From positions 1 through 64,000 of the forward strand of contig JAJDUB010000035.1 in assembly GCA_022826885.1 (NCBI GenBank): a DNA stretch of 64,000 nucleotides, in the 5' to 3' direction. Below are positions 1 through 64,000 of this stretch, piece by piece (position 1 is the first letter of the stretch; the number at the start of each line of letters is the position of its first letter). The position numbers and the translations under genes are program-made. This stretch comes from Gammaproteobacteria bacterium. Lineage in GTDB: Bacteria; Pseudomonadota; Gammaproteobacteria; Eutrophobiales; Eutrophobiaceae. Below the pieces are notes generated by a model, which was not told the origin of the DNA, ran no database searches, and saw nothing but the letters and a program-made list of their open reading frames with translations.

Positions 1-421
1 CATACAGTTTGATGATCTCCACCTGCTGTCCTTTTTCGGCAAAATAGTTGCGTGTCGTCGAGACATACTTGGTGGCAACCCGTAACCGGCCCGGTGTTAC
101 CGGGATGCCTTTGGGCCCTGCCAGCATCAGGCGGCAACAGGCTATCTTCAGGTCCAGCGGTTCGTACAGGTTGTCGCTGTCACATTCCATCAGCACGTCT
201 TTCCCGGCGATGCCCAGGTCGGCGCCGCCGTTCAGGACGTAGGTGGGCACATCGGCGGCGCGGATGACGATCAGCCTGACAGCGTCATGATTGGTGTCGA
301 ATACAAGCTTGCGGGTTGTGCCGGGATCTTCGAGGGGCTCCAGCCCGGCGCGCGCGAGCAACGGCAGGGATTCATCAAGAATCCGCCCCTTTGAGACTGC
401 GATGGTGATACCGTCATTCAT
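1..421 (-). CDS. hisG: ATP phosphoribosyltransferase HisG, short form, cut by left window edge
   Basis: HisG catalyses the first step of histidine synthesis, joining ATP and PRPP. About 140 N-terminal residues are present, starting at an ATG (419-421) and running off the window. The protein begins [18 protein letters not shown]; the KGRI motif and the following '[10 protein letters not shown]' segment are typical of HisG. The short N-terminus is consistent with the HisG_S form, which needs HisZ as regulatory partner, but the C-terminus needed to be certain is outside the window. It lies directly downstream of murA on the same strand, an order common in gammaproteobacteria. Only a 69-bp gap holding two copies of a repeat motif separates them. 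Confidence 0.9.
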
Positions 422-445
422 GAAAGTCCGGGACCAGATATTTCC

Positions 446-490
446 GGGGTCAGAGTAAAATTATTTCAAATTCAGGGGTCAGAGTAAAAT

Positions 491-491
<1 letters not shown>
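446..491. repeat. Family A repeat, two direct half-copies between murA and hisG
   Basis: Two direct copies of GGGGTCAGAGTAAAATT (446-462 and 475-491) lie in the murA-hisG gap. Elsewhere in the window the same sequence occurs as an inverted pair. Here both copies point the same way, so no hairpin is formed; the second copy reaches the murA stop codon. Confidence 0.85.
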
Positions 492-1759
<1,268 letters not shown>

Positions 1760-2026
1760 CTAGGACGATATGACCCGGAATGCGCTCTTTTTCTTCCATT
1801 GTTCCGGCGTGTAGGTCTGTATGGAAAGAGCGTGTATGTCGGTCCCCATCCTGCCACCAAGGGCCTTGTACACCAACTGGTGTTGCTGGACCATGTTTTT
1901 TCCTGCAAAAACATCGCTCACGATGACTGCGGTGAAATGCGTTCCGTCACCATCCACTTCCACTTCACAGTCCGGGACGCCGGATTTGATTAAACTTGCA
2001 ATATCTTCGACCTGCATGACAGGCAC
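1760..2026 (-). CDS. ibaG: BolA/IbaG family protein
   Basis: An 88-residue BolA-fold protein of the IbaG (YrbA) type. BolA proteins bind monothiol glutaredoxins and take part in iron-sulfur trafficking and acid-stress responses. Visible hallmarks are the N-terminal helix followed by 'VEVDGDGTHFTAVIVSD' and the C-terminal 'HQLVYKALGGRMGTDIHALSIQTYTPEQW', whose His belongs to the family's invariant metal or cluster ligand region. It directly precedes murA, as in E. coli. In E. coli the preceding gene is mlaB; here no STAS-domain MlaB is found and mlaC follows directly. Confidence 0.93.
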   Translation of the reverse strand: MPVMQVEDIASLIKSGVPDCEVEVDGDGTHFTAVIVSDVFAGKNMVQQHQLVYKALGGRMGTDIHALSIQTYTPEQWKKKSAFRVISS

Positions 2027-2048
2027 TCCCCTGGTTCAAACTGACAGG

Positions 2049-2072
2049 AGGACTGATTTTAAATCCGTCCCC
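2049..2072. repeat. Family B palindrome
   Basis: Imperfect palindrome AGGACTGATTTTAAATCCGTCC (about 2050-2071) between mlaC and ibaG. It belongs to the GGGACAGATTT..AAATCTGTCCC family also seen at 19147, 36325 and 51511. Confidence 0.7.
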
Positions 2073-2105
2073 GCTAACGCATATTCTTCGACGCAGATGC
2101 GCGAG

Positions 2106-2738
2106 CTATGCCTCATCGGTCAATAATGACTGTTCCAGTTTCTCGTTCTTGTCCACCAGTTTCTGCAACAGGGTTTCAAGGCCGTTATTGCGGATCTCGG
2201 AGGCAAAGGATTTCCGGTATGTCTCTACCAGGCTGATGCCTTCAAAGGCGACGTTCACGACTTTCCAACTGCCGTCGCTGATATGCATGGTGTAATTGAC
2301 CGGTGTGACGCCACCGTCAGAGACAATCTCGGTCTTCACCATTACGATATTGGGCTTGGAACCCGTCAGGGTCTCCAGGTAATTGACTCTCTCGTTGGTA
2401 AACCCGAGCACCGCCTTGGCATAGGTGCGCACCAGCAGGGCCTTGAATTCAGTGGTGAAAGTAGCGCGTTGTTCCTCGGTGGCCTGCTTCCAGTACTTGC
2501 CCAGTATCCACCTCGACATGTTATTGAAATCGAAGACGGGGATGATCAGGTCGTTTATAAGGTCGTAGACTGTTTCCGGTTGCGCATCCAGCATTTCCCG
2601 TTCCGCGTTAATGCGGTCGATCACGCTGTCCACCGTGCCGAGGATTACGTCCTCAGGCTTGTCTATTGCCTGTGCGGGCGACGTCAGCGTCAGCGCCGGC
2701 GCCAGGAATATCGCTATAAAGCAAAGTTTCCGTCTCAT
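2106..2738 (-). CDS. mlaC: MlaC/Ttg2D-family periplasmic phospholipid-binding protein
   Basis: A 210-residue exported protein of the MlaC (Tol_Tol_Ttg2) family, which carries phospholipids or other lipids across the periplasm. A signal peptide is clear (MRRKLCFIAIFLAPALTLTSPAQA, cleavage near residue 24). The family core follows: 'FDFNNMSRWILGKYWKQAT', 'FTTEFKALLVRTYAKAV' and a C-terminal 'VNVAFEGISLVETYRKSF'. The partners mlaF, mlaE and mlaD are not upstream; the gene before it on the same strand, 122 bp away, is an RND exporter. The pair therefore also resembles the hopanoid transporter HpnN with its MlaC-like partner HpnM. The symbol reflects family membership; the cargo is uncertain. Confidence 0.85.
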   Translation of the reverse strand: MRRKLCFIAIFLAPALTLTSPAQAIDKPEDVILGTVDSVIDRINAEREMLDAQPETVYDLINDLIIPVFDFNNMSRWILGKYWKQATEEQRATFTTEFKALLVRTYAKAVLGFTNERVNYLETLTGSKPNIVMVKTEIVSDGGVTPVNYTMHISDGSWKVVNVAFEGISLVETYRKSFASEIRNNGLETLLQKLVDKNEKLEQSLLTDEA

Positions 2739-2860
2739 GGTCTGGTATCTCCGGATTTAATGGGTCTGTAACAAGACTCCATATTATATTTGAACCTGGC
2801 AATTGAGAAAGAGTTTATTTCAAAAAGTTCCGGGAATGTCCAAATATTCGCAAATATCCA

Positions 2861-5392
2861 TTATTTCCCGAAGGGTCTGAATATAAGTATCAGCTTGGGC
2901 AGCAGGGTGAGGGCCGCCAGCAGGGCGATGAACATGGCCAGTGCGGTGAGCAGGCCGAAGTAGATGGTCGGTATGAAATTGGACATCACCAGGATGGAAA
3001 AGCCGATGATGATGGTGATCGCCGTGTAGAACACCGCGCGCCCTATGTTGGCGTGGCAGTAATATAGCGTGGATATATAGTCGGGTTTGCCCGGGCGCTC
3101 CTCGCGGAAGCGGTAGATGTAGTGAATGCTGTTGTCGACCGCGATGCCAATGGTGATGGCGGCGATGGTGATGGTCATCATGTCCAGGGGGATATCCAGG
3201 ATGCCCATCAGTCCCAGAATGATGCCGGCGGCAAGGATATTCGGGAGGATGCCGATGACGGCCAGGGAGAAGGACCGGAACAGGACCAGCAGCATCAGGG
3301 CAATGCCCAGCATGACGACCCCAAGGGTTTCGATCTGGGAAGTGAACAGGCTTTGCAGCATGTTGTTGTACAACACCATCATGCCGCTGACCTGGAACTC
3401 GTCGTCGGTCAGGCCGAGTTCATTGCGCAGGTCCGCATCGATTTTTTCCAGGAACTGCTTGCGGCGCAGGTCGGGCAGGGAATCCAGGATGCGCATGTTG
3501 ATGCGGGCTTCGTTGTCGTCAATGGAGATATACGGATCGATCAGTTGCTCCTTTACCTCCTCCGGCAGTTTCTTGTTGATGACGGCCAGTTCAAAGGCGT
3601 CGAACTCCTCGCCCTGGTTCAGGTCTTCGGCTATGCGCAGGAGCGAAGCCAGCGATTGTACCTTTCCCACTGCCGGCAGGCGGTCCAGGTAGTCGTGCAC
3701 CGCCTTGATGCGGTCGATCTTGTAGGCGGTGAACCAGGCATCCGCCGGGTCCGCGGGTTCCGTATCGAAACCGCCGAACAGGTCGTCCAGGTCGGCAAAT
3801 TCATCGTCTTCTTCCGTCGTTTCCTCCTCTTCCTCCCCGTATTCCTTGACGGGGTCGAACTTCAGGACCACGTCCAGCGGCGCGGTGCCGCCCAGTTCAT
3901 TGTCGATCAGTTTCAGGCCCTGGTGTATTTCCGTGGAGTCGCTGAAGTAGTTGACGAAGCTGTTCTCAACCTTGAGCCGCGATACGCCGTAAAGACTGAG
4001 AGCGGCCAGCACCAGTGCAATCACAACTACGCCGTTGCCGTATCTTTCGGTCGTTCTTGCCAGCGTTGCGGTAAACGGCACTTCCTGTTTGCCCGGAGAC
4101 GTGATCTTCTTGTCCAGGGAAATCAGGATAACCGGAAACAGCAGGAACGAGGTCAGGAAGGTAACGCTGAGTCCCAGGGTCATCATCCAGCCGAAATCAA
4201 TCACCGGCTTGATATCGCTGACCACCAGTGACCCGAATCCGATCATGGTAGTCAGCGCGGTGTACAGGCAGGGCCAGACCATGCGCCGGACCGTGCTGGA
4301 CACCAGTTCCGTCTGGCTCCGGCCGGCAAAGTCACGGCCCAGTTGCCGGTAACGCACCACCAGGTGCACGTTCATGGACATGGTAAGAATGAGCATCAGC
4401 GAAATGAAATTGGATGAAATCACCGTAACCGGCCAGCCGATAAGGCCCAGCAGTCCCATCATGATAACCACTGCAAAGCCGCAACTGCACAGGGGCAGCA
4501 GAACGAAACGGGCCTGTCTGAAAATGATAGACAACATGATTACCAGGAAGGCGAACACCCCGGCGCCGAATACCACCAGGTCGTTCTTGATGAAGGTGAT
4601 CATATCGTCCGCGATCATCGGAATGCCGCCCAGGTAGAGTGTCCCTTTATCCCGGTAACGATCCATCACCGCACGGGTTGCCGCCACGGTTTCGTGATTG
4701 GCCCTGGTAGCCTCCTCCTTGACTTCCTCATAGCGGTCCAGGGTATCTGCAAGCTCCTGTTGTTCCGCTGCAGTCAGGCCCTCCGTGTCCTGCTTGATCA
4801 GCAGTTCGTTTCTTCTTTGCTGCGCATCGGTCAGGATAACCTTGTTTTTCAGGTTGACCTGCAGCGCCGTGGTCCCGGCATCCTGGCTGATAAGCAGATC
4901 GAGGAAGACGGGGCTGGCCAGCAGTTCCTCCCGTGCAGCATCCCGGTCAACGTCCGGGTCTTCCAGGGTGCGGTAGTTTGCGGCAACCTCGGCCAGTGTG
5001 CCGCCGACGATTTTTACCAGCGGCGCGTCGAGCAGCGTAAACGCCGAAGCGACGCCCGGAATCTGCTCCAGGTCTTCCCGCAACGCGTGGATAGTCTCAA
5101 GCGACGCATCCGAGAACAACTCCGCGTGGGGAGTGAACGTCACGACCAGGAACTCCTGGGTTTCGTAACGTTTGTTCACCTGGCGCAATATGCGCAGGTC
5201 CCTGTCGCTTTCCAGGATCAGGGTATCGGTGGAGGCGTCCAGTTTGAAGTCCCTGGCATGCCAGGCAAAGAAAGCGAATACGGCGAGCAGTATTGCCAGC
5301 ACCAGCCGGGGCCGGCCGAGGATGTACCGATCGTAGAGAGCAGTGATCCGGTTAACCAACACGTTATTCAATTTAACCATTTTCCGCGCCAT
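2861..5392 (-). CDS. RND/MMPL-family (HAE3-like) exporter
   Basis: An 843-residue inner-membrane exporter with two MMPL repeats. TM1 lies near residues 28-48, followed by a large periplasmic domain (about 50-270), a five-helix bundle (about 270-420), TM7 near 450-470, a second periplasmic domain and a final helix bundle (about 690-840). Motif-like stretches such as 'FISLMLILTMSMNVHLVVRY' and 'IAVDNSIHYIYRFREE' mark the two proton-relay bundles. A strongly acidic insert (about 515-545, rich in E and D) lies in the second periplasmic domain. The downstream neighbour is mlaC, which suggests lipid or hopanoid-type export. HpnN is an alternative name, but no hopanoid synthesis gene is in view. Confidence 0.85.
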   Translation of the reverse strand: MARKMVKLNNVLVNRITALYDRYILGRPRLVLAILLAVFAFFAWHARDFKLDASTDTLILESDRDLRILRQVNKRYETQEFLVVTFTPHAELFSDASLETIHALREDLEQIPGVASAFTLLDAPLVKIVGGTLAEVAANYRTLEDPDVDRDAAREELLASPVFLDLLISQDAGTTALQVNLKNKVILTDAQQRRNELLIKQDTEGLTAAEQQELADTLDRYEEVKEEATRANHETVAATRAVMDRYRDKGTLYLGGIPMIADDMITFIKNDLVVFGAGVFAFLVIMLSIIFRQARFVLLPLCSCGFAVVIMMGLLGLIGWPVTVISSNFISLMLILTMSMNVHLVVRYRQLGRDFAGRSQTELVSSTVRRMVWPCLYTALTTMIGFGSLVVSDIKPVIDFGWMMTLGLSVTFLTSFLLFPVILISLDKKITSPGKQEVPFTATLARTTERYGNGVVVIALVLAALSLYGVSRLKVENSFVNYFSDSTEIHQGLKLIDNELGGTAPLDVVLKFDPVKEYGEEEEETTEEDDEFADLDDLFGGFDTEPADPADAWFTAYKIDRIKAVHDYLDRLPAVGKVQSLASLLRIAEDLNQGEEFDAFELAVINKKLPEEVKEQLIDPYISIDDNEARINMRILDSLPDLRRKQFLEKIDADLRNELGLTDDEFQVSGMMVLYNNMLQSLFTSQIETLGVVMLGIALMLLVLFRSFSLAVIGILPNILAAGIILGLMGILDIPLDMMTITIAAITIGIAVDNSIHYIYRFREERPGKPDYISTLYYCHANIGRAVFYTAITIIIGFSILVMSNFIPTIYFGLLTALAMFIALLAALTLLPKLILIFRPFGK

Positions 5393-5430
5393 GCTAAACT
5401 AGCGGGCAGTCCACGTAAAGAGGTTCGCAA

Positions 5431-5844
5431 ATGTACAGACTGTTGATCCTGATCCTGGCGCTGTGCCCGTTTTCCGTTCCTGCGCAGGAGAGGACCCCGG
5501 CTCCCGGGAATGCCGAACTGTATTTCATCTCACCCGCCGACGGCGCGACGGTGTCGAATCCGGTAACCGTCCGCTTCGGCCTGAAGAGCATGGGCGTCGC
5601 CCCTGCCGGCATCAAGTACGACAACAGCGGCCACCATCACCTGCTGGTGGACACGGAACTGCCTGCCCTGGAGTTTCCCATCATCAATGATGAAAACCAC
5701 CTGCACTTCGGCGGCGGCCAGACGGAAGCCACCGTGGAACTACCCCCGGGCGAACACACCCTGCAACTCCTGCTGGGCGATTTCGCCCACATCCCCCATG
5801 AACCTGCCGTGATGTCGGAGCGGATCACGATAACGGTCGAGTAA
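5431..5844 (+). CDS. DUF4399 secreted protein
   Basis: A 137-residue protein with a signal peptide (MYRLLILILALCPFSVPAQ) followed by a single DUF4399 domain. The domain hallmarks are 'LYFISPADGATVSNPVTVRFGL', 'HHHLLVD', 'HLHFGGGQTEA' and 'LPPGEHTLQLLLGDFAHIPH'. The His-rich segments could bind a metal, but no activity is established for the family. The start at 5431 is preceded by AAGAGG at suitable spacing. It is divergent from the RND exporter with only 38 bp between start codons, so the promoters must overlap. Confidence 0.85.
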   Translation: MYRLLILILALCPFSVPAQERTPAPGNAELYFISPADGATVSNPVTVRFGLKSMGVAPAGIKYDNSGHHHLLVDTELPALEFPIINDENHLHFGGGQTEATVELPPGEHTLQLLLGDFAHIPHEPAVMSERITITVE

Positions 5845-5876
5845 ATTTGTGTCGCCTGCGGCGACGGTTTGATTGA

Positions 5877-5964
5877 CTGGATTCCTGCATTCGCAGGAAT
5901 GACGACGGGGTGGGCAGGAGTGACGGGAGTAAGACGCGTCATTCCCGCGCAGGCGGGAATCCAG
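5877..5964. repeat. Family D inverted repeat (short MITE/REP-like)
   Basis: An 88-bp element with terminal inverted repeats: CTGGATTCCTGCATTCGCAG at the left end and GCGCAGGCGGGAATCCAG at the right end. Each end is itself a small hairpin (ATTCCTGC..GCAGGAAT and ATTCCCGC..GCGGGAAT). It sits between two convergent genes, DUF4399 and purN, and may act as a bidirectional terminator. This kind of element is very common in environmental proteobacteria. Confidence 0.85.
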
Positions 5965-5994
5965 TGGAATAATAGGTCCCGAAGGGACACCTTA

Positions 5995-6588
5995 TTAAGG
6001 AAGCTTAATCTCGCCGCGGGCAATGCGGCCTATGGTATCCACGTAGAGTTCGTGCTCAATCTCCAGGACGCGTTTGGCCAGACTGCCTGCCGTATCCGAT
6101 TTTTTTACCCTGACTTTTTTCTGTGCGAGGATCGGGCCGTTGTCGTAGATGGCATCCACCACGTGGACGGTCGCGCCGGTGGTGCCTGCGCCCGCGGCCA
6201 GCACGGCTTCATGCACGCGCCGGCCGTACATGCCCTGGCCGCCGTACTCCGGCAGCAGGCCGGGGTGGATGTTAATGATATGACCGGGGAATGTAGCCAG
6301 CGTAACCGGGCCGATCTTCTTCATATAGCCCGCCAGGATCACCAGGTTGACGTCATGTTCAAGCAGGACGTCAACGATTTCCCGGTCCAGGTCCTCCGGA
6401 TCCGGGTGTGTGCGTCCGCTCAGGTGAAAACAGGGGATTCTTTCATTGCGGGCCCGCTCCAGCGCCCCGGAATCCACGTTATTGCTGATGACCACGACGG
6501 GACTGGCGGCCAGCCTGCCGGAGCGGCATGCATCGATGACGGCCTGCATATTCGACCCGTTATGGGATGCGAGAAATCCGAGGTTCAT
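5995..6588 (-). CDS. purN: Phosphoribosylglycinamide formyltransferase PurN
   Basis: A 197-residue GAR transformylase that transfers a formyl group from 10-formyl-THF in purine synthesis. Hallmarks are the N-terminal 'FLASHNGSNMQAVIDAC' phosphate loop, the catalytic 'INIHPGLLPEYGG' (Asn and His of the active site), and 'TGATVHVVDAIYDNGPILAQ' with the catalytic Asp. The usual partner purM is not adjacent. The start codon overlaps the pdxB stop in an ATGA junction, so translation of the two is probably coupled. Confidence 0.93.
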   Translation of the reverse strand: MNLGFLASHNGSNMQAVIDACRSGRLAASPVVVISNNVDSGALERARNERIPCFHLSGRTHPDPEDLDREIVDVLLEHDVNLVILAGYMKKIGPVTLATFPGHIINIHPGLLPEYGGQGMYGRRVHEAVLAAGAGTTGATVHVVDAIYDNGPILAQKKVRVKKSDTAGSLAKRVLEIEHELYVDTIGRIARGEIKLP

Positions 6589-7727
6589 GGTCTTATATCG
6601 AATCCCATGCCGGATAATTTCTCGCGCACGGCGGCGTTATTGCCGGACAGGATTACCCGCAAATCGGAAAATTCCCGCCTGAACGGATAATCCGTTCTTG
6701 CTGATGTGAAAAATTCACTCCTGCTGTCCCCGGCAACGGTTTCTATCTCCCTGAAGGCTGCGCAATCCGTGCGTACGTCATAACAGGCCAGGGCTGCCAG
6801 CCTGACCGCCTCGATGGGGTTGTCGATCCCGGACAGGTCAAGCTCCATGTTCTCACCCGGAAATATCGTATCGTCTGCTGCCATGGCCGGTACGCCGGCC
6901 CACGCGCATACCTGCTCATAAACCATGCGCGTCGCATTCAGTTTCCCCCGAGCGCTGTAACCGGCGACGTGGGGGGTCGCCAGTGCCGACATGTTCAGCA
7001 GTTCGATATTGATATCCGGCTCATTATCCCACACGTCCAGCGCCAGGCGGCTTGCCCGGTTTTCCCTGGCGAAATCGATAAGCGCCCGTTCATTCACGAC
7101 GCCGCCTCTTGCGGTGTTGATAAATGTGACGTCCTCCTTGAGCTTGCCCAGGAATTCCCGTCCCACCATTTTCGCGGTAGGAAATTCACCTGTCGTTGTC
7201 AACGGGACATGCAGGGAAACAATGTCCGATGAGAGCACCTGGTCCAGGTCCCGGAAAGGGTAGGGATTGTGCTCATCCCGGATAAACGGGTCATAAACCC
7301 GGGTTTCGATACCGATGACTTGCAGCAGGTATCTGAGCCGCGCGCCCACATGGCCGCAGCCGATGATGCCGGCGGTTTTGCCTTCCAGTTCCACGCCGTA
7401 TTGTTCCGATAATACGAGCAGGCAACTCAGCACGTATTCGGCTACTGAGTTTGCGTTACAGCCTTTTGCATCGAACAGGGGGATGTCCCGGCTATCCAGG
7501 TAGTCAAGGTCCACATGGTCGGTGCCGCTCGAAGCGCTGGCGACACAGCTTACCTGCGTGCCGTCCAGCAGGCCCCGATCTACCCGGGTCACCGACCTGA
7601 CCACCAGGCAATCCGCATCACTGATTAATGCGGGTGTGATGTCCCCGGCGTCAAACAGGACAACGTCGCCCAAAGTTGAAAAAAACCGCCTGGCGTAGGG
7701 GATTGCCTTGTCAGCGACGATTTTCAT
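6585..7727 (-). CDS. pdxB: Erythronate-4-phosphate dehydrogenase PdxB
   Basis: A 380-residue D-isomer-specific 2-hydroxyacid dehydrogenase of the PdxB type, acting in the DXP-dependent route to pyridoxal phosphate. It starts MKIVADKAIPYARRFF, as PdxB proteins do. The Rossmann motif is 'GIIGCGHVGARL' (near residue 138). 'FINTARGGVVNERAL' carries the catalytic Arg region and 'ATPHVAGYSARGK' the catalytic His. The C-terminal 100 residues form the PdxB-specific dimerisation domain and separate it from SerA or GhrB. It overlaps purN by 4 bp. Confidence 0.93.
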   Translation of the reverse strand: MKIVADKAIPYARRFFSTLGDVVLFDAGDITPALISDADCLVVRSVTRVDRGLLDGTQVSCVASASSGTDHVDLDYLDSRDIPLFDAKGCNANSVAEYVLSCLLVLSEQYGVELEGKTAGIIGCGHVGARLRYLLQVIGIETRVYDPFIRDEHNPYPFRDLDQVLSSDIVSLHVPLTTTGEFPTAKMVGREFLGKLKEDVTFINTARGGVVNERALIDFARENRASRLALDVWDNEPDINIELLNMSALATPHVAGYSARGKLNATRMVYEQVCAWAGVPAMAADDTIFPGENMELDLSGIDNPIEAVRLAALACYDVRTDCAAFREIETVAGDSRSEFFTSARTDYPFRREFSDLRVILSGNNAAVREKLSGMGFDIRP

Positions 7728-7741
7728 TGCAAGGAATAAAC

Positions 7742-7808
7742 GGGGTCAGAGTAAAATTGCCTCGATCCTTGCCATCGGCCACAATAGGAATAATTTTACT
7801 CTGACCCC
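7742..7808. repeat. Family A inverted repeat between secF and pdxB
   Basis: GGGGTCAGAGTAAAATT at 7742-7758 is matched by its inverted copy AATTTTACTCTGACCCC at 7792-7808, with about 33 bp between the arms. It lies downstream of secF and upstream of pdxB, both on the minus strand, so it could terminate the sec operon transcript or form a stem in it. Confidence 0.9.
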
Positions 7809-7821
7809 ATTTATTGCGCCG

Positions 7822-8736
7822 TCACTCCTCTTTTTCAACCGGCATCAGGTCCTGTTTGCTGATGCCCAGCGCCAGGGTGACCGGGCTGGCCACGTAAATG
7901 GAGGAATAAGTCCCGATGATGACGCCGATGATCAGCGCCGATGAGAACGGACGGATGAGTTCGCCCCCCAGGAAGAACAGGGCAGTCAATACCAGCAATG
8001 TGGTCAGCGAGGTGATCAGGGTGCGTGTCAGGGTCTGGTTCAACGAGGCGTTGACGATCTCCACCGGCGTGCCTTTGCGTATGCGGCGGAAATTTTCCCG
8101 GATGCGGTCAAAGACGACGATGGTATCGTTGAGTGAATAACCGATGACCGCCAGCAGCGCCGCCAGCACGGTCAGGTCGAAATCCAGTTGCAGGACGGAA
8201 AACACGCCGATGGTAATGATGACGTCATGCACCAGCGCGGCAATGGCGCCGACGGAAAACCGGCGCTGGAAACGGAATGCGATGTAGATGAAAATCATGA
8301 TCAGCGCATAGATCATTGCCAGTCCGCCGTCTTCCTGGAGGTCTTCGCCCACCTGGGGGCCGACGAACTCCACGCGCCGGATCTCGACGTCATGACCGGA
8401 CCGGTCCAGAACTTCTATGATCTCGTTGCTGATGTCCGCGCTGTTCTTGCCCTCCACCTGGGCAACCCGGATCAATATGTCGCTGGCAGAGCCGAAATAC
8501 TGGACCACCGCGTCCCTGAACTCGGTAGCGGACAGCACGCTCCTCACTTCGTCCAGTTCCACAGTTTCTCCGTAACCGACCTCCACCAGCGTGCCCCCGG
8601 TGAAGTCGATGCCGAAATTGAGCTGCTGGGTGACCAGGGAAACGATGGAAACGCTGAGCAGCAGGGCGGAGAACACGACCGCAACCTTGCGTTTGCTCAT
8701 GAAGTCGAAATTGAATCTTTGCGTCGGGTTTTGCAT
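7822..8736 (-). CDS. secF: Protein translocase subunit SecF
   Basis: A 304-residue inner-membrane RND-type protein that works with SecD to drive late stages of Sec translocation by the proton motive force. The N-terminus has TM1 (about 16-36) followed by the signature 'NFGIDFTGGTLVEVGY'. The C-terminal half has five helices including 'AVIGYSLNDTIVVFDRIREN', the family's conserved segment. The gene follows secD after 22 bp in the normal yajC-secD-secF order. Confidence 0.97.
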   Translation of the reverse strand: MQNPTQRFNFDFMSKRKVAVVFSALLLSVSIVSLVTQQLNFGIDFTGGTLVEVGYGETVELDEVRSVLSATEFRDAVVQYFGSASDILIRVAQVEGKNSADISNEIIEVLDRSGHDVEIRRVEFVGPQVGEDLQEDGGLAMIYALIMIFIYIAFRFQRRFSVGAIAALVHDVIITIGVFSVLQLDFDLTVLAALLAVIGYSLNDTIVVFDRIRENFRRIRKGTPVEIVNASLNQTLTRTLITSLTTLLVLTALFFLGGELIRPFSSALIIGVIIGTYSSIYVASPVTLALGISKQDLMPVEKEE

Positions 8737-8758
8737 CGGGCAGTACCGGAACGGCCGG

Positions 8759-10624
8759 TCAGATCACCAGCTTCTGCAGTTTCTTGCCGCCATATATCAG
8801 GTTGACTATGCTGCGGGTCACCATGATCGCGGTAAACATGGAACAGACGATGCCCAGGGACAGGGTGACGGCAAATCCCTTGATCGGCCCGGTGCCGAAA
8901 CTGAACAGCACGATGGCGGCAAACAGGGTCGTGATGTTGGCGTCGGCGATGGTCGTAAACGCTTTTTCATAGCCGGCGTGGATGCTGGCCTGGGGCGAAT
9001 TGCCGTTCCTGATCTCCTCGCGGATACGCTGGAAGATGAGCACGTTGGCATCCACCGCCATGCCCACGGTCAGCACGATACCGGCGATACCCGGCAGGGT
9101 GAGGGTGGCCTGCAGCATGGACAGCAGGGCAACGATCAGCACCAGGTTCAGCGCCAGCGCCACGTCCGCGGCCAGGCCGAAAGCCTTGTACCAGAAGGCC
9201 ATGAAGATCAGCACCAGGACGAACCCGATCTGGACCGACATGAAACCCTTGTCGATATTGTCCTGGCCGAGACTCGGGCCTACCGTGCGCTCCTCGATGA
9301 TCTCAATGGGCGCCGCCAGGGCGCCGGCGCGCAGCAACAGGGCCAGGTTGCGGGATTCATCGGTGGAGTCGAGGCCGGTGATCTGGAAGCGTTTGCCCAG
9401 TTGTTCGCGGATCGTGGCCACGTTGATCACTTCCTCGATGGTTTCCCGGTGTTTCACCATTTCGCCGTCCTTCTCGACCGTCTCGGTCTTGTTCTCGATA
9501 AACACCACGGCCATGTTCCTGCCCACCTCTTCGGCGGTAGCGTCGCTGAACCGTTTCGCGCCTTTGCCGTCCAGGGTGATGGAGACATTGGGACTGCCGG
9601 AGACGGAATCGAAGCCGGCTGCGGCGTCGATGATATAGTCGCCGGTCAGCATGATCTGTTTCCGCAACAGTACCGGGTTGTCGCCCCGGTCATAATACAG
9701 CCGGGAACCGGCAGGCACCCGGCCGTCAACGGCGTCCTGCACGGCATGATCCTCGTCGGTCATGCGGAATTCAAGGGTCGCGGTAGCGCCCAGGATTTCC
9801 TTTGCCCGGGCGGTGTCCTGCACTCCCGGCAACTGCACGACTACGCGCTCCAGTCCCTGTTGCTGGATGATCGGTTCGGCCACGCCCAGTTCGTTCACCC
9901 GTTTGCGCAAGGTGGTGATGTTCTGCTGCAGGGCCAGGCGCCGGGTCTCCTTTACGGCATTGTCGCTGAGCCGGGCGACCAGGGGAAATTCATCGATCTC
10001 GGACTCGGGCTGCTCCAGTTCCAGATCGGTGAAATTGTCCTCTATCTCGGCAATGCCCAGCCGGCGCTGCTCGGCATCCCGGAACCTGATGAGCAGGCCG
10101 CCGTCCCTGCGCCGGGTGATGGTCCGGTAGCGGATGCGCTCGTCCCGCAGTTGCGTCCTGATGTCCGAGACGTACCGTTCTTCCGCCTTGGCGACCGCCG
10201 CTTCCATATCCACCTGCATCAGGAAATGCACGCCGCCGCGCAGGTCCAGGCCCAGGAACATGGGTTCGGCGCCCAGCGCGCGCAGCCAGCCCGGTGTCGC
10301 CGGGGCCAGGTTCAGGGCCACGGTATAGGAACGGCCCAGCGCTTCCTTGACCACGTCCTGGGCCTTGAGCTGGGTTCCCTCGTCTGCAAACCTGGCCACC
10401 AGGTTTCCCTGGCCCACGCTGATATTGCCGTATTCAATGCCCGCTGTGTCCAGCGCGTCTTCCACGGCATAGCGGGTCAGTTCGCTGATCTCGCCGCCCC
10501 GCGACGCGGAGACCTGCAATGCCGGGTCCTTGCCGTAGATATTGGGCAACGCGAACAGGCAGCCGACTGCAATGACGGTGATGATCAGCAGGTATTTCCA
10601 GAGGGGGTAACGGTTCATAAACAA
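8759..10624 (-). CDS. secD: Protein translocase subunit SecD
   Basis: A 621-residue SecD with TM1 close to the N-terminus (NRYPLWKYLLIITVIAVG), a large periplasmic P1 domain (about 40-440) containing 'FLGLDLRGGVHFLMQVD', and a five-helix C-terminal bundle with 'GIAGIVLTVGMAVDANVLIF', the invariant Asp-containing motif. Two start codons are possible, ATG 10624 or ATG 10618 (MNRYPL); the second matches homologues more closely. It forms an operon with secF. Confidence 0.97.
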   Translation of the reverse strand: MFMNRYPLWKYLLIITVIAVGCLFALPNIYGKDPALQVSASRGGEISELTRYAVEDALDTAGIEYGNISVGQGNLVARFADEGTQLKAQDVVKEALGRSYTVALNLAPATPGWLRALGAEPMFLGLDLRGGVHFLMQVDMEAAVAKAEERYVSDIRTQLRDERIRYRTITRRRDGGLLIRFRDAEQRRLGIAEIEDNFTDLELEQPESEIDEFPLVARLSDNAVKETRRLALQQNITTLRKRVNELGVAEPIIQQQGLERVVVQLPGVQDTARAKEILGATATLEFRMTDEDHAVQDAVDGRVPAGSRLYYDRGDNPVLLRKQIMLTGDYIIDAAAGFDSVSGSPNVSITLDGKGAKRFSDATAEEVGRNMAVVFIENKTETVEKDGEMVKHRETIEEVINVATIREQLGKRFQITGLDSTDESRNLALLLRAGALAAPIEIIEERTVGPSLGQDNIDKGFMSVQIGFVLVLIFMAFWYKAFGLAADVALALNLVLIVALLSMLQATLTLPGIAGIVLTVGMAVDANVLIFQRIREEIRNGNSPQASIHAGYEKAFTTIADANITTLFAAIVLFSFGTGPIKGFAVTLSLGIVCSMFTAIMVTRSIVNLIYGGKKLQKLVI

Positions 10625-10713
10625 CTATCAGGGGCTAGGAACTAGGGATTAGGGACCAGGTACTGGAGATTTGCAATACGGTTCATGGACAGCAATATGT
10701 ACAGGGCCGGGGT

Positions 10714-11040
10714 TCAGAGGGTTTTCAGCGTTCCTTTGGGCAAAACCGCGCTAACGGCCTGTTTCTGCACCTTGATCTCGGTGCCCTGGGCAATTTCCAG
10801 CACGATGAAATTATCTCCCACCTGGTTGATCTTCCCCAGCACGCCACCGTTGGTGGCCACTTCATCGCCTTTCGCCAGGTTGCCGACCAGTTGCTTGTGC
10901 TCCCTGGCCTGTTTCATCTGCGGCCGGATCAGGAAGAAGTAAAAAATGACGAAGAACAGGACCATCATGAACAGGAAGGAACCGCCCCCGCCCTGTCCGC
11001 CGCCCTGAGCCCATGCATCGTTTATGAAGAAGTCAATCAT
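10714..11040 (-). CDS. yajC: Sec translocon accessory protein YajC
   Basis: A 108-residue YajC with one membrane helix (about 23-41, 'FLFMMVLFFVIFYFFLIRPQ') followed by the cytoplasmic domain with 'LAKGDEVATNGGVLGKINQV'. It binds SecDF in the holotranslocon. A Gly-rich N-terminal segment precedes the helix. It is the first gene of the yajC-secD-secF unit. The 89-bp gap to secD contains short repeats of the type CTAGGAACTAGGGATTAGGG. Confidence 0.96.
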   Translation of the reverse strand: MIDFFINDAWAQGGGQGGGGSFLFMMVLFFVIFYFFLIRPQMKQAREHKQLVGNLAKGDEVATNGGVLGKINQVGDNFIVLEIAQGTEIKVQKQAVSAVLPKGTLKTL

Positions 11041-11124
11041 CGATCCGGTGCCGTGTGAAACAAGGGCGGCATTATATCACAACACGCGGCCTGTTGATTC
11101 CTGCAAGTTTGCTCCGGGATATGT

Positions 11125-11165
11125 GGGGTCAGGGTAAAAACCCGGAGAGTTTTTACCCTGACCCC
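11125..11165. terminator. Family A palindrome, terminator-like hairpin
   Basis: GGGGTCAGGGTAAAAA and its perfect reverse complement TTTTTACCCTGACCCC flank a 9-nt loop (16-bp stem). This is a variant of the GTCAGAG motif with compensating changes in both arms. It lies in the gap between the formate dehydrogenase stop codon and yajC, both on the minus strand, where it would end or attenuate the formate dehydrogenase transcript. Confidence 0.7.
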
Positions 11166-11171
11166 TTAAAT

Positions 11172-13913
11172 TCAATGCCTGCCCACCCGTATCGCGCAGA
11201 ACTTGAACTCGGGGATCTTGCCGAAGGGGTCCAGGGCGTCGTTGGTGAGCAGGTTCGCCGCGGCTTCGTGGTAGGTAAACGGCATCATGAATACGCCCTG
11301 CTGCATGCCTTCGTCCACGCGGGTGGCGACGGCCAGCGTTCCGCGCCGGGATTCGATGGTGAGCAAGTCGCCCGATTCCATGCCCATGGCGTGCAGGTCT
11401 TCGGGATTGGCCAGGACATAGGGCCAGGGTTCTATGGTGTTCAGCACCCGGGAGTGGCGAGTCATGGTGCCGGTGTGCCAGTGTTCCAGTTGCCGTCCGG
11501 TCATGAAGACGAAGGGGTATTTCTCATCGGGCAGTTCGTCCGCCTCGATATAGTCGGCCGCGACGAAACGCCCCCTGCCGTCATCGGTCGGGAACACGCC
11601 GTCCCTGAAGATGACCGGTTCGCCCGGGTCGCCTTCACTGACAAGAGGATAGGTGAGTGAATCCTCCTCATCCAGCCGCGCCCAGGTCATGCCCGCCATG
11701 CTGGGCACGGCCTGCCTGATCTCCTCGAATACGGCTTCGGATCCGGTGTAGTCCCATTCCAGGCCCAGGCGCCGGGCCAGTTCCTGGATGATCCACAGGT
11801 CCTGGCGCGACTCGCCGGGCGGGGAGACCGCCTGCCTGCCCAGTTGCACCCGGCGGTCGGTGTTGGTATAGGTGCCGGTCTTCTCCGGGAACGCCGACGC
11901 GGGCAGGATGACGTCGGCGAAGCCGCAGGTTTCCGTGAAGAAGATATCCTGCACCACGAGGTGATCCAGCCTGGTGAGCGCCTCCCTGGCGTGTTCCAGG
12001 TTGGGGTCGGACATGGCCGGGTTCTCTCCCATGATGTACATGCCGGTGATATCCCGCGCATGGACGCTGTGCATGATCTCGACCACGGTCTTGCCGGCGT
12101 CGGGATCCAGTTCCACGCCCCAGAATTCCTCGAATTTGCTTTTCACCGCGGGGTCTTTCACGGACTGGTAGTCCGGGTAAACCATGGGGATAAGGCCCAT
12201 GTCGGAGGCGCCCTGCACGTTGTTCTGGCCGCGCAGCGGGTGCAGGCCGGTGCCGGGTCGGCCGATCTGCCCGGTCATCAGCGCCAGCGAGATCAGGCAG
12301 CGGGCGTTATCCGTCCCGTGCACGTGCTGGGATATGCCCATACCCCAGAAGATGATGGCGGTCTTCGCCGTCGCATACAGGCGCGCCGTCTCACGGATGG
12401 TCTCCGGGGCGATGCCGCACAGCGGCGACACTTTCTCCGGGCTGTATTCCCGCACCGTTTCCCGGAGCGCTTCAAACCCGTCGGTGTGGGCATCGATGAA
12501 CGCCTGGTCGTGCAGTCCCTCGTCGATGATGGTGTGCATCATGCCGTTCAGCAGCAGCACGTCCGTGCCCGGGCGCAACTGAAGGAACGCGTGCGCGTGC
12601 AGGTACATCTCGGAACTGTAAGGCTCAATCACGATCAGTTTGCTGCCGTTCAGGGTGGCGTTCTTCATGAAGGTGGCCGCCACCGGGTGGTTGTCATTGG
12701 GCCGGGCGCCGATCACGATGATGACCTCGGCCTGCGTGCCGTCGGCCACCTGGTTGGAGACCGCGCCGGAGCCGATGGTCTCCAGCAGCGCGGCCACCGA
12801 GGAGGCATGGCACAGGCGGGTGCAATGGTCCACGTTGTTGGTGCCGAAGCCGGTGCGCACCAGCTTCTGGAACAGGTAGGCCTCTTCGTTGCTGCCCTTG
12901 GCGCAGCCGAATCCGGCCAGGGCCTGCGACCCCTGCGCGTCACGAATAGAGCGCAGGCCGGAAGCCGCCAGGTCCAGGGCCTCTTCCCAGGTCGCCTCGC
13001 GGAAATAACGGTGCAGCGCCCGGGACGGGATGATCTCCGTGGTCTTGGTTGTTCCCGGTTTCCGGATCAGCGGCCGCGTCAGGCGGGCCGGGTGGTGTAC
13101 GTAATCAAAGCCGTAGCGCCCCTTGACGCACAGGCGGCCCTGGTTGGAGGGGCCGTCCCGGCCTTCGACGTACTGTATGTGGTCGTTCTTTACGTTGAAC
13201 GTCAACAGGCAGCCCACGCCGCAGTACGGGCAGACGGAATCGACCTGATTGTCCGGTTCCACCAGCCCGACGTTGCGGGCCGGCATCAGGGCGCCGGTGG
13301 GGCAGGCCTGCACGCACTCGCCGCAGGCCACGCAGGTGCTCTCGCCCATCAGGTCGCCCATGTCGAACACGATTTCGGAATGCCTGCCGCGCTGTGCGTA
13401 ACCGATAACGTCGTTCACCTGTTCTTCCCGGCAGGCGCGCACGCAACGGGTACACTGGATACAGGCATCCAGGTTGACCGCGATGGCCGGGTGCGAGTGG
13501 TCCGGCACAACGGCTTCCCGCGCTTCGAAGCGGGGAGAGAACACGTTCAGCCTGGAGGCCCATTGGTCGAGTTCCGAATCCAGCCGGTACGGCGACGTCC
13601 CCTGTTGCGGCATATCGGCCAGCAGCAGTTCCAGCACCATTTTCTGCGAGTGCAGAGCGCGCTCATTGTCGCTGCTTACCTTCATGCCGTCCGCCGGTTT
13701 GCGGCAGCAGGACGGCGCCAGGGCGCGCTCACCCTCAATCTCCACCATGCAGGCGCGGCAATTGCCGTCGGCGCGATAGCCTTCCTTGTAGCACAGCCGG
13801 GGGATCTCCACGCCGTGACGCTCTGCGGCGTCAAGGATAGTCTCTTCCGCCGCGGCCTCAATTTCGCGCCCGTTCAGGGAGAACCGGATTGTTGTATCGT
13901 CTTGCTTCTGCAT
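11172..13913 (-). CDS. fdhA: Formate dehydrogenase, molybdenum-containing alpha subunit (FdsA/FdhA type)
   Basis: A 913-residue subunit that oxidises formate to CO2. Order of domains: [2Fe-2S] ferredoxin domain (Cys41, 52, 55 and 69/70); two [4Fe-4S] clusters (Cys151-154-157-161 and 194-197-200-204); then the Mo-bis-MGD domain with its own cluster (Cys228-231-235-262). The active-site motif 'DHCTRLCHASS' has Cys368 where FdhF has selenocysteine, so this is a Cys enzyme. The His-Cys cluster found in many FdsA and NuoG proteins is missing between the ferredoxin domain and Cys151. It follows the NuoEF-like subunit by 44 bp and should pass electrons to it. Confidence 0.92.
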   Translation of the reverse strand: MQKQDDTTIRFSLNGREIEAAAEETILDAAERHGVEIPRLCYKEGYRADGNCRACMVEIEGERALAPSCCRKPADGMKVSSDNERALHSQKMVLELLLADMPQQGTSPYRLDSELDQWASRLNVFSPRFEAREAVVPDHSHPAIAVNLDACIQCTRCVRACREEQVNDVIGYAQRGRHSEIVFDMGDLMGESTCVACGECVQACPTGALMPARNVGLVEPDNQVDSVCPYCGVGCLLTFNVKNDHIQYVEGRDGPSNQGRLCVKGRYGFDYVHHPARLTRPLIRKPGTTKTTEIIPSRALHRYFREATWEEALDLAASGLRSIRDAQGSQALAGFGCAKGSNEEAYLFQKLVRTGFGTNNVDHCTRLCHASSVAALLETIGSGAVSNQVADGTQAEVIIVIGARPNDNHPVAATFMKNATLNGSKLIVIEPYSSEMYLHAHAFLQLRPGTDVLLLNGMMHTIIDEGLHDQAFIDAHTDGFEALRETVREYSPEKVSPLCGIAPETIRETARLYATAKTAIIFWGMGISQHVHGTDNARCLISLALMTGQIGRPGTGLHPLRGQNNVQGASDMGLIPMVYPDYQSVKDPAVKSKFEEFWGVELDPDAGKTVVEIMHSVHARDITGMYIMGENPAMSDPNLEHAREALTRLDHLVVQDIFFTETCGFADVILPASAFPEKTGTYTNTDRRVQLGRQAVSPPGESRQDLWIIQELARRLGLEWDYTGSEAVFEEIRQAVPSMAGMTWARLDEEDSLTYPLVSEGDPGEPVIFRDGVFPTDDGRGRFVAADYIEADELPDEKYPFVFMTGRQLEHWHTGTMTRHSRVLNTIEPWPYVLANPEDLHAMGMESGDLLTIESRRGTLAVATRVDEGMQQGVFMMPFTYHEAAANLLTNDALDPFGKIPEFKFCAIRVGRH

Positions 13914-13923
13914 TTTAAAATAA

Positions 13924-13951
13924 TATCTGCGCTAATCTGCGTCATCTGCGG
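13924..13951. repeat. Family C repeat between the formate dehydrogenase genes
   Basis: Copies of ATCTGCG in the pattern ATCTGCGCTAATCTGCGTCATCTGCGGA (written here only to locate it, 13924-13951) fill the short gap between the two formate dehydrogenase genes. The same sequence flanks hyuA/hyuB and the 55.9-kb Rieske gene. Confidence 0.8.
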
Positions 13952-13957
13952 ACAAAA

Positions 13958-15622
13958 TCAGGAGAACTCTCCAGGAAAATACTTCATGGCACAGCGCAAC
14001 GGGTTCGGCGCGGCCTGGCCCAGTCCGCAGATGGAGGCGTCTTCCATGGCCTGAGCCAGGTCCTCCAGCAGCAGCCGGTCCCACTCGGGTTTCTCCATCA
14101 GTTTCACCGCCTTGGCCGTCCCCGCCCGGCACGGCGTGCACTGGCCGCAGGACTCATCCTCGAAGAAGCGCATTGCGTTCAATGCCAGGGCGCGGGCGCT
14201 GTCCTTGTCCGACAACACAATGACCGCGGCCGAACCGATGAAGGCGCCGTGGGGCTGCAAGGTGTCGAAATCCAGCGGTACATCATCCAGTGCGGCGGGC
14301 AGTATGCCGCCGGAAGCGCCGCCGGGGAAATAACCGTAAAATTCGTGCCCGGGCAGCATGCCGCCGCAGTATTCCTCGATGAGTTCGCGGATGGTAATGC
14401 CCGCCGGCGCCAGGTGCACGCCGGGGTTCTGCACTCTGCCGCTCACCGAGAACGAGCGCAGGCCCTTGCGCCCGCGCCTGCCCTGGTCAGTGAACCATTC
14501 GGGTCCTTTCTCAATAATATCCCGCACCCAGTGCAGGGTCTCCATGTTCTGTTCCAGGGTGGGCCGGTCGAACAGGCCCACCTCCGCTACGTAAGGCGGC
14601 CTGAGGCGCGGCATGCCGCGCTTGCCCTCTATGGATTCGAGCATGGCGGATTCCTCGCCGCAGATATATGCGCCGGCGCCGCGGCGCAGGTGGAGCGGCG
14701 GCAGCGGGCAGGGAGGATCCTGTTGCAATGCCGCCAGTTCCGCCTCCAGCAGGGTGCGGCAACCGGCGTATTCGTCACGCAGGTAGATATATATCGCTTC
14801 CGCCTCGATGGCCCAGGCCGCGATCAGCGTCCCTTCGATGAAACGGTGCGGGTCAAGTTCCAGGTAATAACGGTCCTTGAACGTCCCCGGTTCGCCTTCA
14901 TCGATGTTGACGGCAATCAGCCGGGGCTGGGGCTGACCGCGCAGGATGCGCCATTTCCTTCCCGCCGGGAAACCGGCGCCGCCCAGGCCGCGCAGGTTGG
15001 CCTGCTCCAGCATGTCGATGACCTGTTCGGGTGTATGGCGGCCGTTCATGCAGTCCGCCAGCAACTTGTAGCCGCCCTGATCGCGGTAGCCCGCATAGCG
15101 GACCGCATCCGGCACCGGGCATGCGGTATCCCCGTTCTTCACGGCGGCGGTGACCGTTTCCGGCTCGGCCCGTTCTACGGGGTTGGTCCCCACCACGGCA
15201 ATCGGCGCCGCCTGGCAGCGGCCCACGCAGGGGACCGGTTGAATCCTGACCTGGTCCGGGTCGGTCAGCACGCCAAGCTGGTTGATCAGCCCGGCCGCGC
15301 CGAACATCTCACAGGTCAGCGATTCACATACCCGCACGGTTAGCGCCGGGGGTGCGTTCTCATCGGCCTTCAAAACATCGAAATGGTGATAGAAAGTGGC
15401 TGTTTCATAAACTTCGGCCATGGGCAACTCCATTTCAATGGCCAGGGCCAGGAGATGGCGGTGCGACAGGTGGCCGTAGTGGTCCTGGAGCCTGTGCAGG
15501 TGTTCCACCAGCAGGTCGCGGGAACGCGGCGCGTCTCCCAGGAGTTCCCGTACCTCGGCCAGCGCCTTATGGGGCGTAATACGGCCCTGGATGCGGCCTT
15601 TCTTGCCGCGCGTGCGTTTCAT
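13958..15622 (-). CDS. Formate dehydrogenase NADH-binding subunit, NuoE-NuoF fusion
   Basis: A 554-residue diaphorase subunit joining two proteins that are separate in Complex I and in many Fds enzymes. Residues 1-150 are NuoE-like (thioredoxin-fold [2Fe-2S]; Cys99, 104, 132, 136). Residues about 170-554 are NuoF-like: 'LRGLGGAGFPAGRKW' (NADH site), 'EGEPGTFKDRYYLE' (FMN), 'GAYICGEESAMLESIEG', and a C-terminal [4Fe-4S] site (Cys492-495-498 and 532). It should accept electrons from the Mo subunit downstream and reduce NAD+. The start ATG at 15622 gives a basic N-terminus. The upstream 206-bp region to mtoX is a divergent promoter region. Confidence 0.92.
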   Translation of the reverse strand: MKRTRGKKGRIQGRITPHKALAEVRELLGDAPRSRDLLVEHLHRLQDHYGHLSHRHLLALAIEMELPMAEVYETATFYHHFDVLKADENAPPALTVRVCESLTCEMFGAAGLINQLGVLTDPDQVRIQPVPCVGRCQAAPIAVVGTNPVERAEPETVTAAVKNGDTACPVPDAVRYAGYRDQGGYKLLADCMNGRHTPEQVIDMLEQANLRGLGGAGFPAGRKWRILRGQPQPRLIAVNIDEGEPGTFKDRYYLELDPHRFIEGTLIAAWAIEAEAIYIYLRDEYAGCRTLLEAELAALQQDPPCPLPPLHLRRGAGAYICGEESAMLESIEGKRGMPRLRPPYVAEVGLFDRPTLEQNMETLHWVRDIIEKGPEWFTDQGRRGRKGLRSFSVSGRVQNPGVHLAPAGITIRELIEEYCGGMLPGHEFYGYFPGGASGGILPAALDDVPLDFDTLQPHGAFIGSAAVIVLSDKDSARALALNAMRFFEDESCGQCTPCRAGTAKAVKLMEKPEWDRLLLEDLAQAMEDASICGLGQAAPNPLRCAMKYFPGEFS

Positions 15623-15828
15623 TACTCAGTATTGTCCAAGTGGGAAATAATCAGGTTACGGCTTATATACTATTATCAGCTTACAATCCGGTTAAACGCA
15701 CGTTGAGTACGTCATGATTTGTACAATGCACGACGGTGGTCGGTGGAATACGGTAAAACTATGTAAAATACGCCGAATCGTTGTAATATAGTCCCCGGAA
15801 CGAATCCTTTGCAGACCGGAGACAACCA

Positions 15829-17196
15829 ATGAAACAACTTACCGGCCCCGTCTATTTTATTGCCTTTCTCTTCCTGCTGTCAATCACGTCCACGGCCTCC
15901 GCCGATGAGACCTGCATGTCGCCGTACATGGCGAAAATCGTCGGCCAGGAGGACTTCGTATATGTCTGGACCCTGGGCATGGAGGGCCTTGGGGACGAGC
16001 AGGACAAACTGGTCACCGTTGACGTCAACCCGCAGTCGGAAAATTACGGCAAGGTAGTCCACACCCTGTCGGTGGGCGGCCGTAACGAGGCCCACCACTC
16101 GGGCCTGACGGACGACCGGCGCTACCTGTGGGCGTCCGGCCTCGATACCAGCAGGATATTCATCTTTGATATCCACACGGACCCGGCCGAACCCAGGCTG
16201 CACAAGACCATCGACGATTTCGTCTCCCGCAGCGGCGGCGTGGTCGGCCCGCACACCAGTTATGCCATGCCCGGCAGGATGCTCATCACCGGGCTGTCCA
16301 ACGACAAGGACCATGGCGGAATTACCGGGATGGTGGAATACACCAACGACGGAGAATACATCGCCACTTACTGGATGCCCACCGATGGTGATCTGCAGGG
16401 CGCGGCCAAGTCCGGCAGTTTCGCCGACGGCTATGGCTATGACGTGCGCGCGCTGCCGCGCCGCAACGTCCTGGTGACCTCGTCATTTACCGGCTGGAAC
16501 AATTACATGATGGACCTGGGCCAGATGATGGCAGACCCGGAAGCCATGCAGCGCTTCGGCAATACCGTGGTCGTCTGGGACCTGCACAAACGCCAGCCGA
16601 AAAAGGTGCTGGATGTGCCGGGGGCGCCGCTGGAACTCCGTTGCGCCTGGGGCTCGCGTAATAATTATTGCTTCACCACCACCGCGCTCACGTCCAAGAT
16701 CTGGCTGATCTACGAAGATGACGGCGGCGACTGGCACGCGAAGCCGGTTGCGGACATCGGCGTCGCCGAGCAGATTCCGCTGCCCGTGGACATTTCCATC
16801 TCGGCGGACGACTCGCTGTTGTGGGTGGACACCTGGAACGACGGTATGGCCCGGGTATTCGATATCAGCGACCCCCATAACGCAAAGGAAATCTACGCGG
16901 AGAAGATCGGCGCACAGATCAACATGCTGTCCCAGAGCTGGGACGGGAAACGGGTATATTTCACCTCGTCCCTGTTGTCCAACTGGGACAAGCGCCAGGC
17001 GGAAGAGGGCGAAGACCTGCAGTACTTCAAGTCGTACACCTGGGACGGGGAAAAACTGACCCTGCAGTTTTCCATCGATTTCCTGGCGGCAGGCCTGGGC
17101 ATGCCGCACCAGATGCGCTTCGGTTCCTATGCCCTGTATGCGAAAAACAGACCAGCGGGAGAAGATGGCGCCGTATCCGTGGCGGCCAATTACTGA
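15829..17196 (+). CDS. mtoX: Methanethiol oxidase, SBP56 (selenium-binding protein) family
   Basis: A 455-residue SBP56-family protein with a signal peptide (about 1-25, ending 'STASA'), as in the bacterial copper-dependent methanethiol oxidase MtoX. MtoX converts methanethiol to formaldehyde, H2S and H2O2 in the periplasm. Family hallmarks are 'HTLSVGGRNEAHHSGLTDDRRYLWASGLDTSRIFIFDI', 'GPHTSYAMPGRMLITGLSN', 'GYGYDVRALPRRNVLVTSSFT' and C-terminal 'MPHQMRFGSYALYAKN' (quoted in pieces from those regions). The next gene, overlapping by 32 bp, fuses the two accessory functions (SCO1/SenC and MauG) known to cluster with mtoX. This context supports the oxidase call over a generic selenium-binding protein. 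Confidence 0.9.
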   Translation: MKQLTGPVYFIAFLFLLSITSTASADETCMSPYMAKIVGQEDFVYVWTLGMEGLGDEQDKLVTVDVNPQSENYGKVVHTLSVGGRNEAHHSGLTDDRRYLWASGLDTSRIFIFDIHTDPAEPRLHKTIDDFVSRSGGVVGPHTSYAMPGRMLITGLSNDKDHGGITGMVEYTNDGEYIATYWMPTDGDLQGAAKSGSFADGYGYDVRALPRRNVLVTSSFTGWNNYMMDLGQMMADPEAMQRFGNTVVVWDLHKRQPKKVLDVPGAPLELRCAWGSRNNYCFTTTALTSKIWLIYEDDGGDWHAKPVADIGVAEQIPLPVDISISADDSLLWVDTWNDGMARVFDISDPHNAKEIYAEKIGAQINMLSQSWDGKRVYFTSSLLSNWDKRQAEEGEDLQYFKSYTWDGEKLTLQFSIDFLAAGLGMPHQMRFGSYALYAKNRPAGEDGAVSVAANY

Positions 17197-19039
17197 ACGG
17201 CGCTGCAACCGCCTGACGCCGGCCGTCTTGTTGGCAGCCGGCGTTTTTTGTCTTATCCCTGCGGAAACACTTCATGCGCAGCAGCCTCAGCACCGGCATG
17301 AGGCGCCGGCACAGATACTGGCGCCCGGCTATCGTGTACTCGAATACGAGGCGCCCGAACCGGGCACCTATCAGTTACCCCCGCTGGGCAGGGCCGGTGG
17401 CGGCCTGGTCCTGGACGAAGCGGGGCGCGAACGGCCCCTGAATGAGTTCCTCGGCGACAAGTTCGTCGTCCTCAGTTTCATCTTCACGAGTTGCAACGAC
17501 GTAAACGGGTGCCCCCTGGCCACCTTCGTCCTGGGGCAGTTGCAGCAACGGCTGGACGCGGACAGGCGCCTCAAGGACCAGGTGCGGATGGTCAGCCTCA
17601 GCTTCGACCCGGATTTCGACACGCCGCAGGTGATGGTCGAGTACGGCAGGAAGTTCAGCCGCAACAACTATGACTGGCGCTTCCTGACCACGGCTTCGAC
17701 AGAGCGGCTGCAACCGCTGCTCCGGGGATTCAACCAGTCGGTGCAGAAGGAATACAACGAGGCCGGGGAATACACCGGGAACATTTCCCACATCCTGCGG
17801 GTGTTCCTGCTGGACAAGGCAAGCCGGGTGCGCAACATTTACAGCGTCTCGTTCCTGCATGCGGACACGGTGATCAATGACATCATCACGCTGGCCATGG
17901 AAGGCGGAGATGACGGCTTCGGCGCGGCGCCGCAGGCAACGGCCGGCGCAGGGGAGGGCGCGGCAGGTGATGGAGCCCTGTCCGGCCTGCCCGCGCTCGA
18001 AATCCCGGAAAACAACCCGCTGACGCAGGAAAAGATACTGCTGGGCCGGCAACTGTTCTTCGACCGGCGCCTGTCCCACAACAACACCCTTTCCTGCGCC
18101 ATGTGCCATATCCCGGAACAGGGTTTCACCAGCCAGGAACTGTCCGTCGCCATAGGCATCGAGGGCCGGACGCTGCGGCGCAACGCCCCGACGCTGTATA
18201 ATGTCGGCTTCGCCCGCGTGCTGTTCCATGACGCCCGGGAGAACCTGCTGGAACAGCAGGTCTGGACCCCGCTGCTGGCGCGCAACGAAATGGCCAACCC
18301 GTCCGTGGGCTTCGTCATCGACAGGCTGAAGTCCCTGCCCGAATACCGCGGCAAGTTTGAGCAGGCGTTCGACGGGAAAGGGCCGGGCATGGAGACCGTG
18401 GGCATGGCCCTGGCCAGTTACCAGCGCACCCTGAATTCGGCGGGCAGCGCGTTCGACCGCTGGTATTACGGCGGCGATAAAGACGCCCTGGACGAGCAGG
18501 CGAGAGCCGGCTTCGGGCTGTTCACCGGCAAGGCGCGCTGCGTCGCGTGCCACACCGTCAACCGGGATTACGCCCTGTTCACCGACCACGCCCTGCACAA
18601 TACCGGCATCGGTTACCTGGTTTCCATGGGGACACCGGATGACAAGGTTCAGGTCACCGTGGCGCCTGGCACCACGCTCACGGTGGACCGGGCCTTCATC
18701 ACGTTAGCCGGCAAACCGGCGCCCAACGACCTGGGGCATTACGAGATTACCGGCGACCCCGACGACCGCTGGAAATACAGGACACCCATGCTTCGCAACG
18801 TGGCTCTCAGCGCCCCGTACATGCACAACGGTTCGCTACGTACCCTGCGCGAGGTGGTGGAGTTCTACAACCGCGGCGGCATAAGGAATGAATTGCTGGA
18901 CCCCCTGGTGCAACCGCTGGGGCTGAGCGACGCGGAGATGGACTCCATCGTAGCGTTCCTGAACTCGCTGACCGGCAGCAACGTGGATGAACTGGTCGCC
19001 GATGCCCTGACCCAGCCGGTGGGGAACGTGACCCGGTAA
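17165..19039 (+). CDS. SCO1/SenC - MauG-like di-heme cytochrome c peroxidase fusion
   Basis: A 624-residue two-domain exported protein. The start ATG at 17165 follows GGGAGAAG and precedes a signal peptide ending 'AETLHAQQ'; an ATG at 17129 is possible but less likely. The N-terminal domain (about 60-250) is SCO1/SenC: a thioredoxin-fold copper site with Cys110 and Cys116 (spacing C-x5-C, not the usual C-x3-C) and His209 in 'NISHILRVFLLDK'. A Gly/Ala-rich linker follows (about 248-275). The C-terminal domain (about 280-624) is MauG/CcpA-like with two haem sites, CAMCH (311-315) and CVACH (459-463). It overlaps mtoX and probably matures MtoX by copper delivery and residue modification. Confidence 0.9.
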   Translation: MAPYPWRPITERRCNRLTPAVLLAAGVFCLIPAETLHAQQPQHRHEAPAQILAPGYRVLEYEAPEPGTYQLPPLGRAGGGLVLDEAGRERPLNEFLGDKFVVLSFIFTSCNDVNGCPLATFVLGQLQQRLDADRRLKDQVRMVSLSFDPDFDTPQVMVEYGRKFSRNNYDWRFLTTASTERLQPLLRGFNQSVQKEYNEAGEYTGNISHILRVFLLDKASRVRNIYSVSFLHADTVINDIITLAMEGGDDGFGAAPQATAGAGEGAAGDGALSGLPALEIPENNPLTQEKILLGRQLFFDRRLSHNNTLSCAMCHIPEQGFTSQELSVAIGIEGRTLRRNAPTLYNVGFARVLFHDARENLLEQQVWTPLLARNEMANPSVGFVIDRLKSLPEYRGKFEQAFDGKGPGMETVGMALASYQRTLNSAGSAFDRWYYGGDKDALDEQARAGFGLFTGKARCVACHTVNRDYALFTDHALHNTGIGYLVSMGTPDDKVQVTVAPGTTLTVDRAFITLAGKPAPNDLGHYEITGDPDDRWKYRTPMLRNVALSAPYMHNGSLRTLREVVEFYNRGGIRNELLDPLVQPLGLSDAEMDSIVAFLNSLTGSNVDELVADALTQPVGNVTR

Positions 19040-19072
19040 CGGATGCGGGTACGCGTCCCCCTCGTAATATCA

Positions 19073-19139
19073 GGGGTCAGAGTAAAATCACCCCTGACCT
19101 TGCCATCGGCAATGGATCTCAGGATTTTACTCTGACCCC
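19073..19139. repeat. Family A inverted repeat after the mtoX operon
   Basis: GGGGTCAGAGTAAAAT is followed, after about 35 bp, by its inverted copy ATTTTACTCTGACCCC. The element separates the convergent mtoX operon and the DUF1638 gene, a position suited to a bidirectional terminator. The spacer shares 'CTTGCCATCGGC' with the copy at 7742, so the whole 67-bp unit is repeated and not only the arms. Confidence 0.88.
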
Positions 19140-19146
19140 AGCTATC

Positions 19147-19170
19147 GGGACGGATTTCAAATCCGTCCCC
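19147..19170. repeat. Family B palindrome
   Basis: GGGACGGATTTCAAATCCGTCCC, a near-perfect palindrome immediately after the family A element and touching the DUF1638 stop codon. Confidence 0.85.
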
Positions 19171-19171
19171 T

Positions 19172-19837
19172 TTATGATTCCGCTACAGGGTAAGCCGCCG
19201 CGTTGAAGCCGTCGTGGGTCATACTCGTGACCGGTTGCTCCCGGTCCTCCATGATGGCCGCCAGCCGGCGCTCAAGGTCACCGTAACCCACGTGCCTGAT
19301 GTCGAGTTCAAGGCCCAGGGAAGCGGCGATTTCTTCGGCGCGCGCGAGCAGGTCTGCATTGTCTTCTTCCTGGGAAAAGTAAACCATGCGCCGGTAATTG
19401 CCGAACATGAGTTCCGTCAGTTCCGGGTGCTTGTCCAGTTTCAGCCCTTTTACGACGAACTTCTCCCAGGCATGCACCAGGTAATCGGTCAGGATAAACG
19501 TGCCGATCTCTTCCTCCATGGCCCTGACAAATTCCCCGCCGCCGAACATCTCGTAACAGTGCGGACCCGCCGGGCGCACCGCGCCGTATTTTTCCAGTAT
19601 ACCGTCCAGGTCGAAGGCGCCGCAGTGGCCGTAGACCACGACAATCCGCTGATATTTTCCATGCGCCTGCTTCAGGCGCGCTTCCACGGCCGGACCGATC
19701 TTCGCCGGCTCCATGTGCAGCCTGGCGTCAATCGCCTCGAACTCGGCATCCCAGCCGTTTTTCCTGATGATGTCCTTGACCTCCCGTCCCAGGGCGGCGC
19801 AGGCGATGAATAATGTTTTCGGTGTGTCAGCCGTCAT
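19172..19837 (-). CDS. DUF1638 family protein
   Basis: A 221-residue cytoplasmic protein of the DUF1638 family. Conserved features visible are 'FIACAALGREV' near the N-terminus, 'RIVVVYGHCGAFDLDG', and 'GPHCYEMFGGGEFVRAMEEE', giving three Cys that could bind metal. DUF1638 genes often lie near corrinoid methyltransferase systems in methylotrophic organisms, but no such gene is here and no reaction is established. It is divergent from the tautomerase gene with 89 bp between starts. Confidence 0.75.
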   Translation of the reverse strand: MTADTPKTLFIACAALGREVKDIIRKNGWDAEFEAIDARLHMEPAKIGPAVEARLKQAHGKYQRIVVVYGHCGAFDLDGILEKYGAVRPAGPHCYEMFGGGEFVRAMEEEIGTFILTDYLVHAWEKFVVKGLKLDKHPELTELMFGNYRRMVYFSQEEDNADLLARAEEIAASLGLELDIRHVGYGDLERRLAAIMEDREQPVTSMTHDGFNAAAYPVAES

Positions 19838-19926
19838 CGTAACGGGATGCTCTCGTTTTCAGGCAGGTAAGGCCGCATGCTACAATTTAAAGTACGATTC
19901 AAAAAATATTCAAGTAATAAATACTC

Positions 19927-20367
19927 ATGCCTACCTACACAGTCACTCATTCAGCCCTGGACCTGGACCCGGAGCAGAAAAACCAAATAGCAAACGGAAT
20001 AACCGAAGTGCATAACAGGGTCACCGGGGCAAACAAATATTTTGCCCAGGTGATATTCAATGAGAAATCCGTGGGAAGCCATTTCATGGGCGGGAAACTC
20101 GTCTCCGAACCGCAATTGTTCCTGCACGGTGAAATCCGTTCAGGAAGAACGGAAGCAGTAAAGAAACAATTGATCCTGGAATTAAGGGACGTCCTGACCA
20201 GGGTTTCAGGATTGGACCAGTCAGATGTCTGGGTCTACATCCTCGACCTGCTGCCGAACCAGATGATCGAATACGGAGAAGTCCTGCCTGAGTCCGGCAA
20301 GGAAAACGAGTGGTATTCCAACCTGTCCCCGGAACTGAAGGAGAAACTGTCTCGGCTGGATGAGTAG
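19927..20367 (+). CDS. cis-CaaD-like tautomerase superfamily protein
   Basis: A 146-residue tautomerase-superfamily enzyme of the cis-3-chloroacrylate dehalogenase (cis-CaaD)/Cg10062 family. After removal of Met, Pro1 is the N-terminal catalytic base. All six residues described for cis-CaaD fall at the same numbers: Pro1, His28, Arg70, Arg73, Tyr103 and Glu114. Local similarity is strong, for example 'VWVYILDLLPNQMIEYG' and 'LSPELKEKL'. Cg10062 shares these six residues but is a poor dehalogenase that hydrates and decarboxylates acetylenic acids, so substrate cannot be set from sequence. The product in either case would be malonate semialdehyde or acetaldehyde. It is convergent with the BKACE gene. 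Confidence 0.88.
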   Translation: MPTYTVTHSALDLDPEQKNQIANGITEVHNRVTGANKYFAQVIFNEKSVGSHFMGGKLVSEPQLFLHGEIRSGRTEAVKKQLILELRDVLTRVSGLDQSDVWVYILDLLPNQMIEYGEVLPESGKENEWYSNLSPELKEKLSRLDE

Positions 20368-20433
20368 GCAGGATGTATAGACCAGCTGATCAATCAAAGT
20401 TACCTTACCCGTACTCACCGGCAATATAAATCC

Positions 20434-21249
20434 TTACTTCGGAAATAACCGTCTTGCGGCCTCGGCGTCCGCAATCCCATTTCCTGACTCACGGACTATA
20501 TCTGCGGTCGAACGTACAAGCTCTGCGTTGTCGGCTGCAGTGATCCCCGGTCTGACCTCCAGGTTATTCTCAAACCCTACCCGGCAGTGTCCGCCCAGCC
20601 TGACTGCCTCTTCCATCACCGACAACTCATTGGCTCCGAAGGCGCACACCATCCAGGGCGACGGGCGTTCGAGAGCCTCCAGGTATTCTGCCAACTGTGA
20701 GGGGTGGCTGGCCTGTTTTCCGTAGCGTCCGAGGACAAATAACAGCATGTGGGTTTCGCCCGGAATAATGCCTTGCTGACACAGGTGTTCGTACCAGTGT
20801 ATGTCATCAGGGCCATACAGAATATACTGGACCTGGGTCCTGTTCCGATACAGGACTTCCAGGAACCTGGCGCCTGTCTCAATTGCTGAAACGTCTTTAA
20901 TATATTCCCGTAAACCCAGGGACACACACTCCGGCATCAGCGCCTTGACGGCTGCCATCTGCTGGTCTGCAGTAAACATTCCTGCCCCTTCGGAACTGAC
21001 CTGGATCAGCATTTTGTCGCCCACGCGCCGTTTCACGGCCGCAATGGCTTTCTCATAGCGCCAAGGGTCCAAACTGTGGCTGCCCTCATCGTCCCGCACG
21101 TGCAGATGAATCATTGCTGCGCCTGCCTGCGCGCAACTCAGGGCAGTTTCAGCAATTTCGCCAGACGTCAGGGGCAGGGCGGCATGATCCCTGCGACTGA
21201 GGCGGGCGCCGTTGGGCGCGACGGCAATAAGGACTTCCCGCTTGTTCAC
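20434..21249 (-). CDS. BKACE (DUF849) beta-keto acid cleavage enzyme
   Basis: A 271-residue TIM-barrel enzyme of the beta-keto acid cleavage family, which condenses a beta-keto acid with acetyl-CoA and splits it to acetoacetate and a new acyl-CoA. Zinc ligands are visible: His48 and His50 in 'MIHLHVRDDEG' and Glu227 in 'VGFENNLEVRPG'. The N-terminal 'IAVAPNGARLSRRDHAALPLT' is the family's substrate-carboxylate region. It lies downstream of tetR on the same strand (67-bp gap) and may be its target. The keto-acid substrate is not predictable here. Confidence 0.88.
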   Translation of the reverse strand: MNKREVLIAVAPNGARLSRRDHAALPLTSGEIAETALSCAQAGAAMIHLHVRDDEGSHSLDPWRYEKAIAAVKRRVGDKMLIQVSSEGAGMFTADQQMAAVKALMPECVSLGLREYIKDVSAIETGARFLEVLYRNRTQVQYILYGPDDIHWYEHLCQQGIIPGETHMLLFVLGRYGKQASHPSQLAEYLEALERPSPWMVCAFGANELSVMEEAVRLGGHCRVGFENNLEVRPGITAADNAELVRSTADIVRESGNGIADAEAARRLFPK

Positions 21250-21316
21250 GGGTCAGAATCGGTACTCGTTGAGTTCACCGGCATGCGCTTCTTCCAATCC
21301 GGCAGCGATTTTCTGA

Positions 21317-21928
21317 CTATTCTGATCCGGAGTTGCATAAAATCGGGACTGTGAATTCGATAAATCGTTTCAGGGAGGCCTGTGACTCTCCCGCTCGTGC
21401 CCGAATGGCAATTGTATGCAGTGCACCCTGTGCAAGTTTTCCGGCATTTGATGCATCCATATTTTTTGGATAATCCCCCTGCTCCTGGGCATTTGCGAAA
21501 AGCACTTGAAAGAATTCATCCACCTCGACAAGGGTATCACTGATTTTTTCCTTGATTACCGGCTGATTGATGACCTCTGCCGGTGCGGTACAGAAGATAA
21601 AACATCCCTGCGCAGGCCGACTTGAGAAATAGACCTTGAGTGCCGAGAGGTAAGTATTCATCAGGGCCGTTTCCAGATCGTATTCAGAGTCCAGGTACTT
21701 TCCGACTGCTCTACGCATCTGTTTGCGAAAGGAGTCCATAGCGTGGAGATAGATCGACTCTTTATCACCGAAGGCATTATAAATACTGGGTCGATTCATA
21801 TTCATGGCCTCGGAAATATCATCCAGAGAAGTTGCGGAATACCCTTTCTCCGAGAATAAAGACAGGACACTGGTTAATACCTGTTCCCGGTCATACTGAC
21901 GGGGACGCCCCCGGGTTTTCTCATTCAT
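21317..21928 (-). CDS. TetR/AcrR-family transcriptional regulator
   Basis: A 203-residue TetR regulator. The N-terminal HTH lies at about residues 12-60 ('EKGYSATSLDDISEAMNM' then 'RPSIYNAFGDKESIYLHAM'). The rest is an all-helical ligand domain with 'SRPAQGCFIFCTAPAEV', typical of the AcuR/YcdC-like group that senses small organic acids or other metabolites. Its start codon lies inside one arm of a perfect 23+8+23 palindrome shared with the divergent HD gene, so autorepression is likely. Confidence 0.92.
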   Translation of the reverse strand: MNEKTRGRPRQYDREQVLTSVLSLFSEKGYSATSLDDISEAMNMNRPSIYNAFGDKESIYLHAMDSFRKQMRRAVGKYLDSEYDLETALMNTYLSALKVYFSSRPAQGCFIFCTAPAEVINQPVIKEKISDTLVEVDEFFQVLFANAQEQGDYPKNMDASNAGKLAQGALHTIAIRARAGESQASLKRFIEFTVPILCNSGSE

Positions 21929-21980
21929 TTTGTACCAGTTCGTATAATATATGCTACTATTATACGAACTGGTACAAAAT
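21927..21980. promoter_or_regulatory. Perfect palindromic TetR operator
   Basis: Arms at 21927-21949 and 21958-21980 are exact reverse complements (23 bp each) around the 8-nt loop TATGCTAC. The inner core of each arm is ACCAGTTCGTATAATA. The left arm includes the first two bases of the tetR start codon, and each arm contains a TATAAT hexamer. Binding here would block both divergent promoters. Confidence 0.85.
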
Positions 21981-21987
21981 TAAACAA
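21959..21987 (-). promoter_or_regulatory. Sigma-70 promoter of tetR
   Basis: On the minus strand TTGTTT (21987-21982), a 17-bp spacer and TATAAT (21964-21959) form a good sigma-70 promoter about 30 bp upstream of the tetR ATG. A TATAAT on the plus strand (21943-21948) is the probable -10 of the divergent HD gene, but no convincing -35 accompanies it. Confidence 0.65.
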
Positions 21988-22006
21988 CTCCCGGTAATAA
22001 AAAGTT

Positions 22007-22768
22007 ATGACCAATTTAACGACAAGTCTTGACCGCAAATCTCCACTAGCCGCTATATCTCGTGTTCTGGGTGTCAGAATTCGTGGGCAAATGTGGAAAC
22101 TGGTGCGTAGTATGGGAATTAATCGGCCACGCAATATTGAACTGGAAGAACTGGCGCCACCTGACAGTAAATCGGCCACTAAGGCGACCGGGCTTGTACA
22201 AAAAGTAAACTCCCCGGAAATCTTTTTACATTGCCTGCGCAGCTACAAATTCAGTGTTGCTATCGGTATGCATATCGGTGAGAAATTTGATCGGGAAGTC
22301 CTGTATCTCGCTACTATCATGCATGACTTAAGCTTGTCGAAAGAATATGCCGGTCCGGATGATTTTGAATTGGAAAGCGCGCGGGGAGCCCATGGTTTTC
22401 TATTGGAAAGTGGATATGACAAGGAGAAGACCGATATTATTCATGAGGCAATTGCACTACATACTTCTGCGGGCGAAGCCAGTAAAGGAGACCCGGAAGT
22501 CCGATTGGCCCATTTCGGCATAGGACTCGATGTGCTTGGGATACAACAGCACAACATAGCACGGCGAACTATTGAAGCTGTGATTCAGGCACACAGCCGC
22601 GCAAATTTTCCTGAAGCACTACTTAATGAAGTTACACTTGACGCGGCCAACAAACCAGACAGTCATATAAGGGGATTCCTGGATCTTGGGCTCGGTAAAG
22701 GGATGCATGCCAACCCGCTATGCAAAATGCAAAGGCGTCTTACGCATTCCGAGCAAGCTGCAACATAG
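22007..22768 (+). CDS. HD-domain hydrolase, cyanamide hydratase-like
   Basis: A 253-residue HD-superfamily metal enzyme. Likely metal ligands are His75 in 'FLHCLRSYKF', His106-Asp107 in 'ATIMHDLSL', His146 and His152 in 'IIHEAIALHTSAGE', and Asp175 in 'FGIGLDVLG'. The 'HCLRSY' segment and the order of ligands resemble the cyanamide hydratase-like HD group, which includes hydrolases of small nitriles and unassigned proteins. It is divergent from tetR across the palindromic operator and so is its most likely target. The gene is AT-richer than the flanking housekeeping genes. Substrate unknown. Confidence 0.8.
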   Translation: MTNLTTSLDRKSPLAAISRVLGVRIRGQMWKLVRSMGINRPRNIELEELAPPDSKSATKATGLVQKVNSPEIFLHCLRSYKFSVAIGMHIGEKFDREVLYLATIMHDLSLSKEYAGPDDFELESARGAHGFLLESGYDKEKTDIIHEAIALHTSAGEASKGDPEVRLAHFGIGLDVLGIQQHNIARRTIEAVIQAHSRANFPEALLNEVTLDAANKPDSHIRGFLDLGLGKGMHANPLCKMQRRLTHSEQAAT

Positions 22769-22809
22769 TTCCTGCTTGTTGGATCGTTGAAAAACAAGTA
22801 AGTGTCTAG

Positions 22810-22841
22810 CACAAGAGGGTCGGCCAACACAAGAGGGTCGG
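22810..22841. repeat. Short direct repeat upstream of higB
   Basis: CACAAGAGGGTCGG occurs at 22810-22823 and again at 22828-22841. The 287-bp region 22769-23055 between the HD gene and higB holds this repeat and the higB promoter region; no further gene is visible there. Confidence 0.6.
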
Positions 22842-23055
22842 ACCAATATCACTCAATATAACTTTTTGATTGTAAAGAATAAAATTCTCAATGTCGCTCC
22901 GTTTTAAGGATTAGAACTGGTTTTTCATGGTGAAAAACATCGTGCTAAGACGAGTGGCATTTCATAAGCACTGTGTCACCAGAATTCCAACTATGTTTAT
23001 GCTTGCAAATAGTAACCAGGCACGTTACAATGATACAAATTCAAGGAGATGACTT

Positions 23056-23364
23056 TTGATTCACAGTTTTCGGGACCGGTGGCTACGGGACTTCTATCTG
23101 GAAGATATAGCCGGAAAGAAAATTCCCGCTGTGATCAAGGATCGGTTGTTCCGAAAGTTGCAATTAATTGATGATGCAACCTGTGACCTCGACTTGCGGT
23201 CGCCACCGAGCAACCATTTTGAAAAGCTGACAGGAAAACTGGCGGGCAAACATTCCATCCGCATCAATAAACAATGGAGGCTGGTGTTTACATGGACTGA
23301 TGAACATGGTGAGGCACGGGGCATTTATCTGGACAATCACGATTATCGGTCAGGCAGGCTATGA
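23056..23364 (+). CDS. higB: HigB-type (RelE superfamily) toxin
   Basis: A 102-residue RelE/HigB ribosome-dependent mRNA interferase. The start is TTG at 23056, supported by AAGGAG at 23043-23048. Family features: 'RDFYLEDIAGKKIPAVI', 'LRSPPSNHFEKLTGKLAGKHSIRI' and 'QWRLVFTWTDEHGEA' with the C-terminal 'YLDNHDYR'. The toxin gene comes first, as in host-inhibition-of-growth (HigBA) loci, and overlaps the antitoxin start by ATGA. Confidence 0.93.
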   Translation: MIHSFRDRWLRDFYLEDIAGKKIPAVIKDRLFRKLQLIDDATCDLDLRSPPSNHFEKLTGKLAGKHSIRINKQWRLVFTWTDEHGEARGIYLDNHDYRSGRL

Positions 23365-23663
23365 ATATCACGAAACGGCAACCCGTCAGTGTTGGTGAGA
23401 TGATTTCCGAGGAATTTCTCGTGCCTATGGGACTGACCCAGGGACAACTGGCGGAGGCGATGGGTGTGAGTCGGAAAACCGTCAACGAACTGTGTACTAA
23501 TCGCCGCGCCATTACTGCCGATACCGCATTGATGCTTGCCACGGTTTTCGGCAACTCTGCTGAATTCTGGTTGAACCTGCAGCAACGCAATGAGCTCTGG
23601 AAGGCGCTTAATACGACAAAGCGCCGGTCTCGAATAGAGAAGGCGAAACCTATAGCCGCTTAA
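23361..23663 (+). CDS. higA: HigA-type antitoxin
   Basis: A 100-residue XRE-family HTH antitoxin of the HigA type ('ISEEFLVPMGLTQGQLAEAM', 'GVSRKTVNELCTNRRAITA', 'ALMLATVFGNSAEFWLNLQ'). It neutralises HigB and represses the operon. Start codon overlaps the higB stop (ATGA at 23361). Confidence 0.95.
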   Translation: MNITKRQPVSVGEMISEEFLVPMGLTQGQLAEAMGVSRKTVNELCTNRRAITADTALMLATVFGNSAEFWLNLQQRNELWKALNTTKRRSRIEKAKPIAA

Positions 23664-23693
23664 TAGTTTTTATCAATTCCATCTACATCATTG

Positions 23694-24209
23694 TCATTGA
23701 CAGTTAAACAACAAGTAATCCAGCAATCTCCCGAGTTCGGTAACATCATCACGCCGCTCGTCCAATAAATCCTTGGGAAAATTCGCTTGATAGTCTTTCG
23801 GGCTCGTCAGTGGAGCCGGAACTGCATCGCTTACCCGCGCTTTACACTCGGCACTTGTGGGCGGTACATACTTACCAAGGATTTTGAGCAACAGCCCTTC
23901 GAGACAAGGTTCCGTTTTTATAATTTGTATCCTTTTTGACCTGGCCCGCCTGCGTGCCGCCGTCGACATTTCAATGTCGGCATCGAGTAATGCTAAAACC
24001 CGGTCGTAGGCCGCATTTTGACGGTGTCTGATAGCATAATCCACGACATGATCAGGCCCTTTGCCGTGAGCATTACGAATTTTGGCGCTTACCCCAGAGC
24101 CCCGGCTGATGTATAGAGATTTTATATGCTTGAGAAATGCTGAATCAGATGCACCCTCACCGACCAACAGGATGGTATGGCGTGCGGTGCGTCCCTTGCG
24201 TAAAGCCAT
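23694..24209 (-). CDS. RloB/TOPRIM-like protein, partner of the AAA ATPase
   Basis: A 171-residue protein with a TOPRIM-like layout: 'ILLVGEGASDSAFLKHI' near the N-terminus (Glu18 in a GEG motif) and 'RVLALLDADIE' (Asp76 and Asp78 in a DxD motif), followed by a helical C-terminal part with 'PCLEGLLLKILG'. This matches the RloB/AbiLii-type family found beside RloA-like ATPases. It starts 11 bp after the ATPase stop codon, so the two form an operon. It is a putative nuclease effector or sensor; no activity is proven for this exact pair. Confidence 0.75.
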   Translation of the reverse strand: MALRKGRTARHTILLVGEGASDSAFLKHIKSLYISRGSGVSAKIRNAHGKGPDHVVDYAIRHRQNAAYDRVLALLDADIEMSTAARRRARSKRIQIIKTEPCLEGLLLKILGKYVPPTSAECKARVSDAVPAPLTSPKDYQANFPKDLLDERRDDVTELGRLLDYLLFNCQ

Positions 24210-24220
24210 CTGTCAATCAA

Positions 24221-25417
24221 TCAAAGATTTGGAACAGCGCCGTAGGCGCCGGCACGGTATTTGGCGTACAAATTATCATCCCGCCGAATACCCTTCATAT
24301 CACCCAGTCGCCATGCCTCGCTGAAACCTTCGGGGTTTTTCTCGGTAAGCAGGACCTGATCTTTCTGCAAATCATTAAGAACCTCATGTGCATGGCAGGT
24401 AAAGATAATCTGTGCATTGTGAGGATTGCGCTCAGGATCAATGAACAGCTCAAGTAATGAGGTGATCATGTCAGGATGCAAGTCAGCTTCCATCTCATCG
24501 ATGATGACTAGGCCGCCATGCTCAAGCGCCGGCAAAATCATCTTCAGTAGGAGAAAAGTAGCCTGTGTACCACTGGATTCAAACCCCATTGATAGTGTTT
24601 GCTCTTGCTTACCGTAACGGTGAATACAGAACGGGTATTTGGTCTTGATGGTATATCCGGTTTCCTTATCTACATGATAATTTGTTTCAATAATGACTTC
24701 TGCCAAACCCAGATCCAAACTGCTCAAAATATCAGACATCTGCGAGCGAAGCGCCGGCCGACCATGAAAGTATTCTGCGGTCAAATGCATTTCCCTGGGC
24801 TCGAAATGAACCCGGCCACCGTGTCCTACATTGGTATAAAAAGTTGTAAAATAATTGACCAGTTCCAGCGCGCTTGGAACATTGTACTGGGCCGCTGTTG
24901 CGACCAACGAAGCATTCGGACGGACTTTCTCAGCCTCACTCACAGCAAATCCGAAATTCTGCTGACGGATGTTGTAGGCTGTATCAGCCTCAGACCAGTC
25001 ACGCCGGAATATAAAGCTGAAAAACTTGCTGGTCTTTATATGCAGAGATTCATGCATTACCCGCTGCGGGTTGATAACCAGGGAATAGCGATAATGTCGG
25101 CCATTGACCTCGAATTCAATCTCAAACTCGCTGTCTTCCATGTCAGAGAAAAAGTGGCGCTTTACCGGATTTTCCTTCTCCGGCTTGCCGGTTGTAAACG
25201 AATGCGCAATAAACCATCCAAGGAAGGGAAGTGGTTTCAACACATTGGTTTTACCCGAGCCATTGGCACCGATGACTGCCAGTATTTTCGACAGACGTGC
25301 ACCACCCGGGCTCTCGAACACCAGATCCGAAGCTGGAACCTGTCGATTAAGCACAAAGGAGACCTCCGTTTCCTCGGCAAATGAAAAAAAGTTCTTGAAT
25401 CGGTATTTATGGATCAT
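24221..25417 (-). CDS. AAA15-family ATPase (RloA-like)
   Basis: A 398-residue ABC-type/AAA15 ATPase. Visible motifs: Walker A 'GANGSGKT' (50-57), signature-like 'FESSGTQ' (279-285), Walker B 'LVIIDEMEADLHP' (303-315) and a switch His in 'IFTCHAHEV' (about 338-346). The protein is of the RloA/AbiEii-unrelated OLD-like single-ATPase class used in abortive infection loci such as RloAB, AbiL and PARIS. A small TOPRIM-type partner follows 11 bp downstream. The gene is AT-richer than nearby housekeeping genes and lies next to tRNA-Sec, consistent with acquisition. Confidence 0.85.
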   Translation of the reverse strand: MIHKYRFKNFFSFAEETEVSFVLNRQVPASDLVFESPGGARLSKILAVIGANGSGKTNVLKPLPFLGWFIAHSFTTGKPEKENPVKRHFFSDMEDSEFEIEFEVNGRHYRYSLVINPQRVMHESLHIKTSKFFSFIFRRDWSEADTAYNIRQQNFGFAVSEAEKVRPNASLVATAAQYNVPSALELVNYFTTFYTNVGHGGRVHFEPREMHLTAEYFHGRPALRSQMSDILSSLDLGLAEVIIETNYHVDKETGYTIKTKYPFCIHRYGKQEQTLSMGFESSGTQATFLLLKMILPALEHGGLVIIDEMEADLHPDMITSLLELFIDPERNPHNAQIIFTCHAHEVLNDLQKDQVLLTEKNPEGFSEAWRLGDMKGIRRDDNLYAKYRAGAYGAVPNL

Positions 25418-25452
25418 GATTGCAGCTACATAACTCTTTATAGGAGAAAATC

Positions 25453-25466
25453 AACAAATATTTGTT
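25453..25466. promoter_or_regulatory. Perfect 14-bp palindrome upstream of the AAA ATPase
   Basis: AACAAATATTTGTT lies 36-49 bp upstream of the ATPase start codon in a very AT-rich stretch. It could be an operator, but no dedicated regulator gene is beside it. Confidence 0.4.
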
Positions 25467-25537
25467 AATTATAGCTTAATAGCACACAATATCAAGCCGA
25501 TATTAACAAAGTGTTACCAAATTCTTGATAGGTACAA

Positions 25538-25630
25538 TGGCGGAGGTGGATGGGAATCGAACCCACCACTCGCGTTGGGCAAGTCACTGGTTTTGAAGAC
25601 CAGGGAAGTCACCAGACTTCTTTCACCTCC
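25538..25630 (-). tRNA. selC: tRNA-Sec (anticodon UCA)
   Basis: A 93-nt tRNA including an encoded CCA. The acceptor starts GGAGGTG and pairs with CACCTCC. The D arm is a 6-bp stem GAAGTC/GACTTC with a 4-nt loop, diagnostic for selenocysteine tRNA. The anticodon arm CTGGT-CTTCAAA-ACCAG carries anticodon TCA. The long variable arm is CTTGC-CCAAC-GCGAG, and the T arm carries TTCGATT. It reads UGA as selenocysteine together with SelB, whose gene lies 75 bp upstream on the same strand. Confidence 0.96.
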
Positions 25631-25651
25631 AATATACAGGGTCAAATATAT

Positions 25652-25690
25652 GGGGTCAGAGTAAAACCCAGAGAGTTTTACTCTGACCCC
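25652..25690. repeat. Family A palindrome between selB and tRNA-Sec
   Basis: GGGGTCAGAGTAAAA and TTTTACTCTGACCCC form a perfect 15-bp stem around a 9-nt loop. It follows the selB stop codon closely and would put a hairpin between selB and selC. Confidence 0.88.
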
Positions 25691-25705
25691 GGATACCCTC
25701 GAATA

Positions 25706-27616
25706 TCATAATACCTTGCGCCTGTCCCCGATGCGGACGGTCACGCGCAGGCCGTCCAGGTATTCCAGCAGGGGTATAGCGAACTTCCTTGAAGTATCCA
25801 GGAGTTTACGCGCATCCGCCACGGTGAATGCCGCGGAACCGGGGAAGGCCTGTTGCAGCTTGTGAACCATCCCGTCGATGCTGTGGCGGTGGAATACCAG
25901 CGTACGGTTTGTCTCCCTGTTATGCAGCGGCACCAGTTCGCCGGTTTCGGTCAGGAACCGGTACATACGTTTCCGTTGCGGGTTGCCCTGCAGCACCTCG
26001 TTCAGTTCCGGCGGTTGTAAGCCGCCCGCCTTGAATGCGCCGGCTATTTCCCCGGCGATCTTTTTGTCACCGGCATCAAGCGCCTCCAGGGGATCGAAGT
26101 CCCGCAGGCGTACCAGGGTTTTATCGGTCCGGACAAGGTCCTCCACGGCCAGGTGGTCAACCAGGAACCGGAACACCGTCTCGTCGATGCCGTCCCCAAG
26201 ACGGGCGCGCAGATCTTCCAGGGGCTGTCCCTGACGCAGCGGGTTTGCCTTGTGAAATTCTTTTATTTCAGCCAGCGCCTGTTCGCGCAAGGCTTTGAAT
26301 GCGTCCGCAGACATCACGCGCTGCGCCTCGATGAATACACTTTCCGTTTCATCCAGCCTGTGCGCCAGTTCATCTTCCGCCAGGTTCACGGACCTGGCCA
26401 GGTCGGAGATATCCATCCCCCGGGCGCCCGTGGCCCAGACCAGTTCGCGAATAACTTCGGCAGTATCACCGCTTGCCAGCCTGGTCAGGCGACTCACGGC
26501 GCGCCGGTCCGAGCGGCGGTGTTTTGCCGGGGCGTTGTCCAGGATGCGCCCGCCGCCGATTGTCTTCGCCGGTGACAAGGTGCGCATGATAAAACGCTCC
26601 CCGACCGGCGCTGCCACGGCGCGCCCGCAGTCAAGCTGGGCAGGGAACGTCGAGCCCGGTTGCGCCTCCCCATCGCCCAGGATACGCAACTTCGCCGGCA
26701 CTTCGCAGGTCCCGAACAGGACGCGGATCATCTCACCGTACTTCGGCGGGGCATCCGGCCCGTCCAGCAGGCGCAGTTCGACGTCGAGCAGGCGGGTTGG
26801 TTCAAGGTATCCCGGAGAGGCCAGCACATCGCCCCTGGCTATGTGGCTCATGTCGACGTTGCGGAGGTTGACGGCGACCCGCTGTCCCGGATATGCAATT
26901 TCCTCCTCCCTGTTATGCACCTGCAACTGGCGGACAACGGCCCGGCGTCCCTGCGGCAGGATATCGACTTCCTGGCCGGTCGCCAGCGCGCCGTTCCTCA
27001 GGGTGCCGGTTGCGACGGTGCCGAAACCGGGCATGGTGAACACCCGGTCCAGGGGCAGGTAGCAGCGTCCGGTGTCTATTCTCTCGACCGGGTCGAGCAA
27101 CTGCTGTTCCAGCAACGCTGTTAAATTATGGATACTCTGGCCGTTGCTTACGGATGTCTCGATGATCCCGCAGCCTTCCATGAACGTGCCGGCAGTAAAG
27201 TCTCTGATCTGGTCCGCAACCCGCCCGCAATCGCCCGGAGCTGCGAGGTCGGACTTGGTGATGACTGCCAGGCCCTTGCCCGTGCCGAGCAGGTCGGCGA
27301 TATGCAGGTGCTCCCGCGTCTGCGGCTTGATCCCTTCGTTTGCCGCCACCGTGAGCAACAGGAAATCGATGCCGGTTGCGCCGGATATCATCATGCGAAT
27401 GAAATCCTCATGGCCGGGTACGTCTATGAAATCGATCACGCCCCGTTCCGACTCGAGATAAGCAAACCCCGGCACGATCGACAGGCCTCTTTCCTTTTCT
27501 TCCCTCAGACGGTCCGTCTCCATGCCGGTCAGCGCCCTGACCAGGCTGGTTTTACCATGATCAACGTGGCCGGATACGCCTGCCGTGATGTGCGCAGGTC
27601 TATCCACGGTCCGCAT
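25706..27616 (-). CDS. selB: Selenocysteine-specific translation elongation factor SelB
   Basis: A 636-residue SelB: an EF-Tu-like GTPase plus C-terminal winged-helix domains that bind the SECIS hairpin of selenoprotein mRNAs. The G domain has 'GVSGHVDHGKTSLVRAL' (P loop), 'FIDVPGHEDFI' and 'VITKSDLA'. Domains II-III run to about residue 350 and four winged helices to the end. Length is normal. tRNA-Sec lies downstream; selA and selD are not in the window. The preceding gene (Rieske) ends 6 bp upstream, so selB may be transcribed from a catabolic promoter. Confidence 0.95.
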   Translation of the reverse strand: MRTVDRPAHITAGVSGHVDHGKTSLVRALTGMETDRLREEKERGLSIVPGFAYLESERGVIDFIDVPGHEDFIRMMISGATGIDFLLLTVAANEGIKPQTREHLHIADLLGTGKGLAVITKSDLAAPGDCGRVADQIRDFTAGTFMEGCGIIETSVSNGQSIHNLTALLEQQLLDPVERIDTGRCYLPLDRVFTMPGFGTVATGTLRNGALATGQEVDILPQGRRAVVRQLQVHNREEEIAYPGQRVAVNLRNVDMSHIARGDVLASPGYLEPTRLLDVELRLLDGPDAPPKYGEMIRVLFGTCEVPAKLRILGDGEAQPGSTFPAQLDCGRAVAAPVGERFIMRTLSPAKTIGGGRILDNAPAKHRRSDRRAVSRLTRLASGDTAEVIRELVWATGARGMDISDLARSVNLAEDELAHRLDETESVFIEAQRVMSADAFKALREQALAEIKEFHKANPLRQGQPLEDLRARLGDGIDETVFRFLVDHLAVEDLVRTDKTLVRLRDFDPLEALDAGDKKIAGEIAGAFKAGGLQPPELNEVLQGNPQRKRMYRFLTETGELVPLHNRETNRTLVFHRHSIDGMVHKLQQAFPGSAAFTVADARKLLDTSRKFAIPLLEYLDGLRVTVRIGDRRKVL

Positions 27617-27622
27617 TTCCCA

Positions 27623-28825
27623 TCAGGATTTCGGGAGTTTCGCCAGGCAGGCGTCGACCGCGTGGTGGAAATTCCTCAATGCCAGTTCCTCGTCCTGGAA
27701 ATGGAAGTGCTCCTTGGCGCCGGATTTCAATACCTGCTGCACCTTCTCGTGGGTGGCGGTGTCTTCCATCAGGGTATCGCGCAGCCCGATCTTGTTGTAT
27801 TCCTGGCAGAACAACTCGCTGGCGTTGCGCGGCGGGGCCGTGTTCACGCCGATCTCCCATACCGTGCGGTCCACGGCAAGCGGCCACACGTTGTACATCC
27901 AGTAGCAGTCCCGCATCAGGCCCATGATGACGTTGGGGAAGATGAAGTACAGGTTCATCGCGCCTCTCAGGTGGTATTTTTCCGTATCCGTGCGGCGCGC
28001 TTCGGTAAAGGCGAACGCATCGTAGGCGCCGATCCCGTATTTCAGGCTTACCTCTCCCACCGGCGTGGGATTGAATACCGGCGGAGGGTCGGTGCCCAGC
28101 AACCCGTGAGGACCCAGGGCCTCCAGCACGCTGTGGCGCAACAGCATGCCGGCCGCGGAAGTGGAGCGGGCCAGGCTGTCCCTGTGCAGGAACGGCACGT
28201 GCCAGCCTTCCAGTTGCGCGTCCAGCAGCACCTTCCAGTTGACTTTCTCGTCCACGCTGTACCATTCGCGCCGGGTCAGTTCGGCAAACGGGTAGTCCTT
28301 CAGGGACGAGGAGACCGGCTCCAGGTACTCTTCCAGTGTCTGGTCGTCCTGCGGCTTGAGGCGGATGAATATGAAGCCGTTCCAGACATCCGTCTGGATC
28401 TCGGTCATGTCCAGGTCGGCATCGGGGCCGGTAAAGAAATTTTCCTTGTCGGTCATGTTGATCAGCTTGCCCCGGGTATCGAAGGCCCAGCCGTGGAACG
28501 GGCAGACAAAGGCGCCCCGGCACTTGCCGCGGTTTTTCCAGACCACCTGATTGGCCCGGTGCGAGCACATATTGTGGAAGGCCCGGATGACGTTGTCGCG
28601 CCCGCGCACTACGAGCACCGAGGTAAAGCACATCTCGATGTCCCGGACGAAGTAATCGCCCGCCTCGGGGATCAGTTCGACCCGGCCCACGTTCAGCCAG
28701 GAACGGCGGAATACCGCTTCCCGTTCCGCCTTGAACACATCCGGATCGATGCAGGGGCGGATGGGCAGCGGATCTGTTCCCAGTTCGGGGTATTTCGAGG
28801 TGCGGGTCTTGTGGGTCAGTTCCAT
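27623..28825 (-). CDS. Rieske non-haem iron oxygenase, alpha subunit
   Basis: A 400-residue ring-hydroxylating oxygenase alpha subunit. The Rieske [2Fe-2S] ligands are C87-x-H89 in 'NMCSHRANQ' and C108-x2-H111 in 'VCPFHGWAF'. The mononuclear iron site is in 'DAQLEGWHVPFLHRDSL' (His209, His214). Such proteins need a reductase and ferredoxin, none of which is adjacent. A 114-residue protein of unknown function lies upstream in the same direction, and selB follows. The substrate is unknown; the hydantoinase, UbiD and amidohydrolase genes around suggest aromatic or N-containing compounds. Confidence 0.9.
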   Translation of the reverse strand: MELTHKTRTSKYPELGTDPLPIRPCIDPDVFKAEREAVFRRSWLNVGRVELIPEAGDYFVRDIEMCFTSVLVVRGRDNVIRAFHNMCSHRANQVVWKNRGKCRGAFVCPFHGWAFDTRGKLINMTDKENFFTGPDADLDMTEIQTDVWNGFIFIRLKPQDDQTLEEYLEPVSSSLKDYPFAELTRREWYSVDEKVNWKVLLDAQLEGWHVPFLHRDSLARSTSAAGMLLRHSVLEALGPHGLLGTDPPPVFNPTPVGEVSLKYGIGAYDAFAFTEARRTDTEKYHLRGAMNLYFIFPNVIMGLMRDCYWMYNVWPLAVDRTVWEIGVNTAPPRNASELFCQEYNKIGLRDTLMEDTATHEKVQQVLKSGAKEHFHFQDEELALRNFHHAVDACLAKLPKS

Positions 28826-28864
28826 GGGGCGGTGTCTGTCATTGGTTGGCGGTCAGGCGCCCGG

Positions 28865-29209
28865 TCATACGGGTGGAACGGAGTTCGCCTCGCCCGGTAC
28901 GAAACGCCTCATGTCCAGGTCGAAAGGGTGGTCCGGTTGTTTGTACAGTTCCACGGCAACCCAGACCTCGGCGAGGGACAGGGTCATGTTCAGGAGGCGC
29001 TGTTCCGGTTCCGGCAACTCGTCAAGGGGAAACCCGTTCAGGTATTCCAGCGCCTCCTCGATACGATCCAGCATGGCGGAGTAGAACGCCTGGATTTCTT
29101 CCATGGAAGAGGTGAGACGTTTTTCCAGGCGTTCGGCTTCGTTGCCCAGCGACCAGTCGATAAACGGTTCGAGTTCAGCAAAGGCGGACGGTAACAAATG
29201 TTGGCTCAT
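28865..29209 (-). CDS. Small helical protein of unknown function beside a Rieske oxygenase
   Basis: A 114-residue acidic protein, predicted almost wholly helical (for example 'NEAERLEKRLTSSMEEIQAF' and 'LDRIEEALEYLNGFPLDELP'). No signal peptide, metal motif or known domain is recognised. It lies 39 bp upstream of the Rieske gene on the same strand and is divergent from hyuA. Its position suggests an accessory or structural partner of the oxygenase. Confidence 0.6.
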   Translation of the reverse strand: MSQHLLPSAFAELEPFIDWSLGNEAERLEKRLTSSMEEIQAFYSAMLDRIEEALEYLNGFPLDELPEPEQRLLNMTLSLAEVWVAVELYKQPDHPFDLDMRRFVPGEANSVPPV

Positions 29210-29344
29210 CAGGATTCCAACCTGGATAAAATCCTGGAAATTTTAGCACACTACCCGTAAAAGGAGCAGTTCCAAAATTCGTCCCCTGTTCGCCGCGTTG
29301 TTACTTTATACTGTGCGGGGATTAAAGAAGAACTCAAATAAATC

Positions 29345-31432
29345 ATGGGTTATCAAATCGGTATTGACGTGGGCGGCACCTTCACCGACCTGCTGGTATG
29401 TGATGAGGAAGGCAGGACGCGCATCTGCAAGTCGCCTACTACGCCCGCCGACCCCAGCCTGGGGGTATTTGCCGCGCTGGAACAGGCCGCGCAGGAAAGC
29501 CGGCTCGAGTTACGGGACTTCCTCTCACAAGTAGATGCCATTGTCCATGGCACCACGATCACCACCAATGCCGTGCTTACCCATACCGGGGCCCGCACCG
29601 GGTTCATCACCACCCGGGGGTTCCGCGACCTGCTGGCCATGCGCCGGGGCATGAAGACCGGGGAGCGCTATGACCTGGAACTGGCGCCGCCGCCGGTACT
29701 GATTGAGCGGGCGCTGACCCTGACGGTAACGGAACGGATAGACGCCAACGGCCGGGTCATCACTCCCCTGGTGGAAGAAGACGTGCGCGCGGCGGCCGAA
29801 GTATTACGCGACGCCGGAGTCGAAGCCGTTGCGGTTTCCTACCTGTGGTCGTTTCTCAACCCGGCACACGAATTGCGCACCCGGGAAATTCTGCAGCAGG
29901 CGCTGGACGGGGTATACATCTCACTGTCCAGCGAAGTACTGCCGCAGATACGGGTGTACGAGCGGCACAGCACCACGGCGCTGAATTCCTACACCGGGCC
30001 GCCATTGGCCCGCTACCTGCAAAACCTGGAGACGCGTTTGGGTGAAAACGGGTTTTCCGGTGTACTGAATATCATGCAGTCCAACGGCGGCTGCATGTCG
30101 CCTAAAGTCACCAGCCGGTTTGCCGTTAATACCCTGCTGTCCGGACCCGCGGGCGGGCCCGGGGCCGGGATTCATTACGGCCGTACCCATGACTACAGAA
30201 ATATCATCAGCGTGGATATGGGCGGCACCAGTTTCGACGTCGCCCTGGTACAGAATGAACGGGCGGTAGTTACATCGGAAAATGAAGTAGGCGGTTTTCA
30301 CGTGGCGGTACCAATGCTGGATATCCACACCGTAGGCGCCGGGGGCGGGTCCATAGCCGGCGTCGATGACGGCGGCATGTTGCACGTGGGGCCGGCCAGT
30401 GCCGGCGCAGACCCCGGCCCCGCATGTTACGGCCATGGCGGCGCCGAACCTACCGTGACGGATGCCGACCTGGTGCTGGGGTATCTGGATGAAAATTACT
30501 TCCACGGCGGGGCCATGAAACTGGACCGTGACGCGGCCGTAAATGCCATAGAAAACAGCATTGCCAACCCCCTGGGCCTGTCCGTTACGGATGCCGCCTA
30601 CGGTATTTACCGCGTGGCGAACTCGATCATGAGCAATGCCGTGACGGTGGTCACGGTGCAACGCGGCCTGGACCCGCGCGAGTTCGCCATGATCGTTGCC
30701 GGCGGCGCCGGACCGATACACGCGGTGCCCATCGCCCGGGAACTGGGCATCGACACCTTGCTGGTGCCGCGGGAATCCTCGGTATTCTGTGCGGCCGGCA
30801 TGTTGCTGTCGGACCTGAAGCATACCTATATACGCACCTGCGCCATGGTCGGATCGCTGGTGGATTTCGAGGTCATTAATGGAGCCATTCGCGCCATGCG
30901 GGAGATGGCCCTTGCTACGTTCAGGGAAGAGCAGGTCTGTGATACTGACGTAACCCTCGATTTCTCCGCCGACCTGCGTTATGTCGGCCAGTTTAACGAG
31001 GTCGAGGTGCCCGGATTTGATACCGGCGTAGCGGATACTTCAGCGTGGGAGAAACTGGTCGGCCAGTTCCACCGACTCCACGACGACCGCTTCGGCTACA
31101 GTATGCCCCATGCGGAAGTGGAGCTTATCAACCTGCGCCTCAGCGCCACTGGCGCCACGAAGAAACCGGAAACACAGAAACACAAACTCGGCAGTCCCGC
31201 GGCAGACCATGCCCGCAAGGGGGAACGACCCGCCTGGTTCGACAACAGGATGACGGCCGTGCCTGTCTACGACGGACTCGCCCTGCAACCGGGTAACCGG
31301 CTACCGGGCCCCGCCATCGTTGAACAACCGACGACGACTATCGTGTTACCGGGCGATACCGAACTGGGCTGCGACGAGTGGGGCAACTACCTCTTAACTC
31401 GTGTATTGGCTACAGTGGACACAGAATTATAA
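29345..31432 (+). CDS. hyuA: Hydantoinase/oxoprolinase A subunit (HyuA-like)
   Basis: A 695-residue ASKHA-fold ATP-dependent enzyme subunit. Motifs: 'QIGIDVGGTFTDLLVCDEE' (phosphate 1), 'VDAIVHGTTITTNAVL', 'ISVDMGGTSFDVALV' (phosphate 2), and 'GAGGGSIAGVDDGG'. Family members (N-methylhydantoinase, 5-oxoprolinase, acetone and acetophenone carboxylases) activate a carbonyl by phosphorylation and act with a B subunit. The B subunit gene follows after 148 bp. The reaction cannot be assigned more closely from sequence; the absence of a small third subunit argues against acetone carboxylase. Confidence 0.92.
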   Translation: MGYQIGIDVGGTFTDLLVCDEEGRTRICKSPTTPADPSLGVFAALEQAAQESRLELRDFLSQVDAIVHGTTITTNAVLTHTGARTGFITTRGFRDLLAMRRGMKTGERYDLELAPPPVLIERALTLTVTERIDANGRVITPLVEEDVRAAAEVLRDAGVEAVAVSYLWSFLNPAHELRTREILQQALDGVYISLSSEVLPQIRVYERHSTTALNSYTGPPLARYLQNLETRLGENGFSGVLNIMQSNGGCMSPKVTSRFAVNTLLSGPAGGPGAGIHYGRTHDYRNIISVDMGGTSFDVALVQNERAVVTSENEVGGFHVAVPMLDIHTVGAGGGSIAGVDDGGMLHVGPASAGADPGPACYGHGGAEPTVTDADLVLGYLDENYFHGGAMKLDRDAAVNAIENSIANPLGLSVTDAAYGIYRVANSIMSNAVTVVTVQRGLDPREFAMIVAGGAGPIHAVPIARELGIDTLLVPRESSVFCAAGMLLSDLKHTYIRTCAMVGSLVDFEVINGAIRAMREMALATFREEQVCDTDVTLDFSADLRYVGQFNEVEVPGFDTGVADTSAWEKLVGQFHRLHDDRFGYSMPHAEVELINLRLSATGATKKPETQKHKLGSPAADHARKGERPAWFDNRMTAVPVYDGLALQPGNRLPGPAIVEQPTTTIVLPGDTELGCDEWGNYLLTRVLATVDTEL

Positions 31433-31444
31433 AGTTAAAAATAT

Positions 31445-31569
31445 CATCCGCAGATTACGCAGATTACGCAGATAAATGTAAAGACGCTAAGGTATTGCGT
31501 TAGCTGTTTAACTTACACAGTCAATCCTTTAAGTCTTTTTATCTGTGCTAATCTGCGTAATCTGCGGAT
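31445..31569. repeat. Family C inverted pair between hyuA and hyuB
   Basis: ATCCGCAGATTACGCAGATT (about 31446) and, inverted, AATCTGCGTAATCTGCGGAT (about 31550-31569) flank a 65-bp AT-rich centre. Together they could form a long hairpin in the hyuA-hyuB intergenic region. The right copy ends 11 bp before the hyuB start codon. Confidence 0.8.
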
Positions 31570-31580
31570 ATAATTGAATC

Positions 31581-33341
31581 ATGAGTCAAATTGACCCCGT
31601 AGACGTCGCCATCATCAGCGCACGGCTGTCATCCATCTGCAAGGAAATGGGTGAGACCATGTTGCGCACGTCCCGCTCGCCGATATTTTCCGAAGCGCGG
31701 GATTTCACTACCGCCATATTCGACAACAACACGGAACTGGTTGCGCAAACCATTTACATCCCCGACATTGCCGCCTCCACTCCGTTTACAGCCAAGGCCA
31801 TTGCGGAGCGTTTTGCCGGGGACATCCACGAAGGCGACCTGTTCGTGCTGAACGACCCCTACCGCGGCAACAACCACCCGCCGGACCTGAACGTGATGAA
31901 ACCGGTGTTCCGCGACGAGCAGTTGCGTTACTGGCTGCTGTCCAAGGGTCACCACGCCGACATGGGCGGCGGTGGTGTGGTCGGCTACAACCCCCAGGCC
32001 CGGGACGCCTGGGAGGACGCCCTGCGCATCCCCTGCCTGCGTCTTGCCGATAAAGGCGTGCTGCGGGAGGATGTGCTGGATTTCATTTTGCTCAACGTGC
32101 GCGCCCGGGATCTGGTGGAAGGAGACATACAGTGCCAGATCGGTGCGGTCAACCTGGGAGAGAGGAGGCTGACCGCCTTGCTCGACCAGTACGGCGCGGA
32201 AACCTTGTCCTTCGCCACCGCGGAAATACTGGACGCCACCGAACGCCGGGTACGCGCCGACATCGCCGCCGTACCGGACGGCGAATATTATGCGGAGCGC
32301 GCCATCGACCACGACGGCATCGAGTTCAACAAGAGCCCGGTGGTGCGCCTCACCCTGAAGATCAAGGGTGACAACGTCACCTTTGACTACACCGGCAGCG
32401 ACCCACAGTCTGTCGGTTATATAAACAGCACCTTGCCGAACACCAATGCCATGAGCCACCTCGCCCTGTTCGCGACCGGCGCCATCAGCAACGATATCGA
32501 CTTCAACGACGGGGCGGTAAGGCCTCTGCACGTCGTCGCGCCGGAGGGGACGATCGTGAACGCGACGGAACCGGCGCCGACTTCATGTTGTACCTTATGT
32601 GTCGGCGAGGCCATGATCGAGGCTACCTGGCTGGCCCTGGCGCAGGTCATACCGGACCAGGTACCGGCGCTGTGGGGACGCTGGTGCGCGCCGGCCACCA
32701 TGGGGATACATCCCGGCAACGGCCGCTTCTTTGCGGATATCCACTTCATGAGCAAGGGCGGCGGCGGCGCGGTAAACGGTTACGACGGCTGGGACCACGT
32801 GGGCACGCCCGTTACCCTGGGCGGTCTACGCGCGCCGGACCCCGAACTGCACGAACTGGTGACACCGTACAGGGTAATCGAATATGAAATTGAACCGGAC
32901 AGCGCCGGCGCCGGCAAGTGGCGCGGCGGTTTCGGGGTACGCTACACCTTCGCCATTGATGGCGACAACATCGCCTGCGCGAATTTCGGCAGCGGCGCTC
33001 GTGATTTTACCGCGCCCCTGGGTATCCGGGACGGGCAGGGCGCGGTCCCGCACCGGATGACGCTGGAGCATGCCGACGGCAGCCTGGAGGAGATCGACGG
33101 CAACAGCATGTACACACTGATGCAGGGAGATACCATGACCATCATCTCCAGCGGCGGCGGCGGATTCGGCGACCCCCGGCAGCGTGACCCGGAGGCCGTG
33201 CTGCGTGACGTGCGCAACGGCCTGGTATCCGTCGAAGCAGCCCGGGAAAAATACGGGCTCGCCATCCATCACAACGGCCCGGCTATTGGCTACAGCATTG
33301 CGCAGGATGAGACCGCGCAACTGCGCGGCAGCCAGGCATGA
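31581..33341 (+). CDS. hyuB: Hydantoinase/oxoprolinase B subunit (HyuB-like)
   Basis: A 586-residue HyuB-family subunit, the hydrolytic or carboxylating partner of HyuA. Hallmarks: 'MLRTSRSPIFSEARDFTTAI', 'GDLFVLNDPYRGNNHPPDLN', 'KGHHADMGG' (metal-binding His/Asp region), 'AGAGKWRGGFGVRY'-type segment near residue 440 and C-terminal 'GGGGFGDPRQRDPEAV'. It is preceded by hyuA and followed 26 bp later by an aminotransferase on the same strand. Confidence 0.93.
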   Translation: MSQIDPVDVAIISARLSSICKEMGETMLRTSRSPIFSEARDFTTAIFDNNTELVAQTIYIPDIAASTPFTAKAIAERFAGDIHEGDLFVLNDPYRGNNHPPDLNVMKPVFRDEQLRYWLLSKGHHADMGGGGVVGYNPQARDAWEDALRIPCLRLADKGVLREDVLDFILLNVRARDLVEGDIQCQIGAVNLGERRLTALLDQYGAETLSFATAEILDATERRVRADIAAVPDGEYYAERAIDHDGIEFNKSPVVRLTLKIKGDNVTFDYTGSDPQSVGYINSTLPNTNAMSHLALFATGAISNDIDFNDGAVRPLHVVAPEGTIVNATEPAPTSCCTLCVGEAMIEATWLALAQVIPDQVPALWGRWCAPATMGIHPGNGRFFADIHFMSKGGGGAVNGYDGWDHVGTPVTLGGLRAPDPELHELVTPYRVIEYEIEPDSAGAGKWRGGFGVRYTFAIDGDNIACANFGSGARDFTAPLGIRDGQGAVPHRMTLEHADGSLEEIDGNSMYTLMQGDTMTIISSGGGGFGDPRQRDPEAVLRDVRNGLVSVEAAREKYGLAIHHNGPAIGYSIAQDETAQLRGSQA

Positions 33342-33367
33342 CTTTCAAATAACCCGGAGATATTTAA

Positions 33368-34546
33368 ATGAAATGGCCGGCAAAACGGATAACTGAATCC
33401 TCGACCAAATCCTTCGGCATGTATGAAAAGGCAATACCGATGATGGAGCAGGGTATCGATGTCATACACCTCGAGGTCGGCATGCCCAGTTTCGATACGC
33501 CGGCGCATATCAAGGAAGCCGCCAAGCAGGCCCTGGATGACGGGCAGGTCCATTACAGCGATTTTCGCGGTCTGCAGAAGTTCCGCGAGGCGCTGGCGGA
33601 GAAGGTGTTTGAACGAAACTACATCGAAGCGGGCGCCGATGAGATTCTCGTCTGCAGCGGCGTGACCCATGCCGCCTTTGCCATCTGCATGGCGGCGATC
33701 GACACCGGGGATGAAGTCATCGTACTGGAACCTTACTATCCCCAGCATGTAAATAAAATCGAATTGCCCGGCGGCAAGGTAGTGCCGGTTCCGCTGGATA
33801 AGGCAAACGGGTTTCGCATCGATGCAGAGGCCATCGAACGGGCCGTGACGCCCAACACCAGGATGATAGCCCTGGTCAATCCTGCCAACCCGACCGGGAG
33901 GGTGTTCACGTATGAAGAACTCGAGTCCCTGGCGGACGTCGCCAGGAGGCGCGACCTGCTGGTCATGGCGGACGAGGTGTATGAACAGATCACCTACGAC
34001 GGCAACAGGCATATCAGTATCGCTTCCCTGCCCGGCATGAAGGAACGCACCCTCACCATGTATGCGTTTACCAAGGCCTATGCCATGGACGGGTGGCGCA
34101 TGGGATATATCGTGGCGGACAAAAAGTTCATGCCGGCCATCCTGAAAATCACCATGAACGATATTGCCCATCTCAACACGTTCATACAGGAAGGGGGCTA
34201 TGCCGCCATCAAGGGCTCCCAGGATTGCGTGCGGGACATGGTGGCTGAAGACAGGCGCCGCGGTGAACTCGTCGTCAGGAGAATGAACGCCATGCCCGGT
34301 GTCAGTTGCAGGATGCCCGAAGGGACCATCTATGCCTTCCCCGACGTCTCTGCCACGGGAGTGCCGTCCGAGCAGATCGCCGATGAGCTCCTGGAACAGG
34401 CGCACGTGGTCGTGGAGGAAGGCACCTTCTACGGCGACACCGGCGAAGGCCATCTGCGGGTCTGCTTCGGCGCCGAACCCATCGAACGCATAGAAGAGGC
34501 CATGGACAGGCTGGAAGAATACTTTACGAAACTGATGAACCGCTGA
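33368..34546 (+). CDS. Class I/II pyridoxal-phosphate aminotransferase
   Basis: A 392-residue fold-type I aminotransferase, aspartate-aminotransferase-like subgroup. PLP-binding features: Lys236 in 'MYAFTKAYAMDGWRMGY' (Schiff base), Asn174 in 'NPANPTGRVF', Asp202 and Tyr205 in 'ADEVYEQITY'. It lies 26 bp after hyuB and is likely in its operon, so it may transaminate an amino acid released by the hydantoinase-like enzyme. The amino-group donor is unknown. Confidence 0.9.
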   Translation: MKWPAKRITESSTKSFGMYEKAIPMMEQGIDVIHLEVGMPSFDTPAHIKEAAKQALDDGQVHYSDFRGLQKFREALAEKVFERNYIEAGADEILVCSGVTHAAFAICMAAIDTGDEVIVLEPYYPQHVNKIELPGGKVVPVPLDKANGFRIDAEAIERAVTPNTRMIALVNPANPTGRVFTYEELESLADVARRRDLLVMADEVYEQITYDGNRHISIASLPGMKERTLTMYAFTKAYAMDGWRMGYIVADKKFMPAILKITMNDIAHLNTFIQEGGYAAIKGSQDCVRDMVAEDRRRGELVVRRMNAMPGVSCRMPEGTIYAFPDVSATGVPSEQIADELLEQAHVVVEEGTFYGDTGEGHLRVCFGAEPIERIEEAMDRLEEYFTKLMNR

Positions 34547-34570
34547 ACTGATGCAGTTTCAGCAATAGAT

Positions 34571-34598
34571 GGGGTCAGAGTAAGCTTACTCTGACCCC
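34571..34598. terminator. Family A perfect 28-bp palindrome
   Basis: GGGGTCAGAGTAAG joined directly to its reverse complement (14-bp arms, no loop; centre AAGCTT). It lies between the convergent aminotransferase and ubiD genes, a natural place for a bidirectional terminator. Confidence 0.75.
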
Positions 34599-34615
34599 TG
34601 TATCCTAACTGCGGG

Positions 34616-36238
34616 TCAGATAAACGGCAACACGTCCCGCAGGTTGGCCAGGGTCAGTTGTTCCCGTTTGTCCTCGTCCAGGTAAGGGATGCCGATGCCG
34701 TATTCTTCCCAGCGATCGCGGATTTTCTGCTCCAGTTCCGGTTCCAGCTTGCCCACCGGCGGGAAACTCTGTCCATTCCAATCTTCGTTTTCGGCCAGAT
34801 CCCAGTTGCGGGTGGCGTCCACCAGCACCCGGGTCCACTTGCCGGTGCGAAAGCGCGGCATGTCCAGCACATCGTGGGAGACGGACGGGTCCAGCGGCGA
34901 ACCGAACGTCGGGCCGAACATCATGACCTGGTTCATGCCCGCGTTGACCCGGAACGCGATAGCCCATTCCAGCGCCAGGGGATCGCGGATATCGATGTCT
35001 TCCTCTACCACCAGCACATGTTTGAAGAACCACTGGGCCGCGCTGGTGCCCCACAGGGCCATGGCCACTTGCTGGGCGTGGCCGCGGTACTGCTTGCGGA
35101 TCTGCACCACGATGTGCGTGCCGGTCGAGACGTGGGGGCACCAGACGTCGGTAACGCCCACCACGCCGGCGGCCTCCAGCATGTTCCAGAAGATGGCCGA
35201 CCAGCTATAGGAGCAGAGTATGGAATCCTCCGAGGGAAAGCCGGGTCGGCAGCCTTCCAGGGTGCCGCGCATGATGGGATCTTCCCGGTGGGTAATACAG
35301 GTCACTTCCAGCGCCGGTTTGGGTGACGGTGTGCCGCCGGCATAGCCGGGATACTCGCTGAAAGGGCCTTCCATGCGGTAACTTTTGGGGTCCGGGTCCA
35401 GGTAGCCTTCGACGATGACCTCGGCGCCCGCAGGCGCCACCAGGTCCACGGTTTCGCATTTCACCAGTTCCATGGGCTTGCCAAGGATGGCGCCCATCAT
35501 GTCCCATTCGCATACGTGGCGCGGAAACGGGCTGCCGGCGCAGAACGGCACCACGTCATGGGCGCCGTAGGCAATGGCGACAGGCATTTTCTCCCGGTTC
35601 TGCCGGTAACCGGTCAGGTGTCCGCCGCCGCCCTGGGTCGGCAGCATGACCTTGGCGATGTGGTTCCTGTCCACGACCTGGCCGCGGTACAGGCCGATAT
35701 TCTCGCGTCCGGTTTCCCGGTCCCTGGTTATGACGCCGCAGAACGTGTCCAGGTAACGCCCCCCGTCCAGTTCCTGCCAGACGGGCGCGGGGAACTGGTT
35801 CAGGTCGATGTCAACGCCCGTCAGTATGTGCTGTTTGACCGGCGAGTCCCCGACAATGACCGGCTCCACGGGATTGGCGTAGGTCTCTTTCAGGTGGCGC
35901 ACGATGTCCTTGTCGCCGGTTTCGGGCGGCAGTTCCAGCATGGCGCATAACTGCCGTTTATTGCCCATTGCGCAGGTCACGAAACGGGTCGAGCGGGTGT
36001 CCCTGTACCCCTTAATGTTCTCGAACAGCAGGGCGGGGCCTGCCAGTCCCAGGTTGACGCGGGTGATTGCGCCCAGTTCCAGGTCCGGGTCCACCTCGCA
36101 CTGAACCTGCCTGAGCTGATCCGCCTCGTGCAACTGCCGCAGCCAGGAACGCAGGCTGATTTCTCCCTCCGCCAATACTCCCAGGCCGGCGTCGAGGTCG
36201 TCCGAATCCATCATCGCAACAGCGCGTTCTGCTGACAT
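34616..36238 (-). CDS. UbiD-family prenylated-FMN decarboxylase
   Basis: A 540-residue UbiD-family decarboxylase using prenylated FMN to remove carboxyl groups from unsaturated or aromatic acids. The catalytic pair sits in 'RMEGPFSEYPGYAGG' (Glu290 and Glu295, the same five-residue spacing as Glu277 and Glu282 of Fdc1). Other family segments are 'VMLPTQGGGGHLTGYRQN' and 'FFKHVLVVEEDIDIRDPLAL'. The prenyltransferase UbiX is not in the window. The position among Rieske and hydantoinase genes points to catabolism and not ubiquinone synthesis. Confidence 0.92.
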   Translation of the reverse strand: MSAERAVAMMDSDDLDAGLGVLAEGEISLRSWLRQLHEADQLRQVQCEVDPDLELGAITRVNLGLAGPALLFENIKGYRDTRSTRFVTCAMGNKRQLCAMLELPPETGDKDIVRHLKETYANPVEPVIVGDSPVKQHILTGVDIDLNQFPAPVWQELDGGRYLDTFCGVITRDRETGRENIGLYRGQVVDRNHIAKVMLPTQGGGGHLTGYRQNREKMPVAIAYGAHDVVPFCAGSPFPRHVCEWDMMGAILGKPMELVKCETVDLVAPAGAEVIVEGYLDPDPKSYRMEGPFSEYPGYAGGTPSPKPALEVTCITHREDPIMRGTLEGCRPGFPSEDSILCSYSWSAIFWNMLEAAGVVGVTDVWCPHVSTGTHIVVQIRKQYRGHAQQVAMALWGTSAAQWFFKHVLVVEEDIDIRDPLALEWAIAFRVNAGMNQVMMFGPTFGSPLDPSVSHDVLDMPRFRTGKWTRVLVDATRNWDLAENEDWNGQSFPPVGKLEPELEQKIRDRWEEYGIGIPYLDEDKREQLTLANLRDVLPFI

Positions 36239-36324
36239 GGTATTTCTCCGGGTGTACAGGTAACTGTGCCGAGCCTGTTATCATACCAATATGTTGGTTT
36301 GTTTGTTACCCGGCATCTTGGAGC

Positions 36325-36349
36325 GGGGACAGATTTGAAATCTGTCCCC
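36325..36349. repeat. Family B palindrome
   Basis: GGGGACAGATTT then G then its complement AAATCTGTCCCC, a near-perfect palindrome. The 274-bp region 36239-36512 between ubiD and the MDR gene is otherwise filled with repeats (this one, the family A element at 36385, and a half-copy near 36467-36480) and a possible promoter; no gene is seen. Confidence 0.85.
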
Positions 36350-36384
36350 GGCTGCCCAAGTACTATACAGAAAACCGGATACCT

Positions 36385-36412
36385 GGGGTCAGAGTAAACT
36401 TACTCTGACCCC
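36385..36412. repeat. Family A perfect 28-bp palindrome
   Basis: GGGGTCAGAGTAAA and its complement, centre AAACTTA, closely matching the copy at 34571 on the other side of ubiD. The ubiD gene is thus bracketed by two near-identical palindromes. Confidence 0.85.
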
Positions 36413-36512
36413 TTATATTTACACAGGAATGGGACAGTCCCCCCCTTACAACATGCGGGGGTGTGCTTAAATCTGTCCCCGATTGCCTTACTTCCAGAGG
36501 GGGAGAAGATGT

Positions 36513-37547
36513 ATGAAAGCGCTTATCTATGATCAACATGGCGGTCCGGACGTACTGCAATACCGGGATATGCCCGACCCGGAACCCGGTCCGCGAGACG
36601 TTATTGTCAAGGTCGCGGCAACCACGGTAAACCACCTGGATGTGGCGCAGCGCAACGGCTGGTTCACCATCCCCGGATTCAGCCTGCCGCACATCTCCGG
36701 CCTGGACGTTGCAGGTACGGTGATTGAGACCGGTCCAGGCGTGACCAGGGTCAGACCGGGCGACCGAGTGCTGGTCAACCCTTCCATGTCCGAGGTGCCC
36801 AAAGGTTCGAAGCTGGCTGACATGGACGACCTGTACGGCGTTCTCGGGGTCATAGGGGGCACCGTCGCCGGCGGTTACGCGGAGAAATGTCTGGCGCCGG
36901 AGACCCACCTGTATCTGGTTCCGGACAGCATGTCGTGGCGCCATACCGCCGTCTTCCCCACCTGCTGGATGACCGCGCATCACGCCCTGTTCGAGATTGG
37001 CGAACTCAAGGCTGGCGAGACGGTGCTGATCCACGCCGCCGGCAGCGGTGTGTCCGTTGCCGCCATTCAATGGGCCGTTCAGGCGGGGGCGACCGTGCTG
37101 GCAACCGCCGGCAGCGGGGAAAAATGCGCGATAGCCATGGAGTTGGGCGCTGAAGACACCTGTAATAACCGCACGCTCGACGTGGCGGCCTGGGCCCGGG
37201 ATATGACCGGTGGCGCCGGTGTTGACCTGGTGTTCGACCATGTGGGCGAGGCGTTATGGGAAGCTTCACTGATGGCGCTCAAGCCGCGCGGGCGGCTGGT
37301 GACGTGCGGTAACACCTCCGGCAATTCAGCGGTTATACCGAGCCTCGGTTACCTGTTCAACATGGGCCTGAAAATCCTGGGATCCGACCCATTCCGTTAC
37401 GATGAATTCGGGCCGGCCTGGGAGCGATACTGTGCGCGCGACTTCCAGCCGGTCGTGGACAGCGTATTTCCCCTGGCCGAGGGCGGGAAGGCGCAGGAGA
37501 AGCTGCTCAGCGGTGACTTCATCGGCAAGATCCTGCTGGAGCCGTAA
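36513..37547 (+). CDS. Zinc-free MDR-family quinone oxidoreductase/dehydrogenase
   Basis: A 344-residue medium-chain dehydrogenase/reductase of the quinone oxidoreductase type. The GroES-like N-terminal part has 'GLDVAGTVIETGPGVTRVRPGDRVLV', quoted from residues about 65-90, and the Rossmann part 'VLIHAAGSGVSVAAIQ' binds NADPH. The catalytic and structural zinc Cys residues of alcohol dehydrogenases are missing. The start at 36513 is chosen because AGAGGGGGAG precedes it and the protein then starts MKALIYDQHGGPDVL; an ATG 30 bp upstream is possible. Its 3' end overlaps the convergent YgjP-like gene by 29 bp. Confidence 0.9.
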   Translation: MKALIYDQHGGPDVLQYRDMPDPEPGPRDVIVKVAATTVNHLDVAQRNGWFTIPGFSLPHISGLDVAGTVIETGPGVTRVRPGDRVLVNPSMSEVPKGSKLADMDDLYGVLGVIGGTVAGGYAEKCLAPETHLYLVPDSMSWRHTAVFPTCWMTAHHALFEIGELKAGETVLIHAAGSGVSVAAIQWAVQAGATVLATAGSGEKCAIAMELGAEDTCNNRTLDVAAWARDMTGGAGVDLVFDHVGEALWEASLMALKPRGRLVTCGNTSGNSAVIPSLGYLFNMGLKILGSDPFRYDEFGPAWERYCARDFQPVVDSVFPLAEGGKAQEKLLSGDFIGKILLEP

Positions 37548-37875
37548 ACCGGTGATTTATGGCTTTACTGACGCGCCGCTGTTCCGTTGAATATGTCTTC
37601 CAGTCAGGTACATGAACGGTCATCAACGCCTTGAACAGTTTTCCATGGTTGGGTACTCGCAGGTGCAAGAGTTCATGCGCGATGACAAAGTCCTGAAACC
37701 CCGGTTCCTGTTCAGCCAGGTCGATGGCAAAAGTGACTATCCCGGAGGTCGAGCAGGAACCCCACTTCCTGGTCATAGACCGGACTCGCACGATCCTGGG
37801 ATGAATACCCAGTTGCAGCGCCCAGAAATTGACACGATTACGCAAGACTTGACGTTTCTCTTCACGAATATTCAT
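37519..37875 (-). CDS. YgjP-like (DUF45/M48-type) metallopeptidase, short form
   Basis: A 118-residue zinc peptidase domain of the YgjP/WLM group. The zinc motif HELLH is in '[19 protein letters not shown]', with the third ligand His in 'VPNHG'. '[20 protein letters not shown]' upstream is the family's signature. Usual YgjP proteins are about 170-240 residues, so this is a reduced form lacking the N-terminal part. The start at 37875 (MNIREEKRQ) lies 14 bp inside the end of hsdR, so the two are translationally linked; association of this family with hsdR is seen in other type I loci. Substrate unknown. Confidence 0.82.
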
Positions 37876-40825
37876 CGGTTTCGTTATTGAGCATAATTTT
37901 GAGCATGATCTCGACAATTCGGAGGCGTTCCGCGCCCTCAAGGGCAAGAAGAGGATGATAAAGAGCCGCCCGCAGCCTGCGCTGTTCGTCGGCGTTTAAG
38001 GCTGCGTTCGGAAAGCGCTCCAAAAGCGCTTCCGCCTCCTGGGCCAGTGAGATCGCTTCAACACCGGCCACCTTGAGCGCCCCGTCATTCCTCAGCGTCC
38101 AGTACAGACCAAATGCACGGGTTGTCAGGTCACTGTTTCTCGCGGCTTCAATCGCTTCCTCTTTCTCCTTTGCCAGTTCCGCCAGGCGGTCCAGCGCCGC
38201 GAGACTGGCCGTTTTGTGGTTCTCGAGTGCCTCAATAACCTGTTCAGCACGCTCTTTGAGCGATTGCAGCACAGGCGCCAGGTCCGGGTTGGCATCCATT
38301 TCGGCCTTAAGACCCCGTATGAGGTTGAAGACCTTGGCTTCGTTCGACCCCGGCTCGCGCCGAAGCGCTTCGAGGGTGCGCACGTCAAACGTCACTGTTT
38401 TGAGCAGGTCTCCAAGACCTTCCTGGGTGAGGCTGTCCTGCACCATTTCCCGCGTCTTATTGGCCAGGTCTATATCGGGTTTTGCCTTGAAATCGTAATT
38501 ATTCCTCACCGCGGCATAGAGTTGGGCGAGCCACTTGTACGTTTCAATATGGTCGCGGAGTGTCGGTGAAGGGGACAGTATCTCCCATAAGGCCTCGATC
38601 TCCTTGTAGGCTTCAAAAAACGCCTTGCGCGGCTCCGGTTCCAGGAACCGGCCATAGATAATGTTTTCTAGGCGCTCATCCGCACTGCTGCTCCTCTCGC
38701 CGGTTTCGAGATAGTCAGCCTTCGCCCCGGCAAGCTTATCGAGGAGATTCTCCAGAAGAAGATCAAGGTCTTCGACTACGCCACTGACATCAAACGAGTC
38801 GAACTGCAGCGCCTTCTTCAACTCCCGCAGAACGCCCACAAAGTCGACAACGAGGCCGACGCGCTTGCGCCCCCCCTGCACATCCACGTAGGGACGGTTC
38901 ACGCGTGCAATCGCCTGGAGCAGAACATGGTCGCGCATCGGCTTGTCCAGGTACATGCTATATAGCAGCGGCGCATCATAGCCGGTCAGCAGCTTGTCGG
39001 TAACTATGAGGATCTTCGGGTCCTCGTTCGGCTTCTTGAACATCAGGCGTATGTCCGCCTCACGTTGGGCAGATAGCTGAAGCTCGGCAACGAGTGGCCT
39101 CTTGACGACATCTTCAACATTCTCCGTATAGACTGGTACGGTCCACTCTGGTGGTAACAGTTCATCGAGCGCGCGTTTGTACTTGGCGCAGGCTTCGCGG
39201 TTGACCGCTACCAGGAACGCCTTGTAGCCAAGCGGCGCTACGTTCTCCCTGAAATGGTCTGCGACGAATGCCGCAACCTTTTCTATCCGATCGTCGGCAG
39301 TGAGGAACGTTCGCAGTCCCACGGCCCTCTCCAGGACGCGGTTCAACTCTTCCACGTCGGTGACGCCTTCCATCTCGGCCAGGTCGAAGAACTCCTTGTC
39401 GAGTTGTTCCGTCGGCACCGTCATCTCGCTCGGCGCCATGGTATGGCGTATCGGCAGTGTCGTCTCGTCCTCAATCGACTCGGCTATCGAATACTTGTCA
39501 AGGTAGCCCTGGTCATCATCGGCGCCGAAGATCTTGAAGGTTCCTTCGCCGTGCTCCGTGCGCGCTATCGGCGTACCGGTGAATCCGATGATGGTCGCGT
39601 TCGGCAGCGCGGCCATGAGATACGTACCCAGATCCCTGGCCACCGAACGGTGCGCCTCGTCGATGAACACGTAGATATTGTCTCGGAGGTTGGCGTCCTT
39701 CTCGATGCCCTCGAACTTGTGGATCATCGAGAGGATCAGTCCTCTTTTGTCAGTTGTGAGCAGGTCGCGTAACTCCGCCCTGGAGTTGGCCCGCCAGACG
39801 GCGATGTCCTGCTGCTGCATCTCACCCAGCAGCCGTTCGACCCAGCCCGCAAGCTGGCCTTCCAGTTCCAGGCGGTCCACGACGACAACCACAGTCGGCG
39901 TGTGAAACCCTTCCCTGGCCTCCAGGATCAGGCGGGCGGCAGTGAGCAGCGTGAAGGTCTTGCCGGACCCCTGGGTGTGCCAGACGAGACCGCGACACTT
40001 CACAGGCACGGCACATCGTTCGACGATACGCTGCACCGCGCGGCGCTGGTGCTGGCGCAGCACCGACTTCCGCGTCTCGCCATCCTCTACATAGAAGAGA
40101 ATCCAGTCGCGCAACGTGCGCAGGAAGTCGGTAGGCTCGAAAAATGACTGGACTGCAAACCGGTAGCTGTCCCCGGTTCGTTCCTTCCAGCGCGCCATGA
40201 AGCGGCGCGATATGTTCCAGGTGACGCCGTACCAGTAGTCGAGCAGGTGGGTCACGTTGAAGAGTTGTGCCGACCCCACCAGTTCGGGAGTCTCCAGTTC
40301 ATAGCGCCGCAACTGCGTAATGCCCCGCTCTATGGCGTCGGTGTCCGTCGGGTTCTTATGTTCGACGATAGTGACCGGCACGCCGTTGACCACGAACATC
40401 ACGTCCGCGCGATTGCCCTTGCGGGCGGGTGGCTTGAGCTTCCATTCCCAGGTCACGTGCAGGACGTTCGCCGACGGGTCGTCGAAGTCAACCAGCCGCA
40501 CCTGCCGGTGGCGTTGCTCGGCCTCGTCGTACCATTGCCGCTCGCCGCGCAACCAGGCCAGCATCTTGCGGTTGCCTTCTATGGTCGGCGGCAGCGCCTG
40601 GAGGTTTTCCATCACCGAACGGATAGCGTTGTCTGTCATCCAGGGGTTGAACCGGCGCAGCGCACCTTCGATCTCGCTGTGAAACAACAGCCCGGCTTCG
40701 CCCCCTCTCATGGCAAGGGCATCTGTCGGAGAGAGCGGAGTCCAGCCGATCTCCGCGGCGTGGCGGACCATCGGAAACTGGACGGTTGCCGCTTCAGTGA
40801 TACTGGTGTCAATCACAGGAGGCAC
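37862..40825 (-). CDS. hsdR: Type I restriction enzyme HsdR subunit
   Basis: A 987-residue motor/nuclease subunit that cleaves foreign DNA after translocation. The N-terminal PD-(D/E)xK nuclease has Asp141 and the Glu155-x-Lys157 pair in '[11 protein letters not shown]'. The SF2 translocase has Walker A 'HTQGSGKT' (283-290) and 'DEAH' (389-392), with helicase motif '[20 protein letters not shown]' later. The C-terminus is helical and would contact HsdM. It is separated from hsdM-hsdS by about 7.5 kb of cargo genes, all on the same strand, and starts 157 bp after the DUF3800 gene, so it may have its own promoter. Confidence 0.95.
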
Positions 40826-40982
40826 TCACTGTTTCCAGTATGGCCGACAAAACAGCATTGCATTCTCGTTCCCATTGTGCTATTTTCTGTTCAAAGGTTC
40901 CCCCCTGATGACAAGAGTGCCAAGGGTGCTCTCTTCAGTAATGGAGTAGTCGGGGGGGTCGTTTTTTTGGTCATTTGGTTCA

Positions 40983-41648
40983 TCAGTAATACTGTTGTGA
41001 CTTGGTGTGGAAAAGTTCAAGCTCGTTACGAAGCGCAGGCTTGATAAGGTCGTACCAAACTCTTTCTCCTGTTTGCCATTTCCGGAAAATCGCCCAGCAG
41101 CAGTAATCTGCAATCTGCAGTCCATAGTGGGACCGGGATTGATGATGCAAAATGCGATATCTCAATCCCGATGGCAGCATGTCATGTAATACAGTGCTCA
41201 CAGCACTTTCGATAGCCGCTCGCTTTTTATTTACCGGAATTTTATCCGTAATAACAATTACCTTCTCCACCTTACCTGTGTCCAGTTCTGCAGGTAATAT
41301 CAACTTCAGAAGATGGCCTAAAATTTCCGGGTAAAAATGCTTATCTTCCTGTAACTTCGGCTCTACTTTGGCCTTCTCAACGACCAAGCAATCAATATGA
41401 ATGCTGTCAATATGACTGGAAATCAGGTTGAAGATTCGGCCGCGAACATTTTTGTTATCGCGATAGCAGTGAAAATACTCAATATCCAGGCCATATTCGA
41501 GACAATGATGCTTGTAATCATCCATAGACATAGCAGCAGGAAACGGGCGTATCATGCCTACACTGGTCAACACGAAATAGCGGGTTCCAGTGGCGCTGAA
41601 GTCGAAGTTGCCAGCCTCGTCGAGAAAGATGTAGGCGCAGCGGTTCAT
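40983..41648 (-). CDS. DUF3800 domain protein
   Basis: A 221-residue protein of the DUF3800 family, thought to have an RNase H-like fold. Visible hallmarks are 'AYIFLDEAGNFDF' at the N-terminus (Asp10, Glu11) and 'SHYGLQIADYCCWAIFRKWQ' near the C-terminus, with acidic residues that could form a nuclease-type site. Its ATG overlaps the stop of the upstream AlbA_2 remnant (ATGA), so it probably depends on translation of that remnant. DUF3800 genes are common in defence and mobile regions. Confidence 0.82.
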   Translation of the reverse strand: MNRCAYIFLDEAGNFDFSATGTRYFVLTSVGMIRPFPAAMSMDDYKHHCLEYGLDIEYFHCYRDNKNVRGRIFNLISSHIDSIHIDCLVVEKAKVEPKLQEDKHFYPEILGHLLKLILPAELDTGKVEKVIVITDKIPVNKKRAAIESAVSTVLHDMLPSGLRYRILHHQSRSHYGLQIADYCCWAIFRKWQTGERVWYDLIKPALRNELELFHTKSQQYY

Positions 41649-41914
41649 TTCATCGGCACTTTCAAAAACCTGACTGGTGACAGAGACAATCCTGGATAAG
41701 CCAGAATGAGCCAGAATAAGACGGAATAAGCCTCATAGGCGTTTCCAACGCGCACCCCGGCCTGCGATACACTGAATAGTACTTGCCCGCCGTTCTGGTT
41801 CGGGAAGGCGCAGACTGTCTTGGCCGCCTCGCGGCGCGTCCGGGTAGTTTCCTTGAACTCCAACGTTTCGGATTCGCCGGATGCTGCCAGAGCTGCTAGC
41901 TGTTCAAGTGTCAA
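41645..41914 (-). pseudogene. Deleted AlbA_2 (Schlafen-like) domain gene remnant
   Basis: An 89-codon ORF starting TTG. Its first about 60 residues ('ASGESETLEFKETTRTRREA', 'AAKTVCAFPNQNGGQVLF') closely match the N-terminus of the full-length AlbA_2 gene at 43756-45171. It then runs into unrelated sequence. At the break, 41742-41762 matches DNA at the 3' end of the full gene (43783-43803) at 20 of 21 positions but in another reading frame, so the remnant looks like a copy that lost its middle by recombination. It ends in an ATGA overlap with DUF3800, which may have kept the ORF open. Confidence 0.75.
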
Positions 41915-41941
41915 GTCTGCGACCTCACGGTGCCTGATGAG

Positions 41942-43759
41942 TCATGACTGTTCTCCCTGTTGAAGGATTTTGCGCCACATATCGAAGGCTTCGGGGAGAT
42001 ACATGGTCGGATCTTCGAGTGGCAGTTCAAACTGATATATCTTTTTTTCATCCGCAGCCTTCTGCCATCTTCGCAGGTGCCTCTCTACATCCTTCTCGCA
42101 GTAATACTTAGTGCGCTCGTCAACTGGATCACCATCCTGCTTCGGCCATTTGGGGTGAGCCATGTAGAGCCGGATGGGGACGCTGATGACGTAGGGGGTC
42201 CCCTGTTGGCGGAATCGTTCGATTGCTTTGGCATCGATACCATGATGAGAACCTGACACTGCATCGGGCAGTGGTGGAGGGGCGTTGTCGATCTCTGGCT
42301 TCCACACGGCCTCCAGGGTCCGGTCGATTTCTTTTTGCTCCGTCACCGACCAACTCAAGGATTCGGACTTCACGGAAGGAATCTCCGTCTCTGCACGAGG
42401 CGGGGCGTGCCGAATCGATTTCGGGTCCATGCTCTCCTCCCAGTCCTGCGGTTGCCCCTCGGAGATCATGGTCTTGAGGCATGCCCTAACCACGTTCTCA
42501 ACGTCGGCGAGTTGGGTAACGCGCCGCTCCTTTTCCTCCGGCGTCAGATTGTCCTGGGTATTGCCATGCACAATATCCGAGCGGTGATCGTAGAACGCCT
42601 TAATCAAGTCTCTTGTTTGTTCCCTCTCTGGGTGCGAATCCGCGAAATACCATGATCCTCTTCTCGAGGTGATCTTCCGTTGGTTCCAGTCCTCACCTTC
42701 TCCCATGAATAGGGCTTCCAGAGCGATGCACACGTCAATTACCTTATCCTCATGCTCCATCCTTTCGGTGCTGTCTCGCAGGCGGCGGAGGGCCAGATTC
42801 AGCACACGTTGTGTCTGTTCTGGTAGGGTGGCATATTTGCCTATTAACTCGATAAGTTCAGCGTTGTTTATGGGCCGTTGAGTTGAAGTACGTCGAGAAG
42901 CTAATATGGGCAATAGGATCTGCGAAGTACAACTAGATAGAGGTCGTGTTGTGTGGAAGAACGGTAGGGTTGCAGCGACGGGGCCGGGCGTGAAATGAGT
43001 ATTGCCAAAGATGTGCAATCCCTTACCCCATACCAAACCGAGAATGTCCACTAATCGAGGTATTGGGATCCCATGCTCAAACCGGGCCATAGTTGGCACG
43101 GGTTGTAATAGAGTACTTACATGTCGCTTAAAATCGTTTGCCTCAAGCCCCCTACGCTCGAAGCTTTTGACTTCAAGTGCGCATACGTCGCCAACAGGAT
43201 CTGTTGGCCATCCAGAGTTAAAGTTTGTATCCCGTATCGAAGGATCTGCATTTATCTTCTGCAAAGCTTCTTGATATGGGAGAAGGGTACAGTAGTCGTC
43301 CAATAGTATTGCATTCGATACTAACGCTCCCTTCAGCAGATAGAAGCTATGGACCTTGATCATACCGTGGGCCGCGAACTCCATGGCGTATGTCGCTGCT
43401 GTCTCGACGCCATGCCCAGCGGCGGCTAATAGCAGTTTGCAAGTGGCGGTCAGAGCATCGAGCTGGACTTCACCCTGGTTCCCCCACTCATCCCCGGTAG
43501 AAACGGTGTCCGCTGGCGGCTGCGTTTGGCGTCCCGTATCCCAATGAACTTCGACCCAGTTCTGTACATCTTGGAAGGCAGGCACAGCGGCTAACCACCT
43601 ATCCTTTCTCTGGAGCATGTTCTTTACTGCCCCTTCAAGTTGCCAACTGATCAGCGGAATGCCGGTGACTGGGACATTGCCTCCCGAGGGAGTTCCAAAC
43701 TGTGCCAAAGCGTGTCCCAGCAGTTCTTCGATGCTGTCGAGACTTGATGTTTGCTTCAC
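41942..43759 (-). CDS. ApeA-like HEPN domain protein, candidate RNase effector
   Basis: A 605-residue protein of no assigned family name. The middle region has a HEPN-type core like the ApeA C-terminal domain: 'VIDVCIALEALFMGEGEDW', then 'REQTRDLIKAFYDHRSDIVH' with the R-x4-H motif at about residues 393-398. HEPN domains with this motif are usually metal-independent RNases. The N-terminal 330 and C-terminal 190 residues are not recognised. The preferred start is GTG at 43759, giving a GTGA overlap with the upstream AlbA_2 gene; an ATG at 43789 would add ten residues. Translational coupling suggests it acts with the AlbA_2 protein. Confidence 0.78.
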   Translation of the reverse strand: MKQTSSLDSIEELLGHALAQFGTPSGGNVPVTGIPLISWQLEGAVKNMLQRKDRWLAAVPAFQDVQNWVEVHWDTGRQTQPPADTVSTGDEWGNQGEVQLDALTATCKLLLAAAGHGVETAATYAMEFAAHGMIKVHSFYLLKGALVSNAILLDDYCTLLPYQEALQKINADPSIRDTNFNSGWPTDPVGDVCALEVKSFERRGLEANDFKRHVSTLLQPVPTMARFEHGIPIPRLVDILGLVWGKGLHIFGNTHFTPGPVAATLPFFHTTRPLSSCTSQILLPILASRRTSTQRPINNAELIELIGKYATLPEQTQRVLNLALRRLRDSTERMEHEDKVIDVCIALEALFMGEGEDWNQRKITSRRGSWYFADSHPEREQTRDLIKAFYDHRSDIVHGNTQDNLTPEEKERRVTQLADVENVVRACLKTMISEGQPQDWEESMDPKSIRHAPPRAETEIPSVKSESLSWSVTEQKEIDRTLEAVWKPEIDNAPPPLPDAVSGSHHGIDAKAIERFRQQGTPYVISVPIRLYMAHPKWPKQDGDPVDERTKYYCEKDVERHLRRWQKAADEKKIYQFELPLEDPTMYLPEAFDMWRKILQQGEQS

Positions 43760-45171
43760 GTGGGTGCCACCTTCTTGCTGCATTTCCAACGCGCACTCCG
43801 GCCATGTCCTATGGTTGCGATCAAACCTCTACCCTTGAGTATAGCGAGGTCTTCCCGCAATCGTCGCTCGTTAGTATGTGGTCCTAGCTGAGCGCGGATC
43901 TCGCGCAGCGCCAAACCATCATCAGCACGGTCCAACAGAGAGAGAATAGCCTCTTGTCGTTTTATCGCCCTGCTTCCAGTAAGCTGTTGCGGCACGAATT
44001 GGCCATGCCTGAAGCGTACAGCTACCCAACTGCCGGCATCTTCGATCTCAAGAGGAGGAAGCCCCGCTTCATTTACCAATTCTGCCATCTTGAGGGTCCC
44101 GACACCCCGCTCCTCAATGATCCCGCGCCGGTAGAAAGTGTGGGCAATCAATGGATTCCAAGGCTTGGATGCGTGCGGTTCGAACAGGTTCTCAGGCGTC
44201 ATACCGAAATGTAACGATCCGGGGGAGGTCACTTCCAGACGGTCGGCGTAGATGGCCACCCCTATTGACCCGCCACTATGAATTGAGTAGTCGCGGTGGC
44301 AAAGGGCATTAGCCAGCGCTTCCCGCGTCGCAAGAGGCGGATAGAGTGGTTCGTCGATACGCTGTATGCGATCTGGCTCGAACCGAGCGGCTATGGGGAG
44401 GCTATCCCGCAGGAATCGCTCAGCATGGGACAGCAGTGAGAAGGCGTTGCCAAGGAACTTCCGATTGTCCAGAAATTCCATCTTGTCGATACCCCGAAAA
44501 CGGGCAACGCGTAACTTACACTGCGGTATCTCGATCCCAAGACGTTCCTCCTTACCGAACAGCACCGCCGCTGCCCGAAGCAATACACCGTCCTGCAATA
44601 GTCCAAGCCCACGCAGCAAATCGACCGGTTCCCGACTCGGAGGCTCATCTAGGCGACCGATCCTTACAGCCTCGGCAACTGTATTTCGAATTTCCACCAT
44701 GTCCAGGTCATCCACCGACCACCCGGCAGCGGGCTGGTTCTCCCAGCGCTGTTCCTTGTGAACGCGCTCCAGGAGTATCCGGTTGTACTCATCAGCCGAC
44801 ATTTTAAGCGTTGTGTTACCGACTCGGCGGTAGGCGCTACCGCGGTAAGTATATGGTCTTGATATCCCCTGGTCCGTACTGACCAAGATTATTTCACGGT
44901 CGCCGCTCAAAGGAACCCGCTCGACCGTCGGAAACGCCAGAGGGTCGATTTGTCGAAGCTTGGCGCTCAGCTCCTCAATAGTGCGCTCGCTGACCTGCTG
45001 CCCAACAACGATTCCGGCTGGCGTTACGCCGAATAGCACTTGCCCGCCTTGCTGGTTCAGGAAAGCGCATACCGTCTTGGCCGCCTCGCGGCGCGTTCCG
45101 GTCGTCTCCTTGAATTCCAGCATTTCGGATTCGCCGGATGCTACTAGGGCTAATAGTTGGCCAGTGGTCAT
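43756..45171 (-). CDS. Schlafen/AlbA_2 - HATPase-type ATP-binding protein
   Basis: A 471-residue protein with an N-terminal AlbA_2 (AAA_4/Schlafen-like) domain (about 1-140: 'ESEMLEFKETTGTRREAAK', 'NQQGGQVLFGVTPAGIVVGQ', 'RGSAYRRVGNTT'), a HATPase_c_4-type ATP-binding domain (about 230-390: 'ATREALANALCHRDYSIHSG', 'DRLEVTSPGSLHFGMTP', 'IIEERGVGTLKM') and a C-terminal winged helix (about 405-465). Such proteins are often called putative transcriptional regulators, and their relatives recur in defence loci. It is coupled to the HEPN gene downstream by GTGA. Confidence 0.88.
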   Translation of the reverse strand: MTTGQLLALVASGESEMLEFKETTGTRREAAKTVCAFLNQQGGQVLFGVTPAGIVVGQQVSERTIEELSAKLRQIDPLAFPTVERVPLSGDREIILVSTDQGISRPYTYRGSAYRRVGNTTLKMSADEYNRILLERVHKEQRWENQPAAGWSVDDLDMVEIRNTVAEAVRIGRLDEPPSREPVDLLRGLGLLQDGVLLRAAAVLFGKEERLGIEIPQCKLRVARFRGIDKMEFLDNRKFLGNAFSLLSHAERFLRDSLPIAARFEPDRIQRIDEPLYPPLATREALANALCHRDYSIHSGGSIGVAIYADRLEVTSPGSLHFGMTPENLFEPHASKPWNPLIAHTFYRRGIIEERGVGTLKMAELVNEAGLPPLEIEDAGSWVAVRFRHGQFVPQQLTGSRAIKRQEAILSLLDRADDGLALREIRAQLGPHTNERRLREDLAILKGRGLIATIGHGRSARWKCSKKVAPT

Positions 45172-45199
45172 AAACGCGTCCCACAGTTCTGATCTGGTA

Positions 45200-46648
45200 T
45201 CATGTTTTCAGAGTCATTCCAAAGAATTGGGATAGGCCCCCGTAAAGCTTAGACAGATTAAAGTTGTTTTCTACTATAGACAGGTCTACTTTTCGAGCGT
45301 GGTCGGTAACATGAAATACAGAATTTCGATAGATTTTGAGGTTCCGCAATCTAGCTGTATCTATCCATTCTTTAAGATTTGAATTGAGTACCTGTGGATT
45401 GTCTCGCACGATCTGAGCATACATCCGCAGTGGCTCATACAAAATCGCCGTGCTCACACGGGTTGGAGCTACAGCCTCGTCGGCTCGTTGTAGACCGATA
45501 TTCTCAGGAGTGTAGCCTATGGAAGCTGCGATGGTACGCTGGCTGCGCGTTTTGACAAAGGTAGCCAGATCTTCTTGTGTGGCGCTTCTTTCAGGTTGGT
45601 GCTGCCATTCGTTCAACATGATTTCATTCCACAAAACATCGACAGTCATTAACAATTCTCTGTAGTACTCGATATTCTGTCTGGCATGTTCAGCAGCCCG
45701 TCCATCACAATTAGATTCCAGTTCCCCTGAACCTATCAGTGATAACATCCCGATTTCCAACATAGGGGTTTGTATTGCGTCCTCATCTATCGAGAATTGC
45801 TGTTCCGGTCCGGATGGACAAACTTGGTTCAGGCATTCACTGAGAATGCGCATGGCGCGCCCTTGGGACCGGCTTGGACTCCATGAAGTCACCTCCTTGG
45901 TGATCTGTTCCAAGCTCTGCTGCTGTTCGCGGCACAGCGATTCCAATAAGTCTGCTACATGAGCGCAGCCCACCGTGTCGTGATGCAGTTCCATTCTTTC
46001 CAGGTTCATTAATCTGAATAAAACTGTGCAAATCAGTCTTTGATGTTCCGATAGACAGAGCAATTTTTCTACGCCTAAACCGAATAGCTTCTGCTTAAGC
46101 CGCATTAAGTATGCGTCGATTTGATGTTGGGCTTCTGGAGCCCTGTTGTACGATCCTTGATAGGACAGGAAACTCAGTTCCGAGGTACCTCTCGATAGGT
46201 TTGGATGAAGAAATGGGTCACGGAAATCGTGCAATCTTGCCGCCCATTCATTGTTATTATCAATATAGACAGAGAGAGCATCGTCACACAAGGTATCTGA
46301 TAGACGGCACGCCTTTTGGTAGTACTCAAATTCGGCATCAAGGAGTGCCAAGTACACTTTCAATGGTGCAAACGTTGCTATGCCAAGTAGAGTTCGATTC
46401 CATCGATTGTCTTCTAATCCTTGATCCTTCAACATCCGCTGTTGGACGCATGCGAGCCAATCGTCATCCTGATGCGTGTGGCTAGATTGGCAAGCTTCGG
46501 TTGCTCTTATCAAATGCATCATGTTCTTGGCGGCAATTTTACGAATCCCTTCCAGAATGACCGTCCTGTGGTAGAACAGATTCCGATAAAGGTCTACATC
46601 TGTCTTGAGATCGGATAAGTCCATTCGACCGATGTCTATCGACTCCAT
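45200..46648 (-). CDS. Unrecognised helical protein with two R-x4-H (HEPN-like) motifs
   Basis: A 482-residue, helix-rich, Cys/His-containing protein that I do not recognise as a whole. Two HEPN-like motifs are visible: 'HDFRDPFLHPN' (Arg143-His148) and 'KIYRNSVFHVTD' (Arg441-His446), each following a long predicted helix. This suggests a duplicated HEPN fold or one HEPN domain plus a degenerate copy. It starts one base after the stop of the 42-codon HsdS-tail gene and ends 28 bp before the AlbA_2 gene. A nuclease role is an inference from the motifs and the neighbourhood only. Confidence 0.6.
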   Translation of the reverse strand: MESIDIGRMDLSDLKTDVDLYRNLFYHRTVILEGIRKIAAKNMMHLIRATEACQSSHTHQDDDWLACVQQRMLKDQGLEDNRWNRTLLGIATFAPLKVYLALLDAEFEYYQKACRLSDTLCDDALSVYIDNNNEWAARLHDFRDPFLHPNLSRGTSELSFLSYQGSYNRAPEAQHQIDAYLMRLKQKLFGLGVEKLLCLSEHQRLICTVLFRLMNLERMELHHDTVGCAHVADLLESLCREQQQSLEQITKEVTSWSPSRSQGRAMRILSECLNQVCPSGPEQQFSIDEDAIQTPMLEIGMLSLIGSGELESNCDGRAAEHARQNIEYYRELLMTVDVLWNEIMLNEWQHQPERSATQEDLATFVKTRSQRTIAASIGYTPENIGLQRADEAVAPTRVSTAILYEPLRMYAQIVRDNPQVLNSNLKEWIDTARLRNLKIYRNSVFHVTDHARKVDLSIVENNFNLSKLYGGLSQFFGMTLKT

Positions 46649-46649
46649 C

Positions 46650-46778
46650 TTACTTACCGAACCTCTGAGATTGTGCCGCTAAATCCAACTCCTCCACCCG
46701 AATTTTCCCCGTCATAAGCTTCTGCAACAGCGCCTTGAACAGATTCTCCAGCAGGGCTGTAATTTGTTCAAGGGTCAT
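46650..46778 (-). CDS. 42-residue HsdS C-terminal tail-like small protein
   Basis: A small ORF starting at ATG 46778 in an ATGA overlap with the protease stop codon and ending one base before the next gene. Residues 8-33 ('LLENLFKALLQKLMTGKIR' then 'VEELDL') match the last helix of the HsdS encoded at 48324 ('[18 protein letters not shown]') at 17 of 26 positions. That tail belongs to the conserved region of HsdS that contacts HsdM. The first nine codons resemble the start of the AlbA_2 remnant (MTLEQ). It may be a scar of a former hsdS or a functional interface peptide; tight spacing on both sides favours continued translation. Confidence 0.55.
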   Translation of the reverse strand: MTLEQITALLENLFKALLQKLMTGKIRVEELDLAAQSQRFGK

Positions 46779-47677
46779 AGGTCAGTCGTTGCTGTGACTC
46801 TGCTTACGTGTGGAGAATCTGACAGTGCCATCTCAATCGTATCGTTGACCGTATCCAGAGGGACCACAATCCCAATGTCGGCGTTTTCTCCGCTAGCAGG
46901 GTTGAGTTGGGTACCGCTAACCATCCCGATCAAGGCGTTCTTGGTGAATTGCTGAGTTCCCTTGATGCTTATCGGCTGTGGCTTCGTAATGACAGGTCCG
47001 CCGCTGTTTCCACCGAATACAGAGCCATCAATCAAGAATGTTCGGGCATTGCCTTTTAAGTAAGGTTGTATCTGGGCCAACACTCCATGACGTACCATCG
47101 GCCAATTCTTTACATCTTCATAAAATCCTGTCGGGAAACCTACAACAAACACATCATCTCCTTCACTTAACGACTTACCGAGCGAACTCTCCGTATTCAT
47201 CAACGCCTTTGTCATATGCGTGTGTGGCGCAAACCCCCATGATTCAAGGTCTTGCCAGTTTTCGTAATGAGTTGGTGCTGTTGTAACTGCAACATCAACT
47301 GCCGCATCCTCCGGGGTGTACGCGCGATAGGCAATAGGGCCAAGTTTTGAACAACGAGCCATCCATTCCCTGTGTCTTGTCCAATAATGTCCAATTGGAT
47401 AGCCGATGGAGCTTCTTCCTGATCCCGGAGATGCTTCATTCACTTCGAGATATGTACGCTTATCAGGTCCAATTTGATTGGCTTCTATATCATCTATTAC
47501 GTGGGCACAAGTGACGTACCAAAGCCGCCATGGTTCGTCAGGTGTGTGGACACTCGGGTCGTGATCGTTGTAGTCGTCTGGACGAGCGTACACGAACCCT
47601 GTTCCCCGGACAGAACCTGAGTCGTTCCTTATCTTCAATGCTGACTGAACAAATTCTGGCCGTATCGATGCCATCAA
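46775..47677 (-). CDS. Trypsin-like serine protease
   Basis: A 300-residue chymotrypsin-fold protease without signal peptide or membrane helix, so cytoplasmic. The catalytic triad is visible: His59 in 'WYVTCAHVIDD', Asp128 in 'AAVDVAVTT', and Ser225 in 'FGGNSGGPVITK'. It shares ATGA overlaps with the HEPN-like gene upstream and with the HsdS-tail gene downstream. Stand-alone cytoplasmic trypsin-like proteases in such operons are known from bacterial conflict systems, where they are thought to cleave and activate or destroy a partner. The natural substrate here could be one of the co-encoded proteins. Confidence 0.88.
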   Translation of the reverse strand: MMASIRPEFVQSALKIRNDSGSVRGTGFVYARPDDYNDHDPSVHTPDEPWRLWYVTCAHVIDDIEANQIGPDKRTYLEVNEASPGSGRSSIGYPIGHYWTRHREWMARCSKLGPIAYRAYTPEDAAVDVAVTTAPTHYENWQDLESWGFAPHTHMTKALMNTESSLGKSLSEGDDVFVVGFPTGFYEDVKNWPMVRHGVLAQIQPYLKGNARTFLIDGSVFGGNSGGPVITKPQPISIKGTQQFTKNALIGMVSGTQLNPASGENADIGIVVPLDTVNDTIEMALSDSPHVSRVTATTDL

Positions 47678-48279
47678 TCACCCCCCATGATGGATCCATC
47701 TTCATTGAAATGAGCCGTAGCCAAGTGTTCCCCTCGGCTACTTCCTACACGTGTAGCTTCCCGCCAGCCATCAAAGGTGTTTTCTCCAATCATTTGGATG
47801 ATCTCTGCATGGATAATCACAAGATCTGGGATTACCAGCCCTGCTATGCCATGAACGAAGCCTACTGCCCTATGTTCTCCCTTTCTTCCTACCATCCAGT
47901 ACTTCCGATCTGGATGACACATTTCTTCATCCAGATATTTAAGCAGGTTATCGATTGTATTTGGCGTATTCTTTTCCACAAATTTCTTGATTCTCGCCTG
48001 ACTCTTCGTCCCAAGGTTTCGATAGTTCTTCTCCGCTTCGTGCTTCTTAGTGATGGGATGTCCTTCACTTTTTGCCAGTGCCTTCAAAGCTAACTCGAAT
48101 GCAAGTCCTGTACATACGTGTGCCACGTTCAGTTCATTGGTGTCGGTCTCGATATCATTCCGTCCACGTCCACTTATTTGGTCTTTTTCTAGAGCAGTCT
48201 TCATCCATACTTGGCTGTCTCCCAGCCAGTTGCTAATTGGTGCTCGATCCTCGATGTTTATCGTTCTTTTGAAGTTCAT
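47674..48279 (-). CDS. HEPN-fold-like protein coupled to the protease
   Basis: A 201-residue protein with the HEPN-like pattern 'HVCTGLAFELALKALAKSEG' (about 54-73) followed by 'KKHEAEKNYRNLG', which recalls the helix pair of HEPN and AbiV-like proteins. An R-x5-H arrangement ('HRAVGFVHG', Arg137-His143) could be the active site, but this is weaker than in the two larger HEPN candidates. Its stop overlaps the protease start by ATGA, and it starts 44 bp after hsdS. It is the first cargo gene. Confidence 0.6.
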   Translation of the reverse strand: MNFKRTINIEDRAPISNWLGDSQVWMKTALEKDQISGRGRNDIETDTNELNVAHVCTGLAFELALKALAKSEGHPITKKHEAEKNYRNLGTKSQARIKKFVEKNTPNTIDNLLKYLDEEMCHPDRKYWMVGRKGEHRAVGFVHGIAGLVIPDLVIIHAEIIQMIGENTFDGWREATRVGSSRGEHLATAHFNEDGSIMGGD

Positions 48280-48323
48280 AATTTTTCTTGCTGATGTGGA
48301 TGCTTATTTACCATCGATCCCCT

Positions 48324-49586
48324 TCAGCTTCGTAATTGCAGTTTTGAAAAGTCAAGATCACCCGCGCGAATCTCACCTATCATCAGCTTGTGCAGCAGAG
48401 CCTTAAACAGTTCCTCTAGTACGGCCCCCTTGCGCCGATGTAGGTCTATCTTGCGATCAATGGCGTCGAGGATGGTAACGATATTCTGTTGCTCGTCTAT
48501 GGTGGGCAGGGGAAAAAGGACCGTACGGAGCTTGGTCGCATTGATGTTAGCTTGTCCGATGGCGCGGCTCGCGAGCTTCTTGATTTCCTCCTGTGTTCTC
48601 GGCCAGTTCATGAAGTAATTGAGAAATTCCGGGATGCATCGGTTTGTATCAACCACAAGACGCACGAGATAGGATGCAAAAACAGCGGGTCTATCGTTTT
48701 CAATAATCGCCATCCGCCCGACCAGATCGATGCTGTTTGTGCGATTGAATAGTAGATCGCCAGGGTTTACCCGGAACCTGTGATAGCTCTCCAAATCTAG
48801 TTCGACGAACTGAAGATTTCGGTAATGTACCTTTCCATCTTCCTGACAGTTCATTCGTAGAATCGGATAGGTACCGGACGTTCGACCCCGCACTGATAGG
48901 CCGTATTGCGTGGTCGTAGCCACATCACCGATTGCCGTAATTTCCCAACTCTCCGGCACTGGTCCGATCTCAGTCTCTTTCTGCTGCTCATCCCGCAAGC
49001 CGCGCGTGAATATCGTTCGCATAGCGGCGTGCTTCAATTCCTGCGCGGTCGCAACACTCTGGTTCTGTGCTTTGATTGCGTCGCGTACCCTACCGAGCGC
49101 TACACTGATCGCCTGTTGCTCACTTAACGGGGGCTGAGGCACGTCCAGCCCTGCTAGGCGGCTGCGTGACAGGTTAGGGATCGTAGTTTTGTTGCCCGCG
49201 CCCTCAAAGAGGCCGAGCTGCGTAAAAGCGGATTGCAGGAAATATACGTAGAAGCGCGGCTCGACATCAGGGGCGATTGGTCGTAGTCTATGCAAGTGAT
49301 TCTGAAACGACATCGTTTCCACTTCACCATTCCAGATTGCCGCACGCCCAATCTCGCCGCCCTCGCAAACGAGCAGGTCGCCTTGCCTCAGAAGCTTAGC
49401 AGGTAGTTCGCGATCAGGAATCGACATCTCGTCAACGGACGACAGGTCGACCTCGTCCCAGAGGACGTTGGATGTTCGCAGGAAAGGTGTCTTGTCAACT
49501 CCTTTACGTGCAGCGGCGGACATCGTTTTGCCAGCGCCGATCTCAAATAACTCCCCGAGCGGGTGCCACGTCCACGCTTTGTTCAT
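48324..49586 (-). CDS. hsdS: Type I restriction-modification specificity subunit HsdS
   Basis: A 420-residue HsdS with two target-recognition domains separated by long helices. TRD1 covers about 1-150, the central conserved region about 150-200 ('[20 protein letters not shown]'), TRD2 about 210-350, and the distal conserved region to the end ('[20 protein letters not shown]', '[18 protein letters not shown]'). It sets the DNA sequence recognised by the HsdM methylase and HsdR nuclease. Its start overlaps the hsdM stop by ATGA. Confidence 0.95.
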
Positions 49587-51418
49587 TCTAGGTTCACCAG
49601 CATCTTTGCTAACTGCGCGTCAATCTCACGTGCCTCTTCATCGAGACGCTGCATGTCGGCGATGATCTCCGATATAGGACGCTGAGCTACGTCGTCAGTC
49701 TGCCCCACCCACCGACTCGGGCTGAGGTTATAGTCGGCTTCCTCCACCTGTTCTCGGGTGATGACGGCAACCTCGCCATCGACCGGTTCACCCTTCAGGA
49801 AGGTAGCCGCCAACGAGCGAATATCCTCCCCCGGAATGTAGTTCTTGGGACGTCCCTTACGAACGCGCCGGCTAGCGTTGAGGAGCACGATCCTGTCCTT
49901 GCGCACCGGTAGTTTGCGCTTCGACAGCACGACGATGATTCCGGCGGCGCTGGTGTTATAGAACAGGTTGTCTGGCAACAGGATCACGCCGTCTATCAGG
50001 TCCCGGTCCACGAACCACTTGCGGATATTGCGCTCTCTATCCGACTGCTTGCTGCCGGAGCCGCGGGTCACCGCACCAGTGTCCAGCACTACCGCAGCCC
50101 GTCCGCGCTCGTTCAGGCAGGCCAGGGTGTGCTGGAGCCAGGCCCAGTCTCCCTTGCCGGTGGTGACGCCGCCAGCGGTGCGGAAGCGGTCGAACGGATC
50201 GTTCTCAAATATGTCCGGGTTGAAATCTTGGTTCCACATAGGGTTGGCGACCACGATGTCGTGGGCTGTGATCCGGCCTGCGGTGTCCTTGAACTTCGGG
50301 TTGATCATGGTGTCACCGCGCTCGATTCTAATATCCATGTCGTGGATAATCGCATTCATGTGGGCGACGGCGTAGCTATCGGCTTGCAGTTCCTGCCCGT
50401 AGAGCTTGAGGGGAACGCGGCTGATGGGGTCGGTTTCGCGGGCGACCAGTTGCAGCTTGATAAGCAGCCCAGCGGAACCGCAGGCGTAATCGTGGCAGTC
50501 CTCGCCGGGCTTCGGGCGCATCAGGTGCGCCATCAGGAAGCCCACTTCCGTCGGGGTGAAGTACTCGCCGGCGCTCTGGCCGGAGCCTTCGGCGAACATG
50601 CGTAGCAGGTACTCGTAGGCGCGACCGAGGAAGTCGGGTTGCACGTCAGCGAGGCCGAGTCGGTACCTCGGATCGGAGACGGTTTCCACCACGGCGGCGA
50701 GTCGGGCCGGGTTGATATCGCGCTCACCGTTGCGCTCGGAAGCGAAGTCCACAAGGTCGATCACTCCTGAGAGTGACGGGTTTTGGCGAACCACGGCGCG
50801 CACGGCGCGGGTCAGGTGTTCGCCAATGTCGCTCGGTCGTGTGCTCCGTTTCCTTTCGTCCAAGGGCCAGTCATGGGTTTCACGCCCGCTGATGACCGCC
50901 CAGCGCGCCTCGGGGGGCAGGTAGAAGCGCAGGAGACCGTGGTCAGACTCCGCAATCTCCAGTGCCATTGCACGATCGCCATATTCTTCGGCGAGGCGAT
51001 CGATCTCGTCATCGAAGACATCCGACAGCCGTTTGAGGAAGAGAAGTGGCAGCAGGTAGTCCTTGAATTTGGCCGCATCCTTCTCTCCGCGGATGGAGCA
51101 AGCCGCGTCCCACAGCATCTGCTCCATGGGCTTCGTCGAGGGAGTGGTCGAGTGTCTTCTTGCTCGTCGTTGTGTCACCCGTGCCGCCGCGTTGGCTGGC
51201 TCCGAGATTGCTGTCTCGTCGAGACCTGCGCTGACAGCCAACGCAGCGATTGCCTCTTTTGCTGCCTTCTGTGGCGCCGTTGAGCCTCCTTCCCAGCGAT
51301 TCACTGTGGTGAAGGAAACGCCTAGTCGTTCAGCCAGTTGCTCCTGCGTGAGATCGAGTTTCGCGCGTATGGCGCGTAAAGCAGCCGGAATGTCAGAAAT
51401 ATTTGTAATATATGCCAT
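49583..51418 (-). CDS. hsdM: HTH-fused type I DNA methyltransferase HsdM
   Basis: A 611-residue N6-adenine methylase with an XRE-type HTH at its N-terminus (about 10-60: '[20 protein letters not shown]', '[10 protein letters not shown]'), absent from classical HsdM. The methylase part has the HsdM N-terminal helical domain (about 95-260), '[20 protein letters not shown]', motif I 'DYACGSAG' (310-317; DPxCGSGG in most) and motif IV 'NPMW' (392-395; NPPF/Y in most). Direct and inverted repeats span its own start codon, so the HTH may let HsdM repress the operon. It is the first gene of the 14-kb minus-strand locus. Confidence 0.93.
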
Positions 51419-51437
51419 GTTTGCAATATAGCATATG
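51402..51437. promoter_or_regulatory. Repeats over the hsdM start, possible autoregulatory operator
   Basis: TTTGTAATATA (51402-51412) and TTTGCAATATA (51420-51430) form an 18-bp-spaced direct repeat, and ATATGC (51410-51415) is mirrored by GCATAT (51431-51436). The hsdM start codon (51416-51418) lies between the arms. The N-terminal HTH of HsdM is a candidate binder. Confidence 0.45.
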
Positions 51438-51510
51438 TGTTTGGTGTTTGTCTACTTTTTTTCAGGGACAATCCTTGGAGGGCCGAAAAAGGCTTCCAGA
51501 AGAAGAAACC

Positions 51511-51535
51511 GGGGGCAGATTTCAAATCTGTCCCC
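51511..51535. repeat. Family B palindrome at the right border of the restriction locus
   Basis: GGGGGCAGATTTCAAATCTGTCCCC, a near-perfect palindrome between hsdM and the VOC gene. A matching copy lies at 36325, beyond the other end of the restriction locus. Confidence 0.85.
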
Positions 51536-51586
51536 TGACACATGATTTACGCAGGAATTACGAAGGTTGCTAGTAGAGCAGTTCTT

Positions 51587-52078
51587 TCAGCTTGCGCTGC
51601 CGCCCCACACCTCGCGGGCCTTCTCATAGACCCCCTGGTCATAAGAGAACTCCACCATATTGCCTTCGGGATCGCGCACAAAACAGATGTAGCCGATCCG
51701 TTTCGGCATCTGTTGCGGGCCGAGGATCAGGCAACCGGCGTCCTTCGCTTTGGCGGCTATGTCATCGACGGTCTGTTTATCCGGCACCTCGATGCCGATA
51801 TGGTTGAACGGTCCCAGGGTAGGATGCTCAACAGGGGCGAACGGATCGTGGCCGGGGAAAAACTGGCCCAGCACCAGGATAAAAGGGCTGTCGCTCTGAC
51901 TCTTGTCTCCGAGCCAGGCCGAATATCCGTCCTCGTCCTCTTCCCGGTCCAGCAGGGTCAGGTGCGTGAACTCCTCGTACCAGGCGATTACCTTGTCGAT
52001 GTCCTTTACATGCAGGGCCAGGTGCGTCCACGTGGGTTGCGTGGGCCGAAGCTCATGCTGAGGCTGGTCGGCGCCCAT
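51587..52078 (-). CDS. VOC (glyoxalase/extradiol dioxygenase-fold) family protein
   Basis: A 163-residue protein with two beta-alpha-beta3 modules of the VOC fold. Likely metal ligands are His19 in 'TWTHLALHVKDIDKVIAWYE', His in 'GPFNHIGIEVPDK', and Glu in 'DPEGNMVEFSYDQG'. It could be a glyoxalase, dioxygenase or epimerase. The start is 2 bp after the TonB receptor stop, so the two form an operon, which hints at a role in processing the imported compound. Confidence 0.88.
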   Translation of the reverse strand: MGADQPQHELRPTQPTWTHLALHVKDIDKVIAWYEEFTHLTLLDREEDEDGYSAWLGDKSQSDSPFILVLGQFFPGHDPFAPVEHPTLGPFNHIGIEVPDKQTVDDIAAKAKDAGCLILGPQQMPKRIGYICFVRDPEGNMVEFSYDQGVYEKAREVWGGSAS

Positions 52079-52080
52079 TC

Positions 52081-54393
52081 CTAGTTCCAGCTGTATCTGA
52101 CAGAACCGATGACCTCACGCGGCGGGATATATTCCCTGCTCGTGGTCCACAGCCCGTATGGGTTGGTGAAGACGTTATTGACGCCGTTCTTGTCGAAGAT
52201 ATTGGTGACGCTCAGGCTCAAACTGAGCGGCATATTGCCCACGTCGTAGTCGAAATACAGGTTGACGATATCGTAGCTGGGCACTGTGTCCACCCGGGGA
52301 TGGTTGAATATGCGGGCCTGGAAGTCGCCCCTGTGGACATATTCCACCCGGGAATTCAGGATGGAACCGTCAGCAAAGTTATGGGTGTTCGACAGGGCGA
52401 CTCTTGCCATAAGGTCCACCAGTTTCGGCGGTTCGTTACCCCTGAGATTGTTGGCGTTGTTCATCCTGATGCGTTCATCAACCGCGCCCGAGGTAAACAG
52501 GCCCAATACGAAGAGACTTGTTGCTGCCCGAAAATCCTCCACGTCGAGAGCGAATACATCCGACTTCACCTTGCCGTCCTGCCAGGCCAGCATGCCGTCG
52601 AGTTGCCAGCCCTCGGCCAGCAGCCAGCTCATCTCGGATTCGATACCGTACTCCTCCGTCTTGGGAATGGTCCAGGTGCCCCCGGCAAACGGCGCCGGGT
52701 CCTCGTAGGTGAACTGCAGGTGTTCGTGGTCGTAGTAGAAGGCCGTGACGTTCAGGCGCACGCGCCCATCCAGGAATGTGTTGCGGGTGCCTATCTCGTA
52801 TGACGTGACCTCTTCGGGCTTGAACCGGTCCGGTTTGAATATCCCGGGACTGCCGGAACCGCCGTTCTTCCAGCCGGTAGACACCAGGCCGTAGACCAGG
52901 TTGTCCTCGGTGAGATGCACGTCTATCCCGGCCTTCCAGGTCACTTTCGAATCGTTCGTTTCCCGGCGGCCGTCCCCGAAAATGCCGAAGAACTGGGACG
53001 TCTCATCGAGCTGGTCCTCGTCCTGGTAACGCACGCCCGCGGTGACGGCGAACATCTCGTTCACCCGGAACGTGGCCTGTCCGTAGGCGGCGTAGTCCTC
53101 GCGGGTAACGGTGCGGACTTCGGTAAAATTCAAATCGGACTGGAACGGCGGCAGGGTCTGAGCGTTCAGTTGCGCGCGGGGCAGGGATGCCGGCGATGCC
53201 GAGAACGGCGATGAGCCCGTGGCCTCCAGGAAGTCGTTGAAGTTCTCGTGGTGCAGGTAATAGCCGCCGATCACCCAATCCAGTTGCTCGCCGCTGTAGC
53301 TGATGCTGATCTCCTGGCTGACGGCATCGGAATCGTTGTCCCAGAACGGCAGTATGTCCCAGTTATTGAATGAGAAACCGAAATTGATGAGGGCAGTGTT
53401 CTCTTCGTTCAGGCGGTCGCCGTCCACCGACTGCTCCTTCCTGAGCACCTGCCAGCCGGTCAGCGACTTGACCGTCACGCCCATGGGGGCCGCCCATTCC
53501 ATGATCAGCGATGCGCTGTAGTTTTCCAGCGCAAAGATGCCGGGGTAGTCCTGCGACAGTTCGCGCGTGTCGGGGTTGGGGTCGTTCTCATTCTTCTGCG
53601 CCGCGGCGCCGTGGTCGGCATCGTGCACGAAGACCTGGGCGTGCGCCGAGAAGTCTTCCGACGGTTGCCACAGCACCGCCAGTTTGCCGGTGAAGGAATC
53701 GGCATCGTCCAGGTCATAGCCGTCCAGTTCGCCGCCCTCTATCTCCGCGAAGCCGTCTCGCTCGTACTTCTGGACCGCGGCACGGAATGCCCACGTGTCC
53801 GAAAGCGGCACGTTGATCGACGCCCGACCGCGGATGTTGTCATAGGTGCCGTAACTGAGTTCGACGGAGCCTTCCATCCTGTCGGTATGGGGTTTCTTCG
53901 TCACGACGTTGATGGATCCGCCCGTGGTGCCCTGGCCGAACTCCGTGCCCTGCGGGCCGCGAAAGACCTCGACTCGTTCTATGTCACCGAGGTCAAGGCC
54001 CATAGCCAGCGGGTTGGCAAGATAAACGCCGTCGATATAGGTCAGCACGCTGGGTTGCGTGGTGAGGTTCTGGGCCGTTTCCCAGCCGACGCCGCGAATG
54101 GTCACGACACGGCCGGCGCCGTCGTTTTTCGCGACAACGAGCCCGGGCACGTAGCCGTTGAAGTTGTCCAGTCTTACCACGTTGGATTTGTCGAAGTCCG
54201 CGCCGGACAGCACGGATACCGCAATGGGCGCATCCTGCAGCGACACCTCGCGTTTGCGCGCGCTCACCACGATCTCCTCCAGGACTGACTGCGCCAGGAC
54301 AGGCGGTGGCGCAATCATGGTTGAAGTGACAACTCCGGCGACGAAAACCTTTACCAGCCGATATGCGTCTTTATCGAACTTGATCATTTCCAA
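52081..54393 (-). CDS. TonB-dependent outer-membrane receptor
   Basis: A 770-residue TonB-dependent receptor. A signal peptide ends near residue 35 ('PPPVLAQ'), followed by a TonB-box-like 'LEEIVVSARKREVSLQDAPI'. The plug domain (about 50-170) contains 'TIRGVGW', 'YIDGVYLANP' and 'IERVEVFRGPQGTEFGQGT', and a 22-strand-type barrel ends in 'GSVRYSWN'. This subgroup imports plant-derived, aromatic or other organic molecules as well as iron complexes. The neighbourhood (VOC, MFS, Rieske, amidohydrolase) favours uptake of an organic substrate. Confidence 0.93.
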   Translation of the reverse strand: MEMIKFDKDAYRLVKVFVAGVVTSTMIAPPPVLAQSVLEEIVVSARKREVSLQDAPIAVSVLSGADFDKSNVVRLDNFNGYVPGLVVAKNDGAGRVVTIRGVGWETAQNLTTQPSVLTYIDGVYLANPLAMGLDLGDIERVEVFRGPQGTEFGQGTTGGSINVVTKKPHTDRMEGSVELSYGTYDNIRGRASINVPLSDTWAFRAAVQKYERDGFAEIEGGELDGYDLDDADSFTGKLAVLWQPSEDFSAHAQVFVHDADHGAAAQKNENDPNPDTRELSQDYPGIFALENYSASLIMEWAAPMGVTVKSLTGWQVLRKEQSVDGDRLNEENTALINFGFSFNNWDILPFWDNDSDAVSQEISISYSGEQLDWVIGGYYLHHENFNDFLEATGSSPFSASPASLPRAQLNAQTLPPFQSDLNFTEVRTVTREDYAAYGQATFRVNEMFAVTAGVRYQDEDQLDETSQFFGIFGDGRRETNDSKVTWKAGIDVHLTEDNLVYGLVSTGWKNGGSGSPGIFKPDRFKPEEVTSYEIGTRNTFLDGRVRLNVTAFYYDHEHLQFTYEDPAPFAGGTWTIPKTEEYGIESEMSWLLAEGWQLDGMLAWQDGKVKSDVFALDVEDFRAATSLFVLGLFTSGAVDERIRMNNANNLRGNEPPKLVDLMARVALSNTHNFADGSILNSRVEYVHRGDFQARIFNHPRVDTVPSYDIVNLYFDYDVGNMPLSLSLSVTNIFDKNGVNNVFTNPYGLWTTSREYIPPREVIGSVRYSWN

Positions 54394-54484
54394 CCCCCCT
54401 ATAGAGAACAGTTGTATTTATGTTCAATTTTGTGACAAAAACTACAAAGGGACTTGCACAAATGCGCCTTTTTATTTGATAAAA

Positions 54485-55732
54485 TCATGGATTCCTCCGT
54501 GCGGCGAGCACGGCATGGAATGGAACCAGCCGGGTTATCAGTATTGCGCCCAGCACCAGGCCGATACAGATAACGATAATCGCAGGATCGTAAGTGCCGG
54601 TAATATCGAACACCAGGTCCATCAGGAACGGGGTCAGTCCCTGGGTCAGGACGATCACGCCGTACATGGTCCCGGAAATAGCGCCGTAGTGCCTGGTGCC
54701 GAAGTAGCGGGACAGGAAATAGGGCAGCACACCGTATTCCGTCCCGAGACCCAGCCCCATCAACAGGCCGGACAACAGCAGCAACGGATAGCTGGAGGTT
54801 GATTCCAGCAGGAGCAGGCCGCACAGCGCCAGCAGGTAAAAGGGCGCGGCGATCCACGGCCTGGCTATGCGATCGAGCATATAGCCCATACCGATCTGCC
54901 ACCCGGCGGTGACCAGGGAAAACGTCGCCAGAACGGTGGTTGCCTGGCCTGCCGGTATGCCCCGGTCCATCAACATCGGCACCACGTGGGCGAAAATCGC
55001 AGTCATGCACCCCGCGCCCAGGGCAATGGCGGCCAGGATGATCCAGAAGGTAGGGGTTCCCAGGGCTTCCGTCAGCGTCAATCCCTGTGTCTTTTCAAGA
55101 GATTCCCGCGCACTCCGGATAGTACCTTTCGGTGGGTCTCTGAGCAGCAGGTACAGCACCGGGAACCCGATCAGGATGATGGCCGCGCCGATCCCCTGAA
55201 ACCCTGCCCGCCAGCCGTAACTGCTGATCAGCGCAAAGACAAACAGCGGCGACAAGGCCGCGCCGACGCCGTTGCCCAGGCCACCCGCAATGCCCAGGAA
55301 CAACCCGCGCCGCTGGTCGAACCAGCCCGCGATCACCTTGGTAAACATCACCGAACTGGGGATCGCCGCACTGATGCCGATCAACGCGTAGACCGTGTAA
55401 AACTGGAACCGGCTGGCTTCGACCAGGGACACCGAAGCAACGGAGGCAGCGAACAGTACGTTGCCCGTCAGGATAACCGGTCTGGCGCCGTAGCGGTCAA
55501 TCAGGCGGCCGACAATCGGATAACTGATCGCCCCGGCAACGGCGATGATAAACAGGACAAATGACACGGCAGAACGGGACCAGTCGAATTCCGTCGAAAT
55601 GGGGATCAGGAACAGGCCGAAGACCGTGTACACCATGGGTGTCACGCTGACCCCGTTGCCTACGGTACAGGCGAAGACTACGCCTGCAGGGCGGGTGAAT
55701 AACGATTTGTTAAGCGGCGCCGGCGTTTCCAT
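54485..55732 (-). CDS. MFS transporter
   Basis: A 415-residue major facilitator with twelve predicted membrane helices. The loop 2-3 motif is 'GRLIDRYGARPVILTG'. The first helix region has 'GVVFACTVGNGVSVTPMVYT', and the second half repeats with 'GYMLDRIARPWI'. Subgroup features resemble monocarboxylate/oxalate-type transporters. It lies 91 bp upstream of the TonB receptor on the same strand and may carry the same compound over the inner membrane. Confidence 0.9.
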   Translation of the reverse strand: METPAPLNKSLFTRPAGVVFACTVGNGVSVTPMVYTVFGLFLIPISTEFDWSRSAVSFVLFIIAVAGAISYPIVGRLIDRYGARPVILTGNVLFAASVASVSLVEASRFQFYTVYALIGISAAIPSSVMFTKVIAGWFDQRRGLFLGIAGGLGNGVGAALSPLFVFALISSYGWRAGFQGIGAAIILIGFPVLYLLLRDPPKGTIRSARESLEKTQGLTLTEALGTPTFWIILAAIALGAGCMTAIFAHVVPMLMDRGIPAGQATTVLATFSLVTAGWQIGMGYMLDRIARPWIAAPFYLLALCGLLLLESTSSYPLLLLSGLLMGLGLGTEYGVLPYFLSRYFGTRHYGAISGTMYGVIVLTQGLTPFLMDLVFDITGTYDPAIIVICIGLVLGAILITRLVPFHAVLAARRNP

Positions 55733-55843
55733 ATCTGTCGATGATAAGCGGGAAGACCCTTACTTTCCAGGTTTGCCAGCCATTTGGTTGCAAAGTCTGC
55801 GGGCGCATCAGTGCAAGAAAGCTTTGTCCATCATTGCTAATTT

Positions 55844-55920
55844 ATCCGCAGATGACGCAGATTACCGCAGATGAAAGGCATGTTTTTTGTTATCTGCGTT
55901 CATCTGCGTCATCTGCGGAT
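55844..55920. repeat. Family C inverted pair upstream of a Rieske gene
   Basis: ATCCGCAGATGACGCAGATT (55844-55863) and, inverted, GTCATCTGCGGAT (ending 55920) flank an unrelated centre. The pair lies between the divergent MFS and Rieske genes and ends 22 bp before the Rieske start. Confidence 0.85.
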
Positions 55921-55942
55921 AGATATTACAGAGGTAAAAAGC

Positions 55943-56977
55943 GTGGCAATTTTCTACGATAATCCTGTCCTGCGCGACTACTGGTATGCCGTGGCAACGG
56001 AAGCGGAGATCGCCGATCAGCCCGTCGCCCGGGCCCTTCTCGGTGAGAATATCGTCATTTACCGGGACTCCGCCGGCGCTGTCGTCGCTGCGCCTGACAG
56101 GTGTCCCCACCGTCAGGCGCCCCTTTCCGCCGGGAGCGTCGAAAAAGGAGTACTGACCTGCGGCTACCATGGCTGGTCATACGGCAGCGGGGGAAAGTGT
56201 GTCGCCATCCCGTCCGCCGACCCCGCGTTCCCCATTCCGGCCAACGCTCACCTGGCCTGTTACAATACGAGTACAAAATATGGGCTGGTCTGGGTCTGCC
56301 CGGGTGACTCTCCAAAACAGCTGCCGGCCATTGCCGAGGAACAGGACAGGTCTTTCCGGCGCATCAATAACCCTGTCGATCTCTGGCAGGTATGCGCCAT
56401 GCGCATGACGGATAATTTCCTTGATATCTCCCACTTCCCCTGGGTCCATACCGGCACCTTCGGCAACAATCAGCGGCGTTCCGTCCCGGAGATAGAACTG
56501 GAAATGCTGGAGGGAGGCTATTACGGCTATAAATACCAGGTAGCAGCAGACAACCCGCCCGGCGCCGAACTCAGTTCAGGAAATACCGGGGAGGTGGTCA
56601 GCCGACAGATGACAACAGGGTTTCACCTGCCGTTTGCCGTACGCAGCACCATCACTTATGACTCGGGGCTGCAACACATCATGCTGCTGTTGACTGCGCC
56701 CATTGACGATCTGACGTCGTATTTCACGTTCGTCGTATGGCGCAATGACGATTTCAGCGTGTCTGCCGAAGATATCATCACATTCGACCGGATGATAGGC
56801 GAAGAAGACAAGCGGATGCTGGAGAAAATCCCGGGAGTCCTGCCTTTTTCTCCCCAGGCGCTGGCCAATTCCCAGGCCGATAAACCGTCCGTTGCATGGC
56901 GCCACCAGTTCACCCGTCTGCTGGGTGCTCCGATGAAGGCCAGTGCCTGCGATAACGTTGCACCAGCCATCGGTTGA
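55943..56977 (+). CDS. Rieske oxygenase, VanA/DdmC-like terminal oxygenase
   Basis: A 344-residue Rieske monooxygenase of the O-demethylase-like group. Rieske ligands: C54-x-H56 in 'DRCPHRQAP' and C73-x2-H76 in 'LTCGYHGWSYG'. The iron site is Asp161, His164 and His169 in 'DNFLDISHFPWVHTG'. The start is taken as GTG at 55943, preceded by AGAGG; an upstream in-frame ATG at 55871 would read through the family C repeat and is rejected. The 3' end overlaps the convergent Rieske gene by 68 bp. Confidence 0.9.
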   Translation: MAIFYDNPVLRDYWYAVATEAEIADQPVARALLGENIVIYRDSAGAVVAAPDRCPHRQAPLSAGSVEKGVLTCGYHGWSYGSGGKCVAIPSADPAFPIPANAHLACYNTSTKYGLVWVCPGDSPKQLPAIAEEQDRSFRRINNPVDLWQVCAMRMTDNFLDISHFPWVHTGTFGNNQRRSVPEIELEMLEGGYYGYKYQVAADNPPGAELSSGNTGEVVSRQMTTGFHLPFAVRSTITYDSGLQHIMLLLTAPIDDLTSYFTFVVWRNDDFSVSAEDIITFDRMIGEEDKRMLEKIPGVLPFSPQALANSQADKPSVAWRHQFTRLLGAPMKASACDNVAPAIG

Positions 56978-58088
56978 ACTGGGGTAGCGTACCCTCCTGC
57001 CAGGAATAACGGCCGCGCGGGCCGAAACGGGAGTTGAGTCCCTTCTGCACCATGGTATCGGCGTAGACGTCCTGCACGTTGAAATTGTTCACGCCGGCTT
57101 CCGCCTGTTCGAACAGGTATTCGAACATCGGGTCTTTCAGCGCCTCAGGGTTGAAACAGTAATTGATGTCGATACTGATCTGCCCGGCTCCCTGTGCGTC
57201 GATAATGAAATAAGCGATCTCATCGGGCACCACCGCCAGGGCCAGGGTGGGCGGGATCAGGATGAACATCCCGCGTTTACGTTCCTCCAGGGTCAATTTC
57301 GGAAACACGGGCATCAGGCATTTTTTCGTCGGGTTGAACGAACCGTCAATTTCAGTGAAGTGCTGGATACGCGAGATGTGGTTCATGTCGTCGCGCCAGT
57401 CAAAAAAATCGCTCATGCCGCTGGGCGCGAAGGTCTGTAACGGTCCGTGCAGGCGGCTGGCATGATAGGGGTCATTGAAGTTCTCCATCATCACCTTCCA
57501 GTTCCATGGCAGGTCGGGAATTTTCGTGCCCGTACGCGTGGTGGTCTGCGGCAATTCGAAATGATCCAGCAAGGGGTCGAGCTCAGCCAGTGCCGGCGCC
57601 AGCGGCGCGGCCTGCTCATTGAAACTGGTGAAGATGAATCCCTGCCAGATTTCAACGGGCAGGGAAGGGAGGTTATGTTCTGCCTTGTTGAAGCCGATTG
57701 CCCGGTCCATTTCCGGCGCGCCGATCAGGCGCCCGTCCAGGGCATAGGTCCAGTGGTGGTAAGGGCAGACAAAGCGGCTGCAATGCCCTCCCTTTTCAGC
57801 CAGGACCATGCCGCGATGCCGGCACACCGCGGAAATCACCCGGATTCCCTGTTCAGTTCGGGCGACGATAAGCGGTTCATCCAGAATGGTTACGACAAGG
57901 TAATCGCCCACGTTGGGGACCTGGTCCACCCGGCCTGCGCACAGCCATTCCCGGTAGAATATCGCCTCCTTCTCAAACCGGAAAAACTCTTCGGACGTGT
58001 AAACCTCGCGCGGCAGCAGGCACGCTTCGTCGGTGGGCAGGACGGATGCGTTGAACGCACTGAGCATCTCTTCGCTGAACAGGTTCAT
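56910..58088 (-). CDS. Rieske ring-hydroxylating oxygenase alpha subunit
   Basis: A 392-residue alpha subunit of the CntA/GbcA or ring-hydroxylating type. Rieske ligands: C89-x-H91 in 'AVCRHRGMV' and C108-x2-H111 in 'FVCPYHHWTY'. The iron site is in 'MENFNDPYHASRLHGP'. The start at 58088 (MNLFSEEML) follows GGGAGACAAG and fits better than an ATG 36 bp upstream. It lies downstream of the amidohydrolase gene on the same strand (64-bp gap). It is a different subfamily from the convergent 55.9-kb oxygenase, so the two probably do different steps. Confidence 0.9.
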   Translation of the reverse strand: MNLFSEEMLSAFNASVLPTDEACLLPREVYTSEEFFRFEKEAIFYREWLCAGRVDQVPNVGDYLVVTILDEPLIVARTEQGIRVISAVCRHRGMVLAEKGGHCSRFVCPYHHWTYALDGRLIGAPEMDRAIGFNKAEHNLPSLPVEIWQGFIFTSFNEQAAPLAPALAELDPLLDHFELPQTTTRTGTKIPDLPWNWKVMMENFNDPYHASRLHGPLQTFAPSGMSDFFDWRDDMNHISRIQHFTEIDGSFNPTKKCLMPVFPKLTLEERKRGMFILIPPTLALAVVPDEIAYFIIDAQGAGQISIDINYCFNPEALKDPMFEYLFEQAEAGVNNFNVQDVYADTMVQKGLNSRFGPRGRYSWQEGTLPQFNRWLVQRYRRHWPSSEHPADG

Positions 58089-58152
58089 AACTTGTCTCCC
58101 CAATGGCTGGTAAAGAGTACTCAATTTATAATATTACATTTGCCCGTTCTCT

Positions 58153-59532
58153 TCAGCCGGCGCGGACGTCCGGGATACCGGAGCGTTTGATAATGGCCTC
58201 GCCTGCGACCTGTGCGGCTGCGTAAAGTTCGTCTTCGTCAACCTGGGTATGCCGGTAGTTTTCGACCACGCGCACCCCGTCCACCCAGACGCTGTGCACG
58301 CCTCTGCCGTCCGCGCACCAGACCAGTTGCTGCAGGACGTTGAGCACGGGCCGCCATTCCGGCCGGTCCGTGTCGTGCAGGACGAAATCCGCCTTCTTCC
58401 CCACCGCGATTGATCCGATCTCGTCCTGCAGTTGCAATGCCCTGGCGCCGTTCAGCGTAGCCATGTCCAGCGCCTGGCCGGCGGGAAAGATTTTTGTGTC
58501 CTGGCGGGCATCCTTGAACAACGCCGCGGCCAGGGCCATTTTCTGCATCAGGTCCGAGCCGTAACCGTCGGTCCCGAGAGCGATATTCATGCCTGCCTGC
58601 GCCATTTCAGGCGCGCGGCCCAGCGCGCTGATGCCGAACGCGCCCTTCAGCGCGGCAAACGGGCAGAGGATGGCGTTGGTCCGTGATTCAGCCAGCAGCG
58701 CCTCCTCCTGGTCGTCTATATGGACCAGGTGGGTCAGGCATAAATTGTCACCGAGCACGCCGATTTCCGCCAGGTGCGCAATAGGCCGCCGCCCCAGGTT
58801 ATCAAGATACCAGGCGGGGTCCGCCCGGTAAGGGCTCAGGTGCGCGGACACACCGAGATTATTTGCATCGGCAAGCGCTTTCGCGGCTTTCCACACTTCG
58901 TCGGTGTTGGTCGAGTGGCCTATCAGGATGGGCCAGGCCGCGATCCTTGCGCCGGAATCCGCCGGGAAACGCGCCACTTCCTGCTCCAGCAGGCGAATCG
59001 CCTTGCCGGTCAATGCCGCTTCATCGTCTTCCGGGCTGAATGCGCGGCCTTCAACCCAGGCGCCGATACGGCCGCGTATCCCGGCCTCAACAAGTCCCTC
59101 AAACACTTCATCCAGGTAACGGATCGTGCCGGCCTCGAGAAAACAGGTGGTCCCGGCGCGCAGCATCTCGACCGCCGCGAGCCGGGCCGAGAGACGTTCA
59201 TCAGCGGGGGTATGGGCCAGGTAACGGGGGATCACCCAGCGCTGCAAGGTGTCGCCAAAGGCGTCGCTGATGTCGTCAGGCACGTAGCCCCGGGTCAGCG
59301 GGTCGCCGGTGATATGGATATGCGCATCGATAAACCCCGGCGTGATAACGAAGCGCCTGCCGTCGATCATGCTGGTAGCGTCAACCTTGTCCTCGAGCTC
59401 GCTTCGTTTGCCGAGCGCGGCGATACGATCGCCCCGGATCGCCAGGGCGCCATCCCTGATAATCCGCCGTTCCTCGTCCTGGGTGACGATGACCGCTCCC
59501 TTGATGATCGTATCTACGCGTTCCGGCGTCAT
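58153..59532 (-). CDS. Amidohydrolase-superfamily deaminase/chlorohydrolase-like enzyme
   Basis: A 459-residue cytosolic metal hydrolase of the ATZ/TRZ/SsnA type. Metal ligands: His71 and His73 in 'FIDAHIHITGD', His in 'GVSAHLSPYRADP', His in 'LCLTHLVHIDDQ', and Asp in 'ALGTDGYGSDLMQ'. Relatives hydrolyse amino or chloro groups from N-heterocycles such as triazines, guanine and cytosine. Its ATG overlaps the araC stop (ATGA). Together with the two Rieske genes it suggests breakdown of a nitrogenous ring compound, an inference. Confidence 0.9.
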   Translation of the reverse strand: MTPERVDTIIKGAVIVTQDEERRIIRDGALAIRGDRIAALGKRSELEDKVDATSMIDGRRFVITPGFIDAHIHITGDPLTRGYVPDDISDAFGDTLQRWVIPRYLAHTPADERLSARLAAVEMLRAGTTCFLEAGTIRYLDEVFEGLVEAGIRGRIGAWVEGRAFSPEDDEAALTGKAIRLLEQEVARFPADSGARIAAWPILIGHSTNTDEVWKAAKALADANNLGVSAHLSPYRADPAWYLDNLGRRPIAHLAEIGVLGDNLCLTHLVHIDDQEEALLAESRTNAILCPFAALKGAFGISALGRAPEMAQAGMNIALGTDGYGSDLMQKMALAAALFKDARQDTKIFPAGQALDMATLNGARALQLQDEIGSIAVGKKADFVLHDTDRPEWRPVLNVLQQLVWCADGRGVHSVWVDGVRVVENYRHTQVDEDELYAAAQVAGEAIIKRSGIPDVRAG

Positions 59533-60488
59533 ACGACCCTTTCTTCTGCCTGCCGGCGCCGGTATTCCCGGGGAGACATGCCGTATTCCTTGCGAAATAC
59601 CCGGCTGAAATGCGCGGAGCCGTTAAAGCCCCAGCGGAAACAGATTTCCGAGATAGATAAATCGGCATGCAGGGAACTGGCCAGGTCCGCACGACAGCGT
59701 TCGAGCCGGCGTGTGCGCAGGTAATGGATGAAACTGTTTCCCGCTTCGGTGAACAGGCGCTGCAGGTAGCGGGTGGACACGCCCTCCGCCTGCGCGACCA
59801 CGCCGATGGTCAGGTCCGGCTCACACAGCAGGGTTTCTATTCTCTGGCAGATGCGCTGCAGGTGGTGTGCCCTGGCGCCGGATACCCCACCCAGACTGAA
59901 TACCGACTTCTCGTCGCCGAGACCGGTAATCAGGAATTCGGTCAGCGCCGTTTCCACCGGGCGCAGTTGTTCAGGGGAAATGTCTTCGATCACTTCAGCC
60001 AGGGACCGCATCATGCCGGAGAAGACATGATTGATTCCGGATTGTGCCGATAGATGGCCGAGCTTTAAGGATAAGGGGGCAAACACCCGGGGGCTGAGTA
60101 TCAGGCGTTGCGCCTTCACAAACAATTGCCGATAGTCCCGGGGAAAACGCATAATCGCCTCTACGTAGGTGGGGCCGTACACGATATCGCCCGGAACGAG
60201 TTGCAGCCGCTGGCTGTTATAGCTGAGCGTTGCTTCGCCTTCCAGCAGCAGGGTTAACCAGATTGCCTCGTCCTGATTGAGGTAACGTCCGGCAATCTCG
60301 TGAGGCTCAGCGTCTACCAGGGCAAACTCCATTCCCAGGGGAGATTCGATGCAGAAGATCTCGCCGCGAAAACCCACTTTGTCCGGTAATTCTCCGATCG
60401 GCAGGCATAAACGCCCCATGGCGTCGCGCCAGGCCTGCCCCTGCTCATGCTCAGGTAAGGTTGCCGTGGTGAATTTCCAGGATTTCAT
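59529..60488 (-). CDS. AraC-family transcriptional regulator
   Basis: A 319-residue regulator with an N-terminal AraC_binding_2-type ligand domain (about 1-180) and a C-terminal double HTH (about 215-310: 'IGVVAQAEGVSTRYLQRLFT' and 'SISEICFRWGFNGSAHFSRV'). It is translated with the amidohydrolase downstream (ATGA overlap) and is the likely activator of the catabolic genes 56.9-59.5 kb. It is divergent from gltB over a 233-bp gap. Confidence 0.93.
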   Translation of the reverse strand: MKSWKFTTATLPEHEQGQAWRDAMGRLCLPIGELPDKVGFRGEIFCIESPLGMEFALVDAEPHEIAGRYLNQDEAIWLTLLLEGEATLSYNSQRLQLVPGDIVYGPTYVEAIMRFPRDYRQLFVKAQRLILSPRVFAPLSLKLGHLSAQSGINHVFSGMMRSLAEVIEDISPEQLRPVETALTEFLITGLGDEKSVFSLGGVSGARAHHLQRICQRIETLLCEPDLTIGVVAQAEGVSTRYLQRLFTEAGNSFIHYLRTRRLERCRADLASSLHADLSISEICFRWGFNGSAHFSRVFRKEYGMSPREYRRRQAEERVV

Positions 60489-60721
60489 GAAGCGGAGTCA
60501 ACAATTTTTAGATGGTAAATATAATACCGGCCCGGCAGTTTGTCCAAAGGACGCTATCCGGGAACAGGCCCAGGCCCATGACACGGGCTTGTGAATGGGA
60601 TATACTGCCGGTTATTATAAAGCTGGAAAGAGTACTAAGGGAAGCACGAGCGTACGCGGTTCATTAGCCGGCTGATGTGGTTGTCTCGAAGAATGCCCGG
60701 CGGCCGGTAAAGGCGAGTCTT

Positions 60722-63700
60722 ATGCAAAACTCAAAAAACAAAAACTGGCAGGGACCTCCTGCCCAGGGGCTTTATGACCCCGCCACGGAGCACGACTCCT
60801 GTGGTGTGGGATTCGTGGTGGATATCAAGGGACGCAAATCCCACAAGATAGTCGAGAATGCCCTAACCATCCTCAAGAACCTGCTGCATCGCGGCGCCTG
60901 CGGTTGCGAGGTGAATACCGGTGACGGAGTGGGCATGCTGATCCAGAAGCCCCACAAGTTTTTCCGGCGCGTGTGCGAAGCAGCGGGCATCAGCCTGCCC
61001 GGAGCGGAATACTACGGCGCCGGACTGGTGTTCCTGCCGCGGGACCCGGCCCGCTCGGAGGAGTGCCGGCGGGTATTTGAACGCATCATCGAAGAAGAGG
61101 GCCAGACCGTACTGGGCTGGCGCGACGTGCCCACCGATGATTCCCTGTTAGGGCCTACGGCGCTGGAGGGCGAGCCCACCTTCAAGCAAGTATTCATCGG
61201 GCGCGCCGAATCAGTTCCCGACGCGGCGGCCTTTGAAAGAAAACTGTACGTCATCCGCAAGCGGGTGGAACACGCCATCTGGAATTCGGACATGGAGCAG
61301 CAGGACCTGTTCTATATCCCGTCCCTGTCCTGGCGCACCTTCGTCTACAAAGGCATGTTGACCGGCTCCCAGTTCGAACCCATGTTCCCGGAGATCACCG
61401 ACCCGGATATAGAAACGGCCCTGGCCCTGGTGCACCAGCGCTTTTCCACCAACACCTTTCCGTCCTGGCGCCTGGCCCACCCGTTCCGCTACATGTGCCA
61501 TAACGGCGAGATCAACACGGTGCGCGGCAACACCAACTGGATGCACGCACGGGAGTCGCTGTGCGATTCCGAACTGTTCGGCCCGGACCTGAAGAAAATT
61601 TTTCCGGTCGTCATCGAAGGCGGCAGCGACTCGGCGGTGTTCGACAACGTCATGGAGTTCCTGCACATGACCGGCCGCCCGCTGGCCCACGCCATCCTGA
61701 TGATGATCCCGGAGGCCTGGAGCGGTCACGAGACCATGAGCGAGGAGCGCAAGGCATTTTACGAATATCACGCCTGCCTGATGGAACCCTGGGACGGTCC
61801 CGCCTCCATCGCCTTCACCGACGGCGAGGTCATCGGCGCGGTGCTGGACCGGAACGGCCTGCGCCCGTCGCGCTATTACGTCACCCATGACGACATGGTG
61901 ATCATGGCCTCCGAGGTGGGCGTGCTGGACGTTGCCCCGGAGAACGTCAAGCTCAAGGAACGCCTGCACCCCGGGCGTATCTTCCTGGTGGACACCCGGG
62001 AAGGCCGGATCATCGATGACAGTGAACTGAAACAGCGCTACATCGACGAACATCCTTACGGGCGCTGGTTGCAGCGGAACCTGATGCCCCTGGAGAACCT
62101 GCCCAACCCGAAGAACATCCACGGCACCGACCCCGATACCCTGATGCAGCGCCAGCAGGCGTTCGGTTATACCCACGAGGAACTGCGCATACTGGTGGCG
62201 CCCATGGCCGGCAACGGGGAAGAACCCGTGGGGTCGATGGGGACCGATGCGGCCCTGGCCGTGCTATCCAACAGGCCGCGCCTGTTGTACGATTATTTCA
62301 AGCAGTTGTTCGCCCAGGTCACCAACCCGCCCCTGGACGGCATCCGCGAGGAACTGGTTACCCAGGTCTCCGCCACCATCGGCCCGGAAGCCAACCTGCT
62401 GCAACCGGGTCCCGAGAGCTGCAAGCGCGTGCGCATTCCCTCGCCCCTGCTCACCAATGCCGAGCTGGCCCGCATCCGGGATATGAACCTGCCCGGTTTC
62501 AGGACCAGGACCATCCCCATCCTGTATCCCGTCGCCGCGGGCGGAACGGGACTGGACCAGGCCCTGCACGATGTCTATGAGCAGGTCGACCGGGCCATTG
62601 AGGAGGGTTACAGCTACATTATCCTGTCCGATCGCGGCGTGAATGCCGAACTGGCGCCCATCCCGGCGCTGCTGGCGACCGCCGGCGTGCACCACCACCT
62701 GATCCGCAACGGCAACCGTACCCGGGTCGGACTGGTGCTTGAATCCGGCGAACCCCGCGAGGTCCATCATTTCGCGGTCCTGACCGGTTACGGCATCGAA
62801 GCAGTCAACCCCTACCTGGTGTTCGAGAGCATCAGCGGACTCATCGGCGAGGGCTTCGTGCCGGAGATGCAGTTCGACAAGGCGGTGGCCAATTACATCA
62901 AGGCCGTCAACAAGGGACTGATCAAGACCATGTCCAAGATGGGTATCTCCACGGTGCAGTCCTACCGGGGCGCCCAGATCTTCGAGGCCATCGGCCTGGA
63001 CAAGGACTTCGTGGATCATTATTTCACCTGGACCGCTTCGCGCATCGGCGGCATCGGGCTGGAAATCGTCGCAAAAGAGAGCAGCATGCGCCACCATAAC
63101 GCGTTCCCGGACCGGCCGGTCAAACGTCCGGACCTGGAATGGGGCGGCGAATACCAGTGGCGCCGCGACGGCGAGTACCACCTGTTCAACCCGGAAACTG
63201 TGTTCAGGCTGCAGCATTCCACGCGTACCGGGCAATACCGTATTTTCAAGGAATATACCAGGTTGGTGGATGATCAAAGCAGCAATATGGCCACCCTGCG
63301 CGGATTGATGGAATTCAGGCCGGCAGCGGAGCCCATACCCCTGGAGGAAGTGGAACCGGTCGAGAACATAATGAAACGCTTCTCCACCGGCGCCATGTCT
63401 TACGGTTCCATCAGCAAGGAAGCCCACGAGACCCTTGCCATCGCTATGAACCGTATCGGCGGCAAGTCCAATACCGGCGAGGGTGGCGAAGACCCCGCCC
63501 GTTACACACCGGATGAGAACGGCGACCTGCGGCGCAGCGCCATCAAGCAGGTGGCGTCCGGCCGTTTCGGCGTGACCAGCGAATACCTGGTGAACGCCGA
63601 CGACCTGCAGATCAAGATGGCGCAGGGCGCGAAACCGGGTGAGGGTGGGCAACTCCCGGGCCCCAAGGTCTATCCGTGGATCGCCGAGGTGCGCCATTCA

Positions 63701-64000
63701 ACGCCCTGGGTGGGCCTGATCTCGCCGCCGCCGCACCATGATATCTACTCCATCGAGGACCTGGCGCAACTGATCCACGACCTCAAGAATTCCAACCCGG
63801 AAGCGCGCGTGCATGTGAAACTGGTGGCGGAAGTAGGTGTGGGCACGGTCGCCGCGGGGGTGTCCAAGGCCCATTCCGACGTGGTCCTGATCTCCGGTTA
63901 CGACGGCGGCACCGGCGCCTCCCCCGTCAGTTCATTGAAACACGCGGGACTGCCCTGGGAACTGGGACTGGCGGAAACCCAGCAGGTGCTGGTGCAGAAC
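60722..64000 (+). CDS. gltB: Glutamate synthase large subunit GltB, cut by right window edge
   Basis: The first 1093 codons of GOGAT large subunit (full length near 1500), which makes glutamate from glutamine and 2-oxoglutarate. The glutamine amidotransferase nucleophile is Cys27 in 'EHDSCGVGF' after a short propeptide. Further segments: '[20 protein letters not shown]', '[11 protein letters not shown]', '[10 protein letters not shown]', then the central domain and the start of the FMN-binding domain ('[20 protein letters not shown]', '[11 protein letters not shown]'). Long open frames on the opposite strand here are shadows. The upstream 233 bp hold no other gene. Confidence 0.97.

Follow-up and report, generated by a model that had tools for sequence, protein, structure and literature searches.

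What is a 42-codon open reading frame doing in the middle of a type I restriction locus, when its product begins like one gene of that locus and ends like another? The ORF occupies positions 46650..46778 (-) of the window, by which we mean the whole 64,000-nucleotide stretch of DNA analyzed here, and encodes MTLEQITALLENLFKALLQKLMTGKIRVEELDLAAQSQRFGK. Its start overlaps the stop codon of a trypsin-like protease gene (46775..47677, (-)) through an ATGA, and its own stop codon is separated by a 1-bp gap from the ATG of a gene for a 482-residue protein (45200..46648, (-)). Both of these tight junctions are present as the preliminary description of the locus had reported them. It had proposed a free copy of the local HsdS tail that competes for HsdM, a bait sensed by the neighboring protease or the scar of a lost hsdS.

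We compared the product with known protein families. The 42-residue sequence matches PADLOC type I specificity profiles, 14 of them at E below 0.1; the best is PDLC03134 (Specificity_I; E 9e-10, profile positions 388–417 of 428), and the HsdS encoded nearby (48324..49586, (-)) has the same best profile. Because of this match and of a tblastn value of 3.9e-5 for the product within its own genome, we consider the resemblance to HsdS to be beyond chance. What the ORF holds is the conserved C-terminal tail helix of HsdS, with an intact LFKALLxKLMTGxIRV motif. The histidine of LLH, found in 10 of 10 compared tails, is a glutamine in the ORF. Target recognition domains (PF01420) are absent from the product, for which a search of Pfam with all 42 residues gave no matches.

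The tail is not a copy of the one carried by the present hsdS, as had been claimed. The count of 17 identities over 26 positions on which that claim rested is correct, and 17 of 28 residues agree over a longer stretch, but the hsdS of a sister species in the same genus (G005) is far closer. Codons 8–35 of the ORF (46674..46757, (-)) share 71 of 84 bases (84.5%) with the sister hsdS tail, against 56 of 84 (66.7%) with the local one. Against a set of nine further HsdS tails, to which the local tail belongs, the same 84 bases score 54.8–76.2%, the closest being that of G160 at 76%, and five HsdS tails match at 21–22 of 28 residues. The local hsdS is ruled out as the source on the strength of the far closer sister tail. 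Judged by its sequence, the ORF tail derives from another hsdS and behaves like an orthologue of the sister gene, at an identity near the divergence of the flanking orthologues (82–91% at the nucleotide level). Because the tail has the divergence of vertically inherited neighbors, the hsdS now at the locus would be the newcomer.

The arrangement of the sister locus is consistent with this view. The orthologous locus in G005 (contig C45, L017) reads hsdM, hsdS, a gene for a 249-residue protein, AlbA_2 and hsdR, and past hsdR both it and the window continue with the same alcohol dehydrogenase and UbiD-type genes. Between the two loci, the products of hsdR (37862..40825, (-)), hsdM (49583..51418, (-)) and the AlbA_2 gene (SLFN_AlbA_2 and HATPase_c_4; 43756..45171, (-)), which we read as resident, are 92.6%, 88.5% and 79.7% identical, and the genes are 90.7%, 85.8% and 81.6% identical at the nucleotide level. 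HsdS, which we read as an incoming allele, reaches only 35.2% amino acid identity. Within the ORF, an 83-bp island (46675–46757) retains 71 of 83 bases (85.5%) of the sister hsdS tail in the same order and on the same strand. It is also syntenic, lying between the blocks of hsdM (49701–51462) and AlbA_2 (43916–45136) that are shared with the sister. DNA similarity to the sister hsdM ends near position 49701, with some 118 bases remaining to the hsdM stop codon; from this break, the 3′ end of hsdM seems to have been brought in with the new hsdS, so that the HsdM C terminus (49583–49701, (-)) seems to have been exchanged together with hsdS.

The first eight codons of the ORF (MTLEQITA; 46755..46778, (-)) resemble an AlbA_2-type gene start. 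They share 20 of 24 bases with the AlbA_2 start of a congener (G004, L044), whose protein begins MTIDQITAL, compared with MTLEQITAL in the ORF. That gene occupies the corresponding chromosomal site, flanked as in the window by the alcohol dehydrogenase and TonB-receptor genes. Among 860 gene starts, taken from ORFs of 100 codons or more in the retrieved sequences, the ORF start is best matched by the G004 gene (19 of 24 without the start codon), followed by the local AlbA_2 gene (15 of 24, likewise counted) and then by a next best score of 13; a short AlbA_2 remnant in the window, scored apart, reaches 17. It was this remnant that had been noticed at first. The reported agreement of 20 of 26 bases (bases 2–27) is correct, but the remnant is not the best match and gives way as parent to the G004 gene, which agrees at 22 of 27. 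The SLFN_AlbA_2 domain is absent from the ORF product, whose likeness to AlbA_2 is confined to the first eight codons.

The change of parent within the ORF is abrupt. Over nucleotides 1–24, AlbA_2 agrees at 20 of 24 bases and hsdS at 6 of 24, whereas over nucleotides 22–105 AlbA_2 falls to 26 of 84 and hsdS rises to 71 of 84; at the switch, the two parents have GC-CT/GCC-TG in common. The last 24 nucleotides (QSQRFGK and the stop codon; 46650..46673, (-)) match neither parent in the relatives, and we take them to be the original 3′ end of the hsdS that was lost. Two parents, a sharp switch from AlbA_2 to hsdS at nucleotides 22–24 and pieces collinear with the orthologous locus mark the ORF as the scar of a recombination, in strong support of the earlier suggestion of a chimera with an AlbA_2 start.

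We conclude that the ORF is very probably the joint left when the resident hsdS was replaced, with an AlbA_2 start fused to the old hsdS tail. The idea of a scar of a lost hsdS is thus strongly supported, with the refinement that the lost gene was the resident, ancestral hsdS of the locus. Before the event, the locus would have read hsdM, old hsdS, 482-residue gene, AlbA_2 and hsdR, differing from the sister locus in the gene after hsdS. The incoming segment would have come from a type I locus related to this one and have comprised an hsdM 3′ end, the new hsdS, a gene for a 201-residue protein with no family assigned (47674..48279, (-)), the protease gene and the start of an AlbA_2 gene. Its left joint would lie near the hsdM 3′ end, at about 49701, and its right joint where the donor AlbA_2 start and the old hsdS tail share a GCC-TG microhomology. 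The outcome would be eight AlbA_2 codons in frame with 34 hsdS codons, ahead of the resident 482-residue gene. The ATGA overlap would then be the protease/AlbA_2 junction of the donor, and the 1-bp gap the junction between the resident hsdS and the 482-residue gene; because both junctions would predate the joint, the compact spacing was presumably inherited rather than selected. A single replacement event would be the simplest history. Neither a donor locus, with the protease gene overlapping an AlbA_2 start, nor a resident locus in which the 482-residue gene immediately follows hsdS was found, and it is therefore from the observed homologies, identities, synteny and breakpoint position that we infer the two junctions, the arrangement of the donor and the order of events.

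A scar may still be put to use, and the alternative that fares best is that it was kept as a bridge coupling translation of the protease to that of the 482-residue protein. We regard this as rather unlikely; it is compatible with replacement of the resident hsdS, and the probabilities of the two overlap. The ATGA overlap upstream and the 1-bp gap downstream suit such a bridge, as does an AGAGG Shine–Dalgarno-like stretch for the 482-residue gene that lies inside the ORF (46650..46673) with a duplex energy of −6.5 kcal/mol, compared with +0.4 kcal/mol and no Shine–Dalgarno sequence for the ORF itself. Translation of the ORF, if any, would occur by reinitiation after the protease, and its only likely effect would be to carry ribosomes on to the 482-residue gene. 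Against a selected bridge, any in-frame remnant would serve. Relatives of the 482-residue gene, which would allow a comparison, were looked for in plasmids, in 274 genomes of the class and by pattern scans, and none were found; nor did the protease gene yield close relatives for a test of conservation. The 482-residue protein, which we read as resident cargo once located downstream of the lost hsdS, matches no Pfam, NCBIfam or PADLOC family. Near its C terminus is an RNSVFH motif, which is reminiscent of the RX4-6H motifs of HEPN proteins.

That a donor locus supplied the finished fusion, with an hsdS tail that was never the resident's, is improbable. Genes are often exchanged in this slot, and such an origin would suit a donor that was not found. 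However, the identity of the tail to the sister hsdS (84.5–85.5%) is near the divergence of the neighboring genes and above that to any other tail, and the tail stands in its syntenic place.

We consider it very improbable that the ORF encodes a functional peptide, whose free tail helix of HsdS would bind HsdM and restrain formation of the M2S methylase or of the restriction complex. Equally little credence attaches to the more elaborate version in which the fusion peptide, translated by reinitiation after the protease, was co-opted, its HsdS helix reducing restriction through binding to HsdM until the defense cargo is expressed. The intact tail motif and the compact operon position would favor a peptide, and the frame is still open, with 6 of the 9 changes on the ORF lineage falling on third positions; the open frame and these changes make coding constraint on the tail possible. 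The sister lineage has 4 changes, bringing the total to 13, which is too few to gauge relaxed selection, and a codon-position test in the manner of dN/dS gave the same pattern as hsdM, hsdR and AlbA_2 on only these 13 differences. Against a peptide, the ORF lacks a Shine–Dalgarno sequence, the LLH histidine common to the compared tails is replaced in it, and its tail comes from an hsdS other than the present partner of HsdM, whose own C-terminal end seems to have been exchanged along with hsdS.

The search for recurrence points the same way. An exact degenerate pattern for a second fusion (MTLEQ...LFK[A/T]LL) found none in frame across 84,980 species; its five hits were all out of frame, three of them in Clostridia in another coding frame and two in EAL-type DDFGTGYS genes, and the notion of a recurrent family of such peptides was dropped. 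A stricter pattern had no matches in viral contigs, and phage records had none to the ORF. All other matches to the HsdS tail, in relatives and in samples of the class and phylum, sit in open frames of 440–468 codons, that is, in full-length hsdS genes. The genomes searched thus hold no independent locus with the same short ORF, such as a conserved small regulatory peptide would be expected to have. With a tail from a different hsdS, inherited spacing and no second fusion, the proposed HsdM decoy that tunes restriction is left unsupported. As for a cleavable sensor peptide for the protease, adjacency alone speaks for it, this adjacency is explained by the joint and no locus was found with a relative of the protease beside such an ORF, which leaves the bait idea unsupported and scarcely credible.

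The surrounding island has been rearranged elsewhere as well. Relative to the congener G002, in which window positions 37548–51594 correspond to a gap of ~19 bp in L042 with adjoining flanks, the type I island amounts to an insertion of 14 kb. In the interval from the alcohol dehydrogenase to the TonB-receptor genes, G003 and G006 have no matches to the island, and G004 has little more than AlbA_2, with a trace of the gene that follows hsdR. A second AlbA_2 fragment in the window (41645–41914, (-)) joins ~50 codons of its own AlbA_2 5′ end to AlbA_2 3′-end DNA, with positions 41696–41762 matching the 3′ end and downstream sequence of the G004 AlbA_2 gene at 92.5%. This fragment is an internal-deletion scar, and the island is demonstrably scarred and prone to such events.

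The cargo between hsdS and hsdR consists of the 201-residue gene, the trypsin-like protease gene, the 482-residue orphan, AlbA_2, a gene for a 615-residue protein and a DUF3800 gene (40983–41648, (-)). The protease (PF13365), which we read as incoming cargo together with the 201-residue gene, is close to the PADLOC candidate PDC-S45 (E 1.5e-17). In another genome (G271; L019, 8769–9431), the gene directly after hsdS has a start (CAYIFLDEAGNFDFS) very similar to that of the DUF3800 gene, and this likeness suggests a shared accessory slot.

In kind, the ORF is a vestigial hsdS fragment, which is known in principle. Partial hsdS genes and hsdS pseudogenes occur in type I restriction loci, for example those of pneumococci with their hsdS pseudogenes (PMC7557576), where, as here, a non-functional piece of hsdS lies beside an intact hsdS in an often-recombining locus. 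Unlike those pseudogenes, the ORF retains only the last 34 codons, without a target recognition domain and behind a foreign start, and is no reservoir of specificity. A stand-alone hsdS tail ORF after rearrangement is also found on the Thermus thermophilus plasmids pTthSNM7-6c and pTthSNM6-6b, where the remnant (WP_244345567.1) is annotated as 'hypothetical protein'; it follows a transposase-like gene, with more of hsdS upstream in another frame, whereas here an AlbA_2 start is joined to the hsdS tail. The gap between hsdS and hsdR has been proposed as a recombination hotspot for defense genes (PMC12255303). The RptR island of EPEC likewise has accessory genes in this interval, although its cargo is DarTG2 (PMC12255303) rather than the set of genes present here.

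The ORF is most likely a fossil of defense-island shuffling rather than a new regulatory peptide, and we infer that it lacks function. As a scar, it serves as a marker of how hsdS, the end of hsdM and defense cargo were exchanged jointly, probably in one event, and the joint can be read in it with a precision of a few bases. The ORF carries a warning, too, that short, tightly packed ORFs in defense operons can be debris of rearrangement, with spacing inherited from their parent junctions.
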